DNA from: Gammaproteobacteria bacterium
GTDB lineage: Bacteria; Pseudomonadota; Gammaproteobacteria; JAADJB01
Length of the DNA stretch: 63,216 bases
NCBI GenBank assembly: GCA_013151035.1
Contig: JAADJB010000020.1
Coordinates: 1-63,216 of the forward strand
Direction of reading: 5' to 3'
In this document: in pieces, positions 1-63,216 of the stretch
Layout: each line of letters begins with the position of its first letter
Position numbering within the stretch: position 1 is the stretch's first letter
The notes under the pieces: model-generated
The model's input: the letters and a program-made list of their open reading frames with translations, nothing else
Told to the model about the DNA's origin: nothing
The model's database searches: none
Made by a program: the position numbers and the translations under genes

Positions 1-26
1 AGGTCTTTGACTTTAAGAGTGGAAGG

Positions 27-90
27 CGGGGTTTCCCCGCCAACCCTCAAAAGAATTGAAACGGGTCGCAATAGCGACCCGTTTTTTATT
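27..90 (+). terminator. Two consecutive hairpins ending in a T-run, 3' end of an off-window transcript
   Basis: The first hairpin is a GC-rich perfect stem, GGCGGGG/CCCCGCC, at 27-43. The second is ACGGGTCGC, an AATA loop, then GCGACCCGT followed by six T at about 61-87, which is a canonical rho-independent terminator. The gene it ends lies before the window, and no convincing coding sequence is seen in 1-196. Confidence 0.75.
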
Positions 91-98
91 TCAGATTC

Positions 99-121
99 TT
101 GGTGCGCAGTGCGCACCCTAC
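99..121 (+). repeat. Family A palindromic repeat (GGTGCG-N4-RCGCACC then CTACC)
   Basis: This is one of about 18 copies in the window of a short hairpin repeat. The core is an imperfect palindrome, GGTGCG-N4-RCGCACC, followed by CTAC or CTACC. It lies just after the terminator of the off-window gene. Confidence 0.8.
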
Positions 122-125
122 AGCT

Positions 126-184
126 GATTCCTGCCTGCGCGGGAATGACAGTGCCTCTTGTCATCCTCGCGAATGCGGGGATCC
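126..184. repeat. Family B palindromic repeat pair (GTCATTCCCGC / GCGGGAATGAC type)
   Basis: Two related arms (126-150 and 159-184) contain GCGGGAATGACA and TGTCATCCTCGCG and face each other to form a long imperfect hairpin. Related copies lie at 10900-10962, 15361-15391, 22963-23033 and, partly, about 61665. This copy directly abuts the IS target site. Confidence 0.7.
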
Positions 185-196
185 TGAAAATACTTC

Positions 197-1490
197 TGTT
201 AGCCCAAAGCTGTAATGTCCCCTTTGACCCAAGTTAAAATGTCCCCTTTTGAAATGGGAAGGGGCTATGACAAAGGAGATAATCACATTGAGTCATCAGG
301 AACTTGATCGGTTGTCGGTCATTCAGACCACAACAAACCATCAGATCACGCAGATTCAAGCCACACAACATCTTAAGATCAGTGCCCGGCAGGTTAAACG
401 TCTGGTTCGTGCTTATCGGAGCCAAGGGGCATCAGGGCTGGTTTCCGGCCACCGGGGTAAAGTCTCTAATAACCGAATTCCAGAGACCGTTCGTCAACAA
501 GCCCTGGCACTCATTCATGAACACTATGCAGATTTCTCACCCACCTTTGCGCATGAGAAGCTCATCGAACGGCATGGTTACCGGTTTTCCGTAGAGACCC
601 TACGTCAATGGATGATGACCGCTGGACTCTGGCAAGGTAAATCCAGAAAAAAGGCCTCGGTTCATCAGCGGCGGCCACGTCGCCCCTGTCGAGGTGAGTT
701 GATACAGATTGATGGCTCACCCCATGCCTGGTTTGAGGAACGAGGGCCCTACTGTACGCTCATCGTCTTTATAGTGATAAACACGCGATATTCCGGGTTA
801 ATCATCCCAATAAAGAAGGCGAAATCACACCGTTTACCCGTGCATTAAAAACCCTGGATATTGAACCTATCCATGCTAATACACCCCAGGCTAAAGGGCG
901 CGTCGAACGCGTCAATCAAACCCTACAGGATCGACGGGTTAAAGAAATGCGATTACAAGGTATTGATACCATTGAACAGGCAAATGATTGGCTTCCCACC
1001 TTTATCAAGGATTACAACCAACGTTTTGCGGTCGACCCCCAACACCCGCATGATGCGCACCGTGAGGTATTGCATAGTAAGGAAGATATGGCACTCATCC
1101 TTAGTCGGCACCATACCCGTAAGCTTTCAAAGAACCTGACATGCCAGTTTCATAATACCGAGTATCAGCTTCAAGGCTATGGCAAGGGTTATCGACTCAG
1201 AGGGGCCACAATCACCGTTTGCGAGGGCTTCGATGGGCATGTCACCCTTCTGCATAAAGGACGCGCCATGACCTACCGTCGATTACAACAGGGAGAAATG
1301 CCTATCCCTATTGCCGATGATAAATCCGTGCAGCATGTCGTTGAACAGGCCAAGCAACGACAACAACAAAAGTCGGGTTATAAGCCCGCCGTCGATCATC
1401 CCTGGCGACGTTATTCAGTCGATTCCACTTCCTGATAAAGGGGACATCTCTAAATGGTTTAAAAGGGGACATTTCTACTTTGGGTTGACA
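197..1490 (+). mobile_element. Insertion sequence with a defective IS1202/ISNCY-like transposase
   Basis: The ends are 26-bp imperfect inverted repeats (197-222 and 1465-1490) matching at 21 of 26 positions. Both start TGT and share CCCAAAG and AATGTCCCC. A further TGTCCCCTTT-type motif sits inside each end. The element is flanked by a 15-bp direct repeat, TCCTGAAAATACTTC, at 182-196 and 1491-1505. The repeat is 20 bp (181-200 and 1490-1509) if the shared terminal bases are counted. From memory, IS1202-type elements make unusually long target duplications, which fits. It inserted about 85 bp upstream of the polysaccharide export gene. TTGACA at 1485-1490 could act as an outward -35 box, but no good -10 is spaced correctly after it. 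Confidence 0.8.
267..1435 (+). pseudogene. IS transposase (DDE, HTH), inactivated by an internal deletion
   Basis: The first segment (to about 770) has an N-terminal helix-turn-helix region and the start of the DDE core (QIDGSPHAWFEERG). Its reading frame continues past the junction only as unrelated sequence. From about 770 the correct continuation lies in another frame, beginning YSDKHAIFR, then QAKGRVERVNQ, then the C-terminal domain to 1435. The segment that should link the first catalytic Asp region (expected FIDDATS) to YSDKH is missing. I infer loss of roughly 35-45 codons plus a frame change at about 766-772. The ATG at 267 follows AAGGGG, a good ribosome site. An intact protein would be about 430 residues. 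It is very unlikely to be active. Confidence 0.85.
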
Positions 1491-1528
1491 TCCTGAAAAT
1501 ACTTCTGTTTCAATCACCCATACTCATT

Positions 1529-1534
1529 TATAAT
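1529..1534 (+). promoter_or_regulatory. Candidate -10 box of the polysaccharide export genes
   Basis: A perfect TATAAT lies 41 bp before the start codon at 1576. The -35 region is weak (TGTTTC, 17 bp upstream) and lies at the edge of the IS target duplication. The IS therefore landed directly upstream of this promoter without destroying it. Confidence 0.4.
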
Positions 1535-1575
1535 GTCAATAAAATAATCCCTGTAATCTTCACAGCGAACAAAAT

Positions 1576-2169
1576 ATGACAAATCAAGCAAATAACTGGA
1601 TCAAACTGGCATTCATTACTCTGTTCAACCTGCTTATCACCCATGCGGCTATTGCTGACGAACAGACACCCATTAGCGACAACAATAATGCCTACCAGAT
1701 TCAGGCAGGCGATATGCTGCTTATCTCGGTATGGAAGGAAGAAGACCTCAACCGTGAAATCCTGGTGCAGCCTGACAACAGCATCAGTTTCCCATTGATA
1801 GGTAATCTATCCACTCATGGGCTAAGCGTAACGGCATTACAAACGCTACTAAAAGACAAAATCGGGACATACATCCCTGACCCTGTTATTACTGTCGCCG
1901 TACGCCAGCCGACCGGTAACAAGATCTATGTTATCGGCAAGGTTCAACGCTCGGGTGAATTTATTGCCACACGGCGCATGGATGTGATGCAGGCACTCAG
2001 TATGGCGGGAGGCACGACCCCCTTTGCATCATTGAATAACATCAAGATATTACGCCGTACCGGCAGCCAACAGATTGCTATTCCCTTTCGTTATGGCGAC
2101 GTTGAGGATGGTGAAAAACTGGAGCAAAACATTATATTGAAGAGCGGTGATATCGTTGTGGTGCCGTAA
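1576..2169 (+). CDS. Polysaccharide export outer-membrane protein (Wza/EpsE-like, SLBB domain)
   Basis: This 197-residue exported protein would form or line the outer-membrane exit for a capsular or exopolysaccharide. An N-terminal signal peptide (residues 1-27, ending AIA before Asp) is followed by a Poly_export domain (about 38-115) with the typical YQIQAGDMLLISVW opening. An SLBB-type soluble domain covers about 120-195 (KIYVIGKVQRSGEF; ILKSGDIVVVP). There is no lipobox Cys, unlike E. coli Wza. Its length and its neighbours match the export protein of exosortase-associated (XrtA/PEP-CTERM) polysaccharide loci. It overlaps the next gene by 23 bp, which implies translational coupling. Confidence 0.88.
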   Translation: MTNQANNWIKLAFITLFNLLITHAAIADEQTPISDNNNAYQIQAGDMLLISVWKEEDLNREILVQPDNSISFPLIGNLSTHGLSVTALQTLLKDKIGTYIPDPVITVAVRQPTGNKIYVIGKVQRSGEFIATRRMDVMQALSMAGGTTPFASLNNIKILRRTGSQQIAIPFRYGDVEDGEKLEQNIILKSGDIVVVP

Positions 2170-3367
2170 ACCAGCCTGTCTTTCTGGTAGCCTTATACTC
2201 ATGCTCTTATCACCTGCGGCTCAAACAGCCGAGTGGTCGTTATCGCCTTATATAACCAGCACCATCGGCTATAACGACAATCAGCTCTACTCAGCTAGAG
2301 TCAAAACCCCCTCATCTGTAGTCCGAATAAAACCAGGCATAACCTTTTCTCGAGCGACAGAAAAGGGGATGATCAGTGGCATTTTAAACCTGAGCGTGAG
2401 CCAATATGCCGCGAAAACCGTCAGGGATAGCAAAAATTACAATCTCACGCTATCCAGTAATCATCAATACAGTGAACGCAGTGCTCTAAATCTTAAGATC
2501 AAAAGCCTGCGTGAGACCTCTCAAGAAAATGATATTGGCACCGTCACACCCGAGCGCAGACAACGTAATCAGCAAACGATTAACCCCAGCTGGAGCTACA
2601 ATCTGACACAAAAGATATTCTTATCGCTCAATTACCAATACGGGCAAACCCGTTATAGCGGCTATAGCACCCTGACTGATTACAATATTCACAACCTGAC
2701 CACAGGGCTGAATTATTCCTACAATGCACGTAACCAGTTCGGTATCAATATCGCATCGAGCCTCTATAGCAGCGGCGAAAACATCTTCATTAATAGTGGG
2801 GCTATATCAACATCCAACTATGATCTATCCGCCGTCTATGCACATGATTTTTCTGAAACATTTAATGCTTCCGCATCAATAGGCAGCCGCTATACAGAGA
2901 ACACCCGCACCGCTGGCTTCATATTTGCTGGTAACCTTATTAATGTTAACGAATACACCCTATACGGATCAGGAATGACCTTCTCTGGCTCACTCAAAAA
3001 ACAATTTCAGAAAGTCTTACTCAATGCCAAGCTATCGCGTAATGTATCACCGAGCTCCACCGGTGGCATGTCATTAAATGATAATATCAGTGTTACAAGC
3101 AATTACTCATGGGATGAGAAACTTTCTTTTAATCTGGGGTTCGCATCCAGCTTTATACAAAACAACAATATTAATACCACTATTTCCGACCGATCATCGC
3201 TGCGCCTCCTGTTGGGGATGAGCTGGAAATTTAACAAACAACTACGACTAGGATTAAATTATTCACATCGGCGCCAGGATAATGGCTACGGCGACGGTTA
3301 TGCTCCCATTAACAATATCGATCTGCGTCTGGAATACCGTCCCGTAAAGACATCAATATCAAGATAA
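2147..3367 (+). CDS. Outer-membrane beta-barrel protein of the exopolysaccharide locus
   Basis: This 406-residue protein starts at a GTG inside the 3' end of the export gene. The N-terminus is a signal peptide ending near AAQTA-EW. The rest is Ser/Asn/Tyr-rich with alternating hydrophobic residues (LNLKIKSL, SLNYQYGQTRYSGYS, GLNYSHRRQD), typical of an outer-membrane barrel. Position and size match the PEP-CTERM-system-associated outer-membrane protein family usually found between the SLBB exporter and the chain-length regulator. A role in polymer export or anchoring is inferred. The last residues do not end in an aromatic, and the strand count was not determined. Confidence 0.75.
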   Translation: MISLWCRKPACLSGSLILMLLSPAAQTAEWSLSPYITSTIGYNDNQLYSARVKTPSSVVRIKPGITFSRATEKGMISGILNLSVSQYAAKTVRDSKNYNLTLSSNHQYSERSALNLKIKSLRETSQENDIGTVTPERRQRNQQTINPSWSYNLTQKIFLSLNYQYGQTRYSGYSTLTDYNIHNLTTGLNYSYNARNQFGINIASSLYSSGENIFINSGAISTSNYDLSAVYAHDFSETFNASASIGSRYTENTRTAGFIFAGNLINVNEYTLYGSGMTFSGSLKKQFQKVLLNAKLSRNVSPSSTGGMSLNDNISVTSNYSWDEKLSFNLGFASSFIQNNNINTTISDRSSLRLLLGMSWKFNKQLRLGLNYSHRRQDNGYGDGYAPINNIDLRLEYRPVKTSISR

Positions 3368-3470
3368 ATCAACCAGTTAACGAAAATATAAAAATATAGC
3401 TTAAACTTATCAAAAAATGTGCCAATATAACTCTCGAACCTAAATATACAGAACACTAAAAGACACCTCT

Positions 3471-5210
3471 ATGGAAGAACAAACAAAAGAACTCAGTGAA
3501 TACCTTGACGCATTCAAACGTCGTCGCGGTCTAATCCTTATTGTTACAATGGCGATTAGCATTATAGGTATCGCTGTTGCAATGCTCCTGCCACCCAGCT
3601 ACAAATCTTCGGCAACCATTCTGATTGAGGCACAGGAGATACCGCAAGATCTCATTCGCTCTACCGTCACCAGTTATGCCAGTGAGCGCATCCAGGTCAT
3701 CAGTCAGCGTGTAATGACCCGTAAAAACCTCCTGGAACTGGTTGATAAATATAATCTGTACGCAGATCGCCGCAAGAAAGAAACCACTGAAGAAATTGTT
3801 GGCCGTATGCGTGAAAACATTGATCTGAATATGATTCAATCCGATGTTATCACCCCAGGCAGCGGTTCAATGACGGCCACTATCGCCTTCACCCTCAGCT
3901 ACACGGGCGAAAACCCGGCTATGGTACAAAAGGTAACCAGTGAGCTGACTTCACTCTACCTGAACGAAAATCTCAAGACCCGTACCGAAAAAACAGCGGA
4001 AACCTACCAATTCCTAACGGCCGAGTCTGAACGCCTGAGTAACCGTATTGGGGAATTAGACAAGAGCCTGGCTGATTTTAAGGAAATCAATCTCCATCGC
4101 CTGCCCGAACTCAAGAGCCTGAACATGCAGTTAATGGAGCGCACCGAGGCTAACCTGCGTGATACAGAGAATCAAATACGCGCCTCCGAGGGGCAAAAAC
4201 GTTATATTGAAGGTCAGTTGGCAACCATACTACCCAATGCCCCTGCATTGGGTAGTATGGCTATAACTGACCCACTGGTTCGCTTGAAAATACTACGCGT
4301 AGAACTCCTGAGTGCCTCAACAAAATATACCGAAGGACACCCGGATCTAATTGCACTACAACGTCAGGTACGCGCACTGGAAGAAGAGACCGGTGACCTC
4401 AGTGGATCGTCCCTCGAAGATGAACGCATCAAGGAATTACGCAGTGAATTAATTACCCTGAAGGAACGTTACTCCGATACCCACCCTGATATTGTTAAAC
4501 TCAAGCGTGAGCTCAAGGATCTGGAACGCAAGGCAAAATCCAAAGTAGAGCATGTCGAGAATATAGATGATATTACCAATCCAGCCTATATCTCTCTGCA
4601 TACCCAATTAGAAACCATCAACAGTGAGATCCATGCGTTACAGGAACGTAAAGAAGACTTGCAAAGCAAAATGCTGGATTATGAACAACGTCTGATTGAG
4701 ACACCTCAGGTCGAGCGTGCCTTTAGCGCCTTATCCAGAGACTATGACAATACTGTCGCGCGCTACCAGGAGATTAAGGCCAAGGAATTAGAGGCTCGTA
4801 TTGCCCAGAAACTAGAGCAGGAACGCAAGGGAGAACGTTTCACCCTGATTGAACCGCCCCAGTTCCCGGAAGAACCTACCAGCCCTAATCGCCCTGGAAT
4901 TATCTTTATTAGTATCGTACTGGCACTGGGTTGTGGTGTTGGCAGTGCCGCCTTGCTGGAGGCTCTTGATGATGCCATTCGCAGCCCTCGTGCCGTTGCC
5001 AACATTCTGACCGCAGCTCCGTTGGCATCCATTCCACTGACACTGGATCCGGGCGAGATTCTAAAGCGACCCAAACGTCGCTGGTGGATACTCCTCGCAC
5101 TTATTATTACTGCCATTACCGGCGCACTTATTATTCACTTTTTTGTAACGCCACTTGATGTACTCTGGTTCAGGGCGCTACGCAAGATTGATCGCATAAC
5201 AGATCTATAG
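3471..5210 (+). CDS. Polysaccharide chain-length determinant (Wzz/GumC-like, XrtA type)
   Basis: This 579-residue inner-membrane co-polymerase would set polymer length and couple to the cytoplasmic kinase that follows. TM1 is at about residues 18-38 (ILIVTMAISIIGIAVAMLL) and a Wzz domain follows. Long periplasmic coiled coils span about 165-430. A Pro-rich segment (PPQFPEEPTSPNRPG) precedes TM2 at about 478-498. An additional hydrophobic segment lies near 540-560. The motif Y-x2-x-HPD-x5-L-x-R occurs twice (YTEGHPDLIALQRQ and YSDTHPDIVKLKRE), which suggests an internal duplication of the coiled coil. The DNA at 4225-4260 is a perfect 16-bp inverted repeat inside the gene. A start SD is not obvious. 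Confidence 0.88.
   Translation: MEEQTKELSEYLDAFKRRRGLILIVTMAISIIGIAVAMLLPPSYKSSATILIEAQEIPQDLIRSTVTSYASERIQVISQRVMTRKNLLELVDKYNLYADRRKKETTEEIVGRMRENIDLNMIQSDVITPGSGSMTATIAFTLSYTGENPAMVQKVTSELTSLYLNENLKTRTEKTAETYQFLTAESERLSNRIGELDKSLADFKEINLHRLPELKSLNMQLMERTEANLRDTENQIRASEGQKRYIEGQLATILPNAPALGSMAITDPLVRLKILRVELLSASTKYTEGHPDLIALQRQVRALEEETGDLSGSSLEDERIKELRSELITLKERYSDTHPDIVKLKRELKDLERKAKSKVEHVENIDDITNPAYISLHTQLETINSEIHALQERKEDLQSKMLDYEQRLIETPQVERAFSALSRDYDNTVARYQEIKAKELEARIAQKLEQERKGERFTLIEPPQFPEEPTSPNRPGIIFISIVLALGCGVGSAALLEALDDAIRSPRAVANILTAAPLASIPLTLDPGEILKRPKRRWWILLALIITAITGALIIHFFVTPLDVLWFRALRKIDRITDL
4225..4260. repeat. Perfect 16-bp inverted repeat with 4-nt loop inside the chain-length gene
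   Basis: The arm CCATACTACCCAATGC (4225-4240), the loop CCCT, and its exact reverse complement (4245-4260) lie wholly within coding sequence. They encode the residues ILPNAPALGSM. It would be a very stable mRNA or cruciform hairpin. It is not part of the dispersed repeat families. Confidence 0.9.
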
Positions 5211-5227
5211 GAAGTCAGGACACCCCA

Positions 5228-6034
5228 ATGGAACGAATCAAACAAGCACTAGAAAAGGCGCGTCTGGAACGCGAAAGCGGTCAAACCAATCGCTCGCGTA
5301 TCCAGGCTGATGCTCCCGAAGCCAATCCTGAAACGGATGTTATCAGTTACACCAATACCAAGACCGTCTCTGTTTCCAGAGAGGATTTGCGCAAGAAACA
5401 TATTGTCAGTGGCTATGAGTCCGGTCAATTTACTGATGCCTACAAGATGCTGCGCACCCAGGTATTGCACCGTCTCGAAAAAAATGACTGGAATGTACTT
5501 GCTGTTACCAGCCCTAAAGAAGGTGAAGGCAAGACTCTAACGGCAATCAATCTTGCTATTAGTATCGCCATGGAGGTTAGCTACACCGTATTACTGGTCG
5601 ATGCCAACCTGCGCCACCCCAGTATCCACGAATACTTCGATATTCCTTCCAACAAAGGTCTCAGCGATTATCTGCTGGATCCCTCAATATCATTACCTGA
5701 ACTACTGGTGCACCCGGAAGAAAGTGAAAACGTGGTGATTCTACCGGCTGGCAGCCCGCAGATAAATTCATCCGAGATGTTGAGTTCGCCGCGCATGCAG
5801 CACCTGGTGGAGGATATGAAATCTTACTACAAGAAAAGAATTATCATCTTTGATTTACCACCCGTACTCACGACACCGGATACGCTCGCCTTTATGCCCC
5901 ACATGGATGCTGCATTAATCGTACTTGAAAATGGTAAAACCAGTATCCGAAGCCTCAAGGATACCATGCCATTACTGGATCATATCAATGTCATTGGCAC
6001 CGTCCTGAACAAGACACCCAGCCCAATAGCTTAA
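5228..6034 (+). CDS. XrtA-associated-type tyrosine autokinase (BY-kinase/CpsD-like ATPase)
   Basis: This 268-residue cytoplasmic P-loop kinase is the partner of the chain-length protein. Walker A is SPKEGEGKT (residues 95-103), Walker A' is VLLVDANLRH (121-130) and Walker B is IIIFDLPP (205-212). The N-terminus (MERIKQALEKARLERES) is the usual short amphipathic helix. AGGA upstream of the ATG is a plausible ribosome site, and the gap to the preceding gene is 17 bp. The C-terminus ends NKTPSPIA and lacks the Tyr-rich tail used for autophosphorylation in Wzc/CpsD kinases. If it is phosphorylated, the sites must lie elsewhere. Confidence 0.87.
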   Translation: MERIKQALEKARLERESGQTNRSRIQADAPEANPETDVISYTNTKTVSVSREDLRKKHIVSGYESGQFTDAYKMLRTQVLHRLEKNDWNVLAVTSPKEGEGKTLTAINLAISIAMEVSYTVLLVDANLRHPSIHEYFDIPSNKGLSDYLLDPSISLPELLVHPEESENVVILPAGSPQINSSEMLSSPRMQHLVEDMKSYYKKRIIIFDLPPVLTTPDTLAFMPHMDAALIVLENGKTSIRSLKDTMPLLDHINVIGTVLNKTPSPIA

Positions 6035-6047
6035 TTGGTTTTTATTT

Positions 6048-6884
6048 ATGTATGAATCATTTTATGGTCTAAAGGAAAAACCCTTTTCCCTGTTGCCTGA
6101 CCCCTCATTTCTATATATGAGCAGTAAGCATCGCATGGCGTTGGTAATGCTTGAATATGGTCTGATGAATCAGGCAGGGTTTACTGTTATTAGTGGTGGG
6201 ATTGGCACCGGCAAGACCACGCTGATTCGGCACCTGCTCAATAATATGGATCAGGAACATACCGTCGGTCTGTTATCGAATACACACAGCTCATTTGGTG
6301 AATTACTGCAATGGATACTGTTATCCTTTGGTATCAAGCATACCGGCGATGACAAGGCGAGCATGTATCAGGACTTCATCAACTTTGTCATCAATGAATA
6401 TGCTCACAAGCGCCGCACCGTTCTGATTGTCGACGAAGCGCAGAATATGTCTGCCGAGACCCTGGAAGAGCTACGCATGTTATCCAATGTGAATGCCGAC
6501 AAGGATCAGGTATTACAAATCATCCTGGTGGGTCAGAAAGAGTTACGGGAGACACTGCAACGCCCTGACCTGGTACAGTTTGCCCAGCGCGTTGCCTCAG
6601 ACTATCATCTTGAAGGACTCAGTGAAGAAGAGACAGCGACCTATATCCGTCACCGTCTCACAGTGGTTGGTGCCACCGATGAAGGTATATTCGACGACGC
6701 TGCCTGCAAGGAAGTCTATAGGAATACCGGCGGAGTCCCCCGTTTAATCAATCTCCTCTGTGATACGGCACTGGTCTATGGCTTTGCGGAACAAACAGAT
6801 CATATCAGTGCGGACCTGGTGGGTGAAGTTGCCCGTGAAAAACAACAGGGCGGGTTGTTTCCCAAGCCGATTGATGAGGCATAA
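6048..6884 (+). CDS. AAA ATPase of the exopolysaccharide locus (ExeA-like, XrtA-associated)
   Basis: This is a 278-residue cytoplasmic ATPase. The opening MYESFYGLKEKPFSLLPDP is the hallmark of ExeA/GspA-like ATPases. Walker A is GGIGTGKTT (50-58) and Walker B is VLIVDEAQN (125-133). A sensor/arginine region follows (GGVPRLINLLCD). Such ATPases occur regularly in exosortase-linked polysaccharide loci, next to the tyrosine kinase as here, 13 bp downstream. Its exact job is not established. The alternative reading, a general secretion ATPase for the nearby T2SS, is less likely given the operon. Confidence 0.85.
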   Translation: MYESFYGLKEKPFSLLPDPSFLYMSSKHRMALVMLEYGLMNQAGFTVISGGIGTGKTTLIRHLLNNMDQEHTVGLLSNTHSSFGELLQWILLSFGIKHTGDDKASMYQDFINFVINEYAHKRRTVLIVDEAQNMSAETLEELRMLSNVNADKDQVLQIILVGQKELRETLQRPDLVQFAQRVASDYHLEGLSEEETATYIRHRLTVVGATDEGIFDDAACKEVYRNTGGVPRLINLLCDTALVYGFAEQTDHISADLVGEVAREKQQGGLFPKPIDEA

Positions 6885-6902
6885 AAAGCCTCAACACAGA
6901 AC

Positions 6903-7271
6903 ATGAATACCCTGTTTTTCAACCCCTGGCTCCACCGTATTCTGTTTATCAGTTGGGCCGCTACCATCTTCTTTATGTCTGGCAGAGCACACATAGCAAC
7001 CCCGATCATTTTCCAGGCTCAGGACAAGCTTGTTCATGCAATAGCCTACGGCGCACTGGCATTTTTTCTAGCGGGTGCATTACAGCAATGGATCAAAAAA
7101 GATGGCACAAGGTTTTTCACCGCCTGCCTTGTGGTTATCCTATATGGCATTAGTGATGAGTGGCATCAATATTACACACCCGGTCGACATGCGGATATTT
7201 ACGATGTCATCGCCGATGCTGTTGGCGCTATTCTGGGGGTCGGGTTGTTTTATCTTCTATCCCGGAAATGA
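6903..7271 (+). CDS. VanZ-like small membrane protein
   Basis: This 122-residue protein has three to four hydrophobic segments (about 10-28, 43-62, 72-90 and 103-120). It carries the VanZ-family signature YGISDEWHQYYTPGRHADI followed by a glycine-rich last helix. VanZ-like genes commonly close exosortase-associated polysaccharide operons. It lies 18 bp after the ATPase and is the last + strand gene of the block. Function in polymer export is inferred only. Confidence 0.8.
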   Translation: MNTLFFNPWLHRILFISWAATIFFMSGRAHIATPIIFQAQDKLVHAIAYGALAFFLAGALQQWIKKDGTRFFTACLVVILYGISDEWHQYYTPGRHADIYDVIADAVGAILGVGLFYLLSRK

Positions 7272-7272
7272 T

Positions 7273-7296
7273 GGTGCGCGGTGCGCGCACCCTACC
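7273..7296 (-). repeat. Family A palindromic repeat between vanZ-like gene and yrfG
   Basis: This GGTGCG-type hairpin followed by CTACC sits one base beyond the yrfG stop codon (7298-7300), between convergent genes. Read on the minus strand it directly follows the yrfG stop and could cap that mRNA. Confidence 0.8.
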
Positions 7297-7297
7297 T

Positions 7298-7957
7298 TTA
7301 TAAACCCTGAAGGATATCGGCAAAGCTATCAATGCCGTTAAACTCTTCGGTATCCTTATCGGCCTTCATGGTATCGGGTTTACGCACAGCCAGTAGATGC
7401 TGAATACCGTATTGCTGTGCTGAACGTAGCACGGAAAGGCTATCATCCACAAACAAGGTGCGCTGTGGATCAAAGGGATGCTGCTCTCTTAATTTATCCC
7501 AGAAGGCAGCTTCTTCCTTCGGCATCCCGAGATCATGGGCACAAATAATATGATCGAAATAAGGACTTAACTGTGTCTCTTCCATCTTTAACAGCAAGCT
7601 TTTCTGGTGTGCATTGGTCACCAGCAGAATATGTTTACCCGCCGCACGCAGGCCATCAAGAAAGGTCTTCACATGAGGCAGAATACCAATAAGATGCCGC
7701 ACCTCACGCTTTAACATCTCAATATCCAGATCCAGTTCCCGGCTCCAGTAATCCAGACAATACCAATTCATGGTGCCTTCGATCTCACGAAAGGTGGTAT
7801 AGAGTTGGTCTCTGGCATCACGCAGCTGCATACCATGATGCTGGGCATAACGGAGTGGCACATGTTCCTGCCAGAAATGATTATCAAAATTCAGATCCAG
7901 TAAGGTGCCATCCATATCCAGCATCACGGTATCAATCTGTGCCCAGGGCAGGTTCAC
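7298..7957 (-). CDS. yrfG: GMP/IMP nucleotidase YrfG-like HAD hydrolase
   Basis: This 219-residue soluble HAD-superfamily phosphatase is expected to dephosphorylate purine 5'-nucleotides. HAD motif I is LDMDGTLLD (catalytic Asp14, Asp16), motif II is LLVTNAH (about 108-114), and the motif III Lys lies near GMPKEE. Motif IV is LFVDDSL. The WQEHVP and DYWSREL segments are typical of YrfG. The GTG start (7957-7955) abuts the stop of the upstream Cys-cluster gene, so it belongs to the tail of the T2SS transcription unit. Confidence 0.85.
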   Translation of the reverse strand: MNLPWAQIDTVMLDMDGTLLDLNFDNHFWQEHVPLRYAQHHGMQLRDARDQLYTTFREIEGTMNWYCLDYWSRELDLDIEMLKREVRHLIGILPHVKTFLDGLRAAGKHILLVTNAHQKSLLLKMEETQLSPYFDHIICAHDLGMPKEEAAFWDKLREQHPFDPQRTLFVDDSLSVLRSAQQYGIQHLLAVRKPDTMKADKDTEEFNGIDSFADILQGL

Positions 7958-8353
7958 TTACTTACCCCAGCGCTTGTAACGTTTTTTACAATATTTCAAC
8001 AGGCTTTTATAACCATCAAAGAACAAATCAAAGCTATCTTCAGCAGGGGCATCATATTCACAATAATCATTGGTATGATCACGACAAACCAAAGGACGTG
8101 TATCATAAATACCGCAACGGCCATCATCAAGTAAATGGGTGCAGGGGTTATTGATCAGCAGATACCAACCATCCTCATCCTTATAGGCCTGGATATTCTG
8201 ATGCGAGACCTGCCACAGGATATGTTCAAAATCCTGTTTGGAACGCGGGGTATCAATCTCCTGTGTAAGATAAGTACAACACTTGGAGTTGGTACACAGA
8301 TCACACTTATTCTCTGTTGTAACCTTGATATTAGTTGCTACAAATTTTGCCAT
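7958..8353 (-). CDS. YkgJ-family cysteine-cluster protein (131 aa)
   Basis: This is a small Cys-rich protein of the YkgJ/CxxCxxCC type, thought to bind a zinc or iron-sulfur centre; its biochemical role is unknown. Visible cysteines are KCDLCTNSKCCTY (residues 16-26), NPCTH, RCGIYD and LVCRDHTNDYCEYD. Its ATG overlaps the gspN stop by one base (TAATG) and its stop abuts yrfG, so it is translationally coupled to the secretion genes. A longer paralogue lies at 23355-24218. Confidence 0.8.
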   Translation of the reverse strand: MAKFVATNIKVTTENKCDLCTNSKCCTYLTQEIDTPRSKQDFEHILWQVSHQNIQAYKDEDGWYLLINNPCTHLLDDGRCGIYDTRPLVCRDHTNDYCEYDAPAEDSFDLFFDGYKSLLKYCKKRYKRWGK

Positions 8354-9099
8354 TAAAGTTTTCCGGAATATTGAATAACATAGCGACCGGCACGATCTGG
8401 TCTACCCAACATACTCAAGGTCTCTCTCAGGTTGGCATCGGCTGACTTGCGTGGTTTTACGCTACCCTTTAATTGATAGCTATTGCTCAGTTTATTCAGC
8501 GTCAGATCAATATCAACATCCAGTGTGCCATCGACATCCTTGATAGCCGCCAACACATCCTTCTCATCCGTACCAAGATCCATTTGTATCTGTTTCAAGG
8601 GCACCAGGAACGGTCGCTGCATGACCGCTTCCTGCCAGATAATACGACCCTCCAGTTGTTGCACGAGGGCATCAGAAAAAACCAGCGCCTGAATATCCAG
8701 TTGTAATGTGCCTGCCAGTTTCACCAGCGGAAATTGCTGATTAATAAATTGCGTCCCCAGCAATGCCTGTACATCCTGAAGATAAAAATCACCGCTCAGG
8801 TGACGACCGAGCAATAGCTCACCGCCGCCATCAGGAGTCTGAAAAAACACCTTATACTCAATAGCACCCGTTAATAATGCCAAAGGTTGTAGCTGCCAGA
8901 CCACAGGTCCGAGCATGATATCTTTATATTGTAGTTTGTCGACCTGTCCAGACCACACGCTACCTTCCATATTAGCACTGCGTAATTGATCGGCATCCCC
9001 TTGCACCCACGACACTAATTGAGCCATAGGAAACTGCATTACAAAAAAGACTAAAAATGAGATAACAGCCAGCATCAGCAGGCGTAATGTCTTACCCAC
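8353..9099 (-). CDS. gspN: Type II secretion system protein N
   Basis: This 248-residue inner-membrane protein has one N-terminal TM (residues 7-25). A periplasmic domain follows that is rich in beta strands, with the family-typical WSGQVDKLQYKDIMLGPVVW and GRYVIQYSGKL near the end. GspN is an accessory component of the T2SS inner-membrane platform. Its start overlaps the gspM stop by one base. Confidence 0.82.
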   Translation of the reverse strand: MGKTLRLLMLAVISFLVFFVMQFPMAQLVSWVQGDADQLRSANMEGSVWSGQVDKLQYKDIMLGPVVWQLQPLALLTGAIEYKVFFQTPDGGGELLLGRHLSGDFYLQDVQALLGTQFINQQFPLVKLAGTLQLDIQALVFSDALVQQLEGRIIWQEAVMQRPFLVPLKQIQMDLGTDEKDVLAAIKDVDGTLDVDIDLTLNKLSNSYQLKGSVKPRKSADANLRETLSMLGRPDRAGRYVIQYSGKL

Positions 9100-9593
9100 T
9101 ATATCGCTCCTTGCAACACAATACGCGCATCAACCAGCCCTTTATTATTCTTGCGCTCAAGGGTAACAATATTAGCTGTCATCTGATAGTTGTCATCCAT
9201 TGTTACCATCCATTTCATCAGTAGATCAAAATCGACTGCCTCCAGCCAGACCTTAACCGCATCCTTACCATCCGGCTCAACACGTTTAACGCTATCACCA
9301 AGACCTGCCGTGCGGGTAGACTTGTCCACAATGGACAACATGGAACGACCGCTTGTGGCGGTCTTGTTCTTCACTGAAGCGGGTACACGGCGCTGACTTA
9401 ACACCTCATCAGCCGCTGTACGCATCCAGACGATTGAGGCACGTTCAATCTTCAGGCCTTTCTGCAGATTCCTCAGATCATCTTCCAGTGGCAACCAGAA
9501 CAACAGATAAGGCAATAAGACCAGTGCCAGTAAGCCGCCTGTAATTAACATGCGACGTTCGCGTAAATCCAGTTGCTGATACCACTCCTTCAC
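9099..9593 (-). CDS. gspM: Type II secretion system protein M
   Basis: This 164-residue bitopic inner-membrane protein starts MKEWYQQLDLRERRMLITGG, with a TM at about 17-35 and a periplasmic ferredoxin-like domain. That topology is characteristic of GspM, which pairs with GspL in the assembly platform. It overlaps gspL by 4 bp. Confidence 0.88.
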   Translation of the reverse strand: MKEWYQQLDLRERRMLITGGLLALVLLPYLLFWLPLEDDLRNLQKGLKIERASIVWMRTAADEVLSQRRVPASVKNKTATSGRSMLSIVDKSTRTAGLGDSVKRVEPDGKDAVKVWLEAVDFDLLMKWMVTMDDNYQMTANIVTLERKNNKGLVDARIVLQGAI

Positions 9594-10825
9594 GACTGCC
9601 TCCCGCGTATCCTGATCCGGCCCTGAACCTTCTGCCCAGCATCCGATGTTGCCGACTGAATCTCGACCTGTAACATCTTTGTCACTTCCAGCGCCTGTTT
9701 GAAGTCATCCAGTATTTGCAAATTATCAACCACCAAATCCAGATCCAGGCGGCCATCACGGAAACTACTACCGTTTAATTGCACACCCTGTTGTTTTTGT
9801 AAAACCGATCCCATCTGTGCCATTAACTCAAGAAAACCAATATTGCCTGCCTGCGGTGAACCACGCCTGATCTTCTTTAAGCCCTGTTCCATCTGTACCT
9901 TTGGATTGACGATACGTTTGGCTTGCGGGAAGGCGCGTTTATATTCCTGTCGCATCTGTTGAGCTAATTCAATCTTTTCTGCTTTAAGGATTTTATACAA
10001 GGCGATCTCTTGACCAATAGAGAGCAATAAGGCGACCACCAACAAGGCGGCAACACTACGCCACGGCCGTAATAACTTACCAAGCTGTTCACTACGACTA
10101 AAACTACCTTGTAACAAATTAATCAGGGTAACATCAGCAGGTGGATTTAAACGCTTCAGTAATTGATCCGGTTCCAGTTGATGATGCTGAATCTCGCAAT
10201 CGGCCAACAGCGATTCATCCGGCAACCCTACTGCGTTGTCTGACCATAGATTAATCTGTGCAGGGGCTTGCTCACTATCCTGTAGCGATAACTGCAACTG
10301 CAAATCAAGTCCTGATGCCTCAAACACCACACCCTGATACGCGCCATTACGCAAGATCATCCATTGTTCATCCAGCCATAAAGACCAACTGTCCGGTGTA
10401 TACTCCAGTGCCAACATCTCTGGAATAAGTGTGTCCGGATGAATATCACATTCCTGTAACTGCTTCAGCCAGATATCCATACAGGCTCTGGATACCACAG
10501 CAACAGGATAAGCCCCGTCTGCCAGACGACTCCCCAGGGCAAAATGAAGGTCGCTAACATCACTGGCAAATTGTTCTTCCAGGGCGTAAGGGATCGCACG
10601 CAGGATACGCTGACGACTCTGACTAGGGATGCTAACCTGGGTTAAAACCACATCGCTACCGGGCACCAGAACCTGCACCCGTCGACCACTGGCCAAGGGC
10701 GTGATCTCAAGCCAGGGCATGAGAGCATGACTGGCCGCGACATTCCCACTTTGATCCAGCACTAATACATCGGCATGTTGAGCCAATGCATCCTGCTGTA
10801 GTCTTATTATCAGTGTTTCACGCAT
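9590..10825 (-). CDS. gspL: Type II secretion system protein L
   Basis: This 411-residue platform protein has a cytoplasmic actin-like domain (about 1-235) that normally recruits the GspE ATPase. A TM follows at about 246-266 (SVAALLVVALLLSIG), then a periplasmic ferredoxin-like domain (about 320-411). Typical GspL sequences include LTQVSIPSQSRQRILRAIPY and ALEEQFASD. It is separated from gspK by 142 bp holding a family B hairpin, the only real gap inside this operon. Confidence 0.88.
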   Translation of the reverse strand: MRETLIIRLQQDALAQHADVLVLDQSGNVAASHALMPWLEITPLASGRRVQVLVPGSDVVLTQVSIPSQSRQRILRAIPYALEEQFASDVSDLHFALGSRLADGAYPVAVVSRACMDIWLKQLQECDIHPDTLIPEMLALEYTPDSWSLWLDEQWMILRNGAYQGVVFEASGLDLQLQLSLQDSEQAPAQINLWSDNAVGLPDESLLADCEIQHHQLEPDQLLKRLNPPADVTLINLLQGSFSRSEQLGKLLRPWRSVAALLVVALLLSIGQEIALYKILKAEKIELAQQMRQEYKRAFPQAKRIVNPKVQMEQGLKKIRRGSPQAGNIGFLELMAQMGSVLQKQQGVQLNGSSFRDGRLDLDLVVDNLQILDDFKQALEVTKMLQVEIQSATSDAGQKVQGRIRIRGRQS

Positions 10826-10899
10826 AAGCTGATAATTATCCCTTATCTATGCGCGTTATGGAACCTCTAATCAAGCTTGTTGGGTTACACTGCGCACTC

Positions 10900-10962
10900 T
10901 GTCATCCTCGCGAATGCGGGGATCTATTGGTTTATGGATTCCCGAGTGCGCGGGAATGACAG
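10900..10962. repeat. Family B palindromic repeat inserted between gspK and gspL
   Basis: Two facing arms (TGTCATCCTCGCG and CGCGGGAATGACA) form a long imperfect hairpin of about 63 bp. It fills most of the gspK-gspL gap in an operon whose other gsp junctions overlap or lie within 15 bp. It lies just 3' of the gspK stop codon. Confidence 0.8.
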
Positions 10963-10967
10963 GGTAG

Positions 10968-11927
10968 CTAATCTTTAACACCAAGGCTACGTCGCCATAC
11001 CACAGGGGGCTTATCCTGGCCTTCACGGCGCTGAACCAGGCTATACATCCGTGTGACCCCATCACCGATATACGCCTCGGCAGTGATCATAAAATAATCA
11101 CTTGCCAACGACAGCCCTTCCGGGCTCAAGCCTTCACGTCCCGCCAGCGCATCATTCTGAAGAAAGGCCTCTACGCTTTCAAAACCCTCCTCCGTGCGCG
11201 CCTCAAGTAATGCCTCAACATCACCCTCGGTAACCCCCTCAAACAGGCTACGCAATACCATAGGATTAGCTGTATTAATATTGATATTACTATTAATGTT
11301 GGTTTTATCCACCGGTAACACACAGACATAGCGGCTAATCTTGTTCATCACCTTACGAGAAAAACCCTTAACCAGGCGTAATTCACTGATGCTAACCAGG
11401 GCACGATTGGCACTCCGATAAGGACGATCCAGAGACAAATAATAATCATCTTCCGCACCCGTCGGGAAACGCACTTCTATATCAACATCAATCCAGTCAA
11501 TCAAGGCATCGGTGAGTTGTGGATCAACACCCAGATAAGAAAAAAGGCGCTGCAACCGCTGCACGATCAGAGCCACAGGTTTTTTGCCACTGACAATATT
11601 ATTCAGATTAAAGCAGCCATTCAGATCACGAATAGCACCAATGACATAGCCGCCATCAACAGGCAATGGTGGCAGGGAGCTCGCCCAGAATTCATTGAGG
11701 TGATCCTTGTTACCATCGCGCTGATCCCTTAACAAAATAATACGCGCCCATTCCTCTATCCCCTGTGCATAGGTATAGGCCTGATCCATCGCCACCATAT
11801 TACTGGTTCGATGGATATCCATCTGCTGACTGGACACCATCGACACCGCAGCAATCGCTGCCATTGCCGTTACCAGCATGGTAATCACCAGGGCAACACC
11901 CCGTTGCTTGCCAAAACGACTATTCAT
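10968..11927 (-). CDS. gspK: Type II secretion minor pseudopilin K
   Basis: This 319-residue protein is the large tip pseudopilin. The prepilin cleavage site is QRG/VALVITMLV (residues 8-19), without the Glu+5 of other pseudopilins, as expected for GspK. An SAM-like helical insertion and a C-terminal alpha/beta domain follow (RSANRALVSISELRLVKGFS, NINTANPMVLRSL). Its start overlaps gspJ by 4 bp. Confidence 0.9.
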   Translation of the reverse strand: MNSRFGKQRGVALVITMLVTAMAAIAAVSMVSSQQMDIHRTSNMVAMDQAYTYAQGIEEWARIILLRDQRDGNKDHLNEFWASSLPPLPVDGGYVIGAIRDLNGCFNLNNIVSGKKPVALIVQRLQRLFSYLGVDPQLTDALIDWIDVDIEVRFPTGAEDDYYLSLDRPYRSANRALVSISELRLVKGFSRKVMNKISRYVCVLPVDKTNINSNININTANPMVLRSLFEGVTEGDVEALLEARTEEGFESVEAFLQNDALAGREGLSPEGLSLASDYFMITAEAYIGDGVTRMYSLVQRREGQDKPPVVWRRSLGVKD

Positions 11928-12532
11928 GGCACCTGAAACAACCAGTTAATACGCTCCTGTTGCAAAAGTTTGATCTCAACCTCGGCAACAATAATCTTTA
12001 CCGCAGATGAACGCTGTGTCAGTGACTGTGGTGGCCATTGACTATGCCATTTTTTTTGGTCATCCATCAAACGCACAGAAAACTCCTCGACCTTATCCAT
12101 TATCACCAGATCCAGTGGCGGGCTATCCTGGGCACGATCAAGCACCAGCCAATAGCGCCGAATCAATTCTTCATCACGCACAAACCATGCAACACGTTGT
12201 AGAGTGCTACGTGGTCGCCCCAAAGGATTGCTCCAGCCCGCTCGAGTCAACTCAATAAAGCCTCTATCATTCACCAATATGGCGGGGGTCGAATCGCCAA
12301 ACTCATTACGCACCGGACGACCCACAATCTGCTCAATATCCCGCTGCATTGCCCGGTATAACAGCTGCATTCGTTGCATCGCCTGGGCATGCCTATCGGT
12401 ACTATTACGGTTTTGCAATACCGTATGCAGACCACCATAGGCCATAGCAGCGATAAGAGAGAAAATCGCCAGTGACACCAGCAGCTCTAACAGCGTAAAA
12501 CCTCGATAGCGAACGCCTTGCTGAAACATCAT
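11924..12532 (-). CDS. gspJ: Type II secretion minor pseudopilin J
   Basis: This 202-residue protein has a class III prepilin leader, YRG/FTLLELLVSLAIFSLI, at residues 9-25. It continues with the GspJ pattern of long helix then beta-rich domain (GRPRSTLQRVAWFVRDEELIRR). It forms the tip complex with GspI and GspK. It overlaps gspI and gspK by 4 bp each. Confidence 0.9.
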   Translation of the reverse strand: MMFQQGVRYRGFTLLELLVSLAIFSLIAAMAYGGLHTVLQNRNSTDRHAQAMQRMQLLYRAMQRDIEQIVGRPVRNEFGDSTPAILVNDRGFIELTRAGWSNPLGRPRSTLQRVAWFVRDEELIRRYWLVLDRAQDSPPLDLVIMDKVEEFSVRLMDDQKKWHSQWPPQSLTQRSSAVKIIVAEVEIKLLQQERINWLFQVP

Positions 12533-12915
12533 GGTAAACGCGCCTTAAAACCGGATAGATTCGCCAGCACCACTTCATCATCCTGTTCCAGACCCACCTC
12601 AATATCCAAACGACGTAAATCCTGATCCGGGGTCTGTGATACCTTGAGTTGCCACGACCATTCCTGACCACCCCACTCCTCAACCCCGGTTTTGGTTGAT
12701 ATTGATGGCCATTGCTTTGACATACGAAACCCCACCAGGAGATTGCGTGCCACCCAGTGTGCTTCAGTACGTTTCTGTAGATAGACCTGATTACTCACAT
12801 ACTGGCTACTCGCCTGAATAATAGCGGCCATCGAGATCGCCAGCACAGCAAGAGCAACCAGGATTTCAATCAAGGTAAAACCGTTCTGCTTATTAAGCGA
12901 GGGATATCTCATCAT
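12529..12915 (-). CDS. gspI: Type II secretion minor pseudopilin I
   Basis: This 128-residue protein has the cleavage motif QNG/FTLIEILVALAVLAIS at residues 10-27. A short globular domain with WVARNLL follows, typical of GspI. It overlaps gspH and gspJ by 4 bp (ATGA type). Confidence 0.9.
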   Translation of the reverse strand: MMRYPSLNKQNGFTLIEILVALAVLAISMAAIIQASSQYVSNQVYLQKRTEAHWVARNLLVGFRMSKQWPSISTKTGVEEWGGQEWSWQLKVSQTPDQDLRRLDIEVGLEQDDEVVLANLSGFKARLP

Positions 12916-13469
12916 GGCAGGTTCGAATTAATACGCTCCATGCTCAATTGACCCAGAGGTGTAGCAATAACCCGAAAGCTAATCATTGTCTCTTGTGCAC
13001 GAAAATCAACTGAAAACGGTGTTATTTCACCACTGGACAAGATAAAAATCATCGGTTTTTTAATCTGTAACTGATCTTCATCTTCATCCTTATCCAGATC
13101 AAAGCCAGGATCCATATTAACTTCAAGTGCCTCAATGGATAATTTCAAATTAACACCATTGGGTAATTTACGCGCACGCAATGTGTTGTTATTAACCACA
13201 TCTATCCAGTTGTCATTATTCAGAACCATGAAGGAATAACCGGTATCCTCAAAGCGGATACCCCACTCCTGAGTACGCAACACAGATTGTTCACCCGCAT
13301 ACCCGATCAATGCAAGCAGACGTTTTGCCTCACGTTCCAGCTCGACAGAACGCGAATCACCCCCTATCGACAAGACAGCAAAGCTCATGACAATCCCGAT
13401 TAACAGAACCACCACTAATAACTCCAGCAGGGTAAAACCGGATTCAGAACCTGATGTACGAAACCGCAT
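12912..13469 (-). CDS. gspH: Type II secretion minor pseudopilin H
   Basis: This 185-residue protein has the prepilin motif ESG/FTLLELLVVVLLIGI at residues 9-24, then a beta-rich domain with EAKRLLALIGYAGEQSVL. Its length and place between gspG and gspI fit GspH. It lies 14 bp after gspG. Confidence 0.88.
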   Translation of the reverse strand: MRFRTSGSESGFTLLELLVVVLLIGIVMSFAVLSIGGDSRSVELEREAKRLLALIGYAGEQSVLRTQEWGIRFEDTGYSFMVLNNDNWIDVVNNNTLRARKLPNGVNLKLSIEALEVNMDPGFDLDKDEDEDQLQIKKPMIFILSSGEITPFSVDFRAQETMISFRVIATPLGQLSMERINSNLP

Positions 13470-13483
13470 GACGACGTTCTAAA

Positions 13484-13897
13484 CTACTGCAGATTCCAGT
13501 TACCGATATCGTCATCACTAGCAACACCATCAATCCCCAGCGAATAGATATCAATCGCTCCATTAGAACCTGGGCTCAGGTAGAGATATTCATTGCCCCA
13601 CGGATCCATCGGCAGACGATCCATGTAAGGTCCTCCCTTACGATTGGAGTCCCCTGCACCCGACAACAATGACTCCAGACCTTCATCTGTAGAGGGATAG
13701 CGATAATTATCCAGTCGATACAGATTTAATGCCGACTCCAGCGCACGAACGTCCTGTTTAGCTTTGGTAATACGCGCCTGATCCGGTCTATCCATCACCC
13801 GAGGCACAACAATGGCTGCCAGAATCCCCAGGATAACAACCACCACCATAATTTCAATCAAGGTGAAGCCCGCATTTTTATTCATTGTTACATTCAT
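13484..13897 (-). CDS. gspG: Type II secretion major pseudopilin G
   Basis: This 137-residue major pseudopilin has the cleavage site NAG/FTLIEIMVVVVILGIL. The GspG-diagnostic sequences RYPSTDEGLESLL, GPYMDRLPMDPWGNEY and a calcium-binding C-terminal loop (IDGVASDDDIGNW) follow. I chose the ATG at 13897 (MNVTMNKNAG) because GGAAA lies about 7 nt upstream and it gives a short leader. ATGs at 13909 and 13885 are also possible. The reading frame runs back to 13993, but that stretch holds a palindrome and is unlikely to be coding. gspC, D, E and F are not in the window. Confidence 0.92.
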   Translation of the reverse strand: MNVTMNKNAGFTLIEIMVVVVILGILAAIVVPRVMDRPDQARITKAKQDVRALESALNLYRLDNYRYPSTDEGLESLLSGAGDSNRKGGPYMDRLPMDPWGNEYLYLSPGSNGAIDIYSLGIDGVASDDDIGNWNLQ

Positions 13898-13930
13898 ATT
13901 ATTTTCCATACCCATTACTTTAAACTCAAG

Positions 13931-13975
13931 AGTCAGGAGTTGCTCGTCTCTGTTAGCGACAGGCAACTCCTGACT
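13931..13975 (-). terminator. Strong hairpin between the 14021 gene and gspG
   Basis: The arms AGTCAGGAGTTGC (13931-13943) and their perfect complement (13963-13975) form a 13-bp stem with a 19-nt loop. On the minus strand it lies after the unknown gene and before gspG. It is followed by only a weak T-rich stretch, so it may be an attenuator or processing hairpin rather than a full terminator. Part of the sequence (AACTCAAGAG and TCTCT-TTAG) recurs near 19585 and 63022. Confidence 0.6.
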
Positions 13976-14020
13976 CAAACTTACCAAGCACACAAAAAAC
14001 CATTATATCATCTTTAACAA

Positions 14021-15265
14021 CTACCTGAGCCACCTGTAAGCATGCTCTTCATTGATACTCTTACCGAGAACAGCCTTAAATACAAAACGATGATTACCCG
14101 ACTCCATCTGCTCCCATTTATCACTCAAAAAACCGACATTACCAAAAAAACCAGGCTGACCACCGAGAGCATCCTTAGCCAGTGCATCATCTTTCAAATA
14201 GGTATACATACCAATCGGCATGTTATCCAGTGGGTTCATGGAAAAATAAAATTGCCCTTCATGGCTAACCACACCAATCCTTACATCCTCCATACCATTA
14301 AAGGCTTCCTTATCACGACCAGGAATACCATCTATTGTTATCGGTTTACTCAAGCCCTTGTGATGTATCTCAATGCGACTATGATTATTCCAGTCCATTG
14401 TGGAGTAGGTCTTTATCGCTGATAAAAACACCCCAGGCGAAAAAGGAATGTTTAACAGGGTATTCATATAAAGAGAATTGACATTTACGATATAGTCCAT
14501 ATACACCGTTGGTGCCTCCAACTGGAATACAATTCTGACATTGTTACTTGTTCTCCGAATCACACGCACCGGTCCGTCGATCACACCAATCAACCTGGAA
14601 AAATAATCTCTTTGTGTCTTCTTAAATGAGAACAAGCCTAAAAATCGCCCGCTATGAATCAATTGCATGGTATCCAGGACATCTTCTCCATATTGATTAT
14701 TCTCATTGTCCCACCAATGAATATCCTCGATTAACATCGGTTTTTTTTGCGAGAATACAAGTCTAAAATCCTGCGTGGTAATGGCATCCGTTGCCGGATC
14801 ATAGCTGACATAATCGACATAGCTTGAGGTCAACGCCTCTTGTTGATCGATCAGCGCATAGACACAACCATCTCTGCCATTTTCTTTATCATGAATGCAC
14901 AATGCCGCATGATGATAGCGTTGCAAAAAGGCATCGCTGGAATCCACCTGTTCTCCGAGATCGGTACCCATAAATGAAATAAGCTCATTTGCACCGATTA
15001 TTTTTTCCAGACTAAAGCCAAATTCAAACTCACCCGCATCATTTCTAAAATCAATCTGAAACGGAATGGCCTGCCAACTATTTCTAATAAAACGGTAGAT
15101 AAAAACATGGTGGCTGTAATGGCCTTGCAAGACAGGAAACTGTGAGACATCCAATGTAATGGGTTCAAATTCATTAATTGAATAATCAATGATGGTTTCG
15201 TTTGCCTGCGATAATAGTGGCAGGCTTGAGATAAAAACAATTATTAGAAGTAGCAATCTCATCAT
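14021..15265 (-). CDS. Exported protein of unknown function (414 aa)
   Basis: I do not recognise this protein. It begins with a signal peptide (MMRLLLLIIVFISSLPLLSQ, cleavage near SQA-NE). The mature part is hydrophilic, rich in Asp, Asn and aromatic residues, and looks beta-rich. It has conserved-looking segments such as DIHWWDNENNQYG, GVIDGPVRVIRRTSNN and VRIVFQLEAPTVYMDY. It has two Cys (CIHDKENGRDGC) and no lipobox or TM after the signal. It lies upstream of gspG in the same direction with a strong hairpin between. Being a T2SS substrate or partner is only a guess from position. Confidence 0.7.
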   Translation of the reverse strand: MMRLLLLIIVFISSLPLLSQANETIIDYSINEFEPITLDVSQFPVLQGHYSHHVFIYRFIRNSWQAIPFQIDFRNDAGEFEFGFSLEKIIGANELISFMGTDLGEQVDSSDAFLQRYHHAALCIHDKENGRDGCVYALIDQQEALTSSYVDYVSYDPATDAITTQDFRLVFSQKKPMLIEDIHWWDNENNQYGEDVLDTMQLIHSGRFLGLFSFKKTQRDYFSRLIGVIDGPVRVIRRTSNNVRIVFQLEAPTVYMDYIVNVNSLYMNTLLNIPFSPGVFLSAIKTYSTMDWNNHSRIEIHHKGLSKPITIDGIPGRDKEAFNGMEDVRIGVVSHEGQFYFSMNPLDNMPIGMYTYLKDDALAKDALGGQPGFFGNVGFLSDKWEQMESGNHRFVFKAVLGKSINEEHAYRWLR

Positions 15266-15303
15266 TACTGTCTCATTAACATATTATTTCCACAAAAAAC
15301 CAA

Positions 15304-15326
15304 TGGTGCGTAGTACGCACCCTACC
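15304..15326 (+). repeat. Family A palindromic repeat upstream of thiD
   Basis: This GGTGCGTAGTACGCACC core followed by CTACC lies in the space between the divergent unknown exported gene and thiD. Confidence 0.8.
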
Positions 15327-15360
15327 CGTCTGTCCCGTACACATAGATTCCCGTATAAGC

Positions 15361-15391
15361 CTTGTCATTCCCGCGCAGGCAGGAATCCAGT
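15361..15391 (+). repeat. Family B repeat, single arm, upstream of thiD
   Basis: A single TTGTCATTCCCGCGCAGGC-type arm ends 14 bp before the thiD start codon, so it forms the thiD leader. Confidence 0.65.
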
Positions 15392-15404
15392 GTTACAATA
15401 CGAT

Positions 15405-16199
15405 ATGACAAATCAAAAAAAAACACCCGTAACACTATGCTTTTCCGGCCATGATCCCAGCGGTGGTGCTGGCCTACAGGCTGATATCGAGGCGATAACA
15501 GCCCACGGCGGACATGCCTGCACCATTGTAACGGCACTGACCACACAAGACACCCGTAATATCCAGCACTGTGAACCGGTCTCGGCTGACAAGCTAATCC
15601 AGCAAGCCCACACCCTGCTGGATGATATTAATATTGCGGCTATCAAGATTGGGCTATTGGGTAGCCTGGAGATCATTGAGGCTATTGCTGGCATTTTGCA
15701 AGAAATCGAGACTATTCCGGTAATTCTTGACCCCGTACTACGCGCAGGAGGTGGCACCTCAATCAGTGATCAGGACATGTGTGATGCCATCAAACAACAG
15801 TTATTACCCCTTAGTCACATTGTCACACCTAATAGCGAAGAGGCACGGCATCTGTTTCCAGCAGCAGAGACACTGGATCAATGTGCCCAGGAGATGATTA
15901 ACGCTGGCTGCCCCTGGGTACTCATTACCGGTGGACACGAACCCGGTCAACATATCATTAACACCCTGTATAACGAACAGGGTATCGCCGAACAAAGTAC
16001 CTGGGACAGGCTTGCTGGTGAATATCACGGCTCTGGTTGCACCTTAGCTGCCAGCATTGCCAGCCTGATCGCACAGGGTATGGACACGGTGATTGCCAGC
16101 AACGAAGCACAGCATTACACCTGGGAGTGCCTCAACCATGCCCGACGTATTGGACAAGGACAAGGCATCCCGAATCGTTTGTTCTGGGCACAGGAATAA
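15405..16199 (+). CDS. thiD: Hydroxymethylpyrimidine (phosphate) kinase
   Basis: This 264-residue cytoplasmic kinase makes HMP-PP for thiamine synthesis. Diagnostic segments are FSGHDPSGGAGLQADIEA (about 12-29), the substrate-binding ITAHGGHACTIVTALTTQDT, VILDPVLRAGGG, VTPNSEEARHL and the anion-hole HGSGCTLAASIA near 205-216. I chose the ATG at 15405, which matches the family N-terminus. The open frame extends upstream through repeats and is not coding there. No clear SD is seen. thiE follows after the inserted hipBA pair. Confidence 0.92.
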   Translation: MTNQKKTPVTLCFSGHDPSGGAGLQADIEAITAHGGHACTIVTALTTQDTRNIQHCEPVSADKLIQQAHTLLDDINIAAIKIGLLGSLEIIEAIAGILQEIETIPVILDPVLRAGGGTSISDQDMCDAIKQQLLPLSHIVTPNSEEARHLFPAAETLDQCAQEMINAGCPWVLITGGHEPGQHIINTLYNEQGIAEQSTWDRLAGEYHGSGCTLAASIASLIAQGMDTVIASNEAQHYTWECLNHARRIGQGQGIPNRLFWAQE

Positions 16200-16217
16200 C
16201 ACAAAAAATTCATTATT

Positions 16218-16271
16218 CATAATATATTAGGCATTATTAAATATATAGCCTATAATTCCTAATATATTAGG
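16218..16271 (+). promoter_or_regulatory. hipBA promoter with two palindromic operators
   Basis: A perfect 14-bp palindrome, CCTAATATATTAGG, lies at 16258-16271. A 13/14 match lies at 16218-16231, 40 bp away, close to four helical turns. Between them are a -35-like TAGGCA (16228-16233) and a perfect -10 TATAAT (16251-16256) with 17-bp spacing. One operator covers the -35 and the other the likely start site. This is the layout expected for autorepression by the HipB-like protein encoded next. Confidence 0.7.
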
Positions 16272-16289
16272 TTTTATGGGTCACCAATT

Positions 16290-16556
16290 TTGACGACTGC
16301 GTTAAAAGATATCGGCAATCGACTTCGGATATTACGAAAAAAACAATTTCCTGACGATACACAAAAGTCATTTGCACTCAGAATCGGCATCAACAGAAAT
16401 ACACTCTCGACAATAGAAAATGGCCAAGGTAATGTAGGCATCTCGCACTACATAAAAATCGCTCAATTACTCGGTTGCGAACATCATTTTGAACAATTAT
16501 TTAAGCTATCCCATGAAAAAAAATCGTTGTTTGACGACGATGAGATAGCAAAATGA
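16290..16556 (+). CDS. hipB: HipB-like Xre-family antitoxin/repressor
   Basis: This 88-residue protein contains a helix-turn-helix at about 25-60 (QKSFALRIGINRNTLSTIENG). The acidic C-terminal tail is KKSLFDDDEIAK. The start is a TTG at 16290; the nearby ATG at 16276 is out of frame and closed. It overlaps hipA by 4 bp. By analogy with HipB it should neutralise the kinase and repress the operon through the palindromes upstream. Confidence 0.82.
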   Translation: MTTALKDIGNRLRILRKKQFPDDTQKSFALRIGINRNTLSTIENGQGNVGISHYIKIAQLLGCEHHFEQLFKLSHEKKSLFDDDEIAK

Positions 16557-17746
16557 GCCGTCATATCTATACCGTATTTGACCAGCATTGTTGCGGCAAA
16601 CAGAGGGCTATCGGTGAATTAGCTTTTGAACAAACGGATACCCGGGGAGTCACTCAAGCACAATTTCGCTACCTGGCAGATTACTTAAAGCAGACTCAAG
16701 CAAGATCCATTGATCCAGTCAATCTGCCGTTAAATAATGAGGTCTTTAATTTCACCCAACTCCCCGGTGCACTCAATGATGTATTACCCGACCGCTGGGG
16801 ACGTGAGGTAGCCTTAAAACTCAACAACATTACCCGCAACAATATATCCGGCTTGATCGACTGGGTTTCTGAACATCACATTGGCTCATTATCTTTTGCC
16901 AAACGAGGTCAACAGCCGGCTAAACGTGCCATTGGCCCTTCGATGAACGCACTCACGCGACTTGATACGGAATCCAATAAATTTGAAGAAACCGCTACCC
17001 CGTTAATTGCAGACGAATGGGCGATCACACTTGCCAGTGGTGCATCTGTAGGCGGTGCTCGACGTAAAACGCTGGTTTCCGAAGGACAAAATGGCTACCT
17101 GGTAAAGTTCTCTCAAAAAACAGACCGTATTAATTTACCCCGAGTGGAACACGCTACAATGACGTTAGCTGAAAAAGCAGGAATACCGGTCGCCGATACA
17201 CAAATCAAACAGGTAAACAACAAGGATGCGCTCGTCGTTACTCGTTTTGATATAGTGAAGGGGTTACCCTGCAAACAAATATTATCTTTTGATACCTTAT
17301 TAAATGGTCAGGCATCTCACTATGGTGAACTTGCACAGATCATTATTAAACAGGTTTCAACATCGCGCCTGGAGGCCTGCCTGAAACAACTCTTCCAGCA
17401 AATGTGTTTTAACATCTGCATTAATAACACCGATGATCACTTAAAGAATTTCTCTTTGCTACGCAATGAAAAAGGCTGGCACATATCACCTGCCTATGAT
17501 CTCGTGCCTTCCACATCAGTAGGCGAATATCATCAACTGGGTTTTGATAACTCTGCTACACCGCCGAAAGGAAAGGCCTTGATTCAATATGCGGAACGTT
17601 ATTTTCATCTCAACGGAAAAAAATCGCGACAAATAATAGATGCCTGTGAAAAAGAAATTGCTGAATGGCAACAGCATTTTTCTGATACGGGTGTCACAGA
17701 AAAAGACATTAACTATCTTGAAAATGTCATTACAGCAAGATTATGA
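16553..17746 (+). CDS. hipA: HipA-like serine/threonine kinase toxin
   Basis: This 397-residue protein is close to full length for the family. The N-terminal domain (about 1-105) includes LPDRWGREVALKL. The Ser-containing P-loop is SGASVGGARRK (162-172), and Ser165 is the likely autophosphorylation site. The catalytic motif NNTDDHLKNF is at 291-300 and the metal-binding YDLVPS at 315-320. E. coli HipA phosphorylates glutamyl-tRNA synthetase; the target here is unknown. The TGA stop overlaps the ATG of thiE, which ties toxin and thiamine enzyme translation together. Confidence 0.88.
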   Translation: MSRHIYTVFDQHCCGKQRAIGELAFEQTDTRGVTQAQFRYLADYLKQTQARSIDPVNLPLNNEVFNFTQLPGALNDVLPDRWGREVALKLNNITRNNISGLIDWVSEHHIGSLSFAKRGQQPAKRAIGPSMNALTRLDTESNKFEETATPLIADEWAITLASGASVGGARRKTLVSEGQNGYLVKFSQKTDRINLPRVEHATMTLAEKAGIPVADTQIKQVNNKDALVVTRFDIVKGLPCKQILSFDTLLNGQASHYGELAQIIIKQVSTSRLEACLKQLFQQMCFNICINNTDDHLKNFSLLRNEKGWHISPAYDLVPSTSVGEYHQLGFDNSATPPKGKALIQYAERYFHLNGKKSRQIIDACEKEIAEWQQHFSDTGVTEKDINYLENVITARL

Positions 17747-18381
17747 ATAAAATGTCCGACATACAAAATTCATTCAGAGGGCTATATGCCATCACCCCTA
17801 CGAGTATCAATAATACCGAAAGGCTCCTATATCAAGTGGAACAAGCAATACTAGGTGGTGCTGCACTCATTCAATACCGTAACAAGGATAATAATCCACG
17901 ACACAAAGAAAAAGAAGCGCGTGCCTTGTTAGATCTGTGCCATCAACATCATCGCCTATTAATCATTAATGATGATGTGGCACTAGCCCGCACCATTAAT
18001 GCTGATGGTGTTCATATTGGCAGTGATGACATGGGCATCATACAAGCCCGACAACAACTCGGTGACCATGCCATCATCGGGGTCTCCTGTTATAACAATC
18101 TGGAATTAGCACTACAGGTCGCCGATCAGGGTGCTAGTTATGTTGCCTTTGGCCGCTTCTTCCCATCAAGATCAAAGCCGGATGCCACACTTGCCGACAT
18201 AGAGACCCTGCGTCAGGCGAGGCAACAAATTGATCTACCCATTATAGCGATTGGTGGTATTACTGCGGATAATGGGAAGACCCTGATTGATGCTGGTGCA
18301 GATATGCTGGCAGTGATACAGGGCATCTTTGGGAAACAGGATATTCGTATCGCTGCCGAGGAAATAAACAGACTGTTTTAA
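17743..18381 (+). CDS. thiE: Thiamine phosphate synthase
   Basis: This 212-residue TIM-barrel enzyme joins HMP-PP and thiazole phosphate. Signature segments are GLYAITPT, LIQYRNKDN (about 46-54), LLIINDDVALA, DGVHIGSDDMG, GVSCYNNLE, FGRFFPSRSKP and IIAIGGIT. The family is complete. The ATG overlaps the hipA stop (ATGA), so it is probably expressed mainly from the hipBA promoter or by read-through from thiD. Its last 4 bp overlap the convergent outer-membrane gene. Confidence 0.92.
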   Translation: MNKMSDIQNSFRGLYAITPTSINNTERLLYQVEQAILGGAALIQYRNKDNNPRHKEKEARALLDLCHQHHRLLIINDDVALARTINADGVHIGSDDMGIIQARQQLGDHAIIGVSCYNNLELALQVADQGASYVAFGRFFPSRSKPDATLADIETLRQARQQIDLPIIAIGGITADNGKTLIDAGADMLAVIQGIFGKQDIRIAAEEINRLF

Positions 18382-19577
18382 AAATAATACGCCAGATCAA
18401 GTTGCAGATAATCATCCCGTTTCAGGCTATTTAACAGACCCGTTTTATTCACACCCCTGAAACCACGCAGCTCCAGCTCCAGTCGCCAGGCATCACCCAG
18501 CCGACGACTTGCCTCAAGACTGATAAAGGATTCACCGCTATCTACATCGACAATCACACCCAGTAATGCCTCGGTCGACTGCTCATCATTCAACACCAGG
18601 CGCAGACCTGTCATGACATCATTCTGAAAAAAAGAGGTCGCCTGTTGACCACGACTATCATAGAGATACTCCAGCACTACCCCCAGATCAGCATCACTCT
18701 CCTGTATACCGATAAAGCTGTATTCGAAACCAGCGGTAAGCGCAACAAAGTTTTTTGCCCGCCAGTTCCGGCTAATCAGCTCCAGCTTCCACAACCAGTC
18801 TTCACTGGTCGATTGTATATCCAACCCGCTTTGTCGCATCTGTAAATAGGTTGGCACCAACACCGCCTGACCATTCTTAAAACCGGGGCTAAATACCGGC
18901 TCACGACTGGTGCCGTTAAATTGTGATAAACCAATCTCCCAATCACCCAGCATATAAAACCAGCGCATAGCCAGATCAATATTCTGGTCTTTTTTACTCG
19001 ACTCATAACGCACCTGATCAACATCTACCAATGGAGAAAAACGGGGTCGACCCTTGATACCGGAAAAGCTGCGTTCACGAAAACCAGGCAGCACAAAGAA
19101 ATCCCATACTCCCCAATCCGATTCAACACTCGCCTGAATCATCGGCTGACCCAGCTTATCCTCGCCATCCAGATTTTCTACAAAGTCTGTTTGATTAATC
19201 ACATCCACCAGGTGCTGTGATTCGGTTACCCCCCAATAAACCTTGCTGATACCCGCCTTTAATTCCCAACCATCGTAGACCTTCAACCAGGAGAGCTCTC
19301 GAATATCGTTGTGATTGCGTTGCGCATCCACATCACCTATGCGACTGAATATCTCAAACGTCAGACTTTGATCGCCATTATCCCACTCATGGTAAAACTC
19401 AGGCTGAATCGCCAGCGAAAAATTGTTCTGTGACTGTTGGGGGTTTTGCGCTAAAGGCGTACGCAGAAAACTACGCCACTGCATACTCACATCACCCGAC
19501 CATTCCGCCGCCAGGGCTTGTGTCTGATACAGCATAAAAAACAGACAAACAATATATATTCTCACCACCATTCCCAT
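18378..19577 (-). CDS. Predicted outer-membrane beta-barrel protein
   Basis: This 399-residue exported protein has a signal peptide at 1-24 (ends ALAA-EW). Amphipathic beta strands run throughout (SLAIQPEFYHEW, WELKAGISKVYWG, FVALTAGFEYSFIG). It ends in Phe after LDLAYYF, as many barrels do. It is the last gene of a set with an MMPL/RND transporter and a LolA-like protein. A role as the outer-membrane exit or receiver of that pathway is inferred. The specific family is not certain. Confidence 0.72.
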   Translation of the reverse strand: MGMVVRIYIVCLFFMLYQTQALAAEWSGDVSMQWRSFLRTPLAQNPQQSQNNFSLAIQPEFYHEWDNGDQSLTFEIFSRIGDVDAQRNHNDIRELSWLKVYDGWELKAGISKVYWGVTESQHLVDVINQTDFVENLDGEDKLGQPMIQASVESDWGVWDFFVLPGFRERSFSGIKGRPRFSPLVDVDQVRYESSKKDQNIDLAMRWFYMLGDWEIGLSQFNGTSREPVFSPGFKNGQAVLVPTYLQMRQSGLDIQSTSEDWLWKLELISRNWRAKNFVALTAGFEYSFIGIQESDADLGVVLEYLYDSRGQQATSFFQNDVMTGLRLVLNDEQSTEALLGVIVDVDSGESFISLEASRRLGDAWRLELELRGFRGVNKTGLLNSLKRDDYLQLDLAYYF

Positions 19578-19584
19578 TCCATTA

Positions 19585-19734
19585 ACTCAAGAGGCATGAG
19601 GTGCTCTTCTCTAACAGAGACCGTCAGCCGCATGGACGCGGCTGTCGAGCCTACATGGATGTATTCACGGCGTGTCTTTGCTAAAAGAGGAGCAACCCCT
19701 GTCTCGATAGTTGGTGCGCAATGCGCACCCTACC
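19585..19734. repeat. Intergenic repeat block ending in a family A hairpin (19711-19734)
   Basis: A TTAACTCAAGAG segment is shared with 13921 and 63022 in the same order with a TCTTCTCTAAC tail. A small hairpin (AGCCGC/GCGGCT) follows, then a family A repeat at 19711-19734. The stop codon of the LolA-like gene (19730-19732 on the minus strand) lies inside that repeat. Confidence 0.6.
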
Positions 19735-20521
19735 GCGCCCGTTTTAAACTATTGCGACTAAAATTTTTCTCACTCAAACCGGTGTTAAATTGATAATCCT
19801 GAAAAGAAAGATCGGTCGACTTCCCTGTTTGATGGTTTATCATCTGCATGATATCAGCACGCCAGTATTGATTAAGATATTGTTTGTAATCCTTGTACTC
19901 AAGGGTCTTTAACAAGGCGTTTTTACGATCATAAAAGACAATTTTCTCAGGACGGTATTCCTGCTTATTGATCCACGCGACCTGGCGCGTATAACCGGAA
20001 TTTTTATAAGTTGGATAACGCTCGATAACAAAACAGCCAACACCATTACAGTCTTCATCCCTGATATATTTATAGGTGTATTTATCCACCTCCTGGGAGG
20101 ATATATCCTCATAGGAAAACTCGCTGCCCATAAACGGTCCGGATTTATTCTTTGAACTAATTCGTTTAACTCGCTTTAGAGCCGGCAGGTAAAGCCATTG
20201 ATCATCCGGTCTTATGGTATGCGTATAGGTTAAAAATGCCGTACCCTTCACATCCCTTGGTTTATCAAAGATCGACAGGCTCTTGTCTCCATCACCAGTC
20301 ACCTCCAGTGTCTTTGTACGCAACTCCCGCACACTACTTCTTCCCTGTTTATTTTTAAGCACCATCTTCAGTTTAACGGTGGAATCCTTAAAACCGGTAT
20401 CACGCTTATCAATCTCAACGGCAATCGCCAGACCTTTTTCTTCTGCCGTTTCAGCAACCACATTCAGGCTTCCGCCTAATAATGAAACGGCCAAAAAGAT
20501 ATTAAAGATTATTTTTTTCAA
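19730..20521 (-). CDS. LolA-like outer-membrane lipoprotein-sorting family protein
   Basis: This 263-residue periplasmic protein has a signal peptide at 1-23 (ends NVVA-ET). It continues as a LolA-like half-barrel typical of proteins encoded beside MMPL/RND transporters (LEVTGDGDKSLSIFDKPRD, DDQWLYLPALKRVKRISS, GPFMGSEFSYEDIS). It probably shuttles a lipid or lipoprotein between the transporter and the outer membrane; the substrate is unknown. The stop TAG is supplied by a family A repeat. Confidence 0.82.
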   Translation of the reverse strand: MKKIIFNIFLAVSLLGGSLNVVAETAEEKGLAIAVEIDKRDTGFKDSTVKLKMVLKNKQGRSSVRELRTKTLEVTGDGDKSLSIFDKPRDVKGTAFLTYTHTIRPDDQWLYLPALKRVKRISSKNKSGPFMGSEFSYEDISSQEVDKYTYKYIRDEDCNGVGCFVIERYPTYKNSGYTRQVAWINKQEYRPEKIVFYDRKNALLKTLEYKDYKQYLNQYWRADIMQMINHQTGKSTDLSFQDYQFNTGLSEKNFSRNSLKRAR

Positions 20522-20542
20522 GCTTATTCCTCTCTATTAATG

Positions 20543-20592
20543 TTGGTGCGCAGTGCACACCCTACCATTGGTAGCGCGGTGCGCGCCCTACC
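20543..20592 (-). repeat. Two tandem family A repeats at the 3' end of the RND gene
   Basis: Copies lie at 20543-20566 and a diverged one at 20569-20592. The TAG stop of the RND transporter (20588-20590 on the minus strand) is the TAG of GGTAGGG in the second copy. Confidence 0.75.
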
Positions 20593-22873
20593 GATTATCA
20601 TCACCATCAATCTTCATTAATAATGGCGGCAACATAAAAAAGTCCAGCATCAAGGCAATTGCAATAATAATACTGGTCATCAAGCCCATGCCTGCATTCA
20701 ACTCAAAGGCTGATTGTGAAAGAATCATAAAACCAGCAATCAAGGCCGCTGAGGTTACCCACAATGCCACACCCACATTTTTGAAGGCATAACGCACCGC
20801 ATCATGGCTGGATAGATTATTCTCTCTACGCGCACGAATATACTTACTGATAAAATGCACCGTATCATCTACCACAATACCCAGGGTCATCGCGGTGACC
20901 ACCGATAATGCCAGACCAATCTCACCCACTAGAATTCCCCACAGACCAAAGGCGGCAGCAGCAGGAAAGAGATTAGGAATCAAACTAATCAGACCATACT
21001 TGAACGAACGTAGAGCCACCACCAATACTAATGAGATTAATACCAAAGCAATCGTTGTTCCGATGAGCATGCTTTCTATATTTCTCAATCCAATATGCGC
21101 AAACATAAGCGCAGGACTTGCACCCTCTGTATGTAAACCCTGTGTGTTTTTCATCAACCACTGACCAGCCCGTTCTTCCAGTGCTAATATCTGATTCGAT
21201 GAAATCGTCTTTAATGTGACATTAATGCGTGTTGCCTGTTTAGCCACATCAATCTGATTATTAAGATCCAGGCCATAGGGCAGCGACATCTCGTAGAGCA
21301 ATAAATACTGCGCCGCCAACTCGCGACTATCAGGCAGACGATACCATGCCGGATCATCGCCATGCATACTCTTGTTAAGCCGTTTAAAGGTATCCGTAAT
21401 ACTGCTGACATGAATCACTTCTGGTTGTTGACGATACCAGTGACTAAAGGCTTCAACTTGTTGCAAAAAGCCAGGATCACTAACGGCATTTTCTTCACCA
21501 CTATCGAGTGAATAGGCAATGGTATAAGTTCCAGTCAGATGGCTGGTGGTGAAATCCGTGTCACGGCGAAACTCAACAGAGTCATCAAAATAATTCACGA
21601 AGATATCGTTAAGTTCATTCTTCGGAATAAAGCTAATCAAAATAACCACTGCCAAACTCAGAGACAACAATAAACCTTTGCGTCGCCGAACCACAAACTC
21701 GCCCAGATCAGCCATCATATGGGTACCTGTTACTCGATATTTCGCCTTGTTCGGTAATATAAGCATCGCGGCAGGCAGAAAGGTGACGGTCAGAAAAAAG
21801 GCACCGATAACGCCAAAGGTTGAGATATTACCTAAATCCGCAAAGGGTGGGGCATCACTGGAATTTAAGCTTAAAAAGCCCAGTGCTGTCGTCAGGCTAG
21901 TAAGCAGGATAGGCATGAAATTAACCCGCATACTCTCAACAATAGCATCATGCTTATTCGCTCCCTTATGAATCTCCTGCAACATCGTCACCAGCAAGTG
22001 CACCGCTCCGGCGATGGCAATGGTCAGGATGATAATCGGTGCAGAGGCTGACGGCGGAGTCAATTTAATACCAAGCCAACCGGCGGTACCCATACCCACT
22101 ATGATAGAAAACAGTACCAGAACAAGTGTTGTCAAGGTACTACTAATCCCGCGCAACAAGATAAACAACACAATAGCAATCGCCAGAAATGCCATCGGGA
22201 TCAGCGTTACACCATCCCGCTTACTCGCCTCCGGGAAGGCATTATTCATCATCACCATACCTGCCAAGCGAATATCCATCTGCGGATATTTTTGTTTCAT
22301 ATCAGACAGCATCTGGCGCACAAAGACAACCACCTGCGGATTCTCCAACATCTGATTCACACCGGGTAACTGGATAATCACATTGACACCCGTGTGTGCG
22401 GCATCTGGCGAGATCAGTTTATTGATTAGCATAGGCTCATTAAGCGCAACAACCTTAACCGCCTGCAGATCCTCCAGCGTTAGACTTCCCGGCTCCTCCA
22501 CCAGATCACCCACAATAAGATCATCCTCCTCAGCATAGGTATGCTGAAAATTCGTTACTGAATCCACGCGAATCGAAAATGGGATCTGCCACGCCTGTTC
22601 GGTTATATCCTGTATTGCAAGCAAGGTGTCCGGGGTAAAGACTTTGCCATCTTGAGGCGACACCACAAACAGCACATTGTCATTCTTGGTGTAGGTATCC
22701 TGCAGGTTTTCAAAGGCTGTGAGCTGCGGGTTTTCCTTACTGAAAAACACGCGGTAATCATTAGTAAATTCAAGATCTGCGGCACCCTTACCAATGAGCA
22801 TAACCGCTAATATTGAGACAATGACCACTAGATAACGCCATCTCAAAATCCATTCTGTATACCTGACTAACAT
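20588..22873 (-). CDS. MMPL/RND-family membrane transporter
   Basis: This 761-residue protein has two repeats, each with one TM, a large periplasmic loop and five TMs (about 10-30, 220-345; 395-415, 600-740). This is the HpnN/MmpL topology. Motifs include GITSTLTTLVLVLFS-like helices, GMGTAGWLGIKLTPPSA and GIVVDDTVHFISKY, the charged TM motif of this family. I chose the ATG at 22873, with GAGG about 6 nt upstream; the frame is open further back but without a signal. It probably exports lipids or hopanoid-like molecules with the LolA-like and barrel proteins. Confidence 0.85.
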   Translation of the reverse strand: MLVRYTEWILRWRYLVVIVSILAVMLIGKGAADLEFTNDYRVFFSKENPQLTAFENLQDTYTKNDNVLFVVSPQDGKVFTPDTLLAIQDITEQAWQIPFSIRVDSVTNFQHTYAEEDDLIVGDLVEEPGSLTLEDLQAVKVVALNEPMLINKLISPDAAHTGVNVIIQLPGVNQMLENPQVVVFVRQMLSDMKQKYPQMDIRLAGMVMMNNAFPEASKRDGVTLIPMAFLAIAIVLFILLRGISSTLTTLVLVLFSIIVGMGTAGWLGIKLTPPSASAPIIILTIAIAGAVHLLVTMLQEIHKGANKHDAIVESMRVNFMPILLTSLTTALGFLSLNSSDAPPFADLGNISTFGVIGAFFLTVTFLPAAMLILPNKAKYRVTGTHMMADLGEFVVRRRKGLLLSLSLAVVILISFIPKNELNDIFVNYFDDSVEFRRDTDFTTSHLTGTYTIAYSLDSGEENAVSDPGFLQQVEAFSHWYRQQPEVIHVSSITDTFKRLNKSMHGDDPAWYRLPDSRELAAQYLLLYEMSLPYGLDLNNQIDVAKQATRINVTLKTISSNQILALEERAGQWLMKNTQGLHTEGASPALMFAHIGLRNIESMLIGTTIALVLISLVLVVALRSFKYGLISLIPNLFPAAAAFGLWGILVGEIGLALSVVTAMTLGIVVDDTVHFISKYIRARRENNLSSHDAVRYAFKNVGVALWVTSAALIAGFMILSQSAFELNAGMGLMTSIIIAIALMLDFFMLPPLLMKIDGDDNR

Positions 22874-22926
22874 GATCACCTCAATTGAATTTACCGAGTA
22901 ACAGTATACCCCGAATGTTTCAGGAA

Positions 22927-22951
22927 GGGGGACAGACTTCAGTCTGCCCCC
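22927..22951. repeat. Family C palindrome (GGGGACAGAC / GTCTGTCCCC type)
   Basis: GACAGACT and AGTCTG arms are embedded in G and C runs. Related, better paired copies lie at 23311-23341 and 24308-24338. Confidence 0.6.
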
Positions 22952-22962
22952 GGTATGGCAAC

Positions 22963-23033
22963 TTGTCATTCCCACACAGGCGGGAATCCATTATATTACA
23001 GGCATTAGATCCCCGCCTACGCGGGGATGACAG
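22963..23033. repeat. Family B palindromic repeat pair
   Basis: Facing arms, TTGTCATTCCCACACAGGCG and CCGCCTACGCGGGGATGACA, are separated by about 18 bp of AT-rich sequence. The pair forms a long hairpin upstream of the RND gene. Confidence 0.7.
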
Positions 23034-23064
23034 CAGCCTGATACTGATTTTTTTCTCATAAACA

Positions 23065-23092
23065 TTGATAATCCCGAAAACTGATCTACACT
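23065..23092 (+). promoter_or_regulatory. Candidate sigma-70 promoter of the small RNA
   Basis: TTGATA (23065-23070) and TACACT (23087-23092) are spaced by 16 bp. The predicted start is at about 23099. A stretch TATAAA overlaps the downstream edge of the -10. Confidence 0.4.
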
Positions 23093-23098
23093 ATAAAG

Positions 23099-23304
23099 CA
23101 GAATAAGCGATTTATACGAATTGAGGAGACAAACCAAACACCCCGAATCCTGACATAACGGGCATACCGGTTCAGGTGATGAATCAAATTGGTAGTGCAG
23201 TAGACAACAACGTCTAAGTCTGCCAGGATTCGGAGGTGCCCAATATTTAAGGCACCAATACCACAAAAAAGCCCCGCTAAATAGCGGGGCTTTTTTGTGG
23301 TATT
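23099..23304 (+). ncRNA. Candidate structured small RNA (about 200 nt)
   Basis: No convincing reading frame lies here, but the sequence folds. A closing stem CCGAATCCTG (about 23142-23151) pairs with CAGGATTCGG (about 23224-23233), with flanking CACC/GGTG. Inside it are CCTGA/TCAGG and TAGAC-AACAAC-GTCTA hairpins. GGTGCC/GGCACC (23236-23256) follows, then a terminator of exceptional length. GGA motifs appear at about 23123, 23226 and 23232. I do not recognise it as 6S, tmRNA, SRP or RNase P RNA. A 12-codon frame starting at about 23180 exists and is probably incidental. Confidence 0.45.
23257..23304. terminator. Very long bidirectional rho-independent terminator
   Basis: The arms 23257-23277 and 23284-23304 form a perfect 21-bp stem (extendable by 2 bp) closed by TAAATA. 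Each arm has A6 or T6 next to GCCCCGC or GCGGGGC, so it can stop transcription in both directions: the candidate RNA on + and any read-through from the Cys-cluster gene on -. Confidence 0.88.
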
Positions 23305-23310
23305 GGGGGA

Positions 23311-23341
23311 CTGAGGGACAGGCCTAAGGTCTGTCCCTCAG
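23311..23341. repeat. Family C palindrome beside the terminator
   Basis: A perfect 11-bp stem, CTGAGGGACAG / CTGTCCCTCAG, encloses a 9-nt loop. It directly follows the terminator and lies at the 3' end of the Cys-cluster gene. Confidence 0.75.
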
Positions 23342-23354
23342 TGTCTCCTAACAA

Positions 23355-24218
23355 TTATTCGCCTTTTCCTGCCTGCTCCTCTGCCGCCATCTCTCTCCGA
23401 CGCGCGACCCGTGAATCTTCTGCATCGGTCTTCATTACCAAAAAGTCCTCGCCATACAATAACTGGGTAATAAACTTCATGGAAAAACCAAGGAATGCTA
23501 CGTCATCATCGCCATTAATCACCTCTAAGTGCTCATCGGTTAGTTCGTAAACCTGTGAAAACCCTTCACTCTTGATGAACTCACGGAAAGTATCAATATT
23601 ATAACTGGCCATAAAAAATATCTGCAAACTGCGCTTGGAAGGCTTACCAATCGAGGGGCCTGATGATTTTTTCTTCAGAATCAACTGACGCCAGGCTCGA
23701 CCATGCTTATCATAGTCCTCAACACCTTGCTCCTTACGGTAGTCCTTAATCGTAATCTCTCGATCTTCATCATGCCCCTTACAGTGATCCTCAACGACCA
23801 CAGCATAAGAGACATTATCTACATACTCATCCTGTTTGCGCTGAGACACCAGACCAATAGGATAATAACGACAGGAGGTCGGACGATCTTCATAAACACT
23901 ACAGCCCTCATCCTGCACAAACAAACAAACCGGTGCTTCATCCTCAGTACGAAATTTAACCCCGGGCAGACCATCGGCATCCATTTCATAAGGCACGGTA
24001 TAGGCAGCAAGGAATTCTGCCGAGGTCATACCCAGACGATTCTTGAGCCGCACAATATCGTACGGTGTCAGGGTAATATCAATCGCCTTGCAACAGGCAT
24101 TCCAGCAGGAGATCCCCGGCTTGCACTCAAACTTGATCGTATAATCCTCATCATACTGAATCGGCATCACCGGACTGGCCGGGATCGGGGAATCTTTTAT
24201 ATGTGCTTCTTCTTTCAT
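23355..24218 (-). CDS. YkgJ-family cysteine-cluster protein (287 aa)
   Basis: A larger member of the zinc/iron-chelating Cys-cluster family. Cysteines occur in FECKPGISCWNACCKAID (about 30-47), APVCLFVQDEGCSVYEDR and TSCRYYPIG, which together fit a 4-Cys metal or Fe-S site. The C-terminal part (about 170-287) is a family extension of unknown role ending in a charged tail. It is monocistronic between a hairpin-rich spacer and aprA. Function is unknown; proximity to aprBA may mean a role in Fe-S or redox biology, but that is speculation. Confidence 0.78.
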   Translation of the reverse strand: MKEEAHIKDSPIPASPVMPIQYDEDYTIKFECKPGISCWNACCKAIDITLTPYDIVRLKNRLGMTSAEFLAAYTVPYEMDADGLPGVKFRTEDEAPVCLFVQDEGCSVYEDRPTSCRYYPIGLVSQRKQDEYVDNVSYAVVVEDHCKGHDEDREITIKDYRKEQGVEDYDKHGRAWRQLILKKKSSGPSIGKPSKRSLQIFFMASYNIDTFREFIKSEGFSQVYELTDEHLEVINGDDDVAFLGFSMKFITQLLYGEDFLVMKTDAEDSRVARRREMAAEEQAGKGE

Positions 24219-24238
24219 ACTAAACCTCAGGAGTTATA

Positions 24239-24281
24239 CCATTGTGGGGTTACGCGATAAAATCGCTAACCCAACCTACAG
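24239..24281. repeat. Palindrome with GGGTTA-GCGAT / ATCGC-TAACCC arms
   Basis: The imperfect inverted repeat GGGGTTACGCGAT and ATCGCTAACCC flanks AAA. It lies upstream of the Cys-cluster gene. GTTGGGTTAC fragments recur near 10880 and 32065. Confidence 0.6.
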
Positions 24282-24307
24282 CGGAGCATTTTAACACATT
24301 TCAGGCT

Positions 24308-24338
24308 GGGGACAGACCCGGTTTTTGGGTCTGTCCCC
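24308..24338. repeat. Family C palindrome, perfect 12-bp stem
   Basis: GGGGACAGACCC and GGGTCTGTCCCC flank a 7-nt loop between the Cys-cluster gene and the aprA terminator. Confidence 0.8.
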
Positions 24339-24365
24339 TTAAAGCACGAAAAAAGACAACTCCCA

Positions 24366-24405
24366 TAAAAAAATCCGAACCCCTTGCGGAGTCCGGATTT
24401 TTTAT
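24366..24405 (-). terminator. Rho-independent terminator of aprBA
   Basis: On the minus strand, AAAAAATCCGGACTCCGC, a short AAG loop and a mostly complementary arm are followed by seven T. It begins about 22 bp after the aprA stop codon. Confidence 0.85.
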
Positions 24406-24426
24406 TGACCACTGTCTAAGTAAGAC

Positions 24427-26409
24427 TTACTTAAACAGTTTAGACTTATCAACCAAATCTACGTGAGCACGGCGGAAACATGTCCATTTGCCGGTTTCTT
24501 TGTTGTAGATTGAGTTAACAAACACATGCCAGTTTTCTTCGTCAACAAAGTTCTTGTCGGTACGATAGTAGAAACCTGGGTAACGAGATTCCTGACGGAA
24601 CTCGATGTGCTTCAGATGAGCTTCAGCAGTCAGGATGCGGTGATAATTTTCCCATGCACGAAGTAATTCGTGAAGGTCCTTAGCACGCATCTTTTCAGCA
24701 TCTTCCTTCAGCATGTCTAACTTCTCACCAGCAATGCGCATCATCTCTGCATTGGTCTGGTAGTAAGTTGCAACACCGGCTACATACTCATCCATGATCT
24801 TCTGTAAACGGAACTGAAGCATCTTAGGTGTAATGTAGTTAGGGTTAACATCAATCGCTGTTGAGTAATCCTTGAATTCAAGGTAGGTCTTAACAGGCTG
24901 ATAAACCATAGCAACCAGGTCTTCAACTGAAGTGTCCAGCTCAGGTTTAAAGTCAGCATTATCAAGACAATACTTAACCATAGACTTGGCAGCCATACGG
25001 CCTTCCGCATGTGAACCTGAAGAGAACTTATGACCCGAGGCACCCACACCATCACCGGCTGTAAACAGACCGCTAACAGTGGTCATACCACGGTAGCCCC
25101 AGTTCCAGCCTGAAGGAAGATGATCAGGAACACCGGCTTCGGTCTCTGTTGTTGGCGCGCCAACATCAGTAGGACCTGAAGTCCAGATACCACAACAACC
25201 GGAATGTGAACCTAACAGGTAGGGTTCGGTAGGCATTAACTCAGATTTTTTCTTCTCTGGCTCAATGTTCTCACCCACCCAGATACCACACTGGCCGATA
25301 CACATATCAAGGAAATCTTCCCATGCTTCTGCTTCCAGATGCTTAACTTCACGAGGAGACAGGGTCTCACGCAGGTTAGCAAGAGCCGTCACAGTGTCCA
25401 TCCAGATAGGACCACGACCTTCCTTCATTTCCTTCAGCATCAAGTGATTACGCAGACATGAAGCAGGAACAGCAGCCTGTCCATAAGGAGGGTAGTCATT
25501 CAACATCTCCTTGTTACGAACCATGTAGACTTCGCCGGTTGCATTCGTTGCCTGAGACTTGAATAACAGGAACCATGCGCCAACAGGACCATAACCGTCC
25601 TTGAAGCGAGTAGGAACAAAACGATTTTCCATCAATGTCAGCTCGGCACCTGCCTCAGCAGCCATTGAATAGGTAGAACCGGCATTCCATACTGGATACC
25701 ATGCACGACCTGAACCCTCACCAACAGAGCGAGGACGGAAGATGTTTACACAACCACCAGCAGCCAGCAGACATGCCTTGAACTTGTAAACAACAACCTT
25801 ATTGGAACGAGTCGAGAAACCAACAGCACCCGCGATGCGGCTAGGATCATTCTTGTCGTTGATCAGGCGAACAATGAAGATACGCTCTTCGATGTTGTCG
25901 ATGCCCAGTGCCTTCTTGGCAGCTTCAGCAACAATCCACTTGTAAGACTCACCATTGATCATGATCTGCCACTTACCGGAACGTACAGGCTTGCCGCCGT
26001 CCTTCAGTGAAGCCATACCCTTGGAACCGTCATAACGTTCGCCGTTTTCGTCAGTCTTCCAAATAGGCAGACCCCATTCTTCGAACAGATGCACAGATTC
26101 ATCAACATGACGACCTAAATCGTATGCCAGATCATCACGGGTAATGCCCATTAGATCGTTAGAAACCATACGTGCGTAGTCTGCAGGATCCTGCTCGCTA
26201 CCAATGTAGGTGTTAATTGCTGACAGACCCTGCGCCACAGCACCGGAACGGTCCATAGCAGCTTTGTCAACCAGCTTGATTTTAAGTCCAGTACCTTCTG
26301 ACCAGCGCACAATTTCATATGCAGCACCACAACAGGCCATACCACCACCGATGAGTAGGATGTCAACTTCTTCTTCGACTACCTCAGGATTACCAAATTC
26401 TCCTGCCAT
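24427..26409 (-). CDS. aprA: Adenylylsulfate reductase alpha subunit
   Basis: This 660-residue FAD flavoprotein interconverts sulfite + AMP and APS; in sulfur oxidisers it runs toward APS. The N-terminal FAD-binding motif is DILLIGGGMACCGAAYE (16-32), followed by KAAMDRSGAVAQGLSAINTY, a signature of AprA. Later segments include RPRSVGEGSGRAWYP, ENRFVPTRFKDGYGP, GSHSGCCGIWTSGPTD and TAGDGVGASGHKFSSGSHAEG. The length is normal for AprA. AGAGG lies about 10 nt before the ATG. It follows aprB by 34 bp. No sat or aprM gene is seen in the window. Confidence 0.96.
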   Translation of the reverse strand: MAGEFGNPEVVEEEVDILLIGGGMACCGAAYEIVRWSEGTGLKIKLVDKAAMDRSGAVAQGLSAINTYIGSEQDPADYARMVSNDLMGITRDDLAYDLGRHVDESVHLFEEWGLPIWKTDENGERYDGSKGMASLKDGGKPVRSGKWQIMINGESYKWIVAEAAKKALGIDNIEERIFIVRLINDKNDPSRIAGAVGFSTRSNKVVVYKFKACLLAAGGCVNIFRPRSVGEGSGRAWYPVWNAGSTYSMAAEAGAELTLMENRFVPTRFKDGYGPVGAWFLLFKSQATNATGEVYMVRNKEMLNDYPPYGQAAVPASCLRNHLMLKEMKEGRGPIWMDTVTALANLRETLSPREVKHLEAEAWEDFLDMCIGQCGIWVGENIEPEKKKSELMPTEPYLLGSHSGCCGIWTSGPTDVGAPTTETEAGVPDHLPSGWNWGYRGMTTVSGLFTAGDGVGASGHKFSSGSHAEGRMAAKSMVKYCLDNADFKPELDTSVEDLVAMVYQPVKTYLEFKDYSTAIDVNPNYITPKMLQFRLQKIMDEYVAGVATYYQTNAEMMRIAGEKLDMLKEDAEKMRAKDLHELLRAWENYHRILTAEAHLKHIEFRQESRYPGFYYRTDKNFVDEENWHVFVNSIYNKETGKWTCFRRAHVDLVDKSKLFK

Positions 26410-26443
26410 TTTTCTATACCTCTAAATAAAGTTAAATCTGTGA

Positions 26444-26917
26444 TTAAAGTTTGATCAGCTCGCTGCGATCACCTTCACGGTACCCATTCTGCTCATTGTG
26501 ATTGAAGAAACCATTCTCTTCGATCTTGGACATATCAGCGTCTGGCTTACCACCGAATGGGTCAATAGAACCCTCAGGTGTTGTACGGATTGGGAACTTG
26601 AAGCGTTTCAGAACGCCATTACGGAACTTGATAGTCCACATAATAGAATCAGAACCACGCAGAGGCTGCACAGATCCACCTAGTGGAACGATATCAGCAT
26701 AGTGACGACATTCGATTGCCTGTTGAGGACAAATCTTCACGCAGGAATAACATTCCCAGCACTGTTCAGGTTCCTGGTTAAAAGCCTTCATTGCATGACC
26801 GGTTTCAGAACCGTCCATATCAAGCTTCATCAGATCGTGTGGGCAAATGTACATGCAAGCAGTCTTATCTTGACCCTTACAGCCATCGCACTTATCGGTA
26901 CGTACAAAAGTAGGCAT
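26444..26917 (-). CDS. aprB: Adenylylsulfate reductase beta subunit
   Basis: This 157-residue ferredoxin-like subunit passes electrons from AprA FAD to the membrane. Two [4Fe-4S] sites are visible: CDGCKGQDKTACMYICP (10-26) and CWECYSCVKICP (about 53-64). The typical C-terminal tail that wraps around AprA follows (MWTIKFRNGVLKRFKFPIRT). The ribosome site ACGGAG lies about 9 nt before the ATG. It is co-transcribed with aprA. Confidence 0.95.
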   Translation of the reverse strand: MPTFVRTDKCDGCKGQDKTACMYICPHDLMKLDMDGSETGHAMKAFNQEPEQCWECYSCVKICPQQAIECRHYADIVPLGGSVQPLRGSDSIMWTIKFRNGVLKRFKFPIRTTPEGSIDPFGGKPDADMSKIEENGFFNHNEQNGYREGDRSELIKL

Positions 26918-27432
26918 GGTTTATTCTCCGTTATTTACTTACTGCAGTTTTACAATCCGCTATCAGCACCATGCTATGGACTAATAACGGGTCTCTAGAG
27001 TCGTTATCGGGCGTTATGCCCGGACATCTTGTTCTTTCATTTTCATCAAACTGTTCGAGAACAACCCGATTTAAATTCTTTGGTGCGTGGTACGCACCCT
27101 ACCAGTATTCACCTGCCGGGTAGGGTGCGCACTGCGCACCAAAATCAACCATAAATGCACAGCACCCAATACCAAGCGGGTGTATACCATAAAGTTTTCG
27201 GGGGCAAAAACCAAGTCATTTTATCTTTCGCGTCCATAAAGAAACTTTATCAGGACAATAAAAAAAATGTAGTGTCGCTATCTACATGAAAAATAACAAT
27301 TATTAATATCCTACTATATTAGTATATTATTATACTTTATACTTCCCACAATATTGCTGATATGCAAAACAGCTCAATTCCGGTCATAATACCCCACGAT
27401 TCATTGTTCTGTAAGCAAAGGTTCCCCAGCGT
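26918..27432. promoter_or_regulatory. 515-bp divergent control region between aprBA and soeABC
   Basis: From the aprB side it holds a GGGCGTTATGCCC hairpin (27008-27020), then two family A repeats facing each other. An extremely AT-rich stretch (about 27289-27352) with several TATA-like hexamers and TACTATATTAGTA dyads follows, probably the soeA promoter region. AAAGG lies about 10 nt before the soeA ATG. No gene is seen. No specific regulator site could be identified. Confidence 0.5.
27080..27143. repeat. Two family A repeats in opposite orientation
   Basis: Copies at 27080-27103 and 27119-27143 are inverted relative to each other and can pair over their full length, giving one large hairpin between aprB and soeA. 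Confidence 0.85.
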
Positions 27433-30327
27433 ATGCCAATACATGACCCCTTATCAACCCCTGCGGATAAAGACAGCCGCATTGAGGTGAAAAACACCAC
27501 CTGTTATATGTGTGCCTGTCGTTGCGGTATCCGCGTCACACTGCGGGATGGTGAGGTTCGCTATATACAAGGTAATCCTGATCACCCGCTAAACAAGGGT
27601 ATCATCTGCGCCAAGGGTGCCTCCGGCATCATGAAACAATATTCCCCGGCGCGTCTGACCCAACCACTGTTACGTCGCCCCGGTTCGGATCGTGGCAACA
27701 ATGAATTCGATCCTATCAGTTGGGATCAGGCCTTTAGCATCCTTGAGGAACGACTGGCAAAGATTCGTAAAACTGATCCGAAAAAATTCGGCCTGTTTAC
27801 TGGTCGCGATCAGATGCAGGCACTGACTGGCCTGTTTGCGCGTCAATATGGTACGCCTAACTATGCTGCCCACGGTGGCTTCTGTTCGGTCAATATGGCG
27901 GCCGGTATGATCTACACCATTGGTGGCTCCTTCTGGGAGTTCGGTGGCCCTGATCTGGAGCGTGCCAAACTCTTTATTATGATCGGCACCGCCGAAGATC
28001 ATCATTCTAATCCAATGAAAGCGGCACTGGCCCAGTTCAAACGTCAGGGTGGTAAATTCATCTCGATTAATCCGGTGCGTACTGGCTACTCGGCTATTGC
28101 CGATGAATGGGTGCCGATCAAACCCGGTACCGATGGTGCCTTGCTGCTGGCACTGACCCACGAGATCATCCAGCAGGGTCTGTATGACAGAGACTTCCTG
28201 GTGGAATACACCAACTCGGCACAACTGGTAAACACCGACAGTAACAGCACCGAAGACGGCATGTTCGTCCGTTTTGAAGTGCCACCGGAAGAGGGTTGCT
28301 TTGATCCACAGAACAAGCTGTGGTGGGACAGGGATCTTAACAAACCGATCTCTACCCACACCGCCGGTGTTGATCCCTACCTATTAGGTGACTTCAAGCT
28401 CGATGATGGTACCCCGGTCAAACCCGCCTTCCAGTTACTGGTGGATCGGGTCAAGGATTACACCCCGGAGTGGGCCGCCGAGATCACCGGCATCCCGGTT
28501 GAGACGATTAAACGTCTTGCCTACGAAATGGGCGTGACGGCGCGTGACCAGAAAATTGAACTGCCGATCCCGTGGACGGATACCTGGGGCAATGAACATG
28601 AATCAGTAACCGGTAACCCGGTCGCCTTCCACGCCATGCGAGGTCTGGCAGCGCATTCGAATGGCTTTCAGAGTATTCGTTCACTGTCGATCCTGATGAC
28701 CTTGCTCGGCACCATTGACCGCCCCGGTGGTTTCCGGCACAAGGCACCCTTTCCACGCCCGATCCCGCCCTGCGCCAAGACTCCGACCGGGCCTGAGGCG
28801 GTACAACCCAATACACCACTGGCTGGAATGCCACTGGGCTGGCCGGGCGATCCCGATGATCTATTTGTCGATGATCAGGGTAAACCGGTGCGTATCGACA
28901 AGGCGTTCTCCTGGGAATACCCGCTCTCCGTACACGGACTAATGCACAACGTCATCACCAATGCCTGGCGTGGCGATCCCTACCACCTCGATACCCTGAT
29001 GATCTTCATGGCGAATATGGCATGGAACTCATCCATGAACACGGTTGAGGTACGCAAGATGCTCAATGACCGGGATGAAAATGGAGAATTTAAGATCCCA
29101 TTTATCGCCGTCTGTGATGCTTTCCAGTCCGAGATGGTCTCCTATGCTGATCTGGTACTGCCCGACACCACCTATCTGGAACGCCATGACGTGATGTCGA
29201 TGCTGGATCGTCCAATCTCTGAATTTGATGGCCCGGTTGATTCGGTGCGTATCCCGGTAGTGCCACCGAAGGGTGAATGCAAACCGTTCCAGGAGGTACT
29301 GATCGAACTGGGTAGTCGCCTAAAACTGCCCGCCTTTGTCGATAGCAAGGGTGCGCGCAAATACCGTGACTACCCGGACTTTATTATCAACCATGAGACT
29401 GAGCCCGGTTCCGGCATCGGCTTCCTCGCCGGCTGGCGTGGCAAGGGTGGCGAAAAGTTTATGAAGGGTGAACCGAACCCCAACCAGTGGAAGATGTATG
29501 AGAAGAATAACTGCGTGTTCCGCTATGAGCTACCCAAGTCCTACCAATATATGCGTAACTGGAATCAGGGCTATCTGGAGTGGGCACAGCGTCATCGCCT
29601 AACACGTTATGCCGAACCGATCCTGATCCACCTGTATTCCGAGGTGTTACAGAAGTTCCGTCTCGCCGCCCAGGGCAAGAGTGATGGCAAACAGCCGCCC
29701 GATCACCTGCGCAAACGGGTCGAGACCAACTTTGATCCGCTACCGTTTTATCATGAGACTCTGGAGTCACAAGCGACGGATAACAACAAGTATCCGTTGA
29801 ATGCGATCACCCAGCGTCCGATGGCGATGTATCACTCCTGGGATTCGCAGAATGCCTGGTTGCGTCAGATTCATGCCTATAATTTCCTGCATGTGAACCC
29901 GCTACTCGGCCATCAGAATGACTTTGAAGATGGCGACTGGATATGGATCGAGTCACAATGGGGCAAGGTGCGTTGCCAGTGTCGTTTCTCCGAGGCGGTT
30001 GAACCGGGTACGGTGTGGACATGGAATGCCATCGGCAAGGCATCCGGCGCGTGGAATCTGGATGAAGCTGCCAATGAATCCAGGCAAGGTTTCCTGCTCA
30101 ATCATTTAATAAGTGAGGAACTACCGCCCAATAGTGATGGTGAACACCTGTCCAATTCAGACCCGATTACTGGTCAGGCGGGCTGGTATGACGTTAAGGT
30201 CAGGGTCTACAAGGCGGGGGCAGATGAACCGAAATGCACCTCACCCACATTTGATACCGTCGCCCCGGCACCGGGTACCGGTGAACGCAAGTCATGGCTC
30301 GCCTACTTTGCTGGCAAAAGGAAATAA
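27433..30327 (+). CDS. soeA: Sulfite dehydrogenase (quinone) catalytic molybdopterin subunit SoeA
   Basis: This 964-residue Mo-bis-MGD oxidoreductase of the CISM family would oxidise sulfite to sulfate in the cytoplasm. The N-terminal [4Fe-4S] site uses Cys24, Cys27, Cys31 and Cys59 (TTCYMCACRCG, KGIICAKG). There is no Tat signal before it, so it stays cytoplasmic, as known for SoeABC. Other segments include GLFTGRDQMQAL, HGGFCSVNMAAG, DLVLPDTTYLERHD and a C-terminal MGD-binding domain (about 790-930). SoeA is favoured over other CISM enzymes because of size, absence of Tat and the aprBA neighbour. Confidence 0.88.
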   Translation: MPIHDPLSTPADKDSRIEVKNTTCYMCACRCGIRVTLRDGEVRYIQGNPDHPLNKGIICAKGASGIMKQYSPARLTQPLLRRPGSDRGNNEFDPISWDQAFSILEERLAKIRKTDPKKFGLFTGRDQMQALTGLFARQYGTPNYAAHGGFCSVNMAAGMIYTIGGSFWEFGGPDLERAKLFIMIGTAEDHHSNPMKAALAQFKRQGGKFISINPVRTGYSAIADEWVPIKPGTDGALLLALTHEIIQQGLYDRDFLVEYTNSAQLVNTDSNSTEDGMFVRFEVPPEEGCFDPQNKLWWDRDLNKPISTHTAGVDPYLLGDFKLDDGTPVKPAFQLLVDRVKDYTPEWAAEITGIPVETIKRLAYEMGVTARDQKIELPIPWTDTWGNEHESVTGNPVAFHAMRGLAAHSNGFQSIRSLSILMTLLGTIDRPGGFRHKAPFPRPIPPCAKTPTGPEAVQPNTPLAGMPLGWPGDPDDLFVDDQGKPVRIDKAFSWEYPLSVHGLMHNVITNAWRGDPYHLDTLMIFMANMAWNSSMNTVEVRKMLNDRDENGEFKIPFIAVCDAFQSEMVSYADLVLPDTTYLERHDVMSMLDRPISEFDGPVDSVRIPVVPPKGECKPFQEVLIELGSRLKLPAFVDSKGARKYRDYPDFIINHETEPGSGIGFLAGWRGKGGEKFMKGEPNPNQWKMYEKNNCVFRYELPKSYQYMRNWNQGYLEWAQRHRLTRYAEPILIHLYSEVLQKFRLAAQGKSDGKQPPDHLRKRVETNFDPLPFYHETLESQATDNNKYPLNAITQRPMAMYHSWDSQNAWLRQIHAYNFLHVNPLLGHQNDFEDGDWIWIESQWGKVRCQCRFSEAVEPGTVWTWNAIGKASGAWNLDEAANESRQGFLLNHLISEELPPNSDGEHLSNSDPITGQAGWYDVKVRVYKAGADEPKCTSPTFDTVAPAPGTGERKSWLAYFAGKRK

Positions 30328-30333
30328 TTCATC

Positions 30334-31065
30334 ATGACTCAACTCGCTTTAGTAATTGATCTGAACGTCTGTGTTGGCTGCCATGCCTGTGTCACCAGTT
30401 GCAAGGAATGGAACACCTCGGGCCCCGCCGGGAGTATGTGTGATGAAAACCCCTATGGTGAGAATCCCACTGGCACTTTCTTTAACCGTGTGCAGACCTT
30501 TGAGATCGGTACCTTCCCCAAGACTGAAACGGTACACTTCCCCAAGAGTTGCCTGCATTGTGAAGATCCACCTTGTGTGCCGGTATGTCCGACCGGTGCC
30601 AGTTATAAACGTGAAGAAGATGGTATTGTGCTGGTCGATTATGATAAATGTATTGGCTGTAAATACTGCTCATGGGCATGCCCTTATGGTGCCCGCGAGC
30701 TGGATGAAAAACAGCGCGTAATGAAAAAGTGTACGCTCTGTGTCGACCGTATCTACGATGAATCCCTGCCAGTGACCGAGCGCAAACCCGCCTGTGTCCT
30801 CGCCTGCCCCACCAGTGCGCGTCTGTTTGGTGATGTGCATAACCCGGACTCCAATGTATCGGTTGCCATCCGTGATAACGCTGGCTATACCCTCATGCCT
30901 GAGTGGGGTACACGGCCATCCAATCACTATCTACCTCGACGTAAATCGAAGATTGAGATCCATCCGGATGAGTTGGTTCGTGTCGATAACCCACTCAAGA
31001 AAGAACGTCAGCAGGATATGCCGAACCTTGAAGATCCTTCACTCGATGATGTAACCAGTTGGTAA
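30334..31065 (+). CDS. soeB: Sulfite dehydrogenase iron-sulfur subunit SoeB
   Basis: This 243-residue electron-transfer subunit has four Cys clusters: CVGCHACVTSCKEWN (11-25), CLHCEDPPCVPVCPTGA, CIGCKYCSWACPYGA, and CTLC with a later ACVLACPTSA. It resembles DmsB/PsrB-type subunits and carries electrons from SoeA to SoeC. It starts 6 bp after soeA stops. Confidence 0.9.
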   Translation: MTQLALVIDLNVCVGCHACVTSCKEWNTSGPAGSMCDENPYGENPTGTFFNRVQTFEIGTFPKTETVHFPKSCLHCEDPPCVPVCPTGASYKREEDGIVLVDYDKCIGCKYCSWACPYGARELDEKQRVMKKCTLCVDRIYDESLPVTERKPACVLACPTSARLFGDVHNPDSNVSVAIRDNAGYTLMPEWGTRPSNHYLPRRKSKIEIHPDELVRVDNPLKKERQQDMPNLEDPSLDDVTSW

Positions 31066-31079
31066 ACCCGGAGTAAATC

Positions 31080-32060
31080 ATGCATCCCGCATTCTCAGTT
31101 ATTTTTTTAACCACCCTGATTGGCGCTGGCCAGGGGCTGTTTCTTGCCTTGTATACCGGCCAGGTCTACGCCGTTGCCGAGGTATTAAGCGCACAATCCA
31201 ACCCGCAGACCTTTTATGGTATCGGTAGCTTGCTGGCACTGGTGTTGCTGGTTGCCGGACTGGCCGCCTCATTCTTCCATCTGGGTCATCCCGAACGTGC
31301 CTGGCGTAGTGCTGCACGCTGGCGCACCTCCTGGTTATCACGCGAGGTGCTGGTACTCCCCGCCTTCATAGGCATGGTCGCCATTTATGGTTTGATCCAC
31401 TACTTGGGGATGGATGTTGAGGTCTTCCGCATTAGCGACAAGGTGAGTATATCCCTGAGCCTGGTCGCCGGTGCGATTACCGCTGTATTGGGATTCGCCC
31501 TGTTTCTATGCACCAGCATGATCTATGCCTGCATGAAGTTCCTGCAAGAGTGGCATACGCCGCTAACCGTGGTCAATTACACCCTGTTAGGTAGCACCTC
31601 CGGTTTCACTCTGGCGGCCGCCTTTGCCGCCTGGGGTGCCAATGAATTCACCCAGTTCTATATTGGCTGGGCGATCCTATTCAGCGTGCTCAGCTTTATC
31701 ACCAAGATAGCGAGCATGATCCGCAACCAGCGCATACAGAGCATCTCCTCACTACAGACCGCCATCGGTATCCGTCACCCCAATATCGTGCAAAAGGCGC
31801 AGGGTGCAATGGGCGGTTCATTTAATACCCGCGAGTTCTCCCACGGCAAGAGTGATGGTTTTATCAAGGGCATGCAATGGATCTTCATGGTATTCACCTT
31901 CCTCATCCCCGTCACTTTATTGCTAGCGTGTATGAGTAATCCATCCGTTGGTCTGCTTGCCGCTGCCTTTGTTATTCAATACCTCGGCTTGATTGCCGAA
32001 CGCTGGTTGTTCTTTGCTCAATCCAGCCATCCACAGAATTTGTATTACCAAACCGTGTAG
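31080..32060 (+). CDS. soeC: Sulfite dehydrogenase membrane anchor SoeC
   Basis: This 326-residue DmsC/NrfD-like membrane protein has about eight TM helices (for example about 5-23, 38-60, 85-105, 117-140, 155-175, 190-208, 262-282 and 285-305). The conserved SFFHLGHPERAWRSAARWRTSWLSRE segment follows TM2. It is expected to hand electrons to the quinone pool. The gap to soeB is 14 bp. Confidence 0.9.
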   Translation: MHPAFSVIFLTTLIGAGQGLFLALYTGQVYAVAEVLSAQSNPQTFYGIGSLLALVLLVAGLAASFFHLGHPERAWRSAARWRTSWLSREVLVLPAFIGMVAIYGLIHYLGMDVEVFRISDKVSISLSLVAGAITAVLGFALFLCTSMIYACMKFLQEWHTPLTVVNYTLLGSTSGFTLAAAFAAWGANEFTQFYIGWAILFSVLSFITKIASMIRNQRIQSISSLQTAIGIRHPNIVQKAQGAMGGSFNTREFSHGKSDGFIKGMQWIFMVFTFLIPVTLLLACMSNPSVGLLAAAFVIQYLGLIAERWLFFAQSSHPQNLYYQTV

Positions 32061-32171
32061 TGTTTGGTTTGTTGGGTTACGACCAAGCCTAACTTGACAT
32101 TATAATACGCTAGCATTTGAGTTATAGAGATATAAATTTGTCGCAGTGTGTTTTTTTACTATAATGGACGG

Positions 32172-34778
32172 ATGAGTAACAATGATTTCAGCACCTATCT
32201 AAAAAAGAAAATTCTCATTGTGGTCTCTGTTGGTTTACTTCTGTCATGCCTAGGTGTTACAGCAATCGGTATATGGCCTCTATACAATCAACTTAAAACA
32301 CAACAATATGATCGCCTTTTTTTTGCGGTTAAAACAAGAACCATGTTGATTGAGCAATTTCTGGAAAAGGCACGAGAAACCGCAAAACAGATCACCAGTC
32401 GTTCTAAAGCCCGTGAGGCTCTGGAAAAATATAACGCTCACAATATTAATCTCTTAGACTACCAAAAATTCTCTGCGCCCATCTTACGTGATGCTATAAA
32501 TTTGTCTGCATTTGCTGTTGGGATAACGCGACTAGATATCTATGGAAAACCGGCACTTCAGATAGGTGTGCCAATCCCGGTAAGTTTTCTACAAATTTCT
32601 AATGCCATAGATACTGAACCAGCATTTAGTGGCCCGATAACGATTGGAAATGAAATGTTTATTGTGGTGAGTGCGCCAATTATAAACAGAGATAAAAAAC
32701 ACGTGGGCACGGATGTCGTACTTTTTACCGTTTCAACATTGCGGGATATTGTCCAGAATTACACTGGATTAGGTGCCACAGGAGAAACTGTTCTGGGACG
32801 ATATACACCTGATGAAAAAGCGGAATTGTTTTTTAAGTTGCGTTTCGAAAAACAATCAAAAATAAAATCACTTCAGCTTCAAAATTTAGCCGTTGCGCAG
32901 CAGGCTAGAAATAATATTAGTGAGTTTGCTGAAAAACGCACTGTAGAGTTACTCAATAATACAGATGAGTTAGCAGCTTATGGCTTTATTAAAAGCGTTG
33001 ACTGGATCATCATTGTTAGAATGACGAAAGAGGAACTTTTCGCAACCGTTACCCGGAAAGTATTAACTAATGTTCTAATTATTATTTTACTGGTTATCCC
33101 TCTGTTCTTAATCGGACTTGTTCTTCTACTCCGTCCCCTTTCCGATCGAATACTGATTCATGTTGAGACCTTGCAGCGAGAAATAAGCGCTAAAGAAAAT
33201 GCCACACGGAAACTGGAACTGGCAGAAAAAAATCTACAGGATGAAAAAGAACAATTAAGTGTCACATTAAGTTCGATTGGAGATGGTGTTATTGCTACTG
33301 ATCTTGACGCTCGTATTGTACTAATTAATAAGGTCGCCGAGCATTTAACGGGCTGGAGTAAGCAGCAGGCGATTGGTCAGCCATTAGATAAAGTATTCAA
33401 TATTGTTAATGGGAAAACTGATGATCCATGTGACAATCTTGTTTACAAAGTTGTTGCTTCAGAAAAGACTATCGAACTGGATGATGATGCAGTTCTAATT
33501 AACAAGGGGGGAGTTAAATACCGGGTTGCTGATAGCTGTGCACCAATAAGAAATGAAACGGGGGATCTTTTGGGTGTTATCATTGTGTTTCGCGACATGA
33601 CTGAACAATACAAGACCGAAGAAGCTTTACGCCGCTCACAGAAGATGGATGCCATCGGTCAAATTTCCGGTGGCATCGCCCATGATTTCAATAATCAGCT
33701 TGCAGTCATCATCGGTTACCTGGACTTTTTGCACGAATCTACAGCCAATGATAAAAAGTTGCACGAGTGGGTAGAAACTGCTCGCCGGGCCACAATGCGG
33801 TGTATAGACTTAACTCGGCAATTGTTGGCTTTTACCCGCAATCACAGCAAGGAAAAAAAGCGGGTGAATCTCAATACCATTTTCAAGGAACTGGAAACCA
33901 TGATTGCACGATCAATCACTCCAGCAATTGAGATAGAGTATCGTTTATCTGACACCTTATGGCTAACTGAAATAGATCCCGGTGATTTTCAGGATGTTAT
34001 TTTGAATCTGGTTATCAATGCTCGTGATGCAATGCCAGATGGCGGTAAGCTGCTTATTGAAACTACAAATAAAATGCTGGATGCAAATGCTACTGCGCTT
34101 AATCCAGATGTTCGGCCCGGTGACTTCGTGCAATTAATGTTGAGCGACACCGGGGTCGGCATGGATAAGGCCATACAGGAACATATTTTTGAGCCTTTTT
34201 ATACCACTAAACCGAAGGGCAAAGGAACCGGGCTGGGAATGTCGATGGTCTACGGTTTTGTGAAACGCTCTAGTGGATTCATCAATGTTTATTCAGAAAA
34301 AAATGTTGGCACTACGCTGCGACTGTATTTTCCTCATGCTGTTGCAACTGAAGACGATGTTGTTAAAAAACATATAACGGAGGAAGAACCACCGTTAGGA
34401 AGTGAAACTATATTGATAGTTGATGATGAAGTTGATTTATTGCATCTGGCGGATCAATATTTAACAGACCTAGGGTATCGCACTTATCTGGCAGAAAATG
34501 CCAGTCAGGCACTGGCGATACTGGCTAAAGAAAAGGGCATTGATTTACTGTTTAGCGATGTGGTGATGCCTGGGTCCATGAATGGTTATGAACTGGCACA
34601 ACAAGCGACGGAGCAGAAGATGGATCTAAAAGTATTGCTGACCTCTGGTTTTACCTCAAAAACAATTTTCCAGACTGGACAACAGCAATTTTCCATGCGG
34701 CTGCTAGACAAACCCTACCGCAAGATAGATTTGGCTAAGCGTATTCGGCAGACGCTTGATGGCAAAAAGCTTTCATAG
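32172..34778 (+). CDS. Hybrid sensor histidine kinase / response regulator with PAS domain
   Basis: This 868-residue protein runs in order: TM1 (about 12-32), periplasmic sensor domain (about 33-295), TM2 (about 300-322), coiled linker, PAS (about 355-475), and histidine kinase with phospho-acceptor His504 in GGIAHDFNNQ. The ATPase N-box is NLVINARDAMP and the G-box GTGLGMSMVYG. A C-terminal receiver domain has Asp796 in LFSDVVMPG. This is the cell-cycle-kinase-like hybrid class, with no DNA-binding output. I chose the ATG at 32172; a GTG at 32148 is possible. It lies 111 bp after soeC in the same direction and might sense sulfur or redox state, which is speculative. Confidence 0.88.
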   Translation: MSNNDFSTYLKKKILIVVSVGLLLSCLGVTAIGIWPLYNQLKTQQYDRLFFAVKTRTMLIEQFLEKARETAKQITSRSKAREALEKYNAHNINLLDYQKFSAPILRDAINLSAFAVGITRLDIYGKPALQIGVPIPVSFLQISNAIDTEPAFSGPITIGNEMFIVVSAPIINRDKKHVGTDVVLFTVSTLRDIVQNYTGLGATGETVLGRYTPDEKAELFFKLRFEKQSKIKSLQLQNLAVAQQARNNISEFAEKRTVELLNNTDELAAYGFIKSVDWIIIVRMTKEELFATVTRKVLTNVLIIILLVIPLFLIGLVLLLRPLSDRILIHVETLQREISAKENATRKLELAEKNLQDEKEQLSVTLSSIGDGVIATDLDARIVLINKVAEHLTGWSKQQAIGQPLDKVFNIVNGKTDDPCDNLVYKVVASEKTIELDDDAVLINKGGVKYRVADSCAPIRNETGDLLGVIIVFRDMTEQYKTEEALRRSQKMDAIGQISGGIAHDFNNQLAVIIGYLDFLHESTANDKKLHEWVETARRATMRCIDLTRQLLAFTRNHSKEKKRVNLNTIFKELETMIARSITPAIEIEYRLSDTLWLTEIDPGDFQDVILNLVINARDAMPDGGKLLIETTNKMLDANATALNPDVRPGDFVQLMLSDTGVGMDKAIQEHIFEPFYTTKPKGKGTGLGMSMVYGFVKRSSGFINVYSEKNVGTTLRLYFPHAVATEDDVVKKHITEEEPPLGSETILIVDDEVDLLHLADQYLTDLGYRTYLAENASQALAILAKEKGIDLLFSDVVMPGSMNGYELAQQATEQKMDLKVLLTSGFTSKTIFQTGQQQFSMRLLDKPYRKIDLAKRIRQTLDGKKLS

Positions 34779-34913
34779 TCTCAACCTGTTAATAAATTAC
34801 CTCGACACAGTGCAAGCCGAATTTATATTATAACCGCGTTATGAATGGACGTTGCCGTATGGGTTTATACGTCCTATACACTCCACAAAAAAACCGACAA
34901 ACCCATGCCCCTG

Positions 34914-35324
34914 TTATGGTCTCAACTGTTGTTTCAACAACCTGTAACGGGCGGCATATTCTTGCGTACCCGCTTGAGCAATCACACTATCCAGCTGTTT
35001 AAGGTAATCCACTGCACTAATCCTGTCATCCAGCTTGAGTGAGACTTCGGTCAGATTAATCAGAGCCTCGGCCTGCCCCTGACGATATTGTTGCTGCTGA
35101 TAGATAGCCAGGCTCTTACCAAACATCCAGCTGGCACCTTTGTAGTTCCCCTCACGATAGGACTGAACACCTATACGCATATACTTACTCGCCATCTCAA
35201 TACGACTGGAGAAAAACCCTGTGCTGGATTCAGCATTATTGGATGGTATCGGTGCCTGTGAGCTACAGGCTGTGACAGATAGCATTAGCAATAAAATCTG
35301 GCAATGACGCAAGACGCTATTCAT
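34914..35324 (-). CDS. Small TPR-like lipoprotein of the Mla-type locus
   Basis: This 136-residue protein has a lipoprotein signal peptide (LLMLSVTAC, lipid Cys20). It then forms helical pairs resembling one or two tetratricopeptide repeats (GVQSYREGNYKGASWMFGKS; GQAEALINLTEVSLKLDD). It overlaps the mlaD-like gene by 8 bp, so it belongs to the transporter operon, perhaps as an outer-membrane partner in place of MlaA/VacJ. No family was recognised. Confidence 0.72.
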   Translation of the reverse strand: MNSVLRHCQILLLMLSVTACSSQAPIPSNNAESSTGFFSSRIEMASKYMRIGVQSYREGNYKGASWMFGKSLAIYQQQQYRQGQAEALINLTEVSLKLDDRISAVDYLKQLDSVIAQAGTQEYAARYRLLKQQLRP

Positions 35325-36330
35325 CAGCTGTTCCCTTGATCAAGGTCTGAGTCGATGGCTTTTTAACCACGCCGTCCAATGGCCAGGAGGTCTCAATCGC
35401 GGTTAATACACGTTCAAACTGTTCCATCAATAAATTAACTCGCAATAACATATCGGGATAATTGGTCATCTGCGCGCCCACATCATCAAGTTGATGATGG
35501 AGTGTGCCGACTGTCTGCTGCATACCACCAATCATGCCGCGTATATCCTTTATTACTGGCTCACCCTGCTCTGCCAACACAGCAGAAAAACGGGTTAATG
35601 GTTTAAGTTCCAACATGCGTTGCTCACCCTCTGTCAGCACCCGTTCCATAGAACTCATCATGGCGGATAGACGCAAACGAAACGCCTCAACCGAGGCTTC
35701 ATCATCAATCACAATTAAAGCAGTTAAACGCTCTAAGCGAGACATTGCCTTGGCGGTATCCTCTACAATACCCGACAAACCTTGTAAACCCTCGGGACGA
35801 ATAATGCTATTCAATGAGACCAGGGTTTTTTGTAGCTCCATCAATGCAGGCACTGCAGTTGCAATCATATCCTCCAGTACTGCCTGATTTTTCACCGGTA
35901 TCGTACTGCCACCGATAATCATTCCACTCACTGCACTGCCGGGCACAATCTCAATGGAGGCATTACCCAATACCGATAAACGTCGCAGGGCCGCACTGGC
36001 ATCACGATAGATCCAACGCTGATAACGCTCAAAGACCTGCATCACCACCTTGATCTGATTATTCTCTGTCGGTTCAATCGAGCCAATATTCCCCACCTCA
36101 ATACCGGACATCATAACCTTACCTTCCTGGGTCACGCCCTGTGCATTCTGCACATAAAACACCAGATCAAAACGCGGCTCAAATAAATCCCGCATACCAC
36201 TACTAAAGAACAACAGCGCCAGCAGAACACCGGCACCAATCACAATAAAGAAACCAACCACGCGTTCCTTCTGGGTATAACTCAAACGATGAATATAATG
36301 AATCGTCGGATCGGGCGTTCTATCAGTCAT
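35317..36330 (-). CDS. mlaD: MCE/MlaD-family lipid transport protein
   Basis: This 337-residue protein has one N-terminal TM (about 22-42) then an MCE domain (about 50-130: FDLVFYVQNAQGVTQEGKVMM). A long helical C-terminal segment (about 160-310) follows that would form a tube or needle. It is longer than E. coli MlaD (183 aa), more like plant or mycobacterial-style single-MCE proteins. It should bind phospholipids between the membranes. Its start abuts the ATPase stop. Confidence 0.85.
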   Translation of the reverse strand: MTDRTPDPTIHYIHRLSYTQKERVVGFFIVIGAGVLLALLFFSSGMRDLFEPRFDLVFYVQNAQGVTQEGKVMMSGIEVGNIGSIEPTENNQIKVVMQVFERYQRWIYRDASAALRRLSVLGNASIEIVPGSAVSGMIIGGSTIPVKNQAVLEDMIATAVPALMELQKTLVSLNSIIRPEGLQGLSGIVEDTAKAMSRLERLTALIVIDDEASVEAFRLRLSAMMSSMERVLTEGEQRMLELKPLTRFSAVLAEQGEPVIKDIRGMIGGMQQTVGTLHHQLDDVGAQMTNYPDMLLRVNLLMEQFERVLTAIETSWPLDGVVKKPSTQTLIKGTADE

Positions 36331-37125
36331 CTACTCTACCATCTCATGTCTATGCCCCTGCCCCGCGGTACCTTGTATTACATCCGGGTGCAAGAAGGCT
36401 TGTATTTCCTGATCTGAATCATTCTCTAACTCGGACCAGGACTTGTAGTAACGCATCCCTTGCGGATGCGAAAAGATTATATTATCGGCATGCATACGAA
36501 TAAATGGAATATTATGCGTCACTACCACCAGGGTCAAACCATCCTTACGCACCAGATCCACCAGGTTGGCAAGAAAAACTTGTCGACACGGGGTATCCAG
36601 TGGCTCTGCCGGTTCATCAATCATTAATACCTCTGGCTCCAGGATCAATGCACGCGCCAGTGCTAACACCCTGTTTTGTGGCTCCGAGGCATGACCTGGT
36701 AACAAAGCCAGATCTTCAACCGAGCCTAATCTTTCGATCAGTGCGCGTGCCTTCGCCTCGACCTCTTCATCATTGCCCATGCCATGATAAAGCGCGGGTA
36801 ACATCACATTTCTCAAACCATTCATTACCGATAGCAGGGGGGCGGACTCAGTAATAAAACCGACCTTCTTACGCAGCTCCCACCAGACCTTTTCACCCGC
36901 ATGCCAGACATCCTTACCGAGTAAATGCAGCTCACCATCATAGGGTTTATCCACTGCACCTAGTGCTCTAAGATAAGTGGTCTTGCCACAATTATAAGGC
37001 CCCATCAGACAGGTAATGGTATGGCTATCAATCACACAATCCAGTGGCCGGGGCTCCCACAGTTGATTAGCACTACGATCAGGGACCAAGCCCTTGGCCT
37101 CAATGACGATGCGCTGATTCTTCAT
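36331..37125 (-). CDS. mlaF: ABC transporter ATPase, MlaF-like with a degenerate signature
   Basis: This 264-residue ATPase has Walker A GPYNCGKTT (42-50), Walker B VLMIDEPAEPLD (about 170-181) and H-loop VVVTHN. The ABC signature, normally LSGGQ, reads ASEPQNRVLALARAL, so the Ser-Gly-Gly core is missing. It overlaps the permease by 4 bp and abuts mlaD. With MlaE it should drive lipid movement, but hydrolysis may be altered. A Q-loop is seen near FITES. Confidence 0.83.
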   Translation of the reverse strand: MKNQRIVIEAKGLVPDRSANQLWEPRPLDCVIDSHTITCLMGPYNCGKTTYLRALGAVDKPYDGELHLLGKDVWHAGEKVWWELRKKVGFITESAPLLSVMNGLRNVMLPALYHGMGNDEEVEAKARALIERLGSVEDLALLPGHASEPQNRVLALARALILEPEVLMIDEPAEPLDTPCRQVFLANLVDLVRKDGLTLVVVTHNIPFIRMHADNIIFSHPQGMRYYKSWSELENDSDQEIQAFLHPDVIQGTAGQGHRHEMVE

Positions 37126-37904
37126 CGTGTTGCCGCCACAATCAAACCATCCAGAATAAAGATCATCACCAGGGCATTAATCATTGCACTTTGCGTTTGC
37201 TGCGGTAACTCAGTAGGTGAATGCCGCACACGAAAACCATGAAAACAGGCGGTTGAACCAATAATCAAACCAAACATCAGATTCTTCAGGATAAAAATGG
37301 CAATCAATGGCCCCTCAAAGGTACTCAACAAGGGTTCCATATAGCCGAAATATCGATTGGAGATAAAGAAACCACTAAACAGGATACCACCGAGCACGGC
37401 AATGCCGGAAAAATAAACCGCTAACATCAGTTGTGATACTGCAACGGCAATCAAACGCGGCGTAACAAAAAAGGTACTGGCATGAATCCCCAGTAATTCC
37501 AGTGACTCAATCTCCTTGCGTAGCTGCATCCCACCCAGATCCACCGTAATGGCTGAACCCACACGTCCGATCAATACAATCGCCGTCAACAGCACACTGA
37601 ACTCATTCACCATCACGGTAACCAACGCCCGACTCACATCAGCCGCCGAACTGACATCACCGAGCAGCACAATAATCTCTGAGGTGACACCCATGGCAAC
37701 CACTGCGCCTAACAGCGTAATCGCGGGTAGCGTATCGATACCGGTAAAGATAAACTGATTTAACAAAGAGCCGGAAAAGGCATATTTTGCTGGCGCACCA
37801 ATGCTACTCCAACCACGAACAGCACGCAGAATAAAGGCACTCAAATAAACGAAATATAATGCCCGATCTATTGCCCAGCGACCCAGGCTATCGATACTAT
37901 GCAC
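37122..37904 (-). CDS. mlaE: MlaE-family ABC permease
   Basis: This 260-residue inner-membrane permease has about five TM helices. The MlaE hallmarks are QFIFTGIDTLPAITLLGAVVA and a central AIVLIGRVGSAITVDLGGMQ with ELLGIHAS. It is first in a four-gene operon (permease, ATPase, MCE, lipoprotein). No MlaB (STAS) or MlaC gene is present here. Confidence 0.88.
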   Translation of the reverse strand: MHSIDSLGRWAIDRALYFVYLSAFILRAVRGWSSIGAPAKYAFSGSLLNQFIFTGIDTLPAITLLGAVVAMGVTSEIIVLLGDVSSAADVSRALVTVMVNEFSVLLTAIVLIGRVGSAITVDLGGMQLRKEIESLELLGIHASTFFVTPRLIAVAVSQLMLAVYFSGIAVLGGILFSGFFISNRYFGYMEPLLSTFEGPLIAIFILKNLMFGLIIGSTACFHGFRVRHSPTELPQQTQSAMINALVMIFILDGLIVAATR

Positions 37905-38217
37905 TCAGGCCTCCCAGGATACCCATAGCGTGAGCCCCCCCAGCCCGTGTTTTTATAACCTACAATGTAATGAAGTGGTTATTGTTTTGCAATGAAAATC
38001 GTTTCTGGTGCGCAATGCGCGCCATTACCCTCCCCGAAACCAACAACCTCGTTCATTTGGTAGGGTGCGTACCACGCACCATCCTCTTTTGGTGCGCAAT
38101 GCGCACCCTACCTCACTCCTGCCAAGGGACCTGCTGCTAATTATTATGATAAAATCACTCACTACTTGATATGAATCATCATTCCTCAGTACGCATTACT
38201 TTAGATTAGCATCTAAT
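37905..38217. other. 313-bp divergent spacer between mlaE and moaA with three family A repeats
   Basis: Copies of the family A repeat lie at 38006-38029 (diverged), 38059-38080 (inverted) and 38089-38112. A small hairpin, TTAGAT-TAGC-ATCTAA (38201-38216), ends one base before the moaA ATG and no SD is visible there. I see no gene and no convincing Moco riboswitch. Confidence 0.6.
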
Positions 38218-39210
38218 ATGAATATAGCATCGACACTCATTGACCCCTTTAATCGTTCCATCGATTATGTGCGCCTGTCGGTTACTGACCGTTGTGATTT
38301 ACGTTGTTTTTATTGCATGCCTGAAGGCTTTGACGACTATGAAGAACCCGAACATTGGCTCAACTTTGATGAGATCGAGCGTGTCATCGCGGCCTTTGGT
38401 CGACTCGGTGTCTCCAGGGTACGCATTACCGGGGGTGAACCGCTAGTACGTAAGAATATCCCGCAACTGGCACAACGCCTCACCCGATTAAAAGGGATTG
38501 ATGACCTGTCACTCAGCACCAATGCGACACGTCTGGCGAAACATGCTGAAGACTTGTATCAATCGGGTATCTCCCGCATCAATGTCAGTCTCGATACCCT
38601 GAAACCCGAGCGTTTTAAACAAATCACCAAGGGTAATCTGGATAAGGTAGTGCGCGGTCTAATGGCGGCCAAAGTAACGGGCATCTCACCCATCAAGATC
38701 AATATGGTCATTATGCGCGGCATTAATGATGATGAGGTCGAAGACATGGTGGAATTCTGTCTGCAACACGGCTTCACCCTGCGCTTCATTGAGACCATGC
38801 CGATGGGCGATACCGGCAGGGATATTGCCAATAAATACTTTATTGATTTGCAAACCATTCGGCAACGACTGGAACAACGCTACAAATTAATACCCGGTGT
38901 GATGCCCGGTGGTGGCCCGGCACGCTATGTGCAGATCGCCAATACCGATCTGCATATTGGCTTCATTACCCCGATGTCGCAACACTTTTGTGAGACCTGT
39001 AACCGTGTACGCCTGTCCGCAGACGGCACGCTATACCTGTGCCTGGGGCAGGAGCACAAATTTGAGCTGCGCCCCCTGTTACGCGCGGGGATCAGCGATG
39101 CTGAATTGGAACAGGCGATTCGTAGCGCTATTGCACAGAAACCGGAACGCCATGAGTTTAATGACAAGCCCGAACAGGTGGTTCGGTTTATGTCGATGAC
39201 GGGTGGGTGA
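38218..39210 (+). CDS. moaA: GTP 3',8-cyclase (molybdenum cofactor biosynthesis)
   Basis: This 330-residue radical-SAM enzyme converts GTP to 3',8-cH2GTP, the first step to molybdopterin, which SoeA needs. The N-terminal cluster is Cys26, Cys30, Cys33 (CDLRCFYC). RITGGEPLVRK binds SAM. The C-terminal cluster is Cys258, Cys261 and Cys275 (FCETCNRVRLSADG, YLCLG). The C-terminal Gly-Gly needed for activity is present (SMTGG). It is complete and monocistronic; no other moa gene is adjacent. Confidence 0.95.
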   Translation: MNIASTLIDPFNRSIDYVRLSVTDRCDLRCFYCMPEGFDDYEEPEHWLNFDEIERVIAAFGRLGVSRVRITGGEPLVRKNIPQLAQRLTRLKGIDDLSLSTNATRLAKHAEDLYQSGISRINVSLDTLKPERFKQITKGNLDKVVRGLMAAKVTGISPIKINMVIMRGINDDEVEDMVEFCLQHGFTLRFIETMPMGDTGRDIANKYFIDLQTIRQRLEQRYKLIPGVMPGGGPARYVQIANTDLHIGFITPMSQHFCETCNRVRLSADGTLYLCLGQEHKFELRPLLRAGISDAELEQAIRSAIAQKPERHEFNDKPEQVVRFMSMTGG

Positions 39211-39211
39211 G

Positions 39212-39490
39212 CCGAAACCGAATGTTCAGTGAACATTCGCAGTTCGGCGAACGACTGCACACGATGTGCAGGCTGGGGCCTAGGTAAAATCACAATAAAA
39301 TCACAATACCTCGCCAGGGATGGCGAAATACCCCCTCAGGCAGATGCACGTTCCGAAACCGAATGTTCAGTGAACATTCGCAGTTCGGCGAACGACTGCA
39401 CACGATGTGCAGGCTGGGGCCTAGGTAAAATCACAATTCGCCAGGGATGGCGAAATACCCCCTCAGGCAGATGCACGTTCCGAAGCCGAA
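39212..39490. repeat. Tandem repeat of a highly structured 127-141 bp unit
   Basis: Unit 1 is 39212-39352, unit 2 is 39353-39479, and a third copy breaks off after about 11 bp. The two units are nearly identical. Unit 1 carries 14 extra bases that duplicate AAAATCACAAT. Each unit holds GAATGTTCA/TGAACATTC, GTTCG/CGAAC, CTGCACA/TGTGCAG and TCGCC/GGCGA hairpins. An open frame crosses it, but the palindromes argue for an RNA- or DNA-level element. Confidence 0.85.
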
Positions 39491-39527
39491 TATCCAGCAC
39501 CCAAAAACCCCGAACCCAACCTCCTGC

Positions 39528-39548
39528 GGTGCGTAATACGCACCCTAC
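39528..39548 (-). repeat. Family A repeat at the 3' end of the cyclase gene
   Basis: GGTGCGTAATACGCACC followed by CTAC. The TAG stop of the cyclase (39545-39547 on the minus strand) comes from this repeat. Confidence 0.8.
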
Positions 39549-41857
39549 TTGCTGGTCAGTGTCGTCACTCCATCCCAATCATCAGGTGGTGGGGTCTCCA
39601 GATAGTGACGACAACGCGTAATATATTCTTCACAGGTCTTGTCATTCGGATGTTGCTCAAGACTCTCTTCCAGTAATGCCTTTGCGGTAGAAAAATCATG
39701 CCCCTGAAAAGCTGTTATCGCCTCTTGCCAGCGTATCAGATAGGCTTCATTATCCCGCTCGCCCTTGCGACAACAGAGTTCATAAATACGAATAGGCACC
39801 TTCTTGCCTTTAACCCGTACCAGATCCAGGAAACGGAAATCAAAATGTTCCTGCACCTGTTCGTAGCTCGCTTCGCTGACGACAATATCCACGCCATACA
39901 TCTTGCTCAGGCCTTCTAACCGTGATGCCAGATTCACGTTATCACCTAACGCGGTATAGGCAAAACGAAAACTGGAACCCAGATTACCCACCACCACCTC
40001 GCCGGTATGCACACCCACACCGATCTTGATGGGAAACAGATGCGCCAGTTCCGGGCAACAATCGACCACATGATCCAGTGCCTCAATCATTATTATTGCA
40101 GTATTACAGGCATCCAGCGGATGATTTTCAGTGGGGTATGGTGCGCCAAACAATGCCATCACTGCATCACCAATATACTTATCCAGGGTACCATTATTAT
40201 CCAGCACCGCTGCTGTCATGGGGTCCATATAACAATTCAGAAAACGCGCTAATTGCTGCGGCGTAAGATTCTCCGAAAGATTGGTAAAACTACGGATATC
40301 TGAAAACAACAGGGTGATATTTTTATTCTCACCACCAAACTGCAATAACTCGGGATTCCTGGTCAACTGGTCCACCAAACCTGGATGCAAATAAGACTTA
40401 AAGGCAGAACGCACCGTTGAATAACTACGTTCAACGGCTACAGTAAAATAGAGCGTTAACATTAAATAGGACAAGAACCACGCCATCACAGGATAGATTA
40501 AAATAATCCACAATTGCTGATGTGCAAATAAATAATAATTAAGAACAACATAGGCGAGTAGCAGGGCAAGCGAGAATATAAAACGACCCAACATAGTGTT
40601 AAGGCGTGGTAACACTATGACCAATACCATGACCAGAATAAACATGGTGACCAGATCCAGTAGAATATCAATGTTAGTGCGTTGCAAAGGACGGCCATGT
40701 TGCATAATCGCCAAGGTCTCAGCCGATATCCCTGATTGATCATCCAACGACAGATTACTAATCATGTCAGCAAGAATATTGTCAGCAACATTGGCCTGTA
40801 TCTCCAGCCCTGGAAAAGTCGGCCCAAAGGGTGTGCTATGCGCGTCATAGACCCCAATTGCCGTCACCCCTAACAACACCAGCTTGCCCTCCAGGGCACC
40901 CGCAGGTGCTTTTCCATGCAAGACATCCACTGCGGAATAGGTGGGGATCGTTCCTCTAGGGCCACGATAATTAATGACCATGCTGCCACCCTCGTCCACC
41001 TTAACCTTATTGCCACCCACCGAGAGATGGGTCAAACCATACTCTTCGGCATAGACCACTAAAGGAGCATCGCCAAAATAATGCACAATGCCTTTTAATG
41101 CCAATGATGGATAGAACTGATCGTGATAACGCATCACCAACGGTGCCTTACGGATCACACCATCGGCACCCGGAGGGAAATTAAAATAACCAGCACCCAG
41201 ACCCACACCGGCAATCAAGGGAATATTAGTTTCCACTCCATAGGCATCACGCGCTGGAAAATCTTCCACCCGCGCACGGATTGCAGTCACCGCTGAACTA
41301 GCTAACAACAAGCTCTCTTCATCGATGGGTATCGGAGTCAGGTTCTCGATCTGTTTCTCGCTGGTATAAAAAAATTGCCCGTTGACGACGTTACCAAACT
41401 CCATAATGGTACCCGCCAAAACTTCATCTGCCGAGCGCATATCCACACCTTGCAATAACTGTTCATACAGATTGACATCCCGTGCCTTTCTCGCCTCAAT
41501 CTGCTCCATGATCAAATTACGTTCGGGTTCGGAAAAAACAATGTCCAGCGCAATCACAGCAGCCCCCTGCTGATTCATCGCCCTGATCATGTCAGCAATA
41601 ACGGTACGCGACCACGGCCAGCGCCCCACTGTCTCCAGACTAACATCATCCACTGCCACAATAACAACTTGGTTAGTGACTGCAATCGGGCCACGCATAC
41701 GGAAACGCGCATCCAGCAGACGACCTTCGATATCGGTCAAGGATTGGGAATCAGAGAAATAGGCAGCCAGACAGATAACAAAAATAATAAAGCCTATCAG
41801 ATAACTGGTTAGCTGAATCTTGCGTGGACTGGGTGGTGGTTTTAAGTGTGCATCCAT
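39545..41857 (-). CDS. CHASE2-domain adenylate/guanylate cyclase (class III)
   Basis: This 770-residue membrane sensor makes cAMP or cGMP. TM1 is at about 18-38. A periplasmic CHASE2 domain spans about 50-370 (PIAVTNQVVIVAVDDVSLETVGRWPW; MVINYRGPRGTIPTYSAVDVL). Three TMs lie at about 395-480. The class III cyclase domain spans about 505-690, with metal Asp520 in LLFSDIRSFT and Asp564 in YIGDAVMALFG. LDKYIGD carries the Lys usually linked to ATP specificity. A short C-terminal helical tail resembles a TPR stub. It is the last gene of a minus-strand operon with FecR and HYR genes. Confidence 0.9.
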   Translation of the reverse strand: MDAHLKPPPSPRKIQLTSYLIGFIIFVICLAAYFSDSQSLTDIEGRLLDARFRMRGPIAVTNQVVIVAVDDVSLETVGRWPWSRTVIADMIRAMNQQGAAVIALDIVFSEPERNLIMEQIEARKARDVNLYEQLLQGVDMRSADEVLAGTIMEFGNVVNGQFFYTSEKQIENLTPIPIDEESLLLASSAVTAIRARVEDFPARDAYGVETNIPLIAGVGLGAGYFNFPPGADGVIRKAPLVMRYHDQFYPSLALKGIVHYFGDAPLVVYAEEYGLTHLSVGGNKVKVDEGGSMVINYRGPRGTIPTYSAVDVLHGKAPAGALEGKLVLLGVTAIGVYDAHSTPFGPTFPGLEIQANVADNILADMISNLSLDDQSGISAETLAIMQHGRPLQRTNIDILLDLVTMFILVMVLVIVLPRLNTMLGRFIFSLALLLAYVVLNYYLFAHQQLWIILIYPVMAWFLSYLMLTLYFTVAVERSYSTVRSAFKSYLHPGLVDQLTRNPELLQFGGENKNITLLFSDIRSFTNLSENLTPQQLARFLNCYMDPMTAAVLDNNGTLDKYIGDAVMALFGAPYPTENHPLDACNTAIIMIEALDHVVDCCPELAHLFPIKIGVGVHTGEVVVGNLGSSFRFAYTALGDNVNLASRLEGLSKMYGVDIVVSEASYEQVQEHFDFRFLDLVRVKGKKVPIRIYELCCRKGERDNEAYLIRWQEAITAFQGHDFSTAKALLEESLEQHPNDKTCEEYITRCRHYLETPPPDDWDGVTTLTSK

Positions 41858-41864
41858 TGATTTA

Positions 41865-41888
41865 TTGGTGCGTGGTATGCACCCTACC
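41865..41888 (-). repeat. Family A repeat between the 228-aa gene and the cyclase
   Basis: TTGGTGCGTGGTATGCACC with CTACC. The upstream gene's TAG stop (41884-41886 on the minus strand) lies in it. It ends 8 bp before the cyclase ATG, so it forms the cyclase leader. Confidence 0.8.
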
Positions 41889-42567
41889 GGTTATTTTTCA
41901 CAGCGATGAGTGATAGATTCAGCAATTGATTGCGGCCTTTAATTGTTCCATCCTTGCTTGATATCATATAACGTCCGGGGATATTAAACTGCCTTTTATT
42001 ATTATCCAATACTATCTTTTTCGCCACCAGGCGATAGTCCGGCTGTTCAATTGTCACCATCTGCATCGCAGTTTGTTGACTGCGCAGATCCAGGTTTGCT
42101 GTCTTTGCCTGTATTACAAGATCGGGGGTATCGCTTTGATGGATATTAATCGTCAAACCATCAATGCTGGCACTATTGACGATACCTGCCAGTTTGTTTA
42201 ATAACTGTTTGTCCAATACCAGTTGGTGCAGAGCTAAAAAGGGATCAGGGGTATCCGCTGATCTATCCTGATGAATATAGATGTCCAGCACCACATCCTT
42301 GAGTTGCGCCTCCAGCACCCGATTAATATTAAACACCAGATACTTCTTTGGTCGCATTAAAAAAGAGCCCGCCTCAATCCTTGAGGAGACTCTTTTATCG
42401 TATTGTATGGATTCAATATATCGTAACTGCAAGCGAAGCTGCGGGTTTACCTGAACCGGCATATCAACTGATTCGTTAGCACCCTCCCGCAAATAAAACC
42501 CGGCAACCAGAACACCCAATATCAACAAGACCAATAATAGCCCCTGCAACCGCTGCCGAGCCACCAT
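41884..42567 (-). CDS. Membrane-anchored periplasmic protein of unknown function
   Basis: This 227-residue protein has an N-terminal TM (LLLVLLILGVLVAGFYL) then a soluble periplasmic part that looks beta-rich (QPDYRLVAKKIVLDNNKRQF; GRYMISSKDGTIKGRN). The shape recalls LptC/YrbK-like proteins, but I cannot confirm this. I chose the ATG at 42567, with AGGG 5 nt upstream overlapping the stop of the preceding HYR gene; a TTG one codon earlier is possible. It is embedded in the FecR/HYR/CHASE2 operon. Confidence 0.7.
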   Translation of the reverse strand: MVARQRLQGLLLVLLILGVLVAGFYLREGANESVDMPVQVNPQLRLQLRYIESIQYDKRVSSRIEAGSFLMRPKKYLVFNINRVLEAQLKDVVLDIYIHQDRSADTPDPFLALHQLVLDKQLLNKLAGIVNSASIDGLTINIHQSDTPDLVIQAKTANLDLRSQQTAMQMVTIEQPDYRLVAKKIVLDNNKRQFNIPGRYMISSKDGTIKGRNQLLNLSLIAVKNNR

Positions 42568-42573
42568 CAAACC

Positions 42574-45500
42574 CTACCAGTTCGAAGCCTGGGTCGTAAG
42601 CTGAATACCATTGACTACGCTACCAGATCCATTCTCATCAGCATAGGCATCAATCAACAGGAAGTCACCCATACCGGCCCATAAAGAACCGCCTGCAGGG
42701 GAATTAGGATTCAGTGCATCCACAACCGAACTCATTAAAGAGGAACTCCAGTCAAAATACTGCCCCCAGATAACACCCACAAACGGATCAACGTAACAAT
42801 TCGAAAGTGCTATGCTACAACTGTATTCCAGCACATCGAAAATGGCCTCCATATCACCAATATAACCTCCGTTATCCACCACCTTGATCAAGTAATGCTT
42901 ATAGGCTCCACTAAAGACTGTTGTGGTATTGGTTGATTCAGCAACACCCAGCGAGGTAAAACCATTCGCCTCAGGATCAGCGGCAATGACAATATATTCA
43001 CCCTCGGTTAAACTGGAAATATCGTTTCTATCGGTGCCGAACACCTCATACAAATTGCTCTGAAAGATATCTGCGGTGCTATTATTATCTCGATCTCGAT
43101 CCAGTACATCGGCAGGAGCTTGCCCCTCCAGTTGCACCAATAAACCACCGAGGTCACTATTGCCCGGCAGGAAACCTGTCATATTATCACCAGCAAAGGC
43201 AGGTAGAACATCGGCTCTGATATCCACACTATCCAGCTTGGTTAGATCCAACTTGTCATCATCCGAAGGATCATTCAGATCATTATCATTGGATATACAA
43301 ACTGCGCCCAAACATGCCAGCAGATCATCCGCAGTGGTAATCGCATGCGCAATCTCTAGCGCATCCATTATGATCAGATCATTCGCCTGGTCATCACTCT
43401 CACCCTGAATAGCTAATGCGGCTGCCTTACTATCATTCATTGCTGCAATAAAGTAATCACGCATCATCGAGTTTTCATACCCTGGCAAGCGGGTTAATGC
43501 AGAGGGATAAGCGGCTAAAAATGCCTGCGTAGTAATGGGATTATTATGCAAATCATCAATATCCGCCGCTGCCATATCATGTGCCAGAATACTCATAAGC
43601 AGATTAGCCAGCCCCGCATTCATTGATGAACGCAGGAATAATACATCACCATAATCCGATTCAAGATTAACATCGGTGTGTGTATTATTCGGATTACGTA
43701 GCGATGTCCAGCTCATGTTGAAACTAGTGGAGATGGCATCCAGGTTGGCAACAGCACCCACCAGTTCCGGTTTTAATGTGTTGGTCAAAAAGTCCTGCAC
43801 ATCGCTTGCTGTAGGTGAACCCACAGGATAGACATTAGGGCTTGAACCACCCGTATCACTCACACAGGTCATACTGGAATTCGTTTCATGCAGCGGCGCA
43901 TCCGCACTACAACCAAAGCCATTAAGCAGGTCTGCAATATTAGTCAAGGGGTTGCCGGTCAATACACCCACATTAGAGTCTACCGCCATAACACGACTAA
44001 AAGCATACATGAAGTTTGCCATATCCCGTTCATTATCGACCACAGGCTGCCCAACATTCGGGCCATAATTAATCCTTGATAGAGCGGCCCGGCACTGGTC
44101 AGCCGCCAATAAATAATCACCTGTTGATATATCCTCCTGACACAGACCAAGGGAACCCACCATAACTTCCTGGGTTTCTGTTGTCTCATTGCCGGATGCA
44201 TCGGTTGCCATCCAGGTGACGGTGGTCAAACCCAATGGAAATTCTGAGTTTAAAGGTATATCTGTTGTCTCTGCAACCACTCCGGTATCGACATCATCAT
44301 CGGCATAGACTGCACTCAGATCAACATAGGTTTTTACATCCTGTGCCTCAATCGAGATATCAGAAAAAGCCAGTATCACCGGTGGGATAGTATCCACCAG
44401 GGTCACCAACTGGGCCTTGATTGAGCTATGAGTATTGGCATCGGTTGCCGTCCAGATAACGGTGGTATCACCTAACGGGAAATCGGTAGGAGCATTACTG
44501 GTAACCGTTACCACAAAGGCATCGGTTGCCGCTGGTGGAGTCAAGACGAGGGGCGTATCAGGCCCGGTCGCCTCCTCAATAATATCATCCAGTGGCAGGA
44601 CTTCGGTAAACACAGGATCCGTCGTATCCTGCAGGGTAACCAGCTGGGTTATGGTTGAATAATTACCATTGGCATCGGTTGCTGTCCAGGTTACTGTGGT
44701 GTTACCCAATGGAAAACTTGCCGGTGCATTACTGGTGACAGTCAGCGTAAAGATATCGCTTGCTGTTGGCGGAGTCAGGGTGAGTGACGTATTAACAGCA
44801 CTAGCCTCCTCGATGACTGCTGACAATGGCAGATTATCAAATATCGGTGGCAGATTATCCACCATAGAAACCACTTGTGTCGTTGTTGCGCTATTACCCT
44901 CCGCATCGCTCGCCGTCCAGGTCACCGTGGTATTACCCACCGGGAAGGCCGCAGGGGCATCACTGCTGATAGAGACCGCACTAGAGTCATCGGTTGCTGT
45001 TGGCGAATCTAGAGTTAGAGGTGTAGCCACACCGATAGCTTCCACTATCACAGCAGTTAATGGCAGATTATCAAATACCGGTGCTGTTACATTCGCAGCA
45101 ACCGTCACCTGAACGAGCCCACTGACCTGTGCCCCATTCAGATCCGCAATGGTCACTAAAAAGGAATCGCTAGCCCCACTCGCTGGGGCAACATAAGTGA
45201 TCACACCATTAGCAAGGTAACTGTTACCATTCTCCGGCTCACCGACAGACACAACCGTAAATACAGCATTTTCATCCGCATTAACAATGGTCAGATCAGC
45301 CACAGCAATGTCCACACTCTGAGAGGTGGGAACAGAGACTGTACCACTCACTCTACCCGGTATCATTACAAAACGAGGATAACCATCAGTAGTTGCATCA
45401 CGTCCATCCAGATAATCAGAGACACCATCACCATCCGCATCCTGATCATTGGAGTTAGGGAAGCCATCATTATCAATATCGGGTAGTCCGGTAACCGGGT

Positions 45501-46152
45501 TCAGAAACAGGTCTTCATAATAATCACAAAAACTATCCCCGTCTGTATCAACACAGGGAACCGACGGGTTGTCCATCACTGTTTGCTCGATAGCCGTATC
45601 AATATCCACTGCCATCGGTACCGACAATGCTACATCGGCCTGTTCAAGTGCCCCCACACTCAGTGAAGAAACACCCCTGAACAACTGGAAACCATCAGCG
45701 TTAAACGCCTCAACAATAAAGGTCAGCGCCACGTTATTAGGCACATTAAGACTAACCTCAGTCTCCTCAACCCTGATTGCATTTTCATTATCGACATCCA
45801 GTGTAAAGCGATTACTATTATAGTCGGCATTGATCGAGGCCGAGGTCACACCGGTACCGGTAATATGCAGAGCAACATAACTCAAGCCGGTATTGCTCGC
45901 ACTTAATAGCACGGCATGGGCATCACTAATCAACTGCGACAACACCATCTGTATCAGCTTATCACGCGTGGATTCAACACGCGCAAATTGATAAGGCAGG
46001 GTGACATCATTGGCAGCCACCTGCTGCGGTGCCAGATTAATAGTAACCTGCGTAGTACCCGCCGCACCACCTGAAACACCACCGCCACCACAGGCTGTGA
46101 GAGCCAATACCGCAATCAGTGCCAAACATCTTTTCATTATTTTCATCTTCAT
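42574..46152 (-). CDS. Large HYR/thrombospondin-3 surface lipoprotein
   Basis: This 1192-residue protein has a lipoprotein signal (LIAVLALTAC) with a GGGGVSGG tether after the lipid Cys. An N-terminal beta domain spans about 30-190. A calcium-binding thrombospondin type 3 stretch (DTDGDSFCDYYED, DIDNDGFPNSNDQDADGDGV) lies near 198-250. A cadherin-like domain precedes four HYR/Ig-like repeats (about 350-680), each with FPLGNTTVTWTATDA-type sequence and DTT/VDN linkers. The C-terminal half (about 690-1192) is unrecognised and Asp/Asn-rich. ATGs at 46152 and 46137 are both possible starts. It is probably on the outer leaflet or surface. Confidence 0.8.
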   Translation of the reverse strand: MKMKIMKRCLALIAVLALTACGGGGVSGGAAGTTQVTINLAPQQVAANDVTLPYQFARVESTRDKLIQMVLSQLISDAHAVLLSASNTGLSYVALHITGTGVTSASINADYNSNRFTLDVDNENAIRVEETEVSLNVPNNVALTFIVEAFNADGFQLFRGVSSLSVGALEQADVALSVPMAVDIDTAIEQTVMDNPSVPCVDTDGDSFCDYYEDLFLNPVTGLPDIDNDGFPNSNDQDADGDGVSDYLDGRDATTDGYPRFVMIPGRVSGTVSVPTSQSVDIAVADLTIVNADENAVFTVVSVGEPENGNSYLANGVITYVAPASGASDSFLVTIADLNGAQVSGLVQVTVAANVTAPVFDNLPLTAVIVEAIGVATPLTLDSPTATDDSSAVSISSDAPAAFPVGNTTVTWTASDAEGNSATTTQVVSMVDNLPPIFDNLPLSAVIEEASAVNTSLTLTPPTASDIFTLTVTSNAPASFPLGNTTVTWTATDANGNYSTITQLVTLQDTTDPVFTEVLPLDDIIEEATGPDTPLVLTPPAATDAFVVTVTSNAPTDFPLGDTTVIWTATDANTHSSIKAQLVTLVDTIPPVILAFSDISIEAQDVKTYVDLSAVYADDDVDTGVVAETTDIPLNSEFPLGLTTVTWMATDASGNETTETQEVMVGSLGLCQEDISTGDYLLAADQCRAALSRINYGPNVGQPVVDNERDMANFMYAFSRVMAVDSNVGVLTGNPLTNIADLLNGFGCSADAPLHETNSSMTCVSDTGGSSPNVYPVGSPTASDVQDFLTNTLKPELVGAVANLDAISTSFNMSWTSLRNPNNTHTDVNLESDYGDVLFLRSSMNAGLANLLMSILAHDMAAADIDDLHNNPITTQAFLAAYPSALTRLPGYENSMMRDYFIAAMNDSKAAALAIQGESDDQANDLIIMDALEIAHAITTADDLLACLGAVCISNDNDLNDPSDDDKLDLTKLDSVDIRADVLPAFAGDNMTGFLPGNSDLGGLLVQLEGQAPADVLDRDRDNNSTADIFQSNLYEVFGTDRNDISSLTEGEYIVIAADPEANGFTSLGVAESTNTTTVFSGAYKHYLIKVVDNGGYIGDMEAIFDVLEYSCSIALSNCYVDPFVGVIWGQYFDWSSSLMSSVVDALNPNSPAGGSLWAGMGDFLLIDAYADENGSGSVVNGIQLTTQASNW

Positions 46153-46155
46153 ACC

Positions 46156-46240
46156 ATTTCAAGGGGTCAGAGCTCTTGAAAGCTCAAAACTTTCATACCA
46201 TTCATATCAATTCCATTCAAGAGCTCTGACCCCTTGAAAT
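46156..46240. repeat. Perfect 25-bp inverted repeat filling the fecR-HYR gap
   Basis: The arms 46156-46180 and 46216-46240 are exactly complementary and contain AAGGGGTCAGAGCTCTTGAA, with a 35-nt AT-rich loop. On the mRNA the 3' arm ends 3 nt before the HYR lipoprotein ATG, so the hairpin would cover its ribosome site. The GGGGTCAGAG core resembles dispersed repeats seen beside REP-associated transposases in other genomes. Confidence 0.92.
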
Positions 46241-46244
46241 TTTC

Positions 46245-47201
46245 TTATGGCGCAGTGATTGTAGGGATCTCGATGACAATAGGAATCGTTACTGAATTAA
46301 CGAGAATATCCTCTTGCACATCCTGTTCATTAACAATGGCATCCTGAGGACTCAGTGTTTCCTCAAGTGGCACAAGATCAAAGGATCGACCCTGTTGACC
46401 CAGAGCACCACTCACAGGGGCTTGTGGCTCAAATATAGGCACATCAACACCAGTGCTGCCACCTAGTACCTGATCTGCCTCAGCCTGCTGTAAGGCATCA
46501 CCGTCATTGGCATCATGTCCTGAATCGCCATCGTCAGCACTATGCCTGCCGCCGGAACCAGAACCACCACTTCTTCTATGCGAAACATCATCCTCAGGTG
46601 CAATATGAAGCGGATTCTCAGGTGGGTGTTCGGCATCCACCATAGTGAAGGTATCATGCATCAACAAGACCTCACCCAGTACACCCTCAACCAGACTATG
46701 AACCGCTACAACCCCCTCAAAACTACGCACCAGGGTTTCACCATCATGAACCACCAACACTTCAAAATCGGTACCACGCACACCGGCAACAGCCACTGAG
46801 GTATGAATCTCATAGTGTGAATTAGCGGATAGTTTTTTACCAATGACTGAACGTAGACGACCTTTGATCAGATCAACCGTGGTCTTGCTGTCATTATTCC
46901 TGCCCACCACCATCTCATTAACCTTCAATTCACTGGAAGGCCCTACCTTGAGGATACTGCTATCACTCAACAACAACTTGGCCTGACTACCAACACCAGT
47001 AATAATCCGGTCATTCAGATAAATCAAACTCTTGAATGCCAATGGCTGACGTGCATTATTCTCACTACGCACCACATCAACAGCGCCAATCACAGAGACT
47101 ACTCGTGCCACTTGATCCTTTGCCCAGGTGACACTACTCAATAGCACCAACACTGCACACAAAAGCGTTCTTAACCCCTGTTGTCTTATCATGGCTGCCA
47201 C
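46245..47201 (-). CDS. FecR-domain periplasmic protein
   Basis: This 318-residue exported protein has a signal peptide at 1-27 (ends VTWA-KD). A FecR domain covers about 30-170 (LIYLNDRIITGVGSQAKLLL; SVAVAGVRGTDFEVLV). An Asp/Ser/Gly-rich linker (about 205-240) and an acidic C-terminal tail follow. This is the soluble SH3-like FecR type usually found near TPR or CHASE2 proteins, not the sigma-regulator membrane type. Its start overlaps the TPR-barrel gene by 13 bp. Confidence 0.86.
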   Translation of the reverse strand: MAAMIRQQGLRTLLCAVLVLLSSVTWAKDQVARVVSVIGAVDVVRSENNARQPLAFKSLIYLNDRIITGVGSQAKLLLSDSSILKVGPSSELKVNEMVVGRNNDSKTTVDLIKGRLRSVIGKKLSANSHYEIHTSVAVAGVRGTDFEVLVVHDGETLVRSFEGVVAVHSLVEGVLGEVLLMHDTFTMVDAEHPPENPLHIAPEDDVSHRRSGGSGSGGRHSADDGDSGHDANDGDALQQAEADQVLGGSTGVDVPIFEPQAPVSGALGQQGRSFDLVPLEETLSPQDAIVNEQDVQEDILVNSVTIPIVIEIPTITAP

Positions 47202-48685
47202 CTCAATGTTCCAAATATTGTACGTCTGTTATAGTCATTCGCGGTCTGGTTGGATGGGTTCCAGGTATAACTCGCCAGCACCTCAAACTCCAGATCTTTT
47301 GCCACCGGCATAGTCACACCCAGACTCAGATCACGACGTTTATCGATACGCCCAAGCGGGGAATCATAGTAATCCTTACGTTCAATAGAAGCGCGTGCAT
47401 TCATCCGTATCTTGCGCCACAAACGTTGGGCACCAATCTCAGCATTCACCACCTTGTAGGCAACCGTTGCATCACCGCTACCCTCATCCTGCCACTTGCC
47501 ACCGAGGTAAACCCTGTTCTGCTGGTTAGCTTCATTAATCCAGTAATGGCGATAATGCACTATCTTGACCTTACCATCACGATTACCCGTGCCAGTACCG
47601 GTATTCAGATAATTATTGTTACGCCAAGTCAAACGCAACATAGACAGGCGTGAACCCTCATGGGATTGAATAAAATAAGGGTTAATGGTATTGGTCAACA
47701 GGTAATTATTGCCACCCAGCAAGGACTTGCTCATCTGGTAGGTCACACCCACGGAACCCGATGCCAGGCGACGACGCAAATCCAGTGAGAGCGCATGATT
47801 TTGTACATCATAGATATCCAGATCCTGATGCAAACTCTGGAATAAACGATAACCGGCACTCAGGGCATATTGCTGATTATCAAACAGGCGGTAATTGGCC
47901 GCCAGACCCAATTGAGTCCGCACATCATCACCCTTACCAATAGTGCCTACCGTTGGTTTATCCGGATCCGGGAACAGACCAACATTACTGTCATAGCCCC
48001 AGCCCAGGCTCACATTTACCTTAAAACGACGACTATCCTTCGCTGAGCCAATACGCGCCAACAACTCACGTGAGGGATTGACATAAACCGAGTCAGGATA
48101 ACGATTAACTGCCATCTCCAATACTTGCCGTGCCTCGCTATTACGCTGCAAATTAACCAGGGATTGACCCCGTAGATAACTGGCAACACCACCAAACTCA
48201 TCACTCAAACGAGCCGCCACCTGCAATGGTTTGAGACTCTCCTGATAATGCTTGTTCTGATAATAGACCAGACCCAGATAATAATTACTGGCAGCATGAT
48301 TAGGCTGCCCATCAACCGCCGCCTGCAAGGCAAGCTGAGCCTGATCAAGCTGCTCGGCACGGTAATAGGCAAAACCCAGCTCGAACAATAGATCCTTATA
48401 AGGCAAATTATAAGCACTTGCCAGCTTCAGATCCTCTGCTGCTGCCTGATAACGCCCCAAACGCGAAAGGGTTACACCACGATAATAGCGTGCATGCCCG
48501 TCACTGGCATCATCCTGCACCGCCAGATTGAGCATTTTCAAGGCGTCGTCATACGCCTTGTCAGAGAAGGAGAATAAGGCCTGGGTTCGGTACATCTCAG
48601 AGACCGTGGAGGCTCCGACAGAATTCATAAAAAATAGCGATAACAGGCACAGGCTGATCACCCGAAGATTGACAAGCATATCCAC
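47189..48685 (-). CDS. TPR protein with C-terminal outer-membrane beta-barrel
   Basis: This 498-residue protein has a signal peptide at about 1-25 (ends VGA-ST). Five or so tetratricopeptide repeats cover about 30-225 (DDALKMLNLAVQDDASDGHARYYRG type; EQLDQAQLALQAAVDGQPNH). The rest is barrel-like (about 235-498: LGWGYDSNVGLFPDPDKP; LSAGYRLFQSLHQDL; TIFGTLRWQP). The architecture resembles surface-lipoprotein assembly modulators (Slam) and exopolysaccharide PelB/BcsC-type exporters. It may translocate or assemble the HYR lipoprotein encoded downstream, which is inference. Confidence 0.8.
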   Translation of the reverse strand: MDMLVNLRVISLCLLSLFFMNSVGASTVSEMYRTQALFSFSDKAYDDALKMLNLAVQDDASDGHARYYRGVTLSRLGRYQAAAEDLKLASAYNLPYKDLLFELGFAYYRAEQLDQAQLALQAAVDGQPNHAASNYYLGLVYYQNKHYQESLKPLQVAARLSDEFGGVASYLRGQSLVNLQRNSEARQVLEMAVNRYPDSVYVNPSRELLARIGSAKDSRRFKVNVSLGWGYDSNVGLFPDPDKPTVGTIGKGDDVRTQLGLAANYRLFDNQQYALSAGYRLFQSLHQDLDIYDVQNHALSLDLRRRLASGSVGVTYQMSKSLLGGNNYLLTNTINPYFIQSHEGSRLSMLRLTWRNNNYLNTGTGTGNRDGKVKIVHYRHYWINEANQQNRVYLGGKWQDEGSGDATVAYKVVNAEIGAQRLWRKIRMNARASIERKDYYDSPLGRIDKRRDLSLGVTMPVAKDLEFEVLASYTWNPSNQTANDYNRRTIFGTLRWQP

Positions 48686-48764
48686 ACGTCCTCAATAGCA
48701 GAAAATTATAATAATTATTCAGGAGAGGATTATCACCACTAGCGCGTAAAATTGCAAATCACAA

Positions 48765-48870
48765 TGGTGCGTGGTACGCACCCTACCAAAAATCGCCCCA
48801 ACCGTGGTGCGTGGTACGCACCCTACCACAAACCACCATTCCAATCGGTAGGGTGCGCGTACCACGCACC
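48765..48870. repeat. Three family A repeats in the spacer before the Ig-like lipoprotein 3' end
   Basis: Copies at 48765-48787 and 48805-48827 face one way and 48846-48870 the other, giving alternative large hairpins. They lie downstream of the Ig-like lipoprotein and upstream of the TPR-barrel gene. Confidence 0.85.
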
Positions 48871-48877
48871 ACAAACC

Positions 48878-51800
48878 CTATGGCGTGATATAAGTAATCA
48901 CTGCAGTGGCATAGACACTACCATTCGGGCCATCGGCAACATAGGTTATCGTGGCGGAATCACCCGCCACCAAACCTGCTGGAATAGTTACCACAGATGT
49001 CGCCTGGCCGCTGACATCGGTTGCAGGCAAGGTCAGCGCGATCAGATCAGGCCAGATACCCAGACTATTATTACCTGAGCTATACTCAATGAAGGTCGTC
49101 ATGATGGTGCCGACAATCGGATTACCCAACTCATCCCGTAAGGTTAAGGTCACATCAGTATCTCCTGCCGCCGTAATCTGACTAAGATTCGCTACCAAAC
49201 TACCACCGGTATAACAGGTGTTACCGGTACCAAAGAGACTTGGATTACCCGGTGGTGGAGACGTCTTGACATTAACATCCGTGTTCAGAATGGGCAAAAT
49301 AAACTCAATACGATCACGTGACTCACTACCCACACCACCCACTGTTGCAGTTAGTTCAATCTGAACCCAACCCGCGTAGTCTTTAGCATAGATCAATGGA
49401 ATATTGGCAAAACCATTGGCATCCGTCGTCACCGTCACCGGTACACTAAGAATATTACCCGGTGTCAGCACGGCATCAACATTAATATCCTCACCCGCAT
49501 CAAGCAGACCATTGCGATCAATATCTTCTGATAGACAGCTTAAATTTTTAGCACCTGTTGCACCCGGTATGGTAAACACTGGTACCCATAGCTCAGCCGC
49601 CGCATCCCATACCCTATAACCTTTATCATAGAAAGTCGGGATGGCAGAGATAGTCACCTGTACATTGGGTACAGGGTTACCTGCCACACTAGTAACCAGT
49701 GCCTCATAATCCTTTTGATACAGGGTATTACTCAACGCCTCCATCAAGTTGCCGGTTGCCAGGCGCACAAATAATGCCTGTTCTGTTACTGTGAGATAAA
49801 CCGTATCCGTGACCAGGGGCAGACCCTGTGCTACGGCATTAATCACCACACCATTCAATGCCGTAGCACCCGCGCCTGAGGTAAAGGTGGTCGATGCCTG
49901 ACCAACACTATTGGTGGTTGCAGTCGCATTACTCAGACTACCCTGACTAATATCCACCAATTCAAATCGAACCACCTGATTCTTAACCAGGTTATCATTT
50001 ATATCACGCACAATGGCAGTAATAATTGCCTGCTGGGTTCCACTCTGATTACCATTATTGGGGGCTACCGTTGATATATCGGTCTGCAAATCAAGCCTGA
50101 CTGGCGCAATCGCAATAAACTCAATATCCACACTAGTGGTCGGCCCGCCATTATCCACATAGGCTGTAATCAGCGATGGCCCGGCATTGGTCGAGGATAT
50201 GTTTATTGAGGCATCACCACTGGCATCCGTCACCGCAGTTGATGCCAACAAGGTGCCTCGGGTAGCACTGAAGTTTACTGTTTGCCCTGCTTGTGCAATA
50301 CCATTACTCAGCCAACGTACAGTGACTATCTCATTAGCACCCAAATCAACCTCGGTGGCTGAGGCAGGTGTTAACACCTGAAAACTATCACTGGAAACAG
50401 CAATGGTATAAACAGCCGATACAGTCGCCACACCCAAGCTATTATCCATACTGGTAATCGTCAGGCTATCATTACCACTAGCCACATCCGCATTATAGGT
50501 TGCCAACACCTGACCGGCGGCATCCGTTACCAGTGTAACGGCTGTCACCGAATTACCCAGTGCCGAGGTAATCACCAAAATTTCTCCCACAATCGGCGCA
50601 GCTGTTGAGTCCGTCAGGGTTAAAGTCAAAGGCGTATTACCACTAAATGTCAACGCTGATTCACCATTCACCACAATACCGGTACCGGCAACATCCACAA
50701 CAATCGCGCTATTCTGGCTACCCGCCGTTGCCGTAACCACTATGCTACGATTCATGGTATCGCCACCCGTGGACAGAATCGCCAGCGCCTGACCGGCGGC
50801 ATCACTGGTCGCCTGAGTAACCTGAACAGCACCGCTATCAGCCACAAACACCACATCCACACCTTCCAGCAGATTATTGTTACTGTCTTTCACGATAGCA
50901 ATCAGATCAACGGTATCAGCACCCCCGGTACCCATCTGTGGCACATTGGATAACAGAATAATGCTATCAACCTCGGGCCCTGATACGGTTGCCACCACGC
51001 CTACGTTAATGGTCTTGGTAATCCCGCCACCGGTTGCCGTCACCAGGATAGTTCTAACCGTACTATCACCACCGGTTGACAAGGTAGCGGTGGCCTGACC
51101 ATTCGCATCCGAAGTACCCTGTGTAATCACAACTGCGCCGCTGTCGGCACTAAAACTAACCACCGCACCCTCAACAGCAACACTATTACTATCGGTCAGA
51201 ATAGCCGTCAGATCAATCGTATCCGCACTACCGGCCTGAATCTGGATGGTACTAGCCTGTAGATTCATTGTATTGACGCTAAGAGCAACATTCACCACAG
51301 CCACATCAACGGTTTTATTAACCCCACTAGCGGAGGCTGTTACCGTAATTGTCCTGGGAGTCGAGGCATTTGCCGCAACACCGAGTGTTGCCGTGGCGAT
51401 ACCATTCTCATCAGTAGTCCCCTGCGTGACAGCAACAAAGATGACGTTATCATTCGTCGTATCATCTGCAGCAAAACTAACAACAACGCCCTCAATAGCA
51501 ATATTATTGGCATCCACTGCCGTTGCTGTCAGGGTCACTGTACCACTACCATTTGCATTCAACTGCGCCGAACTGGTCTGCAACAAGATCGAGTCAATCG
51601 TCAGGGGCACGACTACATCCACCACATCCACCGTAATCTGAACAGGCACTAATGTACCGACATCCACTGTTACCGTTATCGTACGCGGTGTCGCATTACC
51701 TCCTGGAGTCAAGGTGGCAATCGCATTACCATTACTATCCGAGATAGGCTGATCAATAACAATCGAACCTGTATCCGGTGAAAAACTAACCACCGCACCT

Positions 51801-52687
51801 TCTATGGCAATACCATTAATATCCGTCAAAAACGCCGTTAATTTCACCTCATCACTGCCATCTGCACTAAGTTGAGCGGCACTAAGCTGCACATTCAGGG
51901 TGTTTACCGCAGCGGCAGCAGCGGCACCCACATCGACAACCGCAATATCAATGGTCTGATTGACACCACCTGCTGATGCCGTCACGGTGATCGTACCCGC
52001 TAGTGTTGTCAAAGTATCGATACTCAGCGTTACGGCAATCTCACCATTCGTATCAGTCGTCGCGGGATCTCCATTATTATCCACAGGAACGACGACCACA
52101 CCACCATTATCGGCTGTAAAACTAACCAGCACACCTTGCACAGCAACACCACCTGCCACCACCGGAACAACTGTCAAAGTTAGACTATCACTACCATCAA
52201 GGTTCAACTGTGATGCGCCAAGCCTCACAACCAGTGCATCCACAGTTGCACCCGCACCAAGATCCACCACAGTAACCACGGTGGTAACTGTCAACGTACC
52301 GACTTTTACTGTTGCCGTAATCGAGCGTAGCGCAGAATTTCCACCCGCATTTAAGGTGGCTATTGCCTTACCCGCACTATCCGAGGTGCCCTGGGTAATA
52401 ACAACCGAACCACTACTCGCTAAAAAACTAACCTCAGCATTTTCGACAGCCACCCCGTTGATATCCGTTAAAAACGCAGTCAGAGTTACCTCGTCACTGC
52501 TATCTGAATTCAATTGTGCAGCACTGGCCTGAACATTCAGGGTCACTACCGTCGTTGCCGGATCAACAACCAAACCGGCAGCAGGCTGATTAAAGGCACC
52601 GCCCCCACCGCCACCGCCGCCACAGGCACTCAGCAACAATAAGACAAACAAGACAGATACAGACTGAAAGAATTGACGCATGGTCAA
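48878..52687 (-). CDS. Giant Ig-like (Big_1/invasin-type) repeat lipoprotein
   Basis: This 1269-residue protein has a lipoprotein signal (LLLLSAC) followed by eight Gly as a flexible tether. About nine to ten Ig-like repeats of 90-100 residues follow. The first six are clearly homologous, each with the pattern LTAFLTDINGVAVEGAVVSF, then TSDANGQATATLS and a TVTASAGG-like strand. The C-terminal 300 residues have more diverged domains with four visible Cys (LSCLSEDIDRNG, GNTCYTGG). It is likely an adhesin or secretion cargo on the surface. It follows pilQ by 37 bp, where aroK is normally found. Confidence 0.82.
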   Translation of the reverse strand: MTMRQFFQSVSVLFVLLLLSACGGGGGGGGAFNQPAAGLVVDPATTVVTLNVQASAAQLNSDSSDEVTLTAFLTDINGVAVENAEVSFLASSGSVVITQGTSDSAGKAIATLNAGGNSALRSITATVKVGTLTVTTVVTVVDLGAGATVDALVVRLGASQLNLDGSDSLTLTVVPVVAGGVAVQGVLVSFTADNGGVVVVPVDNNGDPATTDTNGEIAVTLSIDTLTTLAGTITVTASAGGVNQTIDIAVVDVGAAAAAAVNTLNVQLSAAQLSADGSDEVKLTAFLTDINGIAIEGAVVSFSPDTGSIVIDQPISDSNGNAIATLTPGGNATPRTITVTVDVGTLVPVQITVDVVDVVVPLTIDSILLQTSSAQLNANGSGTVTLTATAVDANNIAIEGVVVSFAADDTTNDNVIFVAVTQGTTDENGIATATLGVAANASTPRTITVTASASGVNKTVDVAVVNVALSVNTMNLQASTIQIQAGSADTIDLTAILTDSNSVAVEGAVVSFSADSGAVVITQGTSDANGQATATLSTGGDSTVRTILVTATGGGITKTINVGVVATVSGPEVDSIILLSNVPQMGTGGADTVDLIAIVKDSNNNLLEGVDVVFVADSGAVQVTQATSDAAGQALAILSTGGDTMNRSIVVTATAGSQNSAIVVDVAGTGIVVNGESALTFSGNTPLTLTLTDSTAAPIVGEILVITSALGNSVTAVTLVTDAAGQVLATYNADVASGNDSLTITSMDNSLGVATVSAVYTIAVSSDSFQVLTPASATEVDLGANEIVTVRWLSNGIAQAGQTVNFSATRGTLLASTAVTDASGDASINISSTNAGPSLITAYVDNGGPTTSVDIEFIAIAPVRLDLQTDISTVAPNNGNQSGTQQAIITAIVRDINDNLVKNQVVRFELVDISQGSLSNATATTNSVGQASTTFTSGAGATALNGVVINAVAQGLPLVTDTVYLTVTEQALFVRLATGNLMEALSNTLYQKDYEALVTSVAGNPVPNVQVTISAIPTFYDKGYRVWDAAAELWVPVFTIPGATGAKNLSCLSEDIDRNGLLDAGEDINVDAVLTPGNILSVPVTVTTDANGFANIPLIYAKDYAGWVQIELTATVGGVGSESRDRIEFILPILNTDVNVKTSPPPGNPSLFGTGNTCYTGGSLVANLSQITAAGDTDVTLTLRDELGNPIVGTIMTTFIEYSSGNNSLGIWPDLIALTLPATDVSGQATSVVTIPAGLVAGDSATITYVADGPNGSVYATAVITYITP

Positions 52688-52724
52688 CCACTCCTAATTA
52701 AAATAAATTCAACTACCAGGACTA

Positions 52725-54929
52725 CTACTGAATGCGTAGCCCTTCCTTAATAATCTTGGGTGTCACGAAGATCAATAACTCTGATTTCTTCTCCGACTTA
52801 CTATTACTCTTGAACAGGTACCCCAACACCGGTATATCACCTAACAATGGCACCTTGTCAGAACCCACCACATTCTGTTCCTGATAGACACCACCCAACA
52901 CCACGGTCTCACCGTTACCCACTAGCACCTGGGTAGAGATCGAGTTGGTATTGACACTGGGGACACCGGCATACAGCTCACCGACTGAATCCTTACTCAC
53001 ATCCAGGGTCATGGAGATATGATCATCCGGGGTGATCTGCGGGGTCACCTTCAGGCTCAATACCGCCTTCTTGAAACTCACCGAGGTCGCACCACTGGAA
53101 GACGCCTGTTGATAAGGGATTTCAACGCCCTGTTCAACCACGGCCTCTTTCTGATTCGATGTGATCACGCGTGGACTAGATATCAACTCACCACGATTTT
53201 CTGCCTGTAATGCCGATATTTCCAGATCCAGCAGATAATCAGCCGCCAGGATACCCAACGAGAAACGCCCGGCAGCACTACTAACCGGCAGATCCACCAT
53301 CATACGATCCGCCTTATCAGGAATACCTAACGGGAAGGGCTGACCACTGGTCTGAATATTGCTGGCAGCATTCACCATCATACTATCGGTTGCTGTTGAT
53401 GAACCGGAAATGGTTGTCACCGTATTATTGTTGTTCCTTGCCCCGGTAATACCGAAGCGGGCACCTAGTTCACGAGAAAAATCATTATTCGCAACAACAA
53501 TACGCGATTCAATCAATACCTGACGAATCGGCACATCCAGGATGACGACCAGCTCCCTGATCTCGGCCAACTTGTCCGAGGTATCTTGCAACAACAAGGT
53601 ATTGGTACGCTCATCAATGGATACATTGCCACGTTCAGATAACAGCGAATTATCCTTCGCCTTTAACAGGTCGGCAATATCGGCTGCCTTGGCATAATTG
53701 ATCTGAATAAACTCAGAATAGACCGGTGTCAGATCCTCGATCTGTTGCTGTGCCTCCAGCTCCATCTTCTCACGCACTGCAATCTCTTCACTCGGGGCAA
53801 CCAGCATGACATTACCCACCTTACGCTGATCCAAGCCCTTGGTCTTGAGGATAATATCCAGCGCCTGATCCCAGGGTACATCCTTGAGGCGCAGGGTCAA
53901 ACTACCGGTAACGGTATCTGAAACCACGATATTTACGCCGGTAAAATCAGCAATCAACTGCAATACCGAACGCACCTCGATACTTTGAAAGTTTAATGAA
54001 AGCTTATCGCCAGTAAAACCAAACTCCTCTCGTTTGCGCGCATCCATCTCGGCGCTGGTTACCTTGCGTACCTCAATAATAAAACGATCATCCGATTGAT
54101 AGGCGAGATGCTCATAATCACCAATCGCACTGATGACCAGACGCGCCCCGTCCTTACGCACAAAGGCATCTACTTCTTTAACCGGGGTGGCAAAATCAAG
54201 CACATCCAAACGCCGCTGCAGATGGCTAGGCAACATAGAACCATGAAAATCAGCAATAATTTTACCGGCACGCTGCGACATATCAATTGGTAAAGAAGGG
54301 TCCGACAAGGTCACAATAATCCGCGCTTCGCCCTGTTCACCACGACGAAAATCCACATTCTTGATCCCGGTACGCATGACGGGTCGTTTCTTCACTACAC
54401 GCCGTTCGGGCTTAGTAGAAAACATCCGATTAAAGACCGACTTAACCACAGAGGGTTTCTCCACCGCCGCCGCTGGCACCACCACTGCCGGTTTCTCATT
54501 CTGCATGGTGATAACAATGCGTGTATCTTTAATCTGTAGATCATAGTTAGCAATCTTATCCAGGCTCAAAATAACCCGCGTCTTACCCCCTGCCTCAATC
54601 GCAGTGATACTCTTGGCAACACCAATAGATAATGGGCGTGGGCGCTTGTTGATCAATGAACGAGTGTCAGCCAGATCAAACACAATGCGTGCCGGCTGCT
54701 TGATAATAAAACTAGCAGGTTTACTCGCAGGGGCCTGACTCAGATTAAGCACAATCTGCGCACGATCATCAGATAACACACCAACATCAATAGATTTCAG
54801 GGTATTCATTGCTGCCGCAACGGCAATATTCGTACTGCATAGCCATAGCAGCAAAACACCGACAACGGCGAGCATCCATTGAGCCCTGTTACTTCTAATC
54901 ACCTGTTCGATCCGGGGCGATACAATCAT
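52725..54929 (-). CDS. pilQ: Type IV pilus secretin PilQ
   Basis: This 734-residue outer-membrane secretin has a signal/TM segment at about 17-38. AMIN domain 1 (about 42-150) and AMIN 2 (about 190-300) follow. An STN/N0 domain starts LSLNFQSIEVRSVLQLIADF, then the N1 domain (about 395-470). The secretin core ends GDIPVLGYLFKSNSKSEKKS-ELLIFVTPKII. It forms the pore through which the pilus passes. It is last of pilMNOPQ, 21 bp after pilP. Confidence 0.94.
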   Translation of the reverse strand: MIVSPRIEQVIRSNRAQWMLAVVGVLLLWLCSTNIAVAAAMNTLKSIDVGVLSDDRAQIVLNLSQAPASKPASFIIKQPARIVFDLADTRSLINKRPRPLSIGVAKSITAIEAGGKTRVILSLDKIANYDLQIKDTRIVITMQNEKPAVVVPAAAVEKPSVVKSVFNRMFSTKPERRVVKKRPVMRTGIKNVDFRRGEQGEARIIVTLSDPSLPIDMSQRAGKIIADFHGSMLPSHLQRRLDVLDFATPVKEVDAFVRKDGARLVISAIGDYEHLAYQSDDRFIIEVRKVTSAEMDARKREEFGFTGDKLSLNFQSIEVRSVLQLIADFTGVNIVVSDTVTGSLTLRLKDVPWDQALDIILKTKGLDQRKVGNVMLVAPSEEIAVREKMELEAQQQIEDLTPVYSEFIQINYAKAADIADLLKAKDNSLLSERGNVSIDERTNTLLLQDTSDKLAEIRELVVILDVPIRQVLIESRIVVANNDFSRELGARFGITGARNNNNTVTTISGSSTATDSMMVNAASNIQTSGQPFPLGIPDKADRMMVDLPVSSAAGRFSLGILAADYLLDLEISALQAENRGELISSPRVITSNQKEAVVEQGVEIPYQQASSSGATSVSFKKAVLSLKVTPQITPDDHISMTLDVSKDSVGELYAGVPSVNTNSISTQVLVGNGETVVLGGVYQEQNVVGSDKVPLLGDIPVLGYLFKSNSKSEKKSELLIFVTPKIIKEGLRIQ

Positions 54930-54950
54930 TTTTTTATCTCCATCATAATC

Positions 54951-55475
54951 CTATTCTGCCAGGGTTATGGTTGTGTTACTTTTAGACCAGGCACCCATAC
55001 CATCCGGGATAATCTCTGTCAGTTCGATCTCATATTCACTAATACCAATAATGCGACCATAATTCTGCCCCATATAATTACCCACCCGCAGGCGATTAAT
55101 GGCATCATCCGGTGCCATAATCAATGCCCACATCACACCATTCTGTTCCAGGGTACCGACCATACGCAGACTATCGAGAGGGAATAACTCCATCGCTTCA
55201 CGGGAACGATCCGGATCCGGGGCAACACCGCTCTTATCCCCCGCCGCGTTCGATTGCACATCCGATAACTCCGGCGCAATAAAAGGGTTACGCAGTTCAG
55301 CCGACTGATACAGGTAGGTTTCATAGGGGGTAAATTCCGGTAATGGCTTTATCTTGGGCCGCTGCCGCGCCTCAACATCCGCAACATACTGATCAAGATC
55401 ATGAAAATTCGCATCATCGCTGCAGGCCGTCAAGCCGAGTATCAACAAGGGTATTGTGTATCGTAGCAATCTCAT
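54951..55475 (-). CDS. pilP: Type IV pilus lipoprotein PilP
   Basis: This 174-residue protein has a lipobox LGLTAC with lipid Cys18. An extended linker and the C-terminal beta-sandwich (about 85-170: LRMVGTLEQNGVMWALIMAP) follow; that domain contacts PilQ. It overlaps pilO by 4 bp. Confidence 0.92.
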   Translation of the reverse strand: MRLLRYTIPLLILGLTACSDDANFHDLDQYVADVEARQRPKIKPLPEFTPYETYLYQSAELRNPFIAPELSDVQSNAAGDKSGVAPDPDRSREAMELFPLDSLRMVGTLEQNGVMWALIMAPDDAINRLRVGNYMGQNYGRIIGISEYEIELTEIIPDGMGAWSKSNTTITLAE

Positions 55476-56080
55476 TCCTCGTTACCCAACTCATTCTCAT
55501 CCAGATAACGATAAGTCTTGGCAATCATTTCCATGGATAACAAGCTACCATCTGCACTATCACCAATCGGTTTAATAATGATATCATGCACCGTCACAAT
55601 ACGCGGTAAAGCGGCCACCCCGCTAACAAACTCGCCAAACTCATGATAACCACCTAACACTTTGATACGAATCGGTAATTCCGCATAAAAATCCTTTGGA
55701 AGCTCTTCCATAGGGCGAAACAACTCAAATTCCAGACCACTCACCAGACCGGTCTGCGAGACATCAACCAGCAGGTCAGCCACCTCGGTCTTGTCTGGCA
55801 ATTGACGCAACATCGCACCAAAAGACTTTCTCATCTCTGCCAGCTGTTTTTTATAGGCATCCAGATTAGCCGCCAGCACACTACGGCTCTCAAAGATCAT
55901 CTTGAGCTCACCTTCACGCTGCTCCTGCTGCTGCAGTTCGACCAGTTGATCCTTGGTATCAAACCAGTAACCCAGCCCCAGCACCAAAGATATAATCAAT
56001 ACCACCACCACGATACGCACCGGCAATGGCCAGGCGCTGACATCGCTAAAATCAAGTTCGTTGAGTTCTGCCAGATCCAT
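55472..56080 (-). CDS. pilO: Type IV pilus inner-membrane protein PilO
   Basis: This 202-residue bitopic protein has a TM at about 22-42 (IVVVVLIISLVLGLGYW), a coiled coil at about 50-90 and a ferredoxin-like domain. It pairs with PilN to link the platform to PilP and PilQ. It is two bases after pilN. Confidence 0.92.
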   Translation of the reverse strand: MDLAELNELDFSDVSAWPLPVRIVVVVLIISLVLGLGYWFDTKDQLVELQQQEQREGELKMIFESRSVLAANLDAYKKQLAEMRKSFGAMLRQLPDKTEVADLLVDVSQTGLVSGLEFELFRPMEELPKDFYAELPIRIKVLGGYHEFGEFVSGVAALPRIVTVHDIIIKPIGDSADGSLLSMEMIAKTYRYLDENELGNEE

Positions 56081-56082
56081 AA

Positions 56083-56649
56083 TTATTCCTCAACACCCGT
56101 GTCTTCATGCTTGCCTTCCTGTAACGCATGCAGACTAAACTGCGCGATCCGGTGTCGATTCAACTCTTCTGATTCGATAACATCCAGCACCGGTTTTTTC
56201 ATCCAGTCAGAACGTTCAATACTCCGCATATAAGCCGATACGCGGGCATTGGATTGCGCCACACCAGACATCTCCAGCCGATCCCTATCCTGCTTAAAGT
56301 TAGACAAATGCAGCCCTTCTGGCACCGTAGTGACCAGCTCATCCAGCAGATGTACACTCAACGAACGGCTACCCTGTAGCTCCTGAATAACATTCATACG
56401 CGCCAATAACTGCGAGCGCACCTTATTAAGCTCTTGAATTTCTTTAATTTTCTCATCAAGCCTGCTTGTTGCCTGCTCAATATAGGCATTCCGTTGCATC
56501 TGCCAATCAATCATGCCGGCAATCTGTATGTGAACCAGCAAAAACACCAGGGCGGTAACAATCGCCGCACCACCCGAGATAACCACAAACGCACGTTTCT
56601 TTTCATTGCGTAACTCTTCACGCCAAGGCAGTAAATTGATATAGGCCAT
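56083..56649 (-). CDS. pilN: Type IV pilus inner-membrane protein PilN
   Basis: This 188-residue protein starts with the conserved INLLPWREELRNEKKRAF cytoplasmic motif (residues 4-21) that docks into PilM. A TM at about 24-45, a coiled coil and a periplasmic domain follow. It overlaps pilM by one base. Confidence 0.94.
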   Translation of the reverse strand: MAYINLLPWREELRNEKKRAFVVISGGAAIVTALVFLLVHIQIAGMIDWQMQRNAYIEQATSRLDEKIKEIQELNKVRSQLLARMNVIQELQGSRSLSVHLLDELVTTVPEGLHLSNFKQDRDRLEMSGVAQSNARVSAYMRSIERSDWMKKPVLDVIESEELNRHRIAQFSLHALQEGKHEDTGVEE

Positions 56650-57719
56650 TAACGCGTTCCTCTTAGCGCCAAACCACAGGCAATCATCATTGCCGGCGCA
56701 TCTTTCGCCAGTGCCTGGGCATTCACCTTGGGTGCAAGAGTCATGTTACTGAAGGGGTTAGCAATAATTGTTTCAATCTCTATGGTGTCCTGTACTAATT
56801 CCTGAATTCCGGGCAATGAAACACCACCACCTGCCAGCACAATACGATCAACACTATTATAATTGGTCGAGGAATAAAAAAACTGTAACGAACGGCTCAC
56901 CTGCTGTGCCAGCGCCTTCTTGAAAGGATTCAATACTTCCTCTTCATAAGTCTCCGGCAGCCCGCCTTGACGTTTCGCCATACCGGCCTCTTCATAGGAC
57001 ATACCATAACGACGCATAATCTCTTCAGTCAGCTGCTTACCACCAAAGACCTGATCCCGGGTATAGACAATTTTATTGTCATGCAATACGTTTAATGTGG
57101 TCATAGTCGCACCCACATCGACCATGGCAATCGTCATACCCTTACCACGATCAGGGAAATGTTCCGCAATCAGGGAAAAGGCATTTTCCATCGCATAGGC
57201 CTCGATATCTACAATCTTAGCGATTAATTCGGCCGACTCGACTACCGCTGCGCGCATATCAACATTTTCACTACGTGAGGCAGCCAACAGCACATCAACA
57301 GATTCAGGATCATCCGCAGTCGGGCCCTGCACCTCAAAATCAATGCTCACTTCTTCAATGGGATAAGGAATATATTGATCCGCCTCAAGTTCGATCTGCA
57401 TCTCCATCTCACGATCTGACAGTGCGGCGGGCATGGTAATAATTTTGGTAATCACCGAAGAACCTGCCACAGCAACCGCCACCAGGGTGGCCTTGGTGCC
57501 CGAACGTTTCACCGCATGCGCAATCGATTCACCAACGGCATCAATGTCGTTAATGTTCATTTCAACCACGGCATTAGGGGGCAGGGGATCGACCGCGTAA
57601 CTTTCTACCCGGTAACGTGAACCATTGAAGCTTAATTCCAGCAACTTGACGGTCGTTGAACTAATATCAATTCCCAGAATCGCCTGCTTCTTTCTTTTTA
57701 TCAGATCAGATAACTGCAA
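56649..57719 (-). CDS. pilM: Type IV pilus actin-like protein PilM
   Basis: This 356-residue cytoplasmic ATP-binding protein has the actin-like fold (ILGIDISSTTVKLLEL at 14-29; AMVDVGATMTTLNVL; RIVLAGGGVSLPG). It begins at TTG (57719) with AGGA about 8 nt upstream. It is first in pilMNOPQ, divergent from mrcA, the usual gammaproteobacterial arrangement. Confidence 0.93.
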   Translation of the reverse strand: MQLSDLIKRKKQAILGIDISSTTVKLLELSFNGSRYRVESYAVDPLPPNAVVEMNINDIDAVGESIAHAVKRSGTKATLVAVAVAGSSVITKIITMPAALSDREMEMQIELEADQYIPYPIEEVSIDFEVQGPTADDPESVDVLLAASRSENVDMRAAVVESAELIAKIVDIEAYAMENAFSLIAEHFPDRGKGMTIAMVDVGATMTTLNVLHDNKIVYTRDQVFGGKQLTEEIMRRYGMSYEEAGMAKRQGGLPETYEEEVLNPFKKALAQQVSRSLQFFYSSTNYNSVDRIVLAGGGVSLPGIQELVQDTIEIETIIANPFSNMTLAPKVNAQALAKDAPAMMIACGLALRGTR

Positions 57720-57771
57720 TCTTTTTTCCTTTGTTTATCAATACGGTTGCGCCGCAAAGATACTGTTGAGT

Positions 57772-57800
57772 ATTAAATGTTATGCGTCAGCTTTTGTCAA
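57772..57800 (-). promoter_or_regulatory. Sigma-70 promoter of pilMNOPQ
   Basis: On the minus strand TTGACA (57795-57800), a 17-bp spacer and TTTAAT (57772-57777) form a near-consensus promoter. The start is expected at about 57765, 46 bp before the pilM start. Confidence 0.7.
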
Positions 57801-57856
57801 CAACATGTTTAATATACCTGCCGCAACAAAGTAACCCGACAGACAGGTCTTATTCT

Positions 57857-57886
57857 ATGACATTCATCACAGTCTCACGCTATACT
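57857..57886 (+). promoter_or_regulatory. Sigma-70 promoter of mrcA
   Basis: ATGACA (57857-57862) and TATACT (57881-57886) are spaced by 18 bp. The start is expected near 57893, 33 bp before the ATG. It is back-to-back with the pilM promoter. Confidence 0.6.
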
Positions 57887-57925
57887 AGAGCCTCATCAAA
57901 ACCAACCCCCACAACACAGTAGCCA

Positions 57926-60322
57926 ATGAAGCCAAAAAGATCCCGCAAACGCATTCTCTGGCTCGTAATATTTATCCTTTTGACTACCGGTCTAACCATT
58001 GCCAGCATACAGGGCTATCGCACCCTTGCCCAGCAACTCCCGTCTATTCAGCAACTGCGCGATATTCGACTACAAATTCCACTGCGTGTCTACACCCGTG
58101 ACCACAAACTACTGGCTGAATTTGGCGAAAAAAAACGTACCCCAGTCACCTATAATGAACTACCCCCCTTATTGATTAAGGCCTTTCTTGCCGCTGAAGA
58201 CAGCCGTTTCTTTATCCACCCCGGGGTCGACTACCAGGGTATATTAAGGGCATTGTTTGAGCTCATTCGTACCGGTGAAAAACGTCAGGGTGGCAGCACT
58301 ATTACCATGCAAGTCGCACGTAATTTCTTTCTCAGTCGGGAAAAGACTTATCTGCGTAAGGCCACCGAGATATTATTGGCACTGCGCATGGAGCGTGAAT
58401 TAAGCAAACAACAAATTCTTGAACTCTATCTCAACAAGATCTACCTCGGCCATCGATCCTATGGCGTTATTGCTGCCGCACAAACCTACTACAATCTGCC
58501 GCTAAAGGAACTGGATATTGCCCAAATGGCCATGATTGCCGGCCTGCCCAAGGCACCTTCAAGCTACAACCCGGTCACTAACGCGAGTCGCGCCTTGCTA
58601 CGCAGAAACTATGTCCTGCGACGGATGCATAAACTCAACTATATCAATGATGATGTATACGACACGGCACTGCATACAGCCGATGAGGCCAGCCTTTATC
58701 GCCCTTCAATGGAAGTAGATGCACCCTATATCGCTGAGATGGTACGTGCTGAGATGCTGAAACGCTATGGCAGTGATACCTATACGGCAGGCTATACCGT
58801 ATACACTACCATTGATAGCCAAAAACAGAAGGCGGCCAATATGGTGGTACGCAAGAATCTGCTGGAATATGAATATCGACATGGTTATCGTGGCCCGGAA
58901 GCGCATATTGAATGGGATAGAGACAGCTCAAAAGCCAGCCTCGAAAAAATACTAAAACCCTGGTCAAATAATGCCGGGTTACGCCCTGCCCTGGTAACCG
59001 AGGTCAATGAAAAAAACATTCACGTCATCACCCGGGAGGGTCAGCAACAAACCATAGAATGGGATGGACTCTCCTGGGCACGCCGCTATATCAAACTAAA
59101 CCAACGAGGCAATAAACCGGAACAAGCCGGGCAAATCGTTCAAGAGGGTGATATCGTCCTGATTGAAAACATCACCTCACCGACATGGAAACTAAGCCAG
59201 ACTCCCAAGGTTGAAGGCGCACTGGTATCACTACGCTCCGATGATGGTGCTATCGAGGCACTGGTTGGCGGATTCAATTTCTATCGTAGTAAGTTTAACC
59301 GCGTCACACAGGCTCAACGTCAGCCCGGCTCCAGCTTTAAACCCATACTCTATTCAGCCGCACTGGAAAAAGGCTTCACACCCGCCAGCATCATTAATGA
59401 TGCACCCGTTGTATTCGATGATCCGGCACTGGAAAGCGCATGGCGACCAGAAAACTATAGCGGGAAATTTTATGGCCCCACACGCATGCGTGAGGCGCTG
59501 GTACGTTCCAGAAACCTGGTCTCTATTCGTTTGTTACAGGCCATCGGTATTCGCCACACCATCCAGCATGCGGTAAAGTTTGGCTTCAACAGGAAACAAC
59601 TCCCCAGAGATTTGTCACTCTCTCTCGGTAGCGCATCGGTCACACCGATGGAGATGGCTCGTGCCTATAGCGTCTTCTCCAATGGTGGCTTTCGTATTGA
59701 ACCCTATCTTATTGACGAGATCAGGGATGTTCGCCGCAATATTATATACCAGGCACAAGCCCTGCTCGCCTGCGCTCAATGCTTGATTAATGAAGACACC
59801 AGCGAGGGTGAAAAAGAACACCTGCTGATGCGACAGGCACCCACCGCCATTAGCCCGCAAAATGCCTACCAGATCACCAGCATGCTGAACGATGTTATCA
59901 AACGCGGCACCGGACGGCGTGCACGCGTATTAAAACGGGGTGATTTATCAGGTAAGACCGGCACCACCAATGACCAGCGCGATGCCTGGTTTTGTGGCTT
60001 TAACCGAGAATTGGTCACCACCACATGGGTAGGCTTCGATCAGGTACAACCACTGGGCAACTATGAAACCGGCAGCCGTGCAGCCCTGCCCATGTGGATC
60101 AACTATATGCGAGTTGCCTTGCAGGACAGTGCGGAATCCACACTGGATATGCCCGCCGACATGGTGACTGTACGTATTGATCCCAAGACTGGCTTACTAG
60201 CCTCCAGTGGCCAAAAAGATGCCATCTTCGAGACCTTCCGCAGCGCATATGTGCCCCGCGTCAGTTACGATGATCGCTCGATAAACGTGGATGACAATGG
60301 TGATGATGATCCTTTGTTTTAA
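57926..60322 (+). CDS. mrcA: Penicillin-binding protein 1A (bifunctional transglycosylase/transpeptidase)
   Basis: This 798-residue inner-membrane enzyme polymerises and cross-links peptidoglycan. The N-terminal TM is at about 10-30. The GT51 domain has catalytic Glu91 in AAEDSRFF and GGSTITMQVARN. An OB-like insertion spans about 290-420. The transpeptidase nucleophile is Ser469 in GSSFKP, SxN is SRNL, and KTGTT begins at Lys677. The length is typical for PBP1A. It is convergent with gltA, 3 bp apart. Confidence 0.95.
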   Translation: MKPKRSRKRILWLVIFILLTTGLTIASIQGYRTLAQQLPSIQQLRDIRLQIPLRVYTRDHKLLAEFGEKKRTPVTYNELPPLLIKAFLAAEDSRFFIHPGVDYQGILRALFELIRTGEKRQGGSTITMQVARNFFLSREKTYLRKATEILLALRMERELSKQQILELYLNKIYLGHRSYGVIAAAQTYYNLPLKELDIAQMAMIAGLPKAPSSYNPVTNASRALLRRNYVLRRMHKLNYINDDVYDTALHTADEASLYRPSMEVDAPYIAEMVRAEMLKRYGSDTYTAGYTVYTTIDSQKQKAANMVVRKNLLEYEYRHGYRGPEAHIEWDRDSSKASLEKILKPWSNNAGLRPALVTEVNEKNIHVITREGQQQTIEWDGLSWARRYIKLNQRGNKPEQAGQIVQEGDIVLIENITSPTWKLSQTPKVEGALVSLRSDDGAIEALVGGFNFYRSKFNRVTQAQRQPGSSFKPILYSAALEKGFTPASIINDAPVVFDDPALESAWRPENYSGKFYGPTRMREALVRSRNLVSIRLLQAIGIRHTIQHAVKFGFNRKQLPRDLSLSLGSASVTPMEMARAYSVFSNGGFRIEPYLIDEIRDVRRNIIYQAQALLACAQCLINEDTSEGEKEHLLMRQAPTAISPQNAYQITSMLNDVIKRGTGRRARVLKRGDLSGKTGTTNDQRDAWFCGFNRELVTTTWVGFDQVQPLGNYETGSRAALPMWINYMRVALQDSAESTLDMPADMVTVRIDPKTGLLASSGQKDAIFETFRSAYVPRVSYDDRSINVDDNGDDDPLF

Positions 60323-60325
60323 CAA

Positions 60326-61624
60326 TCAATCGCGTTCTGACAGAGGCACATAATCACGCCGTACGGGCCCTTGATAGAACTGGCGCGGGCGACTAATCCG
60401 TTGATTGGGATCAGCCATCATCTCCATCCAGTGCGACACCCAGCCCACCGTCCGCGCAATCGCAAACATCACGGTAAACATATTGGTCGGTATACCCAGG
60501 GCGCGATAAATAATCCCGGAGTAGAAATCAACATTAGGATAGAGTTTACGCTTGATAAAGTACTCATCCTCCAGCGCAACCTCTTCCAGGCGCATCGCCA
60601 GCCCAAACAAGCGATCATCCGAAGCGCCCATTTTCTCCAACACCTGATGACAAACATCACGAATAATTCGCGCCCTTGGATCATAGTTCTTATAGATGCG
60701 GTGACCAAAACCCATTAAACGGAAGGGATCATTACTATCCTTGGCACGCGCAATATACTCAGGAATATTACTGACATCGCCAATATCTTCCAGCATATTC
60801 AAAACCGCCTCATTAGCGCCACCATGAGCGGGGCCCCAGAGCGATGAAATACCCGCCGCAATACAAGCAAATGGATCTGCGCCCGAGCTACCCGCCTGCC
60901 TTACCGTTGCCGTACTGGCATTCTGCTCATGATCGGCATGTAATATAAACAGGACATCCAACGCATGTTCAGCCAAAGGGTCAACCTGATATTCCTCACA
61001 GGGCACCGAAAACATCATGTGCAGGAAGTTACCACAATAACTCAGATCATTACGCGGATAGACCAGAGGTAAACCAATGGTATGGCGATAACAAGCGGCT
61101 GCAATAGTGGGCATCTTGGCAACTAGACGATAGGCACTAATCTCACGATGGCGTGGATCACTGATATCTGTTGAATCAAAATAAAACGCCGCCAGTGAAC
61201 CAACAACCCCGACCATAATGGCCATTGGATGCGCATCATGATAAAAGCCCGAGTAAAAGTGATTCACGTTTTCATTCATCATGGTGTGATGCGTCATGAT
61301 ATGAGTAAATTCTTTCAACGCATCGGCATCCGGCAGCTCACCATGCATCAACAGGTGCGCAACTTCCATGAAATTACTTTTCTCAGCTAATTGTTCAATG
61401 GGATAACCGCGATATTCCAAAATCCCCTTTTCACCATCAATATAGGTCAGCTTACTGGTGCAATTGGCGGTAGACAAAAAGCCGGGGTCATAACTTAAAC
61501 AACCCAATTCCTTGTATAGCCCGGTCAGATTAAGCACATCAGGCCCTTGACTAGCCTGTTGAACTTCCATTTCCACAACCTTATCAGTCTCTGAATCGGT
61601 TAGAACAATCTTGCGTTCACTCAT
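60326..61624 (-). CDS. gltA: Citrate synthase
   Basis: This 432-residue type II hexameric-type enzyme condenses acetyl-CoA and oxaloacetate. Motifs include [51 protein letters not shown] with the active His, and [15 protein letters not shown]. The catalytic Asp lies in [15 protein letters not shown] lies upstream of the ATG. It has the zinc-free N-terminal domain expected for the Gram-negative form. Confidence 0.96.
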
Positions 61625-61700
61625 ACTGCATCCCTCACTATACGATTATCTATTTTCATTAACCCGTCATTCCTGCACAGATGACCATTCAGAAGCGATC

Positions 61701-62957
61701 TTATCGGTAATATTCAGGAAGAGCCAGTCTGGCAACACCGCTATCCACGGCTGCCCGTGCCACCGCGCGCGGGACACAATCTATTAAACGCGCATCCACT
61801 GGCTTGGGAATAATATAGTCCTTGCCGAAAGATAGACTATCGACCGTATAGGCCTGTAGCACCTCGACTGGAACAGGTTCATGCGCCAACTCACGCAGGG
61901 CATGTACTGCCGCCATCTGCATCTCCAGATTAATACAACGCGCACGCACATCCAGCGCACCACGAAAAATAAAAGGAAAGCCCAGGACATTATTGACCTG
62001 ATTGGGGTAATCACTACGTCCGGTTGCCATAATCAGATCGGAACGTACCGCATGTGCCTGCTGTGGATGAATCTCCGGATCAGGATTCGACAAGGCAAAA
62101 ACCACTGGGTTTGCCGCCATCAACTTCAATGTATCCGGACTCAACAGATCCGGCCCGGATACACCAATAAACACATCCGCACCCTTCATTGCATCAGCCA
62201 GGCTGCGACGATCCGTATGTACCGCAAACTCCTGCTTGTATTGATTCAGGTCATCACGTCCATCATGGATAACACCCTTGCGATCCACCATAAACAGATT
62301 TTCAGGCTTCGCACCCAGCCCCTTTAACAGACGCATAGAGGCAATCCCCGCCGCCCCGGCACCGAGACAAACAATCCGTGCCTCTGCCAGCGTCTTGCCC
62401 TGTATCTCCAACGCATTAAGCAAACCCGCCGAGATAATAATGGCAGTCCCATGCTGATCATCATGGAATACCGGAATATCCAGTTTTTCAGATAATATAC
62501 GTTCAATTTCAAAACAGTGTGGGGCGGCAATATCCTCCAGATTGATACCACCAAAGGTCGTCGCAATGCGCTCTACCGTGCTAATAAAATCTGCCGGATC
62601 AGCGGCATCGACTTCAATATCAAAGACATCAATATTGGCAAAACGCTTGAACAGGACGGCCTTACCTTCCATCACCGGCTTACCCGCCAGTGCTCCGACA
62701 TTACCCAACCCGAGGACGGCAGTACCATCGGTAATCACCGCAACCAGATTACCCTTACCGGTATAACGGTAGGCCTGTTCTGCATCCCCGGCAATCTCGC
62801 GCACCGGCTCTGCCACACCCGGCGTATAAGCTAACGCAAGATCCTGCTGGGTCTCACAGGGCTTGGTTAACTCGGTAGCAATCTTGCCTGGGCGCGGGAA
62901 TTCATGGTAATCCAACGCCGCCTGTCGGGAGATATCCAATGTTGAGCCTTTTTGCAT
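61701..62957 (-). CDS. Malic enzyme (oxaloacetate-decarboxylating, short form)
   Basis: This 418-residue enzyme turns malate into pyruvate and CO2, with NAD(P)+ as electron acceptor. Motifs are LALAYTPGVAEPVREI, ITDGTAVLGLGNVGALAGKPVMEGK, IDVFDIEVDA, and the Rossmann GAGAAGIASMRLL. It lacks the phosphotransacetylase-like extension of MaeB. I chose the ATG at 62957, with GAGG about 7 nt upstream; the frame stays open to 63011 without a start signal. Cofactor preference is not decided. Confidence 0.92.
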   Translation of the reverse strand: MQKGSTLDISRQAALDYHEFPRPGKIATELTKPCETQQDLALAYTPGVAEPVREIAGDAEQAYRYTGKGNLVAVITDGTAVLGLGNVGALAGKPVMEGKAVLFKRFANIDVFDIEVDAADPADFISTVERIATTFGGINLEDIAAPHCFEIERILSEKLDIPVFHDDQHGTAIIISAGLLNALEIQGKTLAEARIVCLGAGAAGIASMRLLKGLGAKPENLFMVDRKGVIHDGRDDLNQYKQEFAVHTDRRSLADAMKGADVFIGVSGPDLLSPDTLKLMAANPVVFALSNPDPEIHPQQAHAVRSDLIMATGRSDYPNQVNNVLGFPFIFRGALDVRARCINLEMQMAAVHALRELAHEPVPVEVLQAYTVDSLSFGKDYIIPKPVDARLIDCVPRAVARAAVDSGVARLALPEYYR

Positions 62958-63021
62958 AACATCCTCAATAAAACTTTCTATCACAACGAAACAATTATCA
63001 TAGCAGATCATTGCTGCCCCG

Positions 63022-63216
63022 TTAACTCAAGAGATAGGGATTGATCTTCTCTAACCGCTCGATGGGGTCAGAGCCAAAAAACGGGTCTGAGATATGTGTA
63101 GGGTGCGCACCGCGCACCAATACCCTGGTGCGTGGTACGCATATATGGTCTCCTCCCAGTTTGCAAGACATTGTGAACCTTTAACAGTGACAGGATTGCT
63201 TCCATATATCCGGCCT
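63022..63216. other. Right-edge spacer with repeats
   Basis: It contains the third TTAACTCAAGAG segment (about 63022), a GGGGTCAGAG fragment (63064), a family A repeat at 63098-63120 and a truncated one at 63126-63141. From about 63141 the sequence changes character, with CATATATGG facing CCATATATC some 50 bp later. No gene is visible before the window ends. Confidence 0.5.

Follow-up and report, generated by a model that had tools for sequence, protein, structure and literature searches.

A moaA-associated tandem array and the family of structured, mobile-type elements to which it belongs

RtT RNA is associated with enterobacteria. In the E. coli tyrT operon (RF00391) it takes the form of tandem, tRNA-adjacent units containing a tRNA 3′ end, in which GGGTGAG or GGATGAG follows GGGGAA and is itself followed by hairpins, with GAACG in the first copy; one of these repeats is overlapped by an ORF (tpr). 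REP sequences and BIMEs, which together with RAYT proteins form the GTAG and CGTC super-families, are characterized in the available sections of PMC3733652 and PMC8266576 as short palindromic sequences, conserved at a foot on one side, present in many copies per genome, grouped in arrays and mobilized in trans. MITEs, according to the accessible part of a review (PMC10969869), are small non-autonomous DNAs beside or in genes, accompanied by target duplications, while Rickettsia palindromic elements (RPE) are palindromic elements of ~150 bp within functional genes (PMC3733652 and PMC10969869, available portions).

The elements described below share some of these traits. Unlike REP, they have a longer unit of three hairpins, a GG target and long host duplications, and they lie inside tRNA and riboswitch genes. 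No MITE-like terminal inverted repeats were found in the unit studied here, the inverted repeats of which lie inside hairpins. RPEs are read in frame, whereas here a duplication restores the host gene or the element's own stop codon ends it. The word "tRNA" has no occurrence in the accessible part of the MITE review (PMC10969869), nor has "GTGAG" in that of PMC3733652. The family was found neither in Rfam nor in searches of open PMC papers, a set missing most subscription papers; no paper from that set dealt with elements of this kind located in tRNA or riboswitch genes.

The array downstream of moaA

The window, by which we mean the whole stretch of 63,216 nucleotides analysed (contig JAADJB010000020.1 of the gammaproteobacterial assembly GCA_013151035.1), carries the array between moaA (+) and a convergent CHASE2/cyclase gene (-). 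The features are listed below, where R1 denotes a covariance model of the family fold.

38218..39210, +, moaA (GTP 3′,8-cyclase), the host gene (ORF; TIGR02666, 389.3 bits, cut-off 284.05); its last codons, GGT GGG TGA, span the putative insertion point
39205..39206, +, GG target dinucleotide, immediately 5′ of the element (sequence)
39207..39211, +, GTGAG, 5′ end of the element, giving the moaA stop codon TGA (39208-39210)
39207-39280, R1 match of unit 1, 80.6 bits
39212..39247, +, stem A (CCGAA/TTCGG) around hairpin 1 of unit 1 (sequence, fold, covariation)
39219-39239, +, hairpin 1 of unit 1 (CGAATGTTCA/TGAACATTCG)
39248..39253, +, CGAACG motif; CGAAC lies opposite GTGAG, forming a tandem G.A mismatch flanked by three standard pairs
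39255..39271, +, hairpin 2 of unit 1, CTGCACA-CGA-TGTGCAG, its loop without the GGA seen in most family members
39311..39326, +, hairpin 3 of unit 1, TCGCC-AGGGAT-GGCGA, an ANGGAX-type hexaloop (loop type as in the available part of PMC4005645)
39353..39479, +, unit 2 (127 bp), without GTGAG and with ACGTT in front; R1 match 39350-39421, 60.6 bits
39438..39453, +, hairpin 3 of unit 2 (sequence repeat)
39480..39497, +, third-unit stub CCGAAGCCGAATATCCAG (sequence repeat)

Self-comparison of the window reveals that 39212-39296 equals 39353-39437 over 85 bp (100% identity) and that 39311-39370 matches 39438-39497 at 95%. The resulting spacings of 141 bp and 127 bp, plus a stub, confirm the near-identical units reported by a first-pass annotation of this sequence; their number is that of the assembly and may include an assembly error. 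The three palindromes named in that annotation, CTGCACA/TGTGCAG and TCGCC/GGCGA among them, are all present. The repeat itself stands, and its start has to be moved from 39212 to 39207, the left end of the array being GTGAG at 39207-39211 with the moaA stop codon (39208-39210) within it. Unit 1 exceeds unit 2 by 14 bp, which had been taken for an internal duplication; this holds for 11 bp, a tandem copy of TAAAATCACAA, and not for the other 3 (ACC). The difference may be either a gain in unit 1 or a loss in unit 2. Recent copying of the units, as the annotation proposed, would fit the 85 identical bp.

The ACGTT of unit 2 stands where unit 1 has GTGAG, and in the resulting start, ACGTT-CCGAA, CGTTC can pair with GAACG. 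Since unit 2 lacks GTGAG, its origin is a doubling of the unit rather than a further insertion at GG; the window unit was probably duplicated in tandem after insertion. A similar array, the later units of which lack GTGAG, occurs in genome G402 (locus L216). RNA folding, which had been suggested as a check, showed that both units fold better than the shuffle mean on either strand, with z values of -2.95 and -3.18 on the + strand and -2.34 and -2.12 on the - strand (200 dinucleotide shuffles for each unit).

A diverged copy is found in the same genome at C23:98348-98584 (-). It also starts at a stop codon, and the gene ahead of it resembles the C-terminus of a B12-dependent ribonucleotide reductase (NF006417, 53 bits, below the cut-off). 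Its changes relative to the window retain pairing: stem A changes from CCGAA/TTCGG to CTGAA/TTCAG, hairpin 1 from GAATGTTCA to GAATGCCC and hairpin 2 from CTGCACA to CCGCACA, the partner strands of both hairpins having changed to match. R1 has four matches in the source genome, including a weak one in a second C23 unit. In this second unit (L004, reverse complement, ~1040-1170) further palindromes, CCGCCATCCCTGGCGG and CTGCAGGGATGCAG, are inserted in the loops of hairpins 1 and 2, as elements nested in hairpin tips.

Fold, spread and insertion sites of the family

The unit is ordered as GTGAG, stem A, hairpin 1, stem A′, CGAACG, hairpin 2, linker, hairpin 3 and tail. A collection pattern made from hairpin 1 and CGAACG identified 74 stretches among 84,980 species genomes. 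From 78 loci, own-genome and relative copies included, we kept 55 matches (52 distinct) with GT[GA]AG and dropped those without it, many of which apparently lie within coding sequence. RNAalifold, applied to an alignment of 53 sequences (A1), placed GT..G opposite C..AC and recovered stem A, hairpin 1 and hairpin 2. Paired cells amounted to 94.6% versus 82.6% in shuffles, and 119 double changes were counted versus 32 (0/500 shuffles as high), in an alignment where hairpin 1 is constrained by the search pattern and the CGAATG, CATTCGC and CGAACG columns are invariant because that pattern fixed them. A second alignment (A2) of 81 matches from 70 model-reached loci had 349 double-change cells versus 78 in shuffles, a count that favours the model structure to which it was aligned; here the sequence of hairpin 1 varies freely with its pairing kept. 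The window unit at 39207-39280 fits the family definition in having GG|GTGAG, stem A with the tandem G.A, hairpin 1, CGAACG and hairpin 2.

Uniqueness of the unit to this locus had been named as the finding that would count against a mobile or RNA element; searches of its own and of public genomes found the unit elsewhere as well. In a class-wide survey of 369 sampled gammaproteobacterial genomes, R1 matched 48, which represent 43 of 272 genera; the survey scored at most 12 candidates per genome, and its copy counts are lower bounds. Among relatives of the G374 lineage 22/57 carry matches, and a phylum-wide draw gave six among 398 genomes, all six gammaproteobacterial. The highest copy numbers, counted as R1 matches, are 51 (G369), 41 (G371) and 37 (G372); for Sinimarinibacterium flocculans, a carrier available in culture, the count is 37. 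The G369/G082 subfamily lies within another inverted-repeat element. In Muproteobacteria-type genomes and G082, the hairpin core is seen inside a larger element with ends of the type CCGCAAAGACGCGAAGG .. CCTTTGCGCCTTTGCGG or CCGCCAAGACGCCAAG; such composite elements are present in many copies, with loci L034, L041, L048, L050, L055, L061, L078, L081, L083, L008 and L011.

The window yielded no Rfam family at gathering score or at E 10, BLAST of the array against phage and plasmid records gave no match, and a 42-base exact pattern had 0 matches in viral contigs. Two viral stretches obtained with a relaxed pattern (L093, L094) were set aside as chance-like and without GTGAG. As to a recurring neighbour protein, no family was common to at least 3 of 27 loci over 3.5 kb.

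Kinship with RtT is a lead. The E. coli tyrT repeats were considered as family members and rejected, because R1 does not match them even at E 10; conversely, the RtT model found no match in the window at gathering score or E 10, nor in the R1 elements of 17 loci at E 5. RtT matches here lie only behind tRNAs, whereas R1 elements also target riboswitches and protein genes. In a Sedimenticola-type genome (L228:438-572) an RtT match of 53 bits (gathering 45) stands behind a tRNA, with an R1 element adjoining at 727. Alongside E. coli tyrT/RtT, the family would supply another natural example of tandem repeats that include pieces of a tRNA, and would make the origin of such repeats testable in dozens of genera.

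For the junctions and duplications we admitted elements in which stem A had three outer pairs and hairpin 1 had 7 bp, a filter which excludes members such as L021, L029, L047, L076, L077, L092, L228, L230 and L268. GG, which was not a selection criterion, immediately precedes 93 of the 98 distinct elements passing this structural filter, and the first five bases of the element are GTGAG in 93/98 and GTAAG in 5/98. Sense insertions in tRNA genes mostly follow the D-loop GG (tRNA position 19; 9/13 rows), and antisense ones mostly lie 16 bases from the tRNA 3′ end (7/10 rows). Further targets are the TPP riboswitches of thiC (L030, L049, L079, L159), the leader of a glycine riboswitch (L242) and the gene starts of mtnC (L087, L251), hypA (L040) and nirB (L075). 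The protein genes, thiC included, were identified by NCBIfam and the tRNAs and riboswitches by Rfam, TPP specifically at L049 and at L215, which is the same place as L159. The starts of hypA, mtnC and nirB were also considered as RNA 5′ ends; this fails at L251, where mtnC overlaps the upstream gene. At nirB (L075, reverse complement, 6370-6520) a relic frame begins with ATG and seems to read through the element to an ATGA that overlaps the start of the intact nirB, an arrangement reminiscent of translational coupling.

Host duplications and a mode of movement

Host sequence ending exactly at the GG recurs behind the element in 36 of 89 loci, as against 0 of 440 shuffles. These duplications are 15 to 107 bp in length, whereas those of MITEs are fixed at a few bp, and they are anchored at the GG side only. 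The other 53 loci, both source-genome loci among them, have no duplication at the threshold used; none ending at GG was found at the window locus or at C23. Since the host piece is copied behind the element, the target gene stays intact, and at L049, L215 and L242 relic and intact riboswitch alike pass the Rfam gathering threshold.

In 9 of 13 sense tRNA rows the duplication has its left edge at 0 to -9 (outside the tRNA); in 4 of 10 antisense rows the edge is at +1 to -2 relative to the tRNA 3′ end. In the remaining 10 of 23 it is 22 to 87 nt outside (offsets -22 to -87), some of these far edges being due to inclusion of an older unit. No edge among the 23 filtered rows falls further than 1 nt into the tRNA. 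Among loci excluded by the filter the edge is at 0 in L029, L047, L092 and L228, at -1 in L021 and L076, at -4 in L230, at -7 in L268 and 5 nt inside the tRNA in L077; L054 also has offset 0 at the mature tRNA 5′ end. An edge exactly at the mature tRNA 5′ end is contradicted by this wider table, with its 10/23 far outside, and by L077, and we regard the position at the RNA end as a tendency and not a rule. Selection for an intact gene would explain why edges do not fall inside the tRNA; the crowding of edges near the RNA end is not accounted for by selection alone.

Two sets of relatives indicate the direction of change. In G374 the tRNA-Gly locus (L054) carries a three-unit array with a TTGACT..TACAAT.. 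promoter on its left, and the same promoter layout stands directly 5′ of tRNA-Gly in 15/15 relatives inspected. From this ancestral promoter to the left of the array it follows that the native leader is on the left and that the element and the copied 5′ part of the tRNA were added. For thiC, 2-3 TPP cores ~180-195 nt apart are present at each of the four element-bearing loci inspected, and 10 of 12 other relatives have one TPP core and no GGGTGAG; the exceptions are L307, which adjoins an upstream R1 match, and L309, with two matches 534 nt apart that were not counted. Before thiC at L159, L079, L030 and L049, partly intact TPP riboswitches stand in tandem with an element between each, an arrangement that may alter thiamine control.

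That the family is a mobile, structured, non-autonomous element is well supported, its movement being deduced from the GG junctions, the duplications and the element-free sites of relatives. We consider it likely that the array is a copy of such an element, ~100-140 bp in length, which entered 3′ of a GG, as members often do with duplication of the target, and was then doubled in tandem. The first-pass view of a mobile or RNA element instead of a protein gains support from the diverged copy, the 48/369 genomes, the GG insertions and the element-free sites. The GTGAG end would insert directly 3′ of a host GG, and at many loci the host stretch from the gene or RNA end to that GG would be copied again behind the element tail, by which an intact tRNA, riboswitch or reading frame would be regenerated downstream. 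At moaA the insertion would fall between the last codons (GGT GG|G TGA). Since the element itself gives the last base of the Gly codon and the stop codon, no repair would be needed, and the unit would then have doubled in tandem. The folded single strand, as DNA or RNA, is presumably the substrate of a trans-acting enzyme, and the duplication may arise when the template switches from the element 3′ end to an end of the target, either of its RNA or of its DNA in single-stranded form. As far as our searches reach, widespread tiny elements that enter essential RNA genes and rebuild them from a copied part of the target are undescribed.

A bacterial counterpart of SINEs, in which end-to-end template switching copies the element together with a cellular RNA end and the resulting chimera enters the chromosome at GG, seems rather improbable to us. 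The target GG would pair with CC at the element end, and the RNA ends copied would be those of a tRNA, a riboswitch leader or an mRNA start. Such copying would account for host pieces of any length (19, 26, 51, 68 and 70 nt) so often having their start at the end of the mature tRNA or close to where the transcript begins, and for antisense insertions that start near the tRNA 3′ end.

Hairpin loops and competing readings

A tentative reading, which can hold alongside the mobile element, is that transcribed units with two ANGGAX hairpins titrate CsrA or put the host gene under CsrA control. The high-affinity RsmE site is an ANGGAX hexaloop on a stem, according to the available text of PMC4005645. 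Repeated hairpins with A(N)GGA loops, as expected of a CsrA-binding RNA, are found in the family: A(N)GGA occurs in hairpin-2 loops of 56/79 elements versus 8/285 control hairpins from flanking tiles (the commonest loops are ATGGAT, AGGGAT, AGGAT and AAGGAT), and in hairpin 3 of 19/71 by a loose best-hairpin rule. csrA is present in 14 of 16 element-bearing genomes, including the source genome (G000); it was not found in G376 and G383, which are metagenome assemblies. Against this, the loops of the high-copy G369 subfamily are non-GGA, and the window keeps AGGGAT only in hairpin 3, its hairpin 2 being without GGA. Many copies are antisense to their host tRNA, both orientations occur, and GG, GTGAG and the duplications are left unexplained. 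Binding of CsrA by the hairpins is the best testable lead on function, and if it occurs the element would also scatter CsrA sites over the leaders of tRNA, thiamine and glycine genes.

It appears unlikely that the unit is a REP-type palindrome moved as single-stranded DNA by RAYT/TnpA-REP, with GTGAG in the role of the GTAG foot. REP of the E. coli type requires stem mismatches (PMC8266576, available part), and the stem that follows GTGAG here contains a tandem G.A mismatch; Y1_Tnp is present in 10/12 element-bearing genomes, G000 included. However, the foot is GTGAG or GTAAG and not GTAG, and the unit, at 100-140 bp with three hairpins, is larger than a single REP palindrome of 20-50 nt. Y1_Tnp had no match in the element carriers G374 and G376, the two missing from the 12, and beside 30 fetched Y1_Tnp loci there was no convincing GTGAG..CGAACG element, only two chance-like matches. 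Long host duplications are not described for REP/RAYT in the available text of PMC8266576.

The array might also be a mere slippage product of a palindromic region between moaA and the cyclase gene, never mobile, which we hold to be very improbable. The region does lie between convergent genes, and the tandem units are near-identical, the second without GTGAG; but the fold recurs beside unrelated genes, at a further locus of the source genome as well as in 47 more of the genomes sampled from the class. Slippage is thereby contradicted for the unit itself and may still apply to the step from one unit to two.

The open frame that the first-pass annotation saw crossing both units does exist (39229-39621, 130 aa, with repeated peptide), but a genuine repeat protein is scarcely credible, since the frame has no Pfam match, sequence changes preserve base pairing, the 14-bp indel shifts the frame within the unit and other palindromes break up the C23 copy.

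The window is rich in other palindromic repeats. At least 11 copies of the GGTGCGYANTRCGCACCCTAC type are located at 101, 15305, 19713, 20545, 27082, 38064, 38091, 39528, 41867, 48766 and 48806; the copy at 39528-39548 separates the array from the convergent cyclase gene, the end of which it overlaps. A third repeat, of the TCATTCCCGCGCAGGCGGGAATCC type, occurs in both orientations at 126-185, 10898-10962, 15361-15389 and 22962-23033, and a perfect 25-nt inverted repeat, ATTTCAAGGGGTCAGAGCTCTTGAA, with a 35-nt spacer, lies at 46156-46240.

Follow-up and report, generated by a model that had tools for sequence, protein, structure and literature searches.

The question raised by this locus is whether five neighbouring genes, encoding a TPR-barrel, a FecR-domain protein, a large HYR lipoprotein, a small anchored protein and a CHASE2 class III cyclase, form one envelope-sensing system. 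They are located in a stretch of 63,216 nucleotides from a Gammaproteobacteria bacterium (contig JAADJB010000020.1), here named the window. The initial annotation, made from the letters alone, had described five minus-strand genes with these domains and proposed that the barrel exports or displays the lipoprotein, that FecR and the anchored protein sense its state and that the cyclase converts this into cAMP or cGMP. The ORF list confirmed all five collinear ORFs on the minus strand from 39545 to 48685 at these coordinates and in this order, Pfam supported the domains, and the codon-usage score favoured the annotated frame in 5 of 5 genes, including that of the 227-aa anchored protein. The features of the locus are:

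48766..48827, no strand: repeated palindromes upstream of the barrel gene (two exact copies)
47189..48685, minus strand: protein of 498 aa with TPR and a predicted 14-stranded outer-membrane beta-barrel (TPR matches, E 1e-13; AlphaFold2 model)
46245..47192, minus strand: FecR-domain periplasmic protein of 315 aa (PF04773, E 5e-15)
46161..46235, no strand: repeated palindromic element between the FecR and lipoprotein genes (arm copies, hairpin energy)
42574..46152, minus strand: large lipoprotein of 1192 aa with a lipobox, LTACG, in its sequence (HYR, E 9e-19)
45373..46152, minus strand: lipoprotein N-terminal domain, conserved in four other lipoproteins and carrying a TSP3-like calcium motif (sequence identity)
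44149..45105, minus strand: HYR repeats of the lipoprotein (three HYR stretches in Pfam)
42577..44151, minus strand: C-terminal 525 residues of the lipoprotein, of no known family
41884..42567, minus strand: orphan protein of 227 aa with a single transmembrane helix at the N-terminus (codon score clearly best in this frame)
39545..41857, minus strand: CHASE2 class III cyclase of 770 aa, inner-membrane sensor and predicted adenylate cyclase (CHASE2, E 5e-56; Guanylate_cyc, E 9e-24; motifs)

The FecR ORF runs from a GTG at 47201; the ATG at 47192, which gives the 315 aa, is the more likely start.

The output of the cluster was judged from the cyclase. According to Pfam its CHASE2 domain covers residues 28-366 and its Guanylate_cyc domain residues 511-687. 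The protein has retained the motifs FSDIRSFT, DKYIGDAVMALFG and YTALGDNVNLASRLE. In class III cyclases such motifs contain the aspartates that bind metal, the Lys/Thr pair seen in class IIIb adenylate cyclases and the Asn and Arg of the transition state. Since these motifs are present and the best sequence matches among solved structures were adenylate cyclases, cAMP is more likely to be the product than cGMP; of the two outputs suggested earlier a cyclic nucleotide is thus still expected, with cAMP preferred. The cyclase is the sole PF00211 protein and the sole class III cyclase of the genome, which encodes several cNMP-binding proteins. No second class III cyclase domain was found in this genome. 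A second CHASE2 protein (L104:1-1134, on G000:C37, G000 being the window's genome) is cut by the contig end, with its output domain beyond view.

Relatives of the cyclase at E <= 1e-40 were present in 139 of 369 Gammaproteobacteria. A first contig scan with the cyclase as query had found nothing. Sixty neighbourhoods were fetched, with the cyclase in view in 59. A FecR gene was located within 5 kb of the cyclase in 18 of the 59 loci and a TPR-barrel within 7 kb in 10, compared to less than one FecR neighbour expected if each genome is generously given three FecR genes (the measured mean is about one); the loci were chosen by similarity to the window cyclase and include some of the same genus and close pairs, so that these counts indicate enrichment and not an exact probability. 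Many CHASE2 cyclases of the family had no FecR in view. The nearest cyclase in the tree (L081) lies at a contig end with its upstream context beyond view. In the window's genome the sole FecR gene and the sole class III cyclase are found in one cluster, and the chance of their placement within 5 kb is about 0.6%. The window holds all parts of a barrel/TPR-FecR-CHASE2 cluster, namely a class III cyclase with a fused CHASE2 domain, a FecR gene and a TPR protein. The latter carries an outer-membrane barrel, which is homologous to those of other FecR-containing clusters (hhalign probability 99.3%).

The FecR proteins of other clusters (L038:11987-12754, L068:8398-9138 and others) share a C-terminal domain of about 200 aa with a WGRW motif. 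The alignment of this domain (A6) had no Pfam or PDB match, and both searches gave no support for the idea that it is a Slam-cargo barrel.

In several related loci a large exoprotein accompanies these genes. Between FecR and cyclase there is a HYR/PD40 exoprotein in L097, which has an extra 140-aa gene and a barrel and a cyclase each split over two frames, and a cadherin/TSP3 exoprotein in L068. In L058 (2998-13665) a filamentous-haemagglutinin-like exoprotein and a ShlB/FhaC-like two-partner-secretion transporter are encoded collinearly with FecR and CHASE2. L046 contains these genes too, but its cyclase is divergent. For both loci the two-partner-secretion assignment was read from the sequences and not from a profile search. 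The FecR protein of these two loci has two FecR-like segments. A large surface-type exoprotein is a recurring fourth partner of barrel, FecR and CHASE2.

In the lipoprotein of the window the HYR domains cover only about residues 350-668 of 1192, with 46-53% identity to HYR proteins in two other genomes (G056 and G192). The C-terminal 525 residues had no relative in 274 Gammaproteobacteria and no Pfam or PHROG match. About 250 N-terminal residues are common to this lipoprotein, three lipoproteins of SZUA-467 (G239) and an orphan paralogue in the window's genome, with 34-39% identity to these four and the motif DxDGDxxCDxYExLF...DIDxDG...DxDxDGDGVxD. The outer parts differ: HYR in the window, Big_9/cadherin and MAM in others, RCC1 repeats and a legume-lectin domain in the paralogue, which has 1791 aa (L101:10302-15677, on G000:C8) and no adjoining barrel. 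In SZUA-467 the trio of barrel, FecR and lipoprotein occurs three times in the same order, with the same barrel subfamily each time, the FecR homologue directly behind the barrel and no cyclase directly after; on contig C87 the closest cyclase follows about 18 kb further along and has its own FecR-like gene. A contig scan with the alignment of the lipoprotein N-terminus yielded 42 loci, of which two, both in SZUA-467, had an adjoining barrel and FecR, and most of the remaining ones match mainly the calcium motif of this domain. As far as can be read from the sequences, what is new here is this trio recurring in a second genome with a constant N-terminal domain and differing outer parts. Recognition of the lipoprotein by the barrel or FecR, if it takes place, would most likely involve the N-terminal part, because this constant part adjoins the lipid anchor.

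In FecA-FecR-FecI surface signalling the FecR domain is the periplasmic link below an outer-membrane barrel. The window shares this arrangement of FecR beneath a barrel; however, no TonB-dependent receptor domain was found by Pfam in its barrel, and the output of the cluster would be a cyclase instead of a sigma factor. Most CHASE2 cyclases of Campylobacterota are encoded in clusters together with FecR, TPR and phosphodiesterase proteins, for which a single pathway was proposed (PMC9239204). These clusters have the CHASE2 cyclase, the FecR-domain envelope protein and the TPR protein in common with the window, whereas the window adds the large lipoprotein and the small anchored protein and has no phosphodiesterase domain in the six proteins scanned with Pfam from 39545 to 52687. 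We count the phosphodiesterase as an additional gene and not as a defining part of such clusters. Clusters built on barrel, FecR and CHASE2 are already known as a type, and the recurrence of this core in related loci together with PMC9239204 bears out the view that these three belong together. For the version with a lipoprotein no description was found in the open-licence literature; the novelty claimed for the combination therefore holds, within the searches made, for the five-gene set and not for its core.

The S. meliloti barrel NsrA raises cAMP by way of CHASE2 cyclases (PMC7529298, PMC13001267). The order of outer-membrane barrel, inner-membrane CHASE2 cyclases and cAMP in NsrA - CyaK/CyaD1/CyaD2 - Clr (PMC7529298, PMC13001267, PMC5498481) is the one proposed for the window. 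The same infection-control phenotype depends in S. meliloti on a FecR protein, SMc02177, and the window has a FecR protein too. Perception of the tested signal, however, required neither SMc02177 nor the periplasmic SMc02178 (PMC5498481). No lipoprotein partner is reported for NsrA in the three publications, whereas the window has one.

On balance we lean towards reading the cluster as an envelope-spanning relay from a cell-surface event to cAMP. The enrichment of FecR and barrel near CHASE2, the three trios of SZUA-467 and the NsrA-CyaK and Campylobacterota precedents count for it. Further points in its favour are the sole FecR gene and sole class III cyclase sharing one cluster, the cNMP-binding proteins of the genome, the exoproteins between FecR and CHASE2 in L097 and L068, the two-partner-secretion versions in L058 and L046 and the homology of the window barrel to those of the other clusters. 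Against it stand the dispensability of SMc02177 and SMc02178 for perception (PMC5498481), the absence of a directly following cyclase from the SZUA-467 trios, the hairpins inside the operon and the many CHASE2 loci without FecR. We infer surface exposure, all protein contacts, the direction of signalling and cAMP as product as follows. The conserved N-terminal domain would anchor the lipoprotein in the outer membrane with the variable modules facing outwards, and the TPR-barrel, its TPRs reaching into the periplasm, would hold, display or perhaps export the lipoprotein. In the periplasm FecR would read the state of barrel or lipoprotein; the CHASE2 domain would take the signal from FecR and switch the cytoplasmic adenylate cyclase, and cAMP would act through CRP-like proteins, several of which are present in the genome.

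The 227-aa protein may be an accessory of this relay. The initial annotation had taken it as a sensing part of the system; conservation of this part is not borne out by the genomes searched: no relative was found in 274 Gammaproteobacteria, and PDB and PHROGs also gave nothing. Of the proposed co-occurrence, FecR, CHASE2, barrel and an exoprotein partner recur, but not this protein. It may be lineage-specific; the taxonomic order of the window is represented by this genome alone. Its matches to LptC/LptD_N were weak (E 0.01-0.016, under the cut-offs), and a single-sequence AlphaFold2 model reached a pLDDT of 38. One weak match inside a filamentous-haemagglutinin-like protein looks like chance.

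A different reading is that the barrel itself is the receptor, as thought for NsrA, and that the lipoprotein is a co-transcribed adhesin outside the signalling. NsrA, a predicted outer-membrane barrel receptor acting through CHASE2 cyclases (PMC7529298, PMC13001267), is the model for this, and many clusters of barrel, FecR and CHASE2, among them L038, L077 and L091, have no large lipoprotein. However, NsrA is far larger and has large acidic surface loops (PMC7529298), whereas the AlphaFold2 model of the window barrel (14-row alignment, mean pLDDT 89), with about a dozen TPR-type helices followed by 14 strands, has short loops of at most 21 residues. Furthermore, the lipoprotein gene follows FecR in four trio copies from two genomes, and we regard this reading as rather unlikely. 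A PDB fold search with the barrel led to BcsC, PelB, CymA and OmpG, by which an export role and a receptor role are not separated.

The combination of TPR and 14 strands is the architecture of Slam (PMC5449769), and the cluster could instead be a secretion unit in which a Slam-like barrel exports the lipoprotein, FecR is machinery or cargo and the cyclase encoded downstream responds to an input of its own. Slam, or the type XI secretion system (PMC5449769, PMC12282271), has a lipoprotein gene nearby as well; in the barrel family of the window 6 of 14 members matched SlipAM and 7 of 14 TPR_Slam, with two (L038 and L068) of the first six homologues scanned above the curated SlipAM cut-off, and the SZUA-467 trio lacks a directly adjacent cyclase. 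The window barrel itself, on the other hand, had no SlipAM/DUF560 (PF04575) match at E <= 1 in Pfam. It has a Slam-like architecture, yet is not filed as Slam because its own sequence lacks this match; the earlier comparison to Slam is upheld by the homologous barrels and not by this one. Slam cargo ends in a C-terminal 8-stranded barrel, whereas none was detected by Pfam in the window lipoprotein, whose conserved part is N-terminal. FecR and a cyclase are present in the window cluster and not mentioned in two papers on the type XI system, and the FecR-CHASE2 linkage is widespread without a lipoprotein. A pure secretion unit is therefore doubtful.

The spacing of the genes is tight only in part, contrary to the first description: the barrel and FecR genes overlap by ATGA and the gap between lipoprotein and anchor genes is 3 bp, but the FecR and lipoprotein genes are 92 bp apart, with a 25-bp inverted repeat taking up this gap, and the anchor and cyclase genes are separated by a second repeated palindrome. 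The palindrome at 46161-46235, AAGGGGTCAGAGCTCTTGAA, is a paired element with a predicted hairpin of -45.8 kcal/mol (z -8.9). The genome contains 43 copies of its arm, most of them arranged in close inverted pairs, and one such pair precedes a cNMP-binding gene (G000:C50:8622-8702). The second palindrome, GGTAGGGTGCGTACCACGCACC, has nine copies in the window from 15305 to 63118, several of them intergenic. Two or three adjacent transcription units without joint function (barrel-FecR, lipoprotein-anchor, cyclase), to which the strong hairpin and the palindrome before the cyclase would point, are nevertheless improbable, given that other families contain comparable gene sets and that the genome's only FecR and class III cyclase genes sit together.

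Upstream of the five-gene unit are a pilMNOPQ-like operon and a Big_1 lipoprotein gene, set apart from it by two repeated-palindrome copies; these palindromes at 48766..48827 are the probable upstream boundary of the unit. A terminator-like stem (48782-48766) and a promoter-like site (48758-48729) precede the barrel gene and lend this boundary weak support. The Big_1 (invasin-like) lipoprotein of 1269 aa is encoded at 48878-52687, directly after the pilQ-like secretin gene. Just downstream of the cyclase is a Mla/MCE-like operon (34914-37904; MlaE, ABC ATPase, MlaD and a small protein), with MoaA on the opposite strand in between. In other Gammaproteobacteria a clade of CHASE2 cyclases is found directly behind a MCE operon, beside PP2C and FHA-domain genes (L040, L043, L052, L070 and L085, some read from sequence and gene sizes only).

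Beyond the relay, the locus may belong to a modular system of surface display and report, which we put forward tentatively and as a minority view. Dedicated pairs of barrel and FecR would each manage a lipoprotein with a constant membrane-proximal domain and an exchangeable outer part, CHASE2 would report occupancy or export, and two-partner-secretion exoproteins would be wired alike. If this were true, such systems would share the use of a second messenger to monitor the export of surface proteins.

The locus combines a barrel, FecR, a cyclase and a surface lipoprotein of its own in a genome with a single FecR gene and a single class III cyclase, which makes it a clean setting for contact tests. 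The barrel receptor is known from S. meliloti, and the window cluster bears on the periplasmic link from a barrel to FecR-linked CHASE2 cyclases. Exchange of lipoprotein modules above a constant domain would account for the adaptation of a single relay to different surface ligands.
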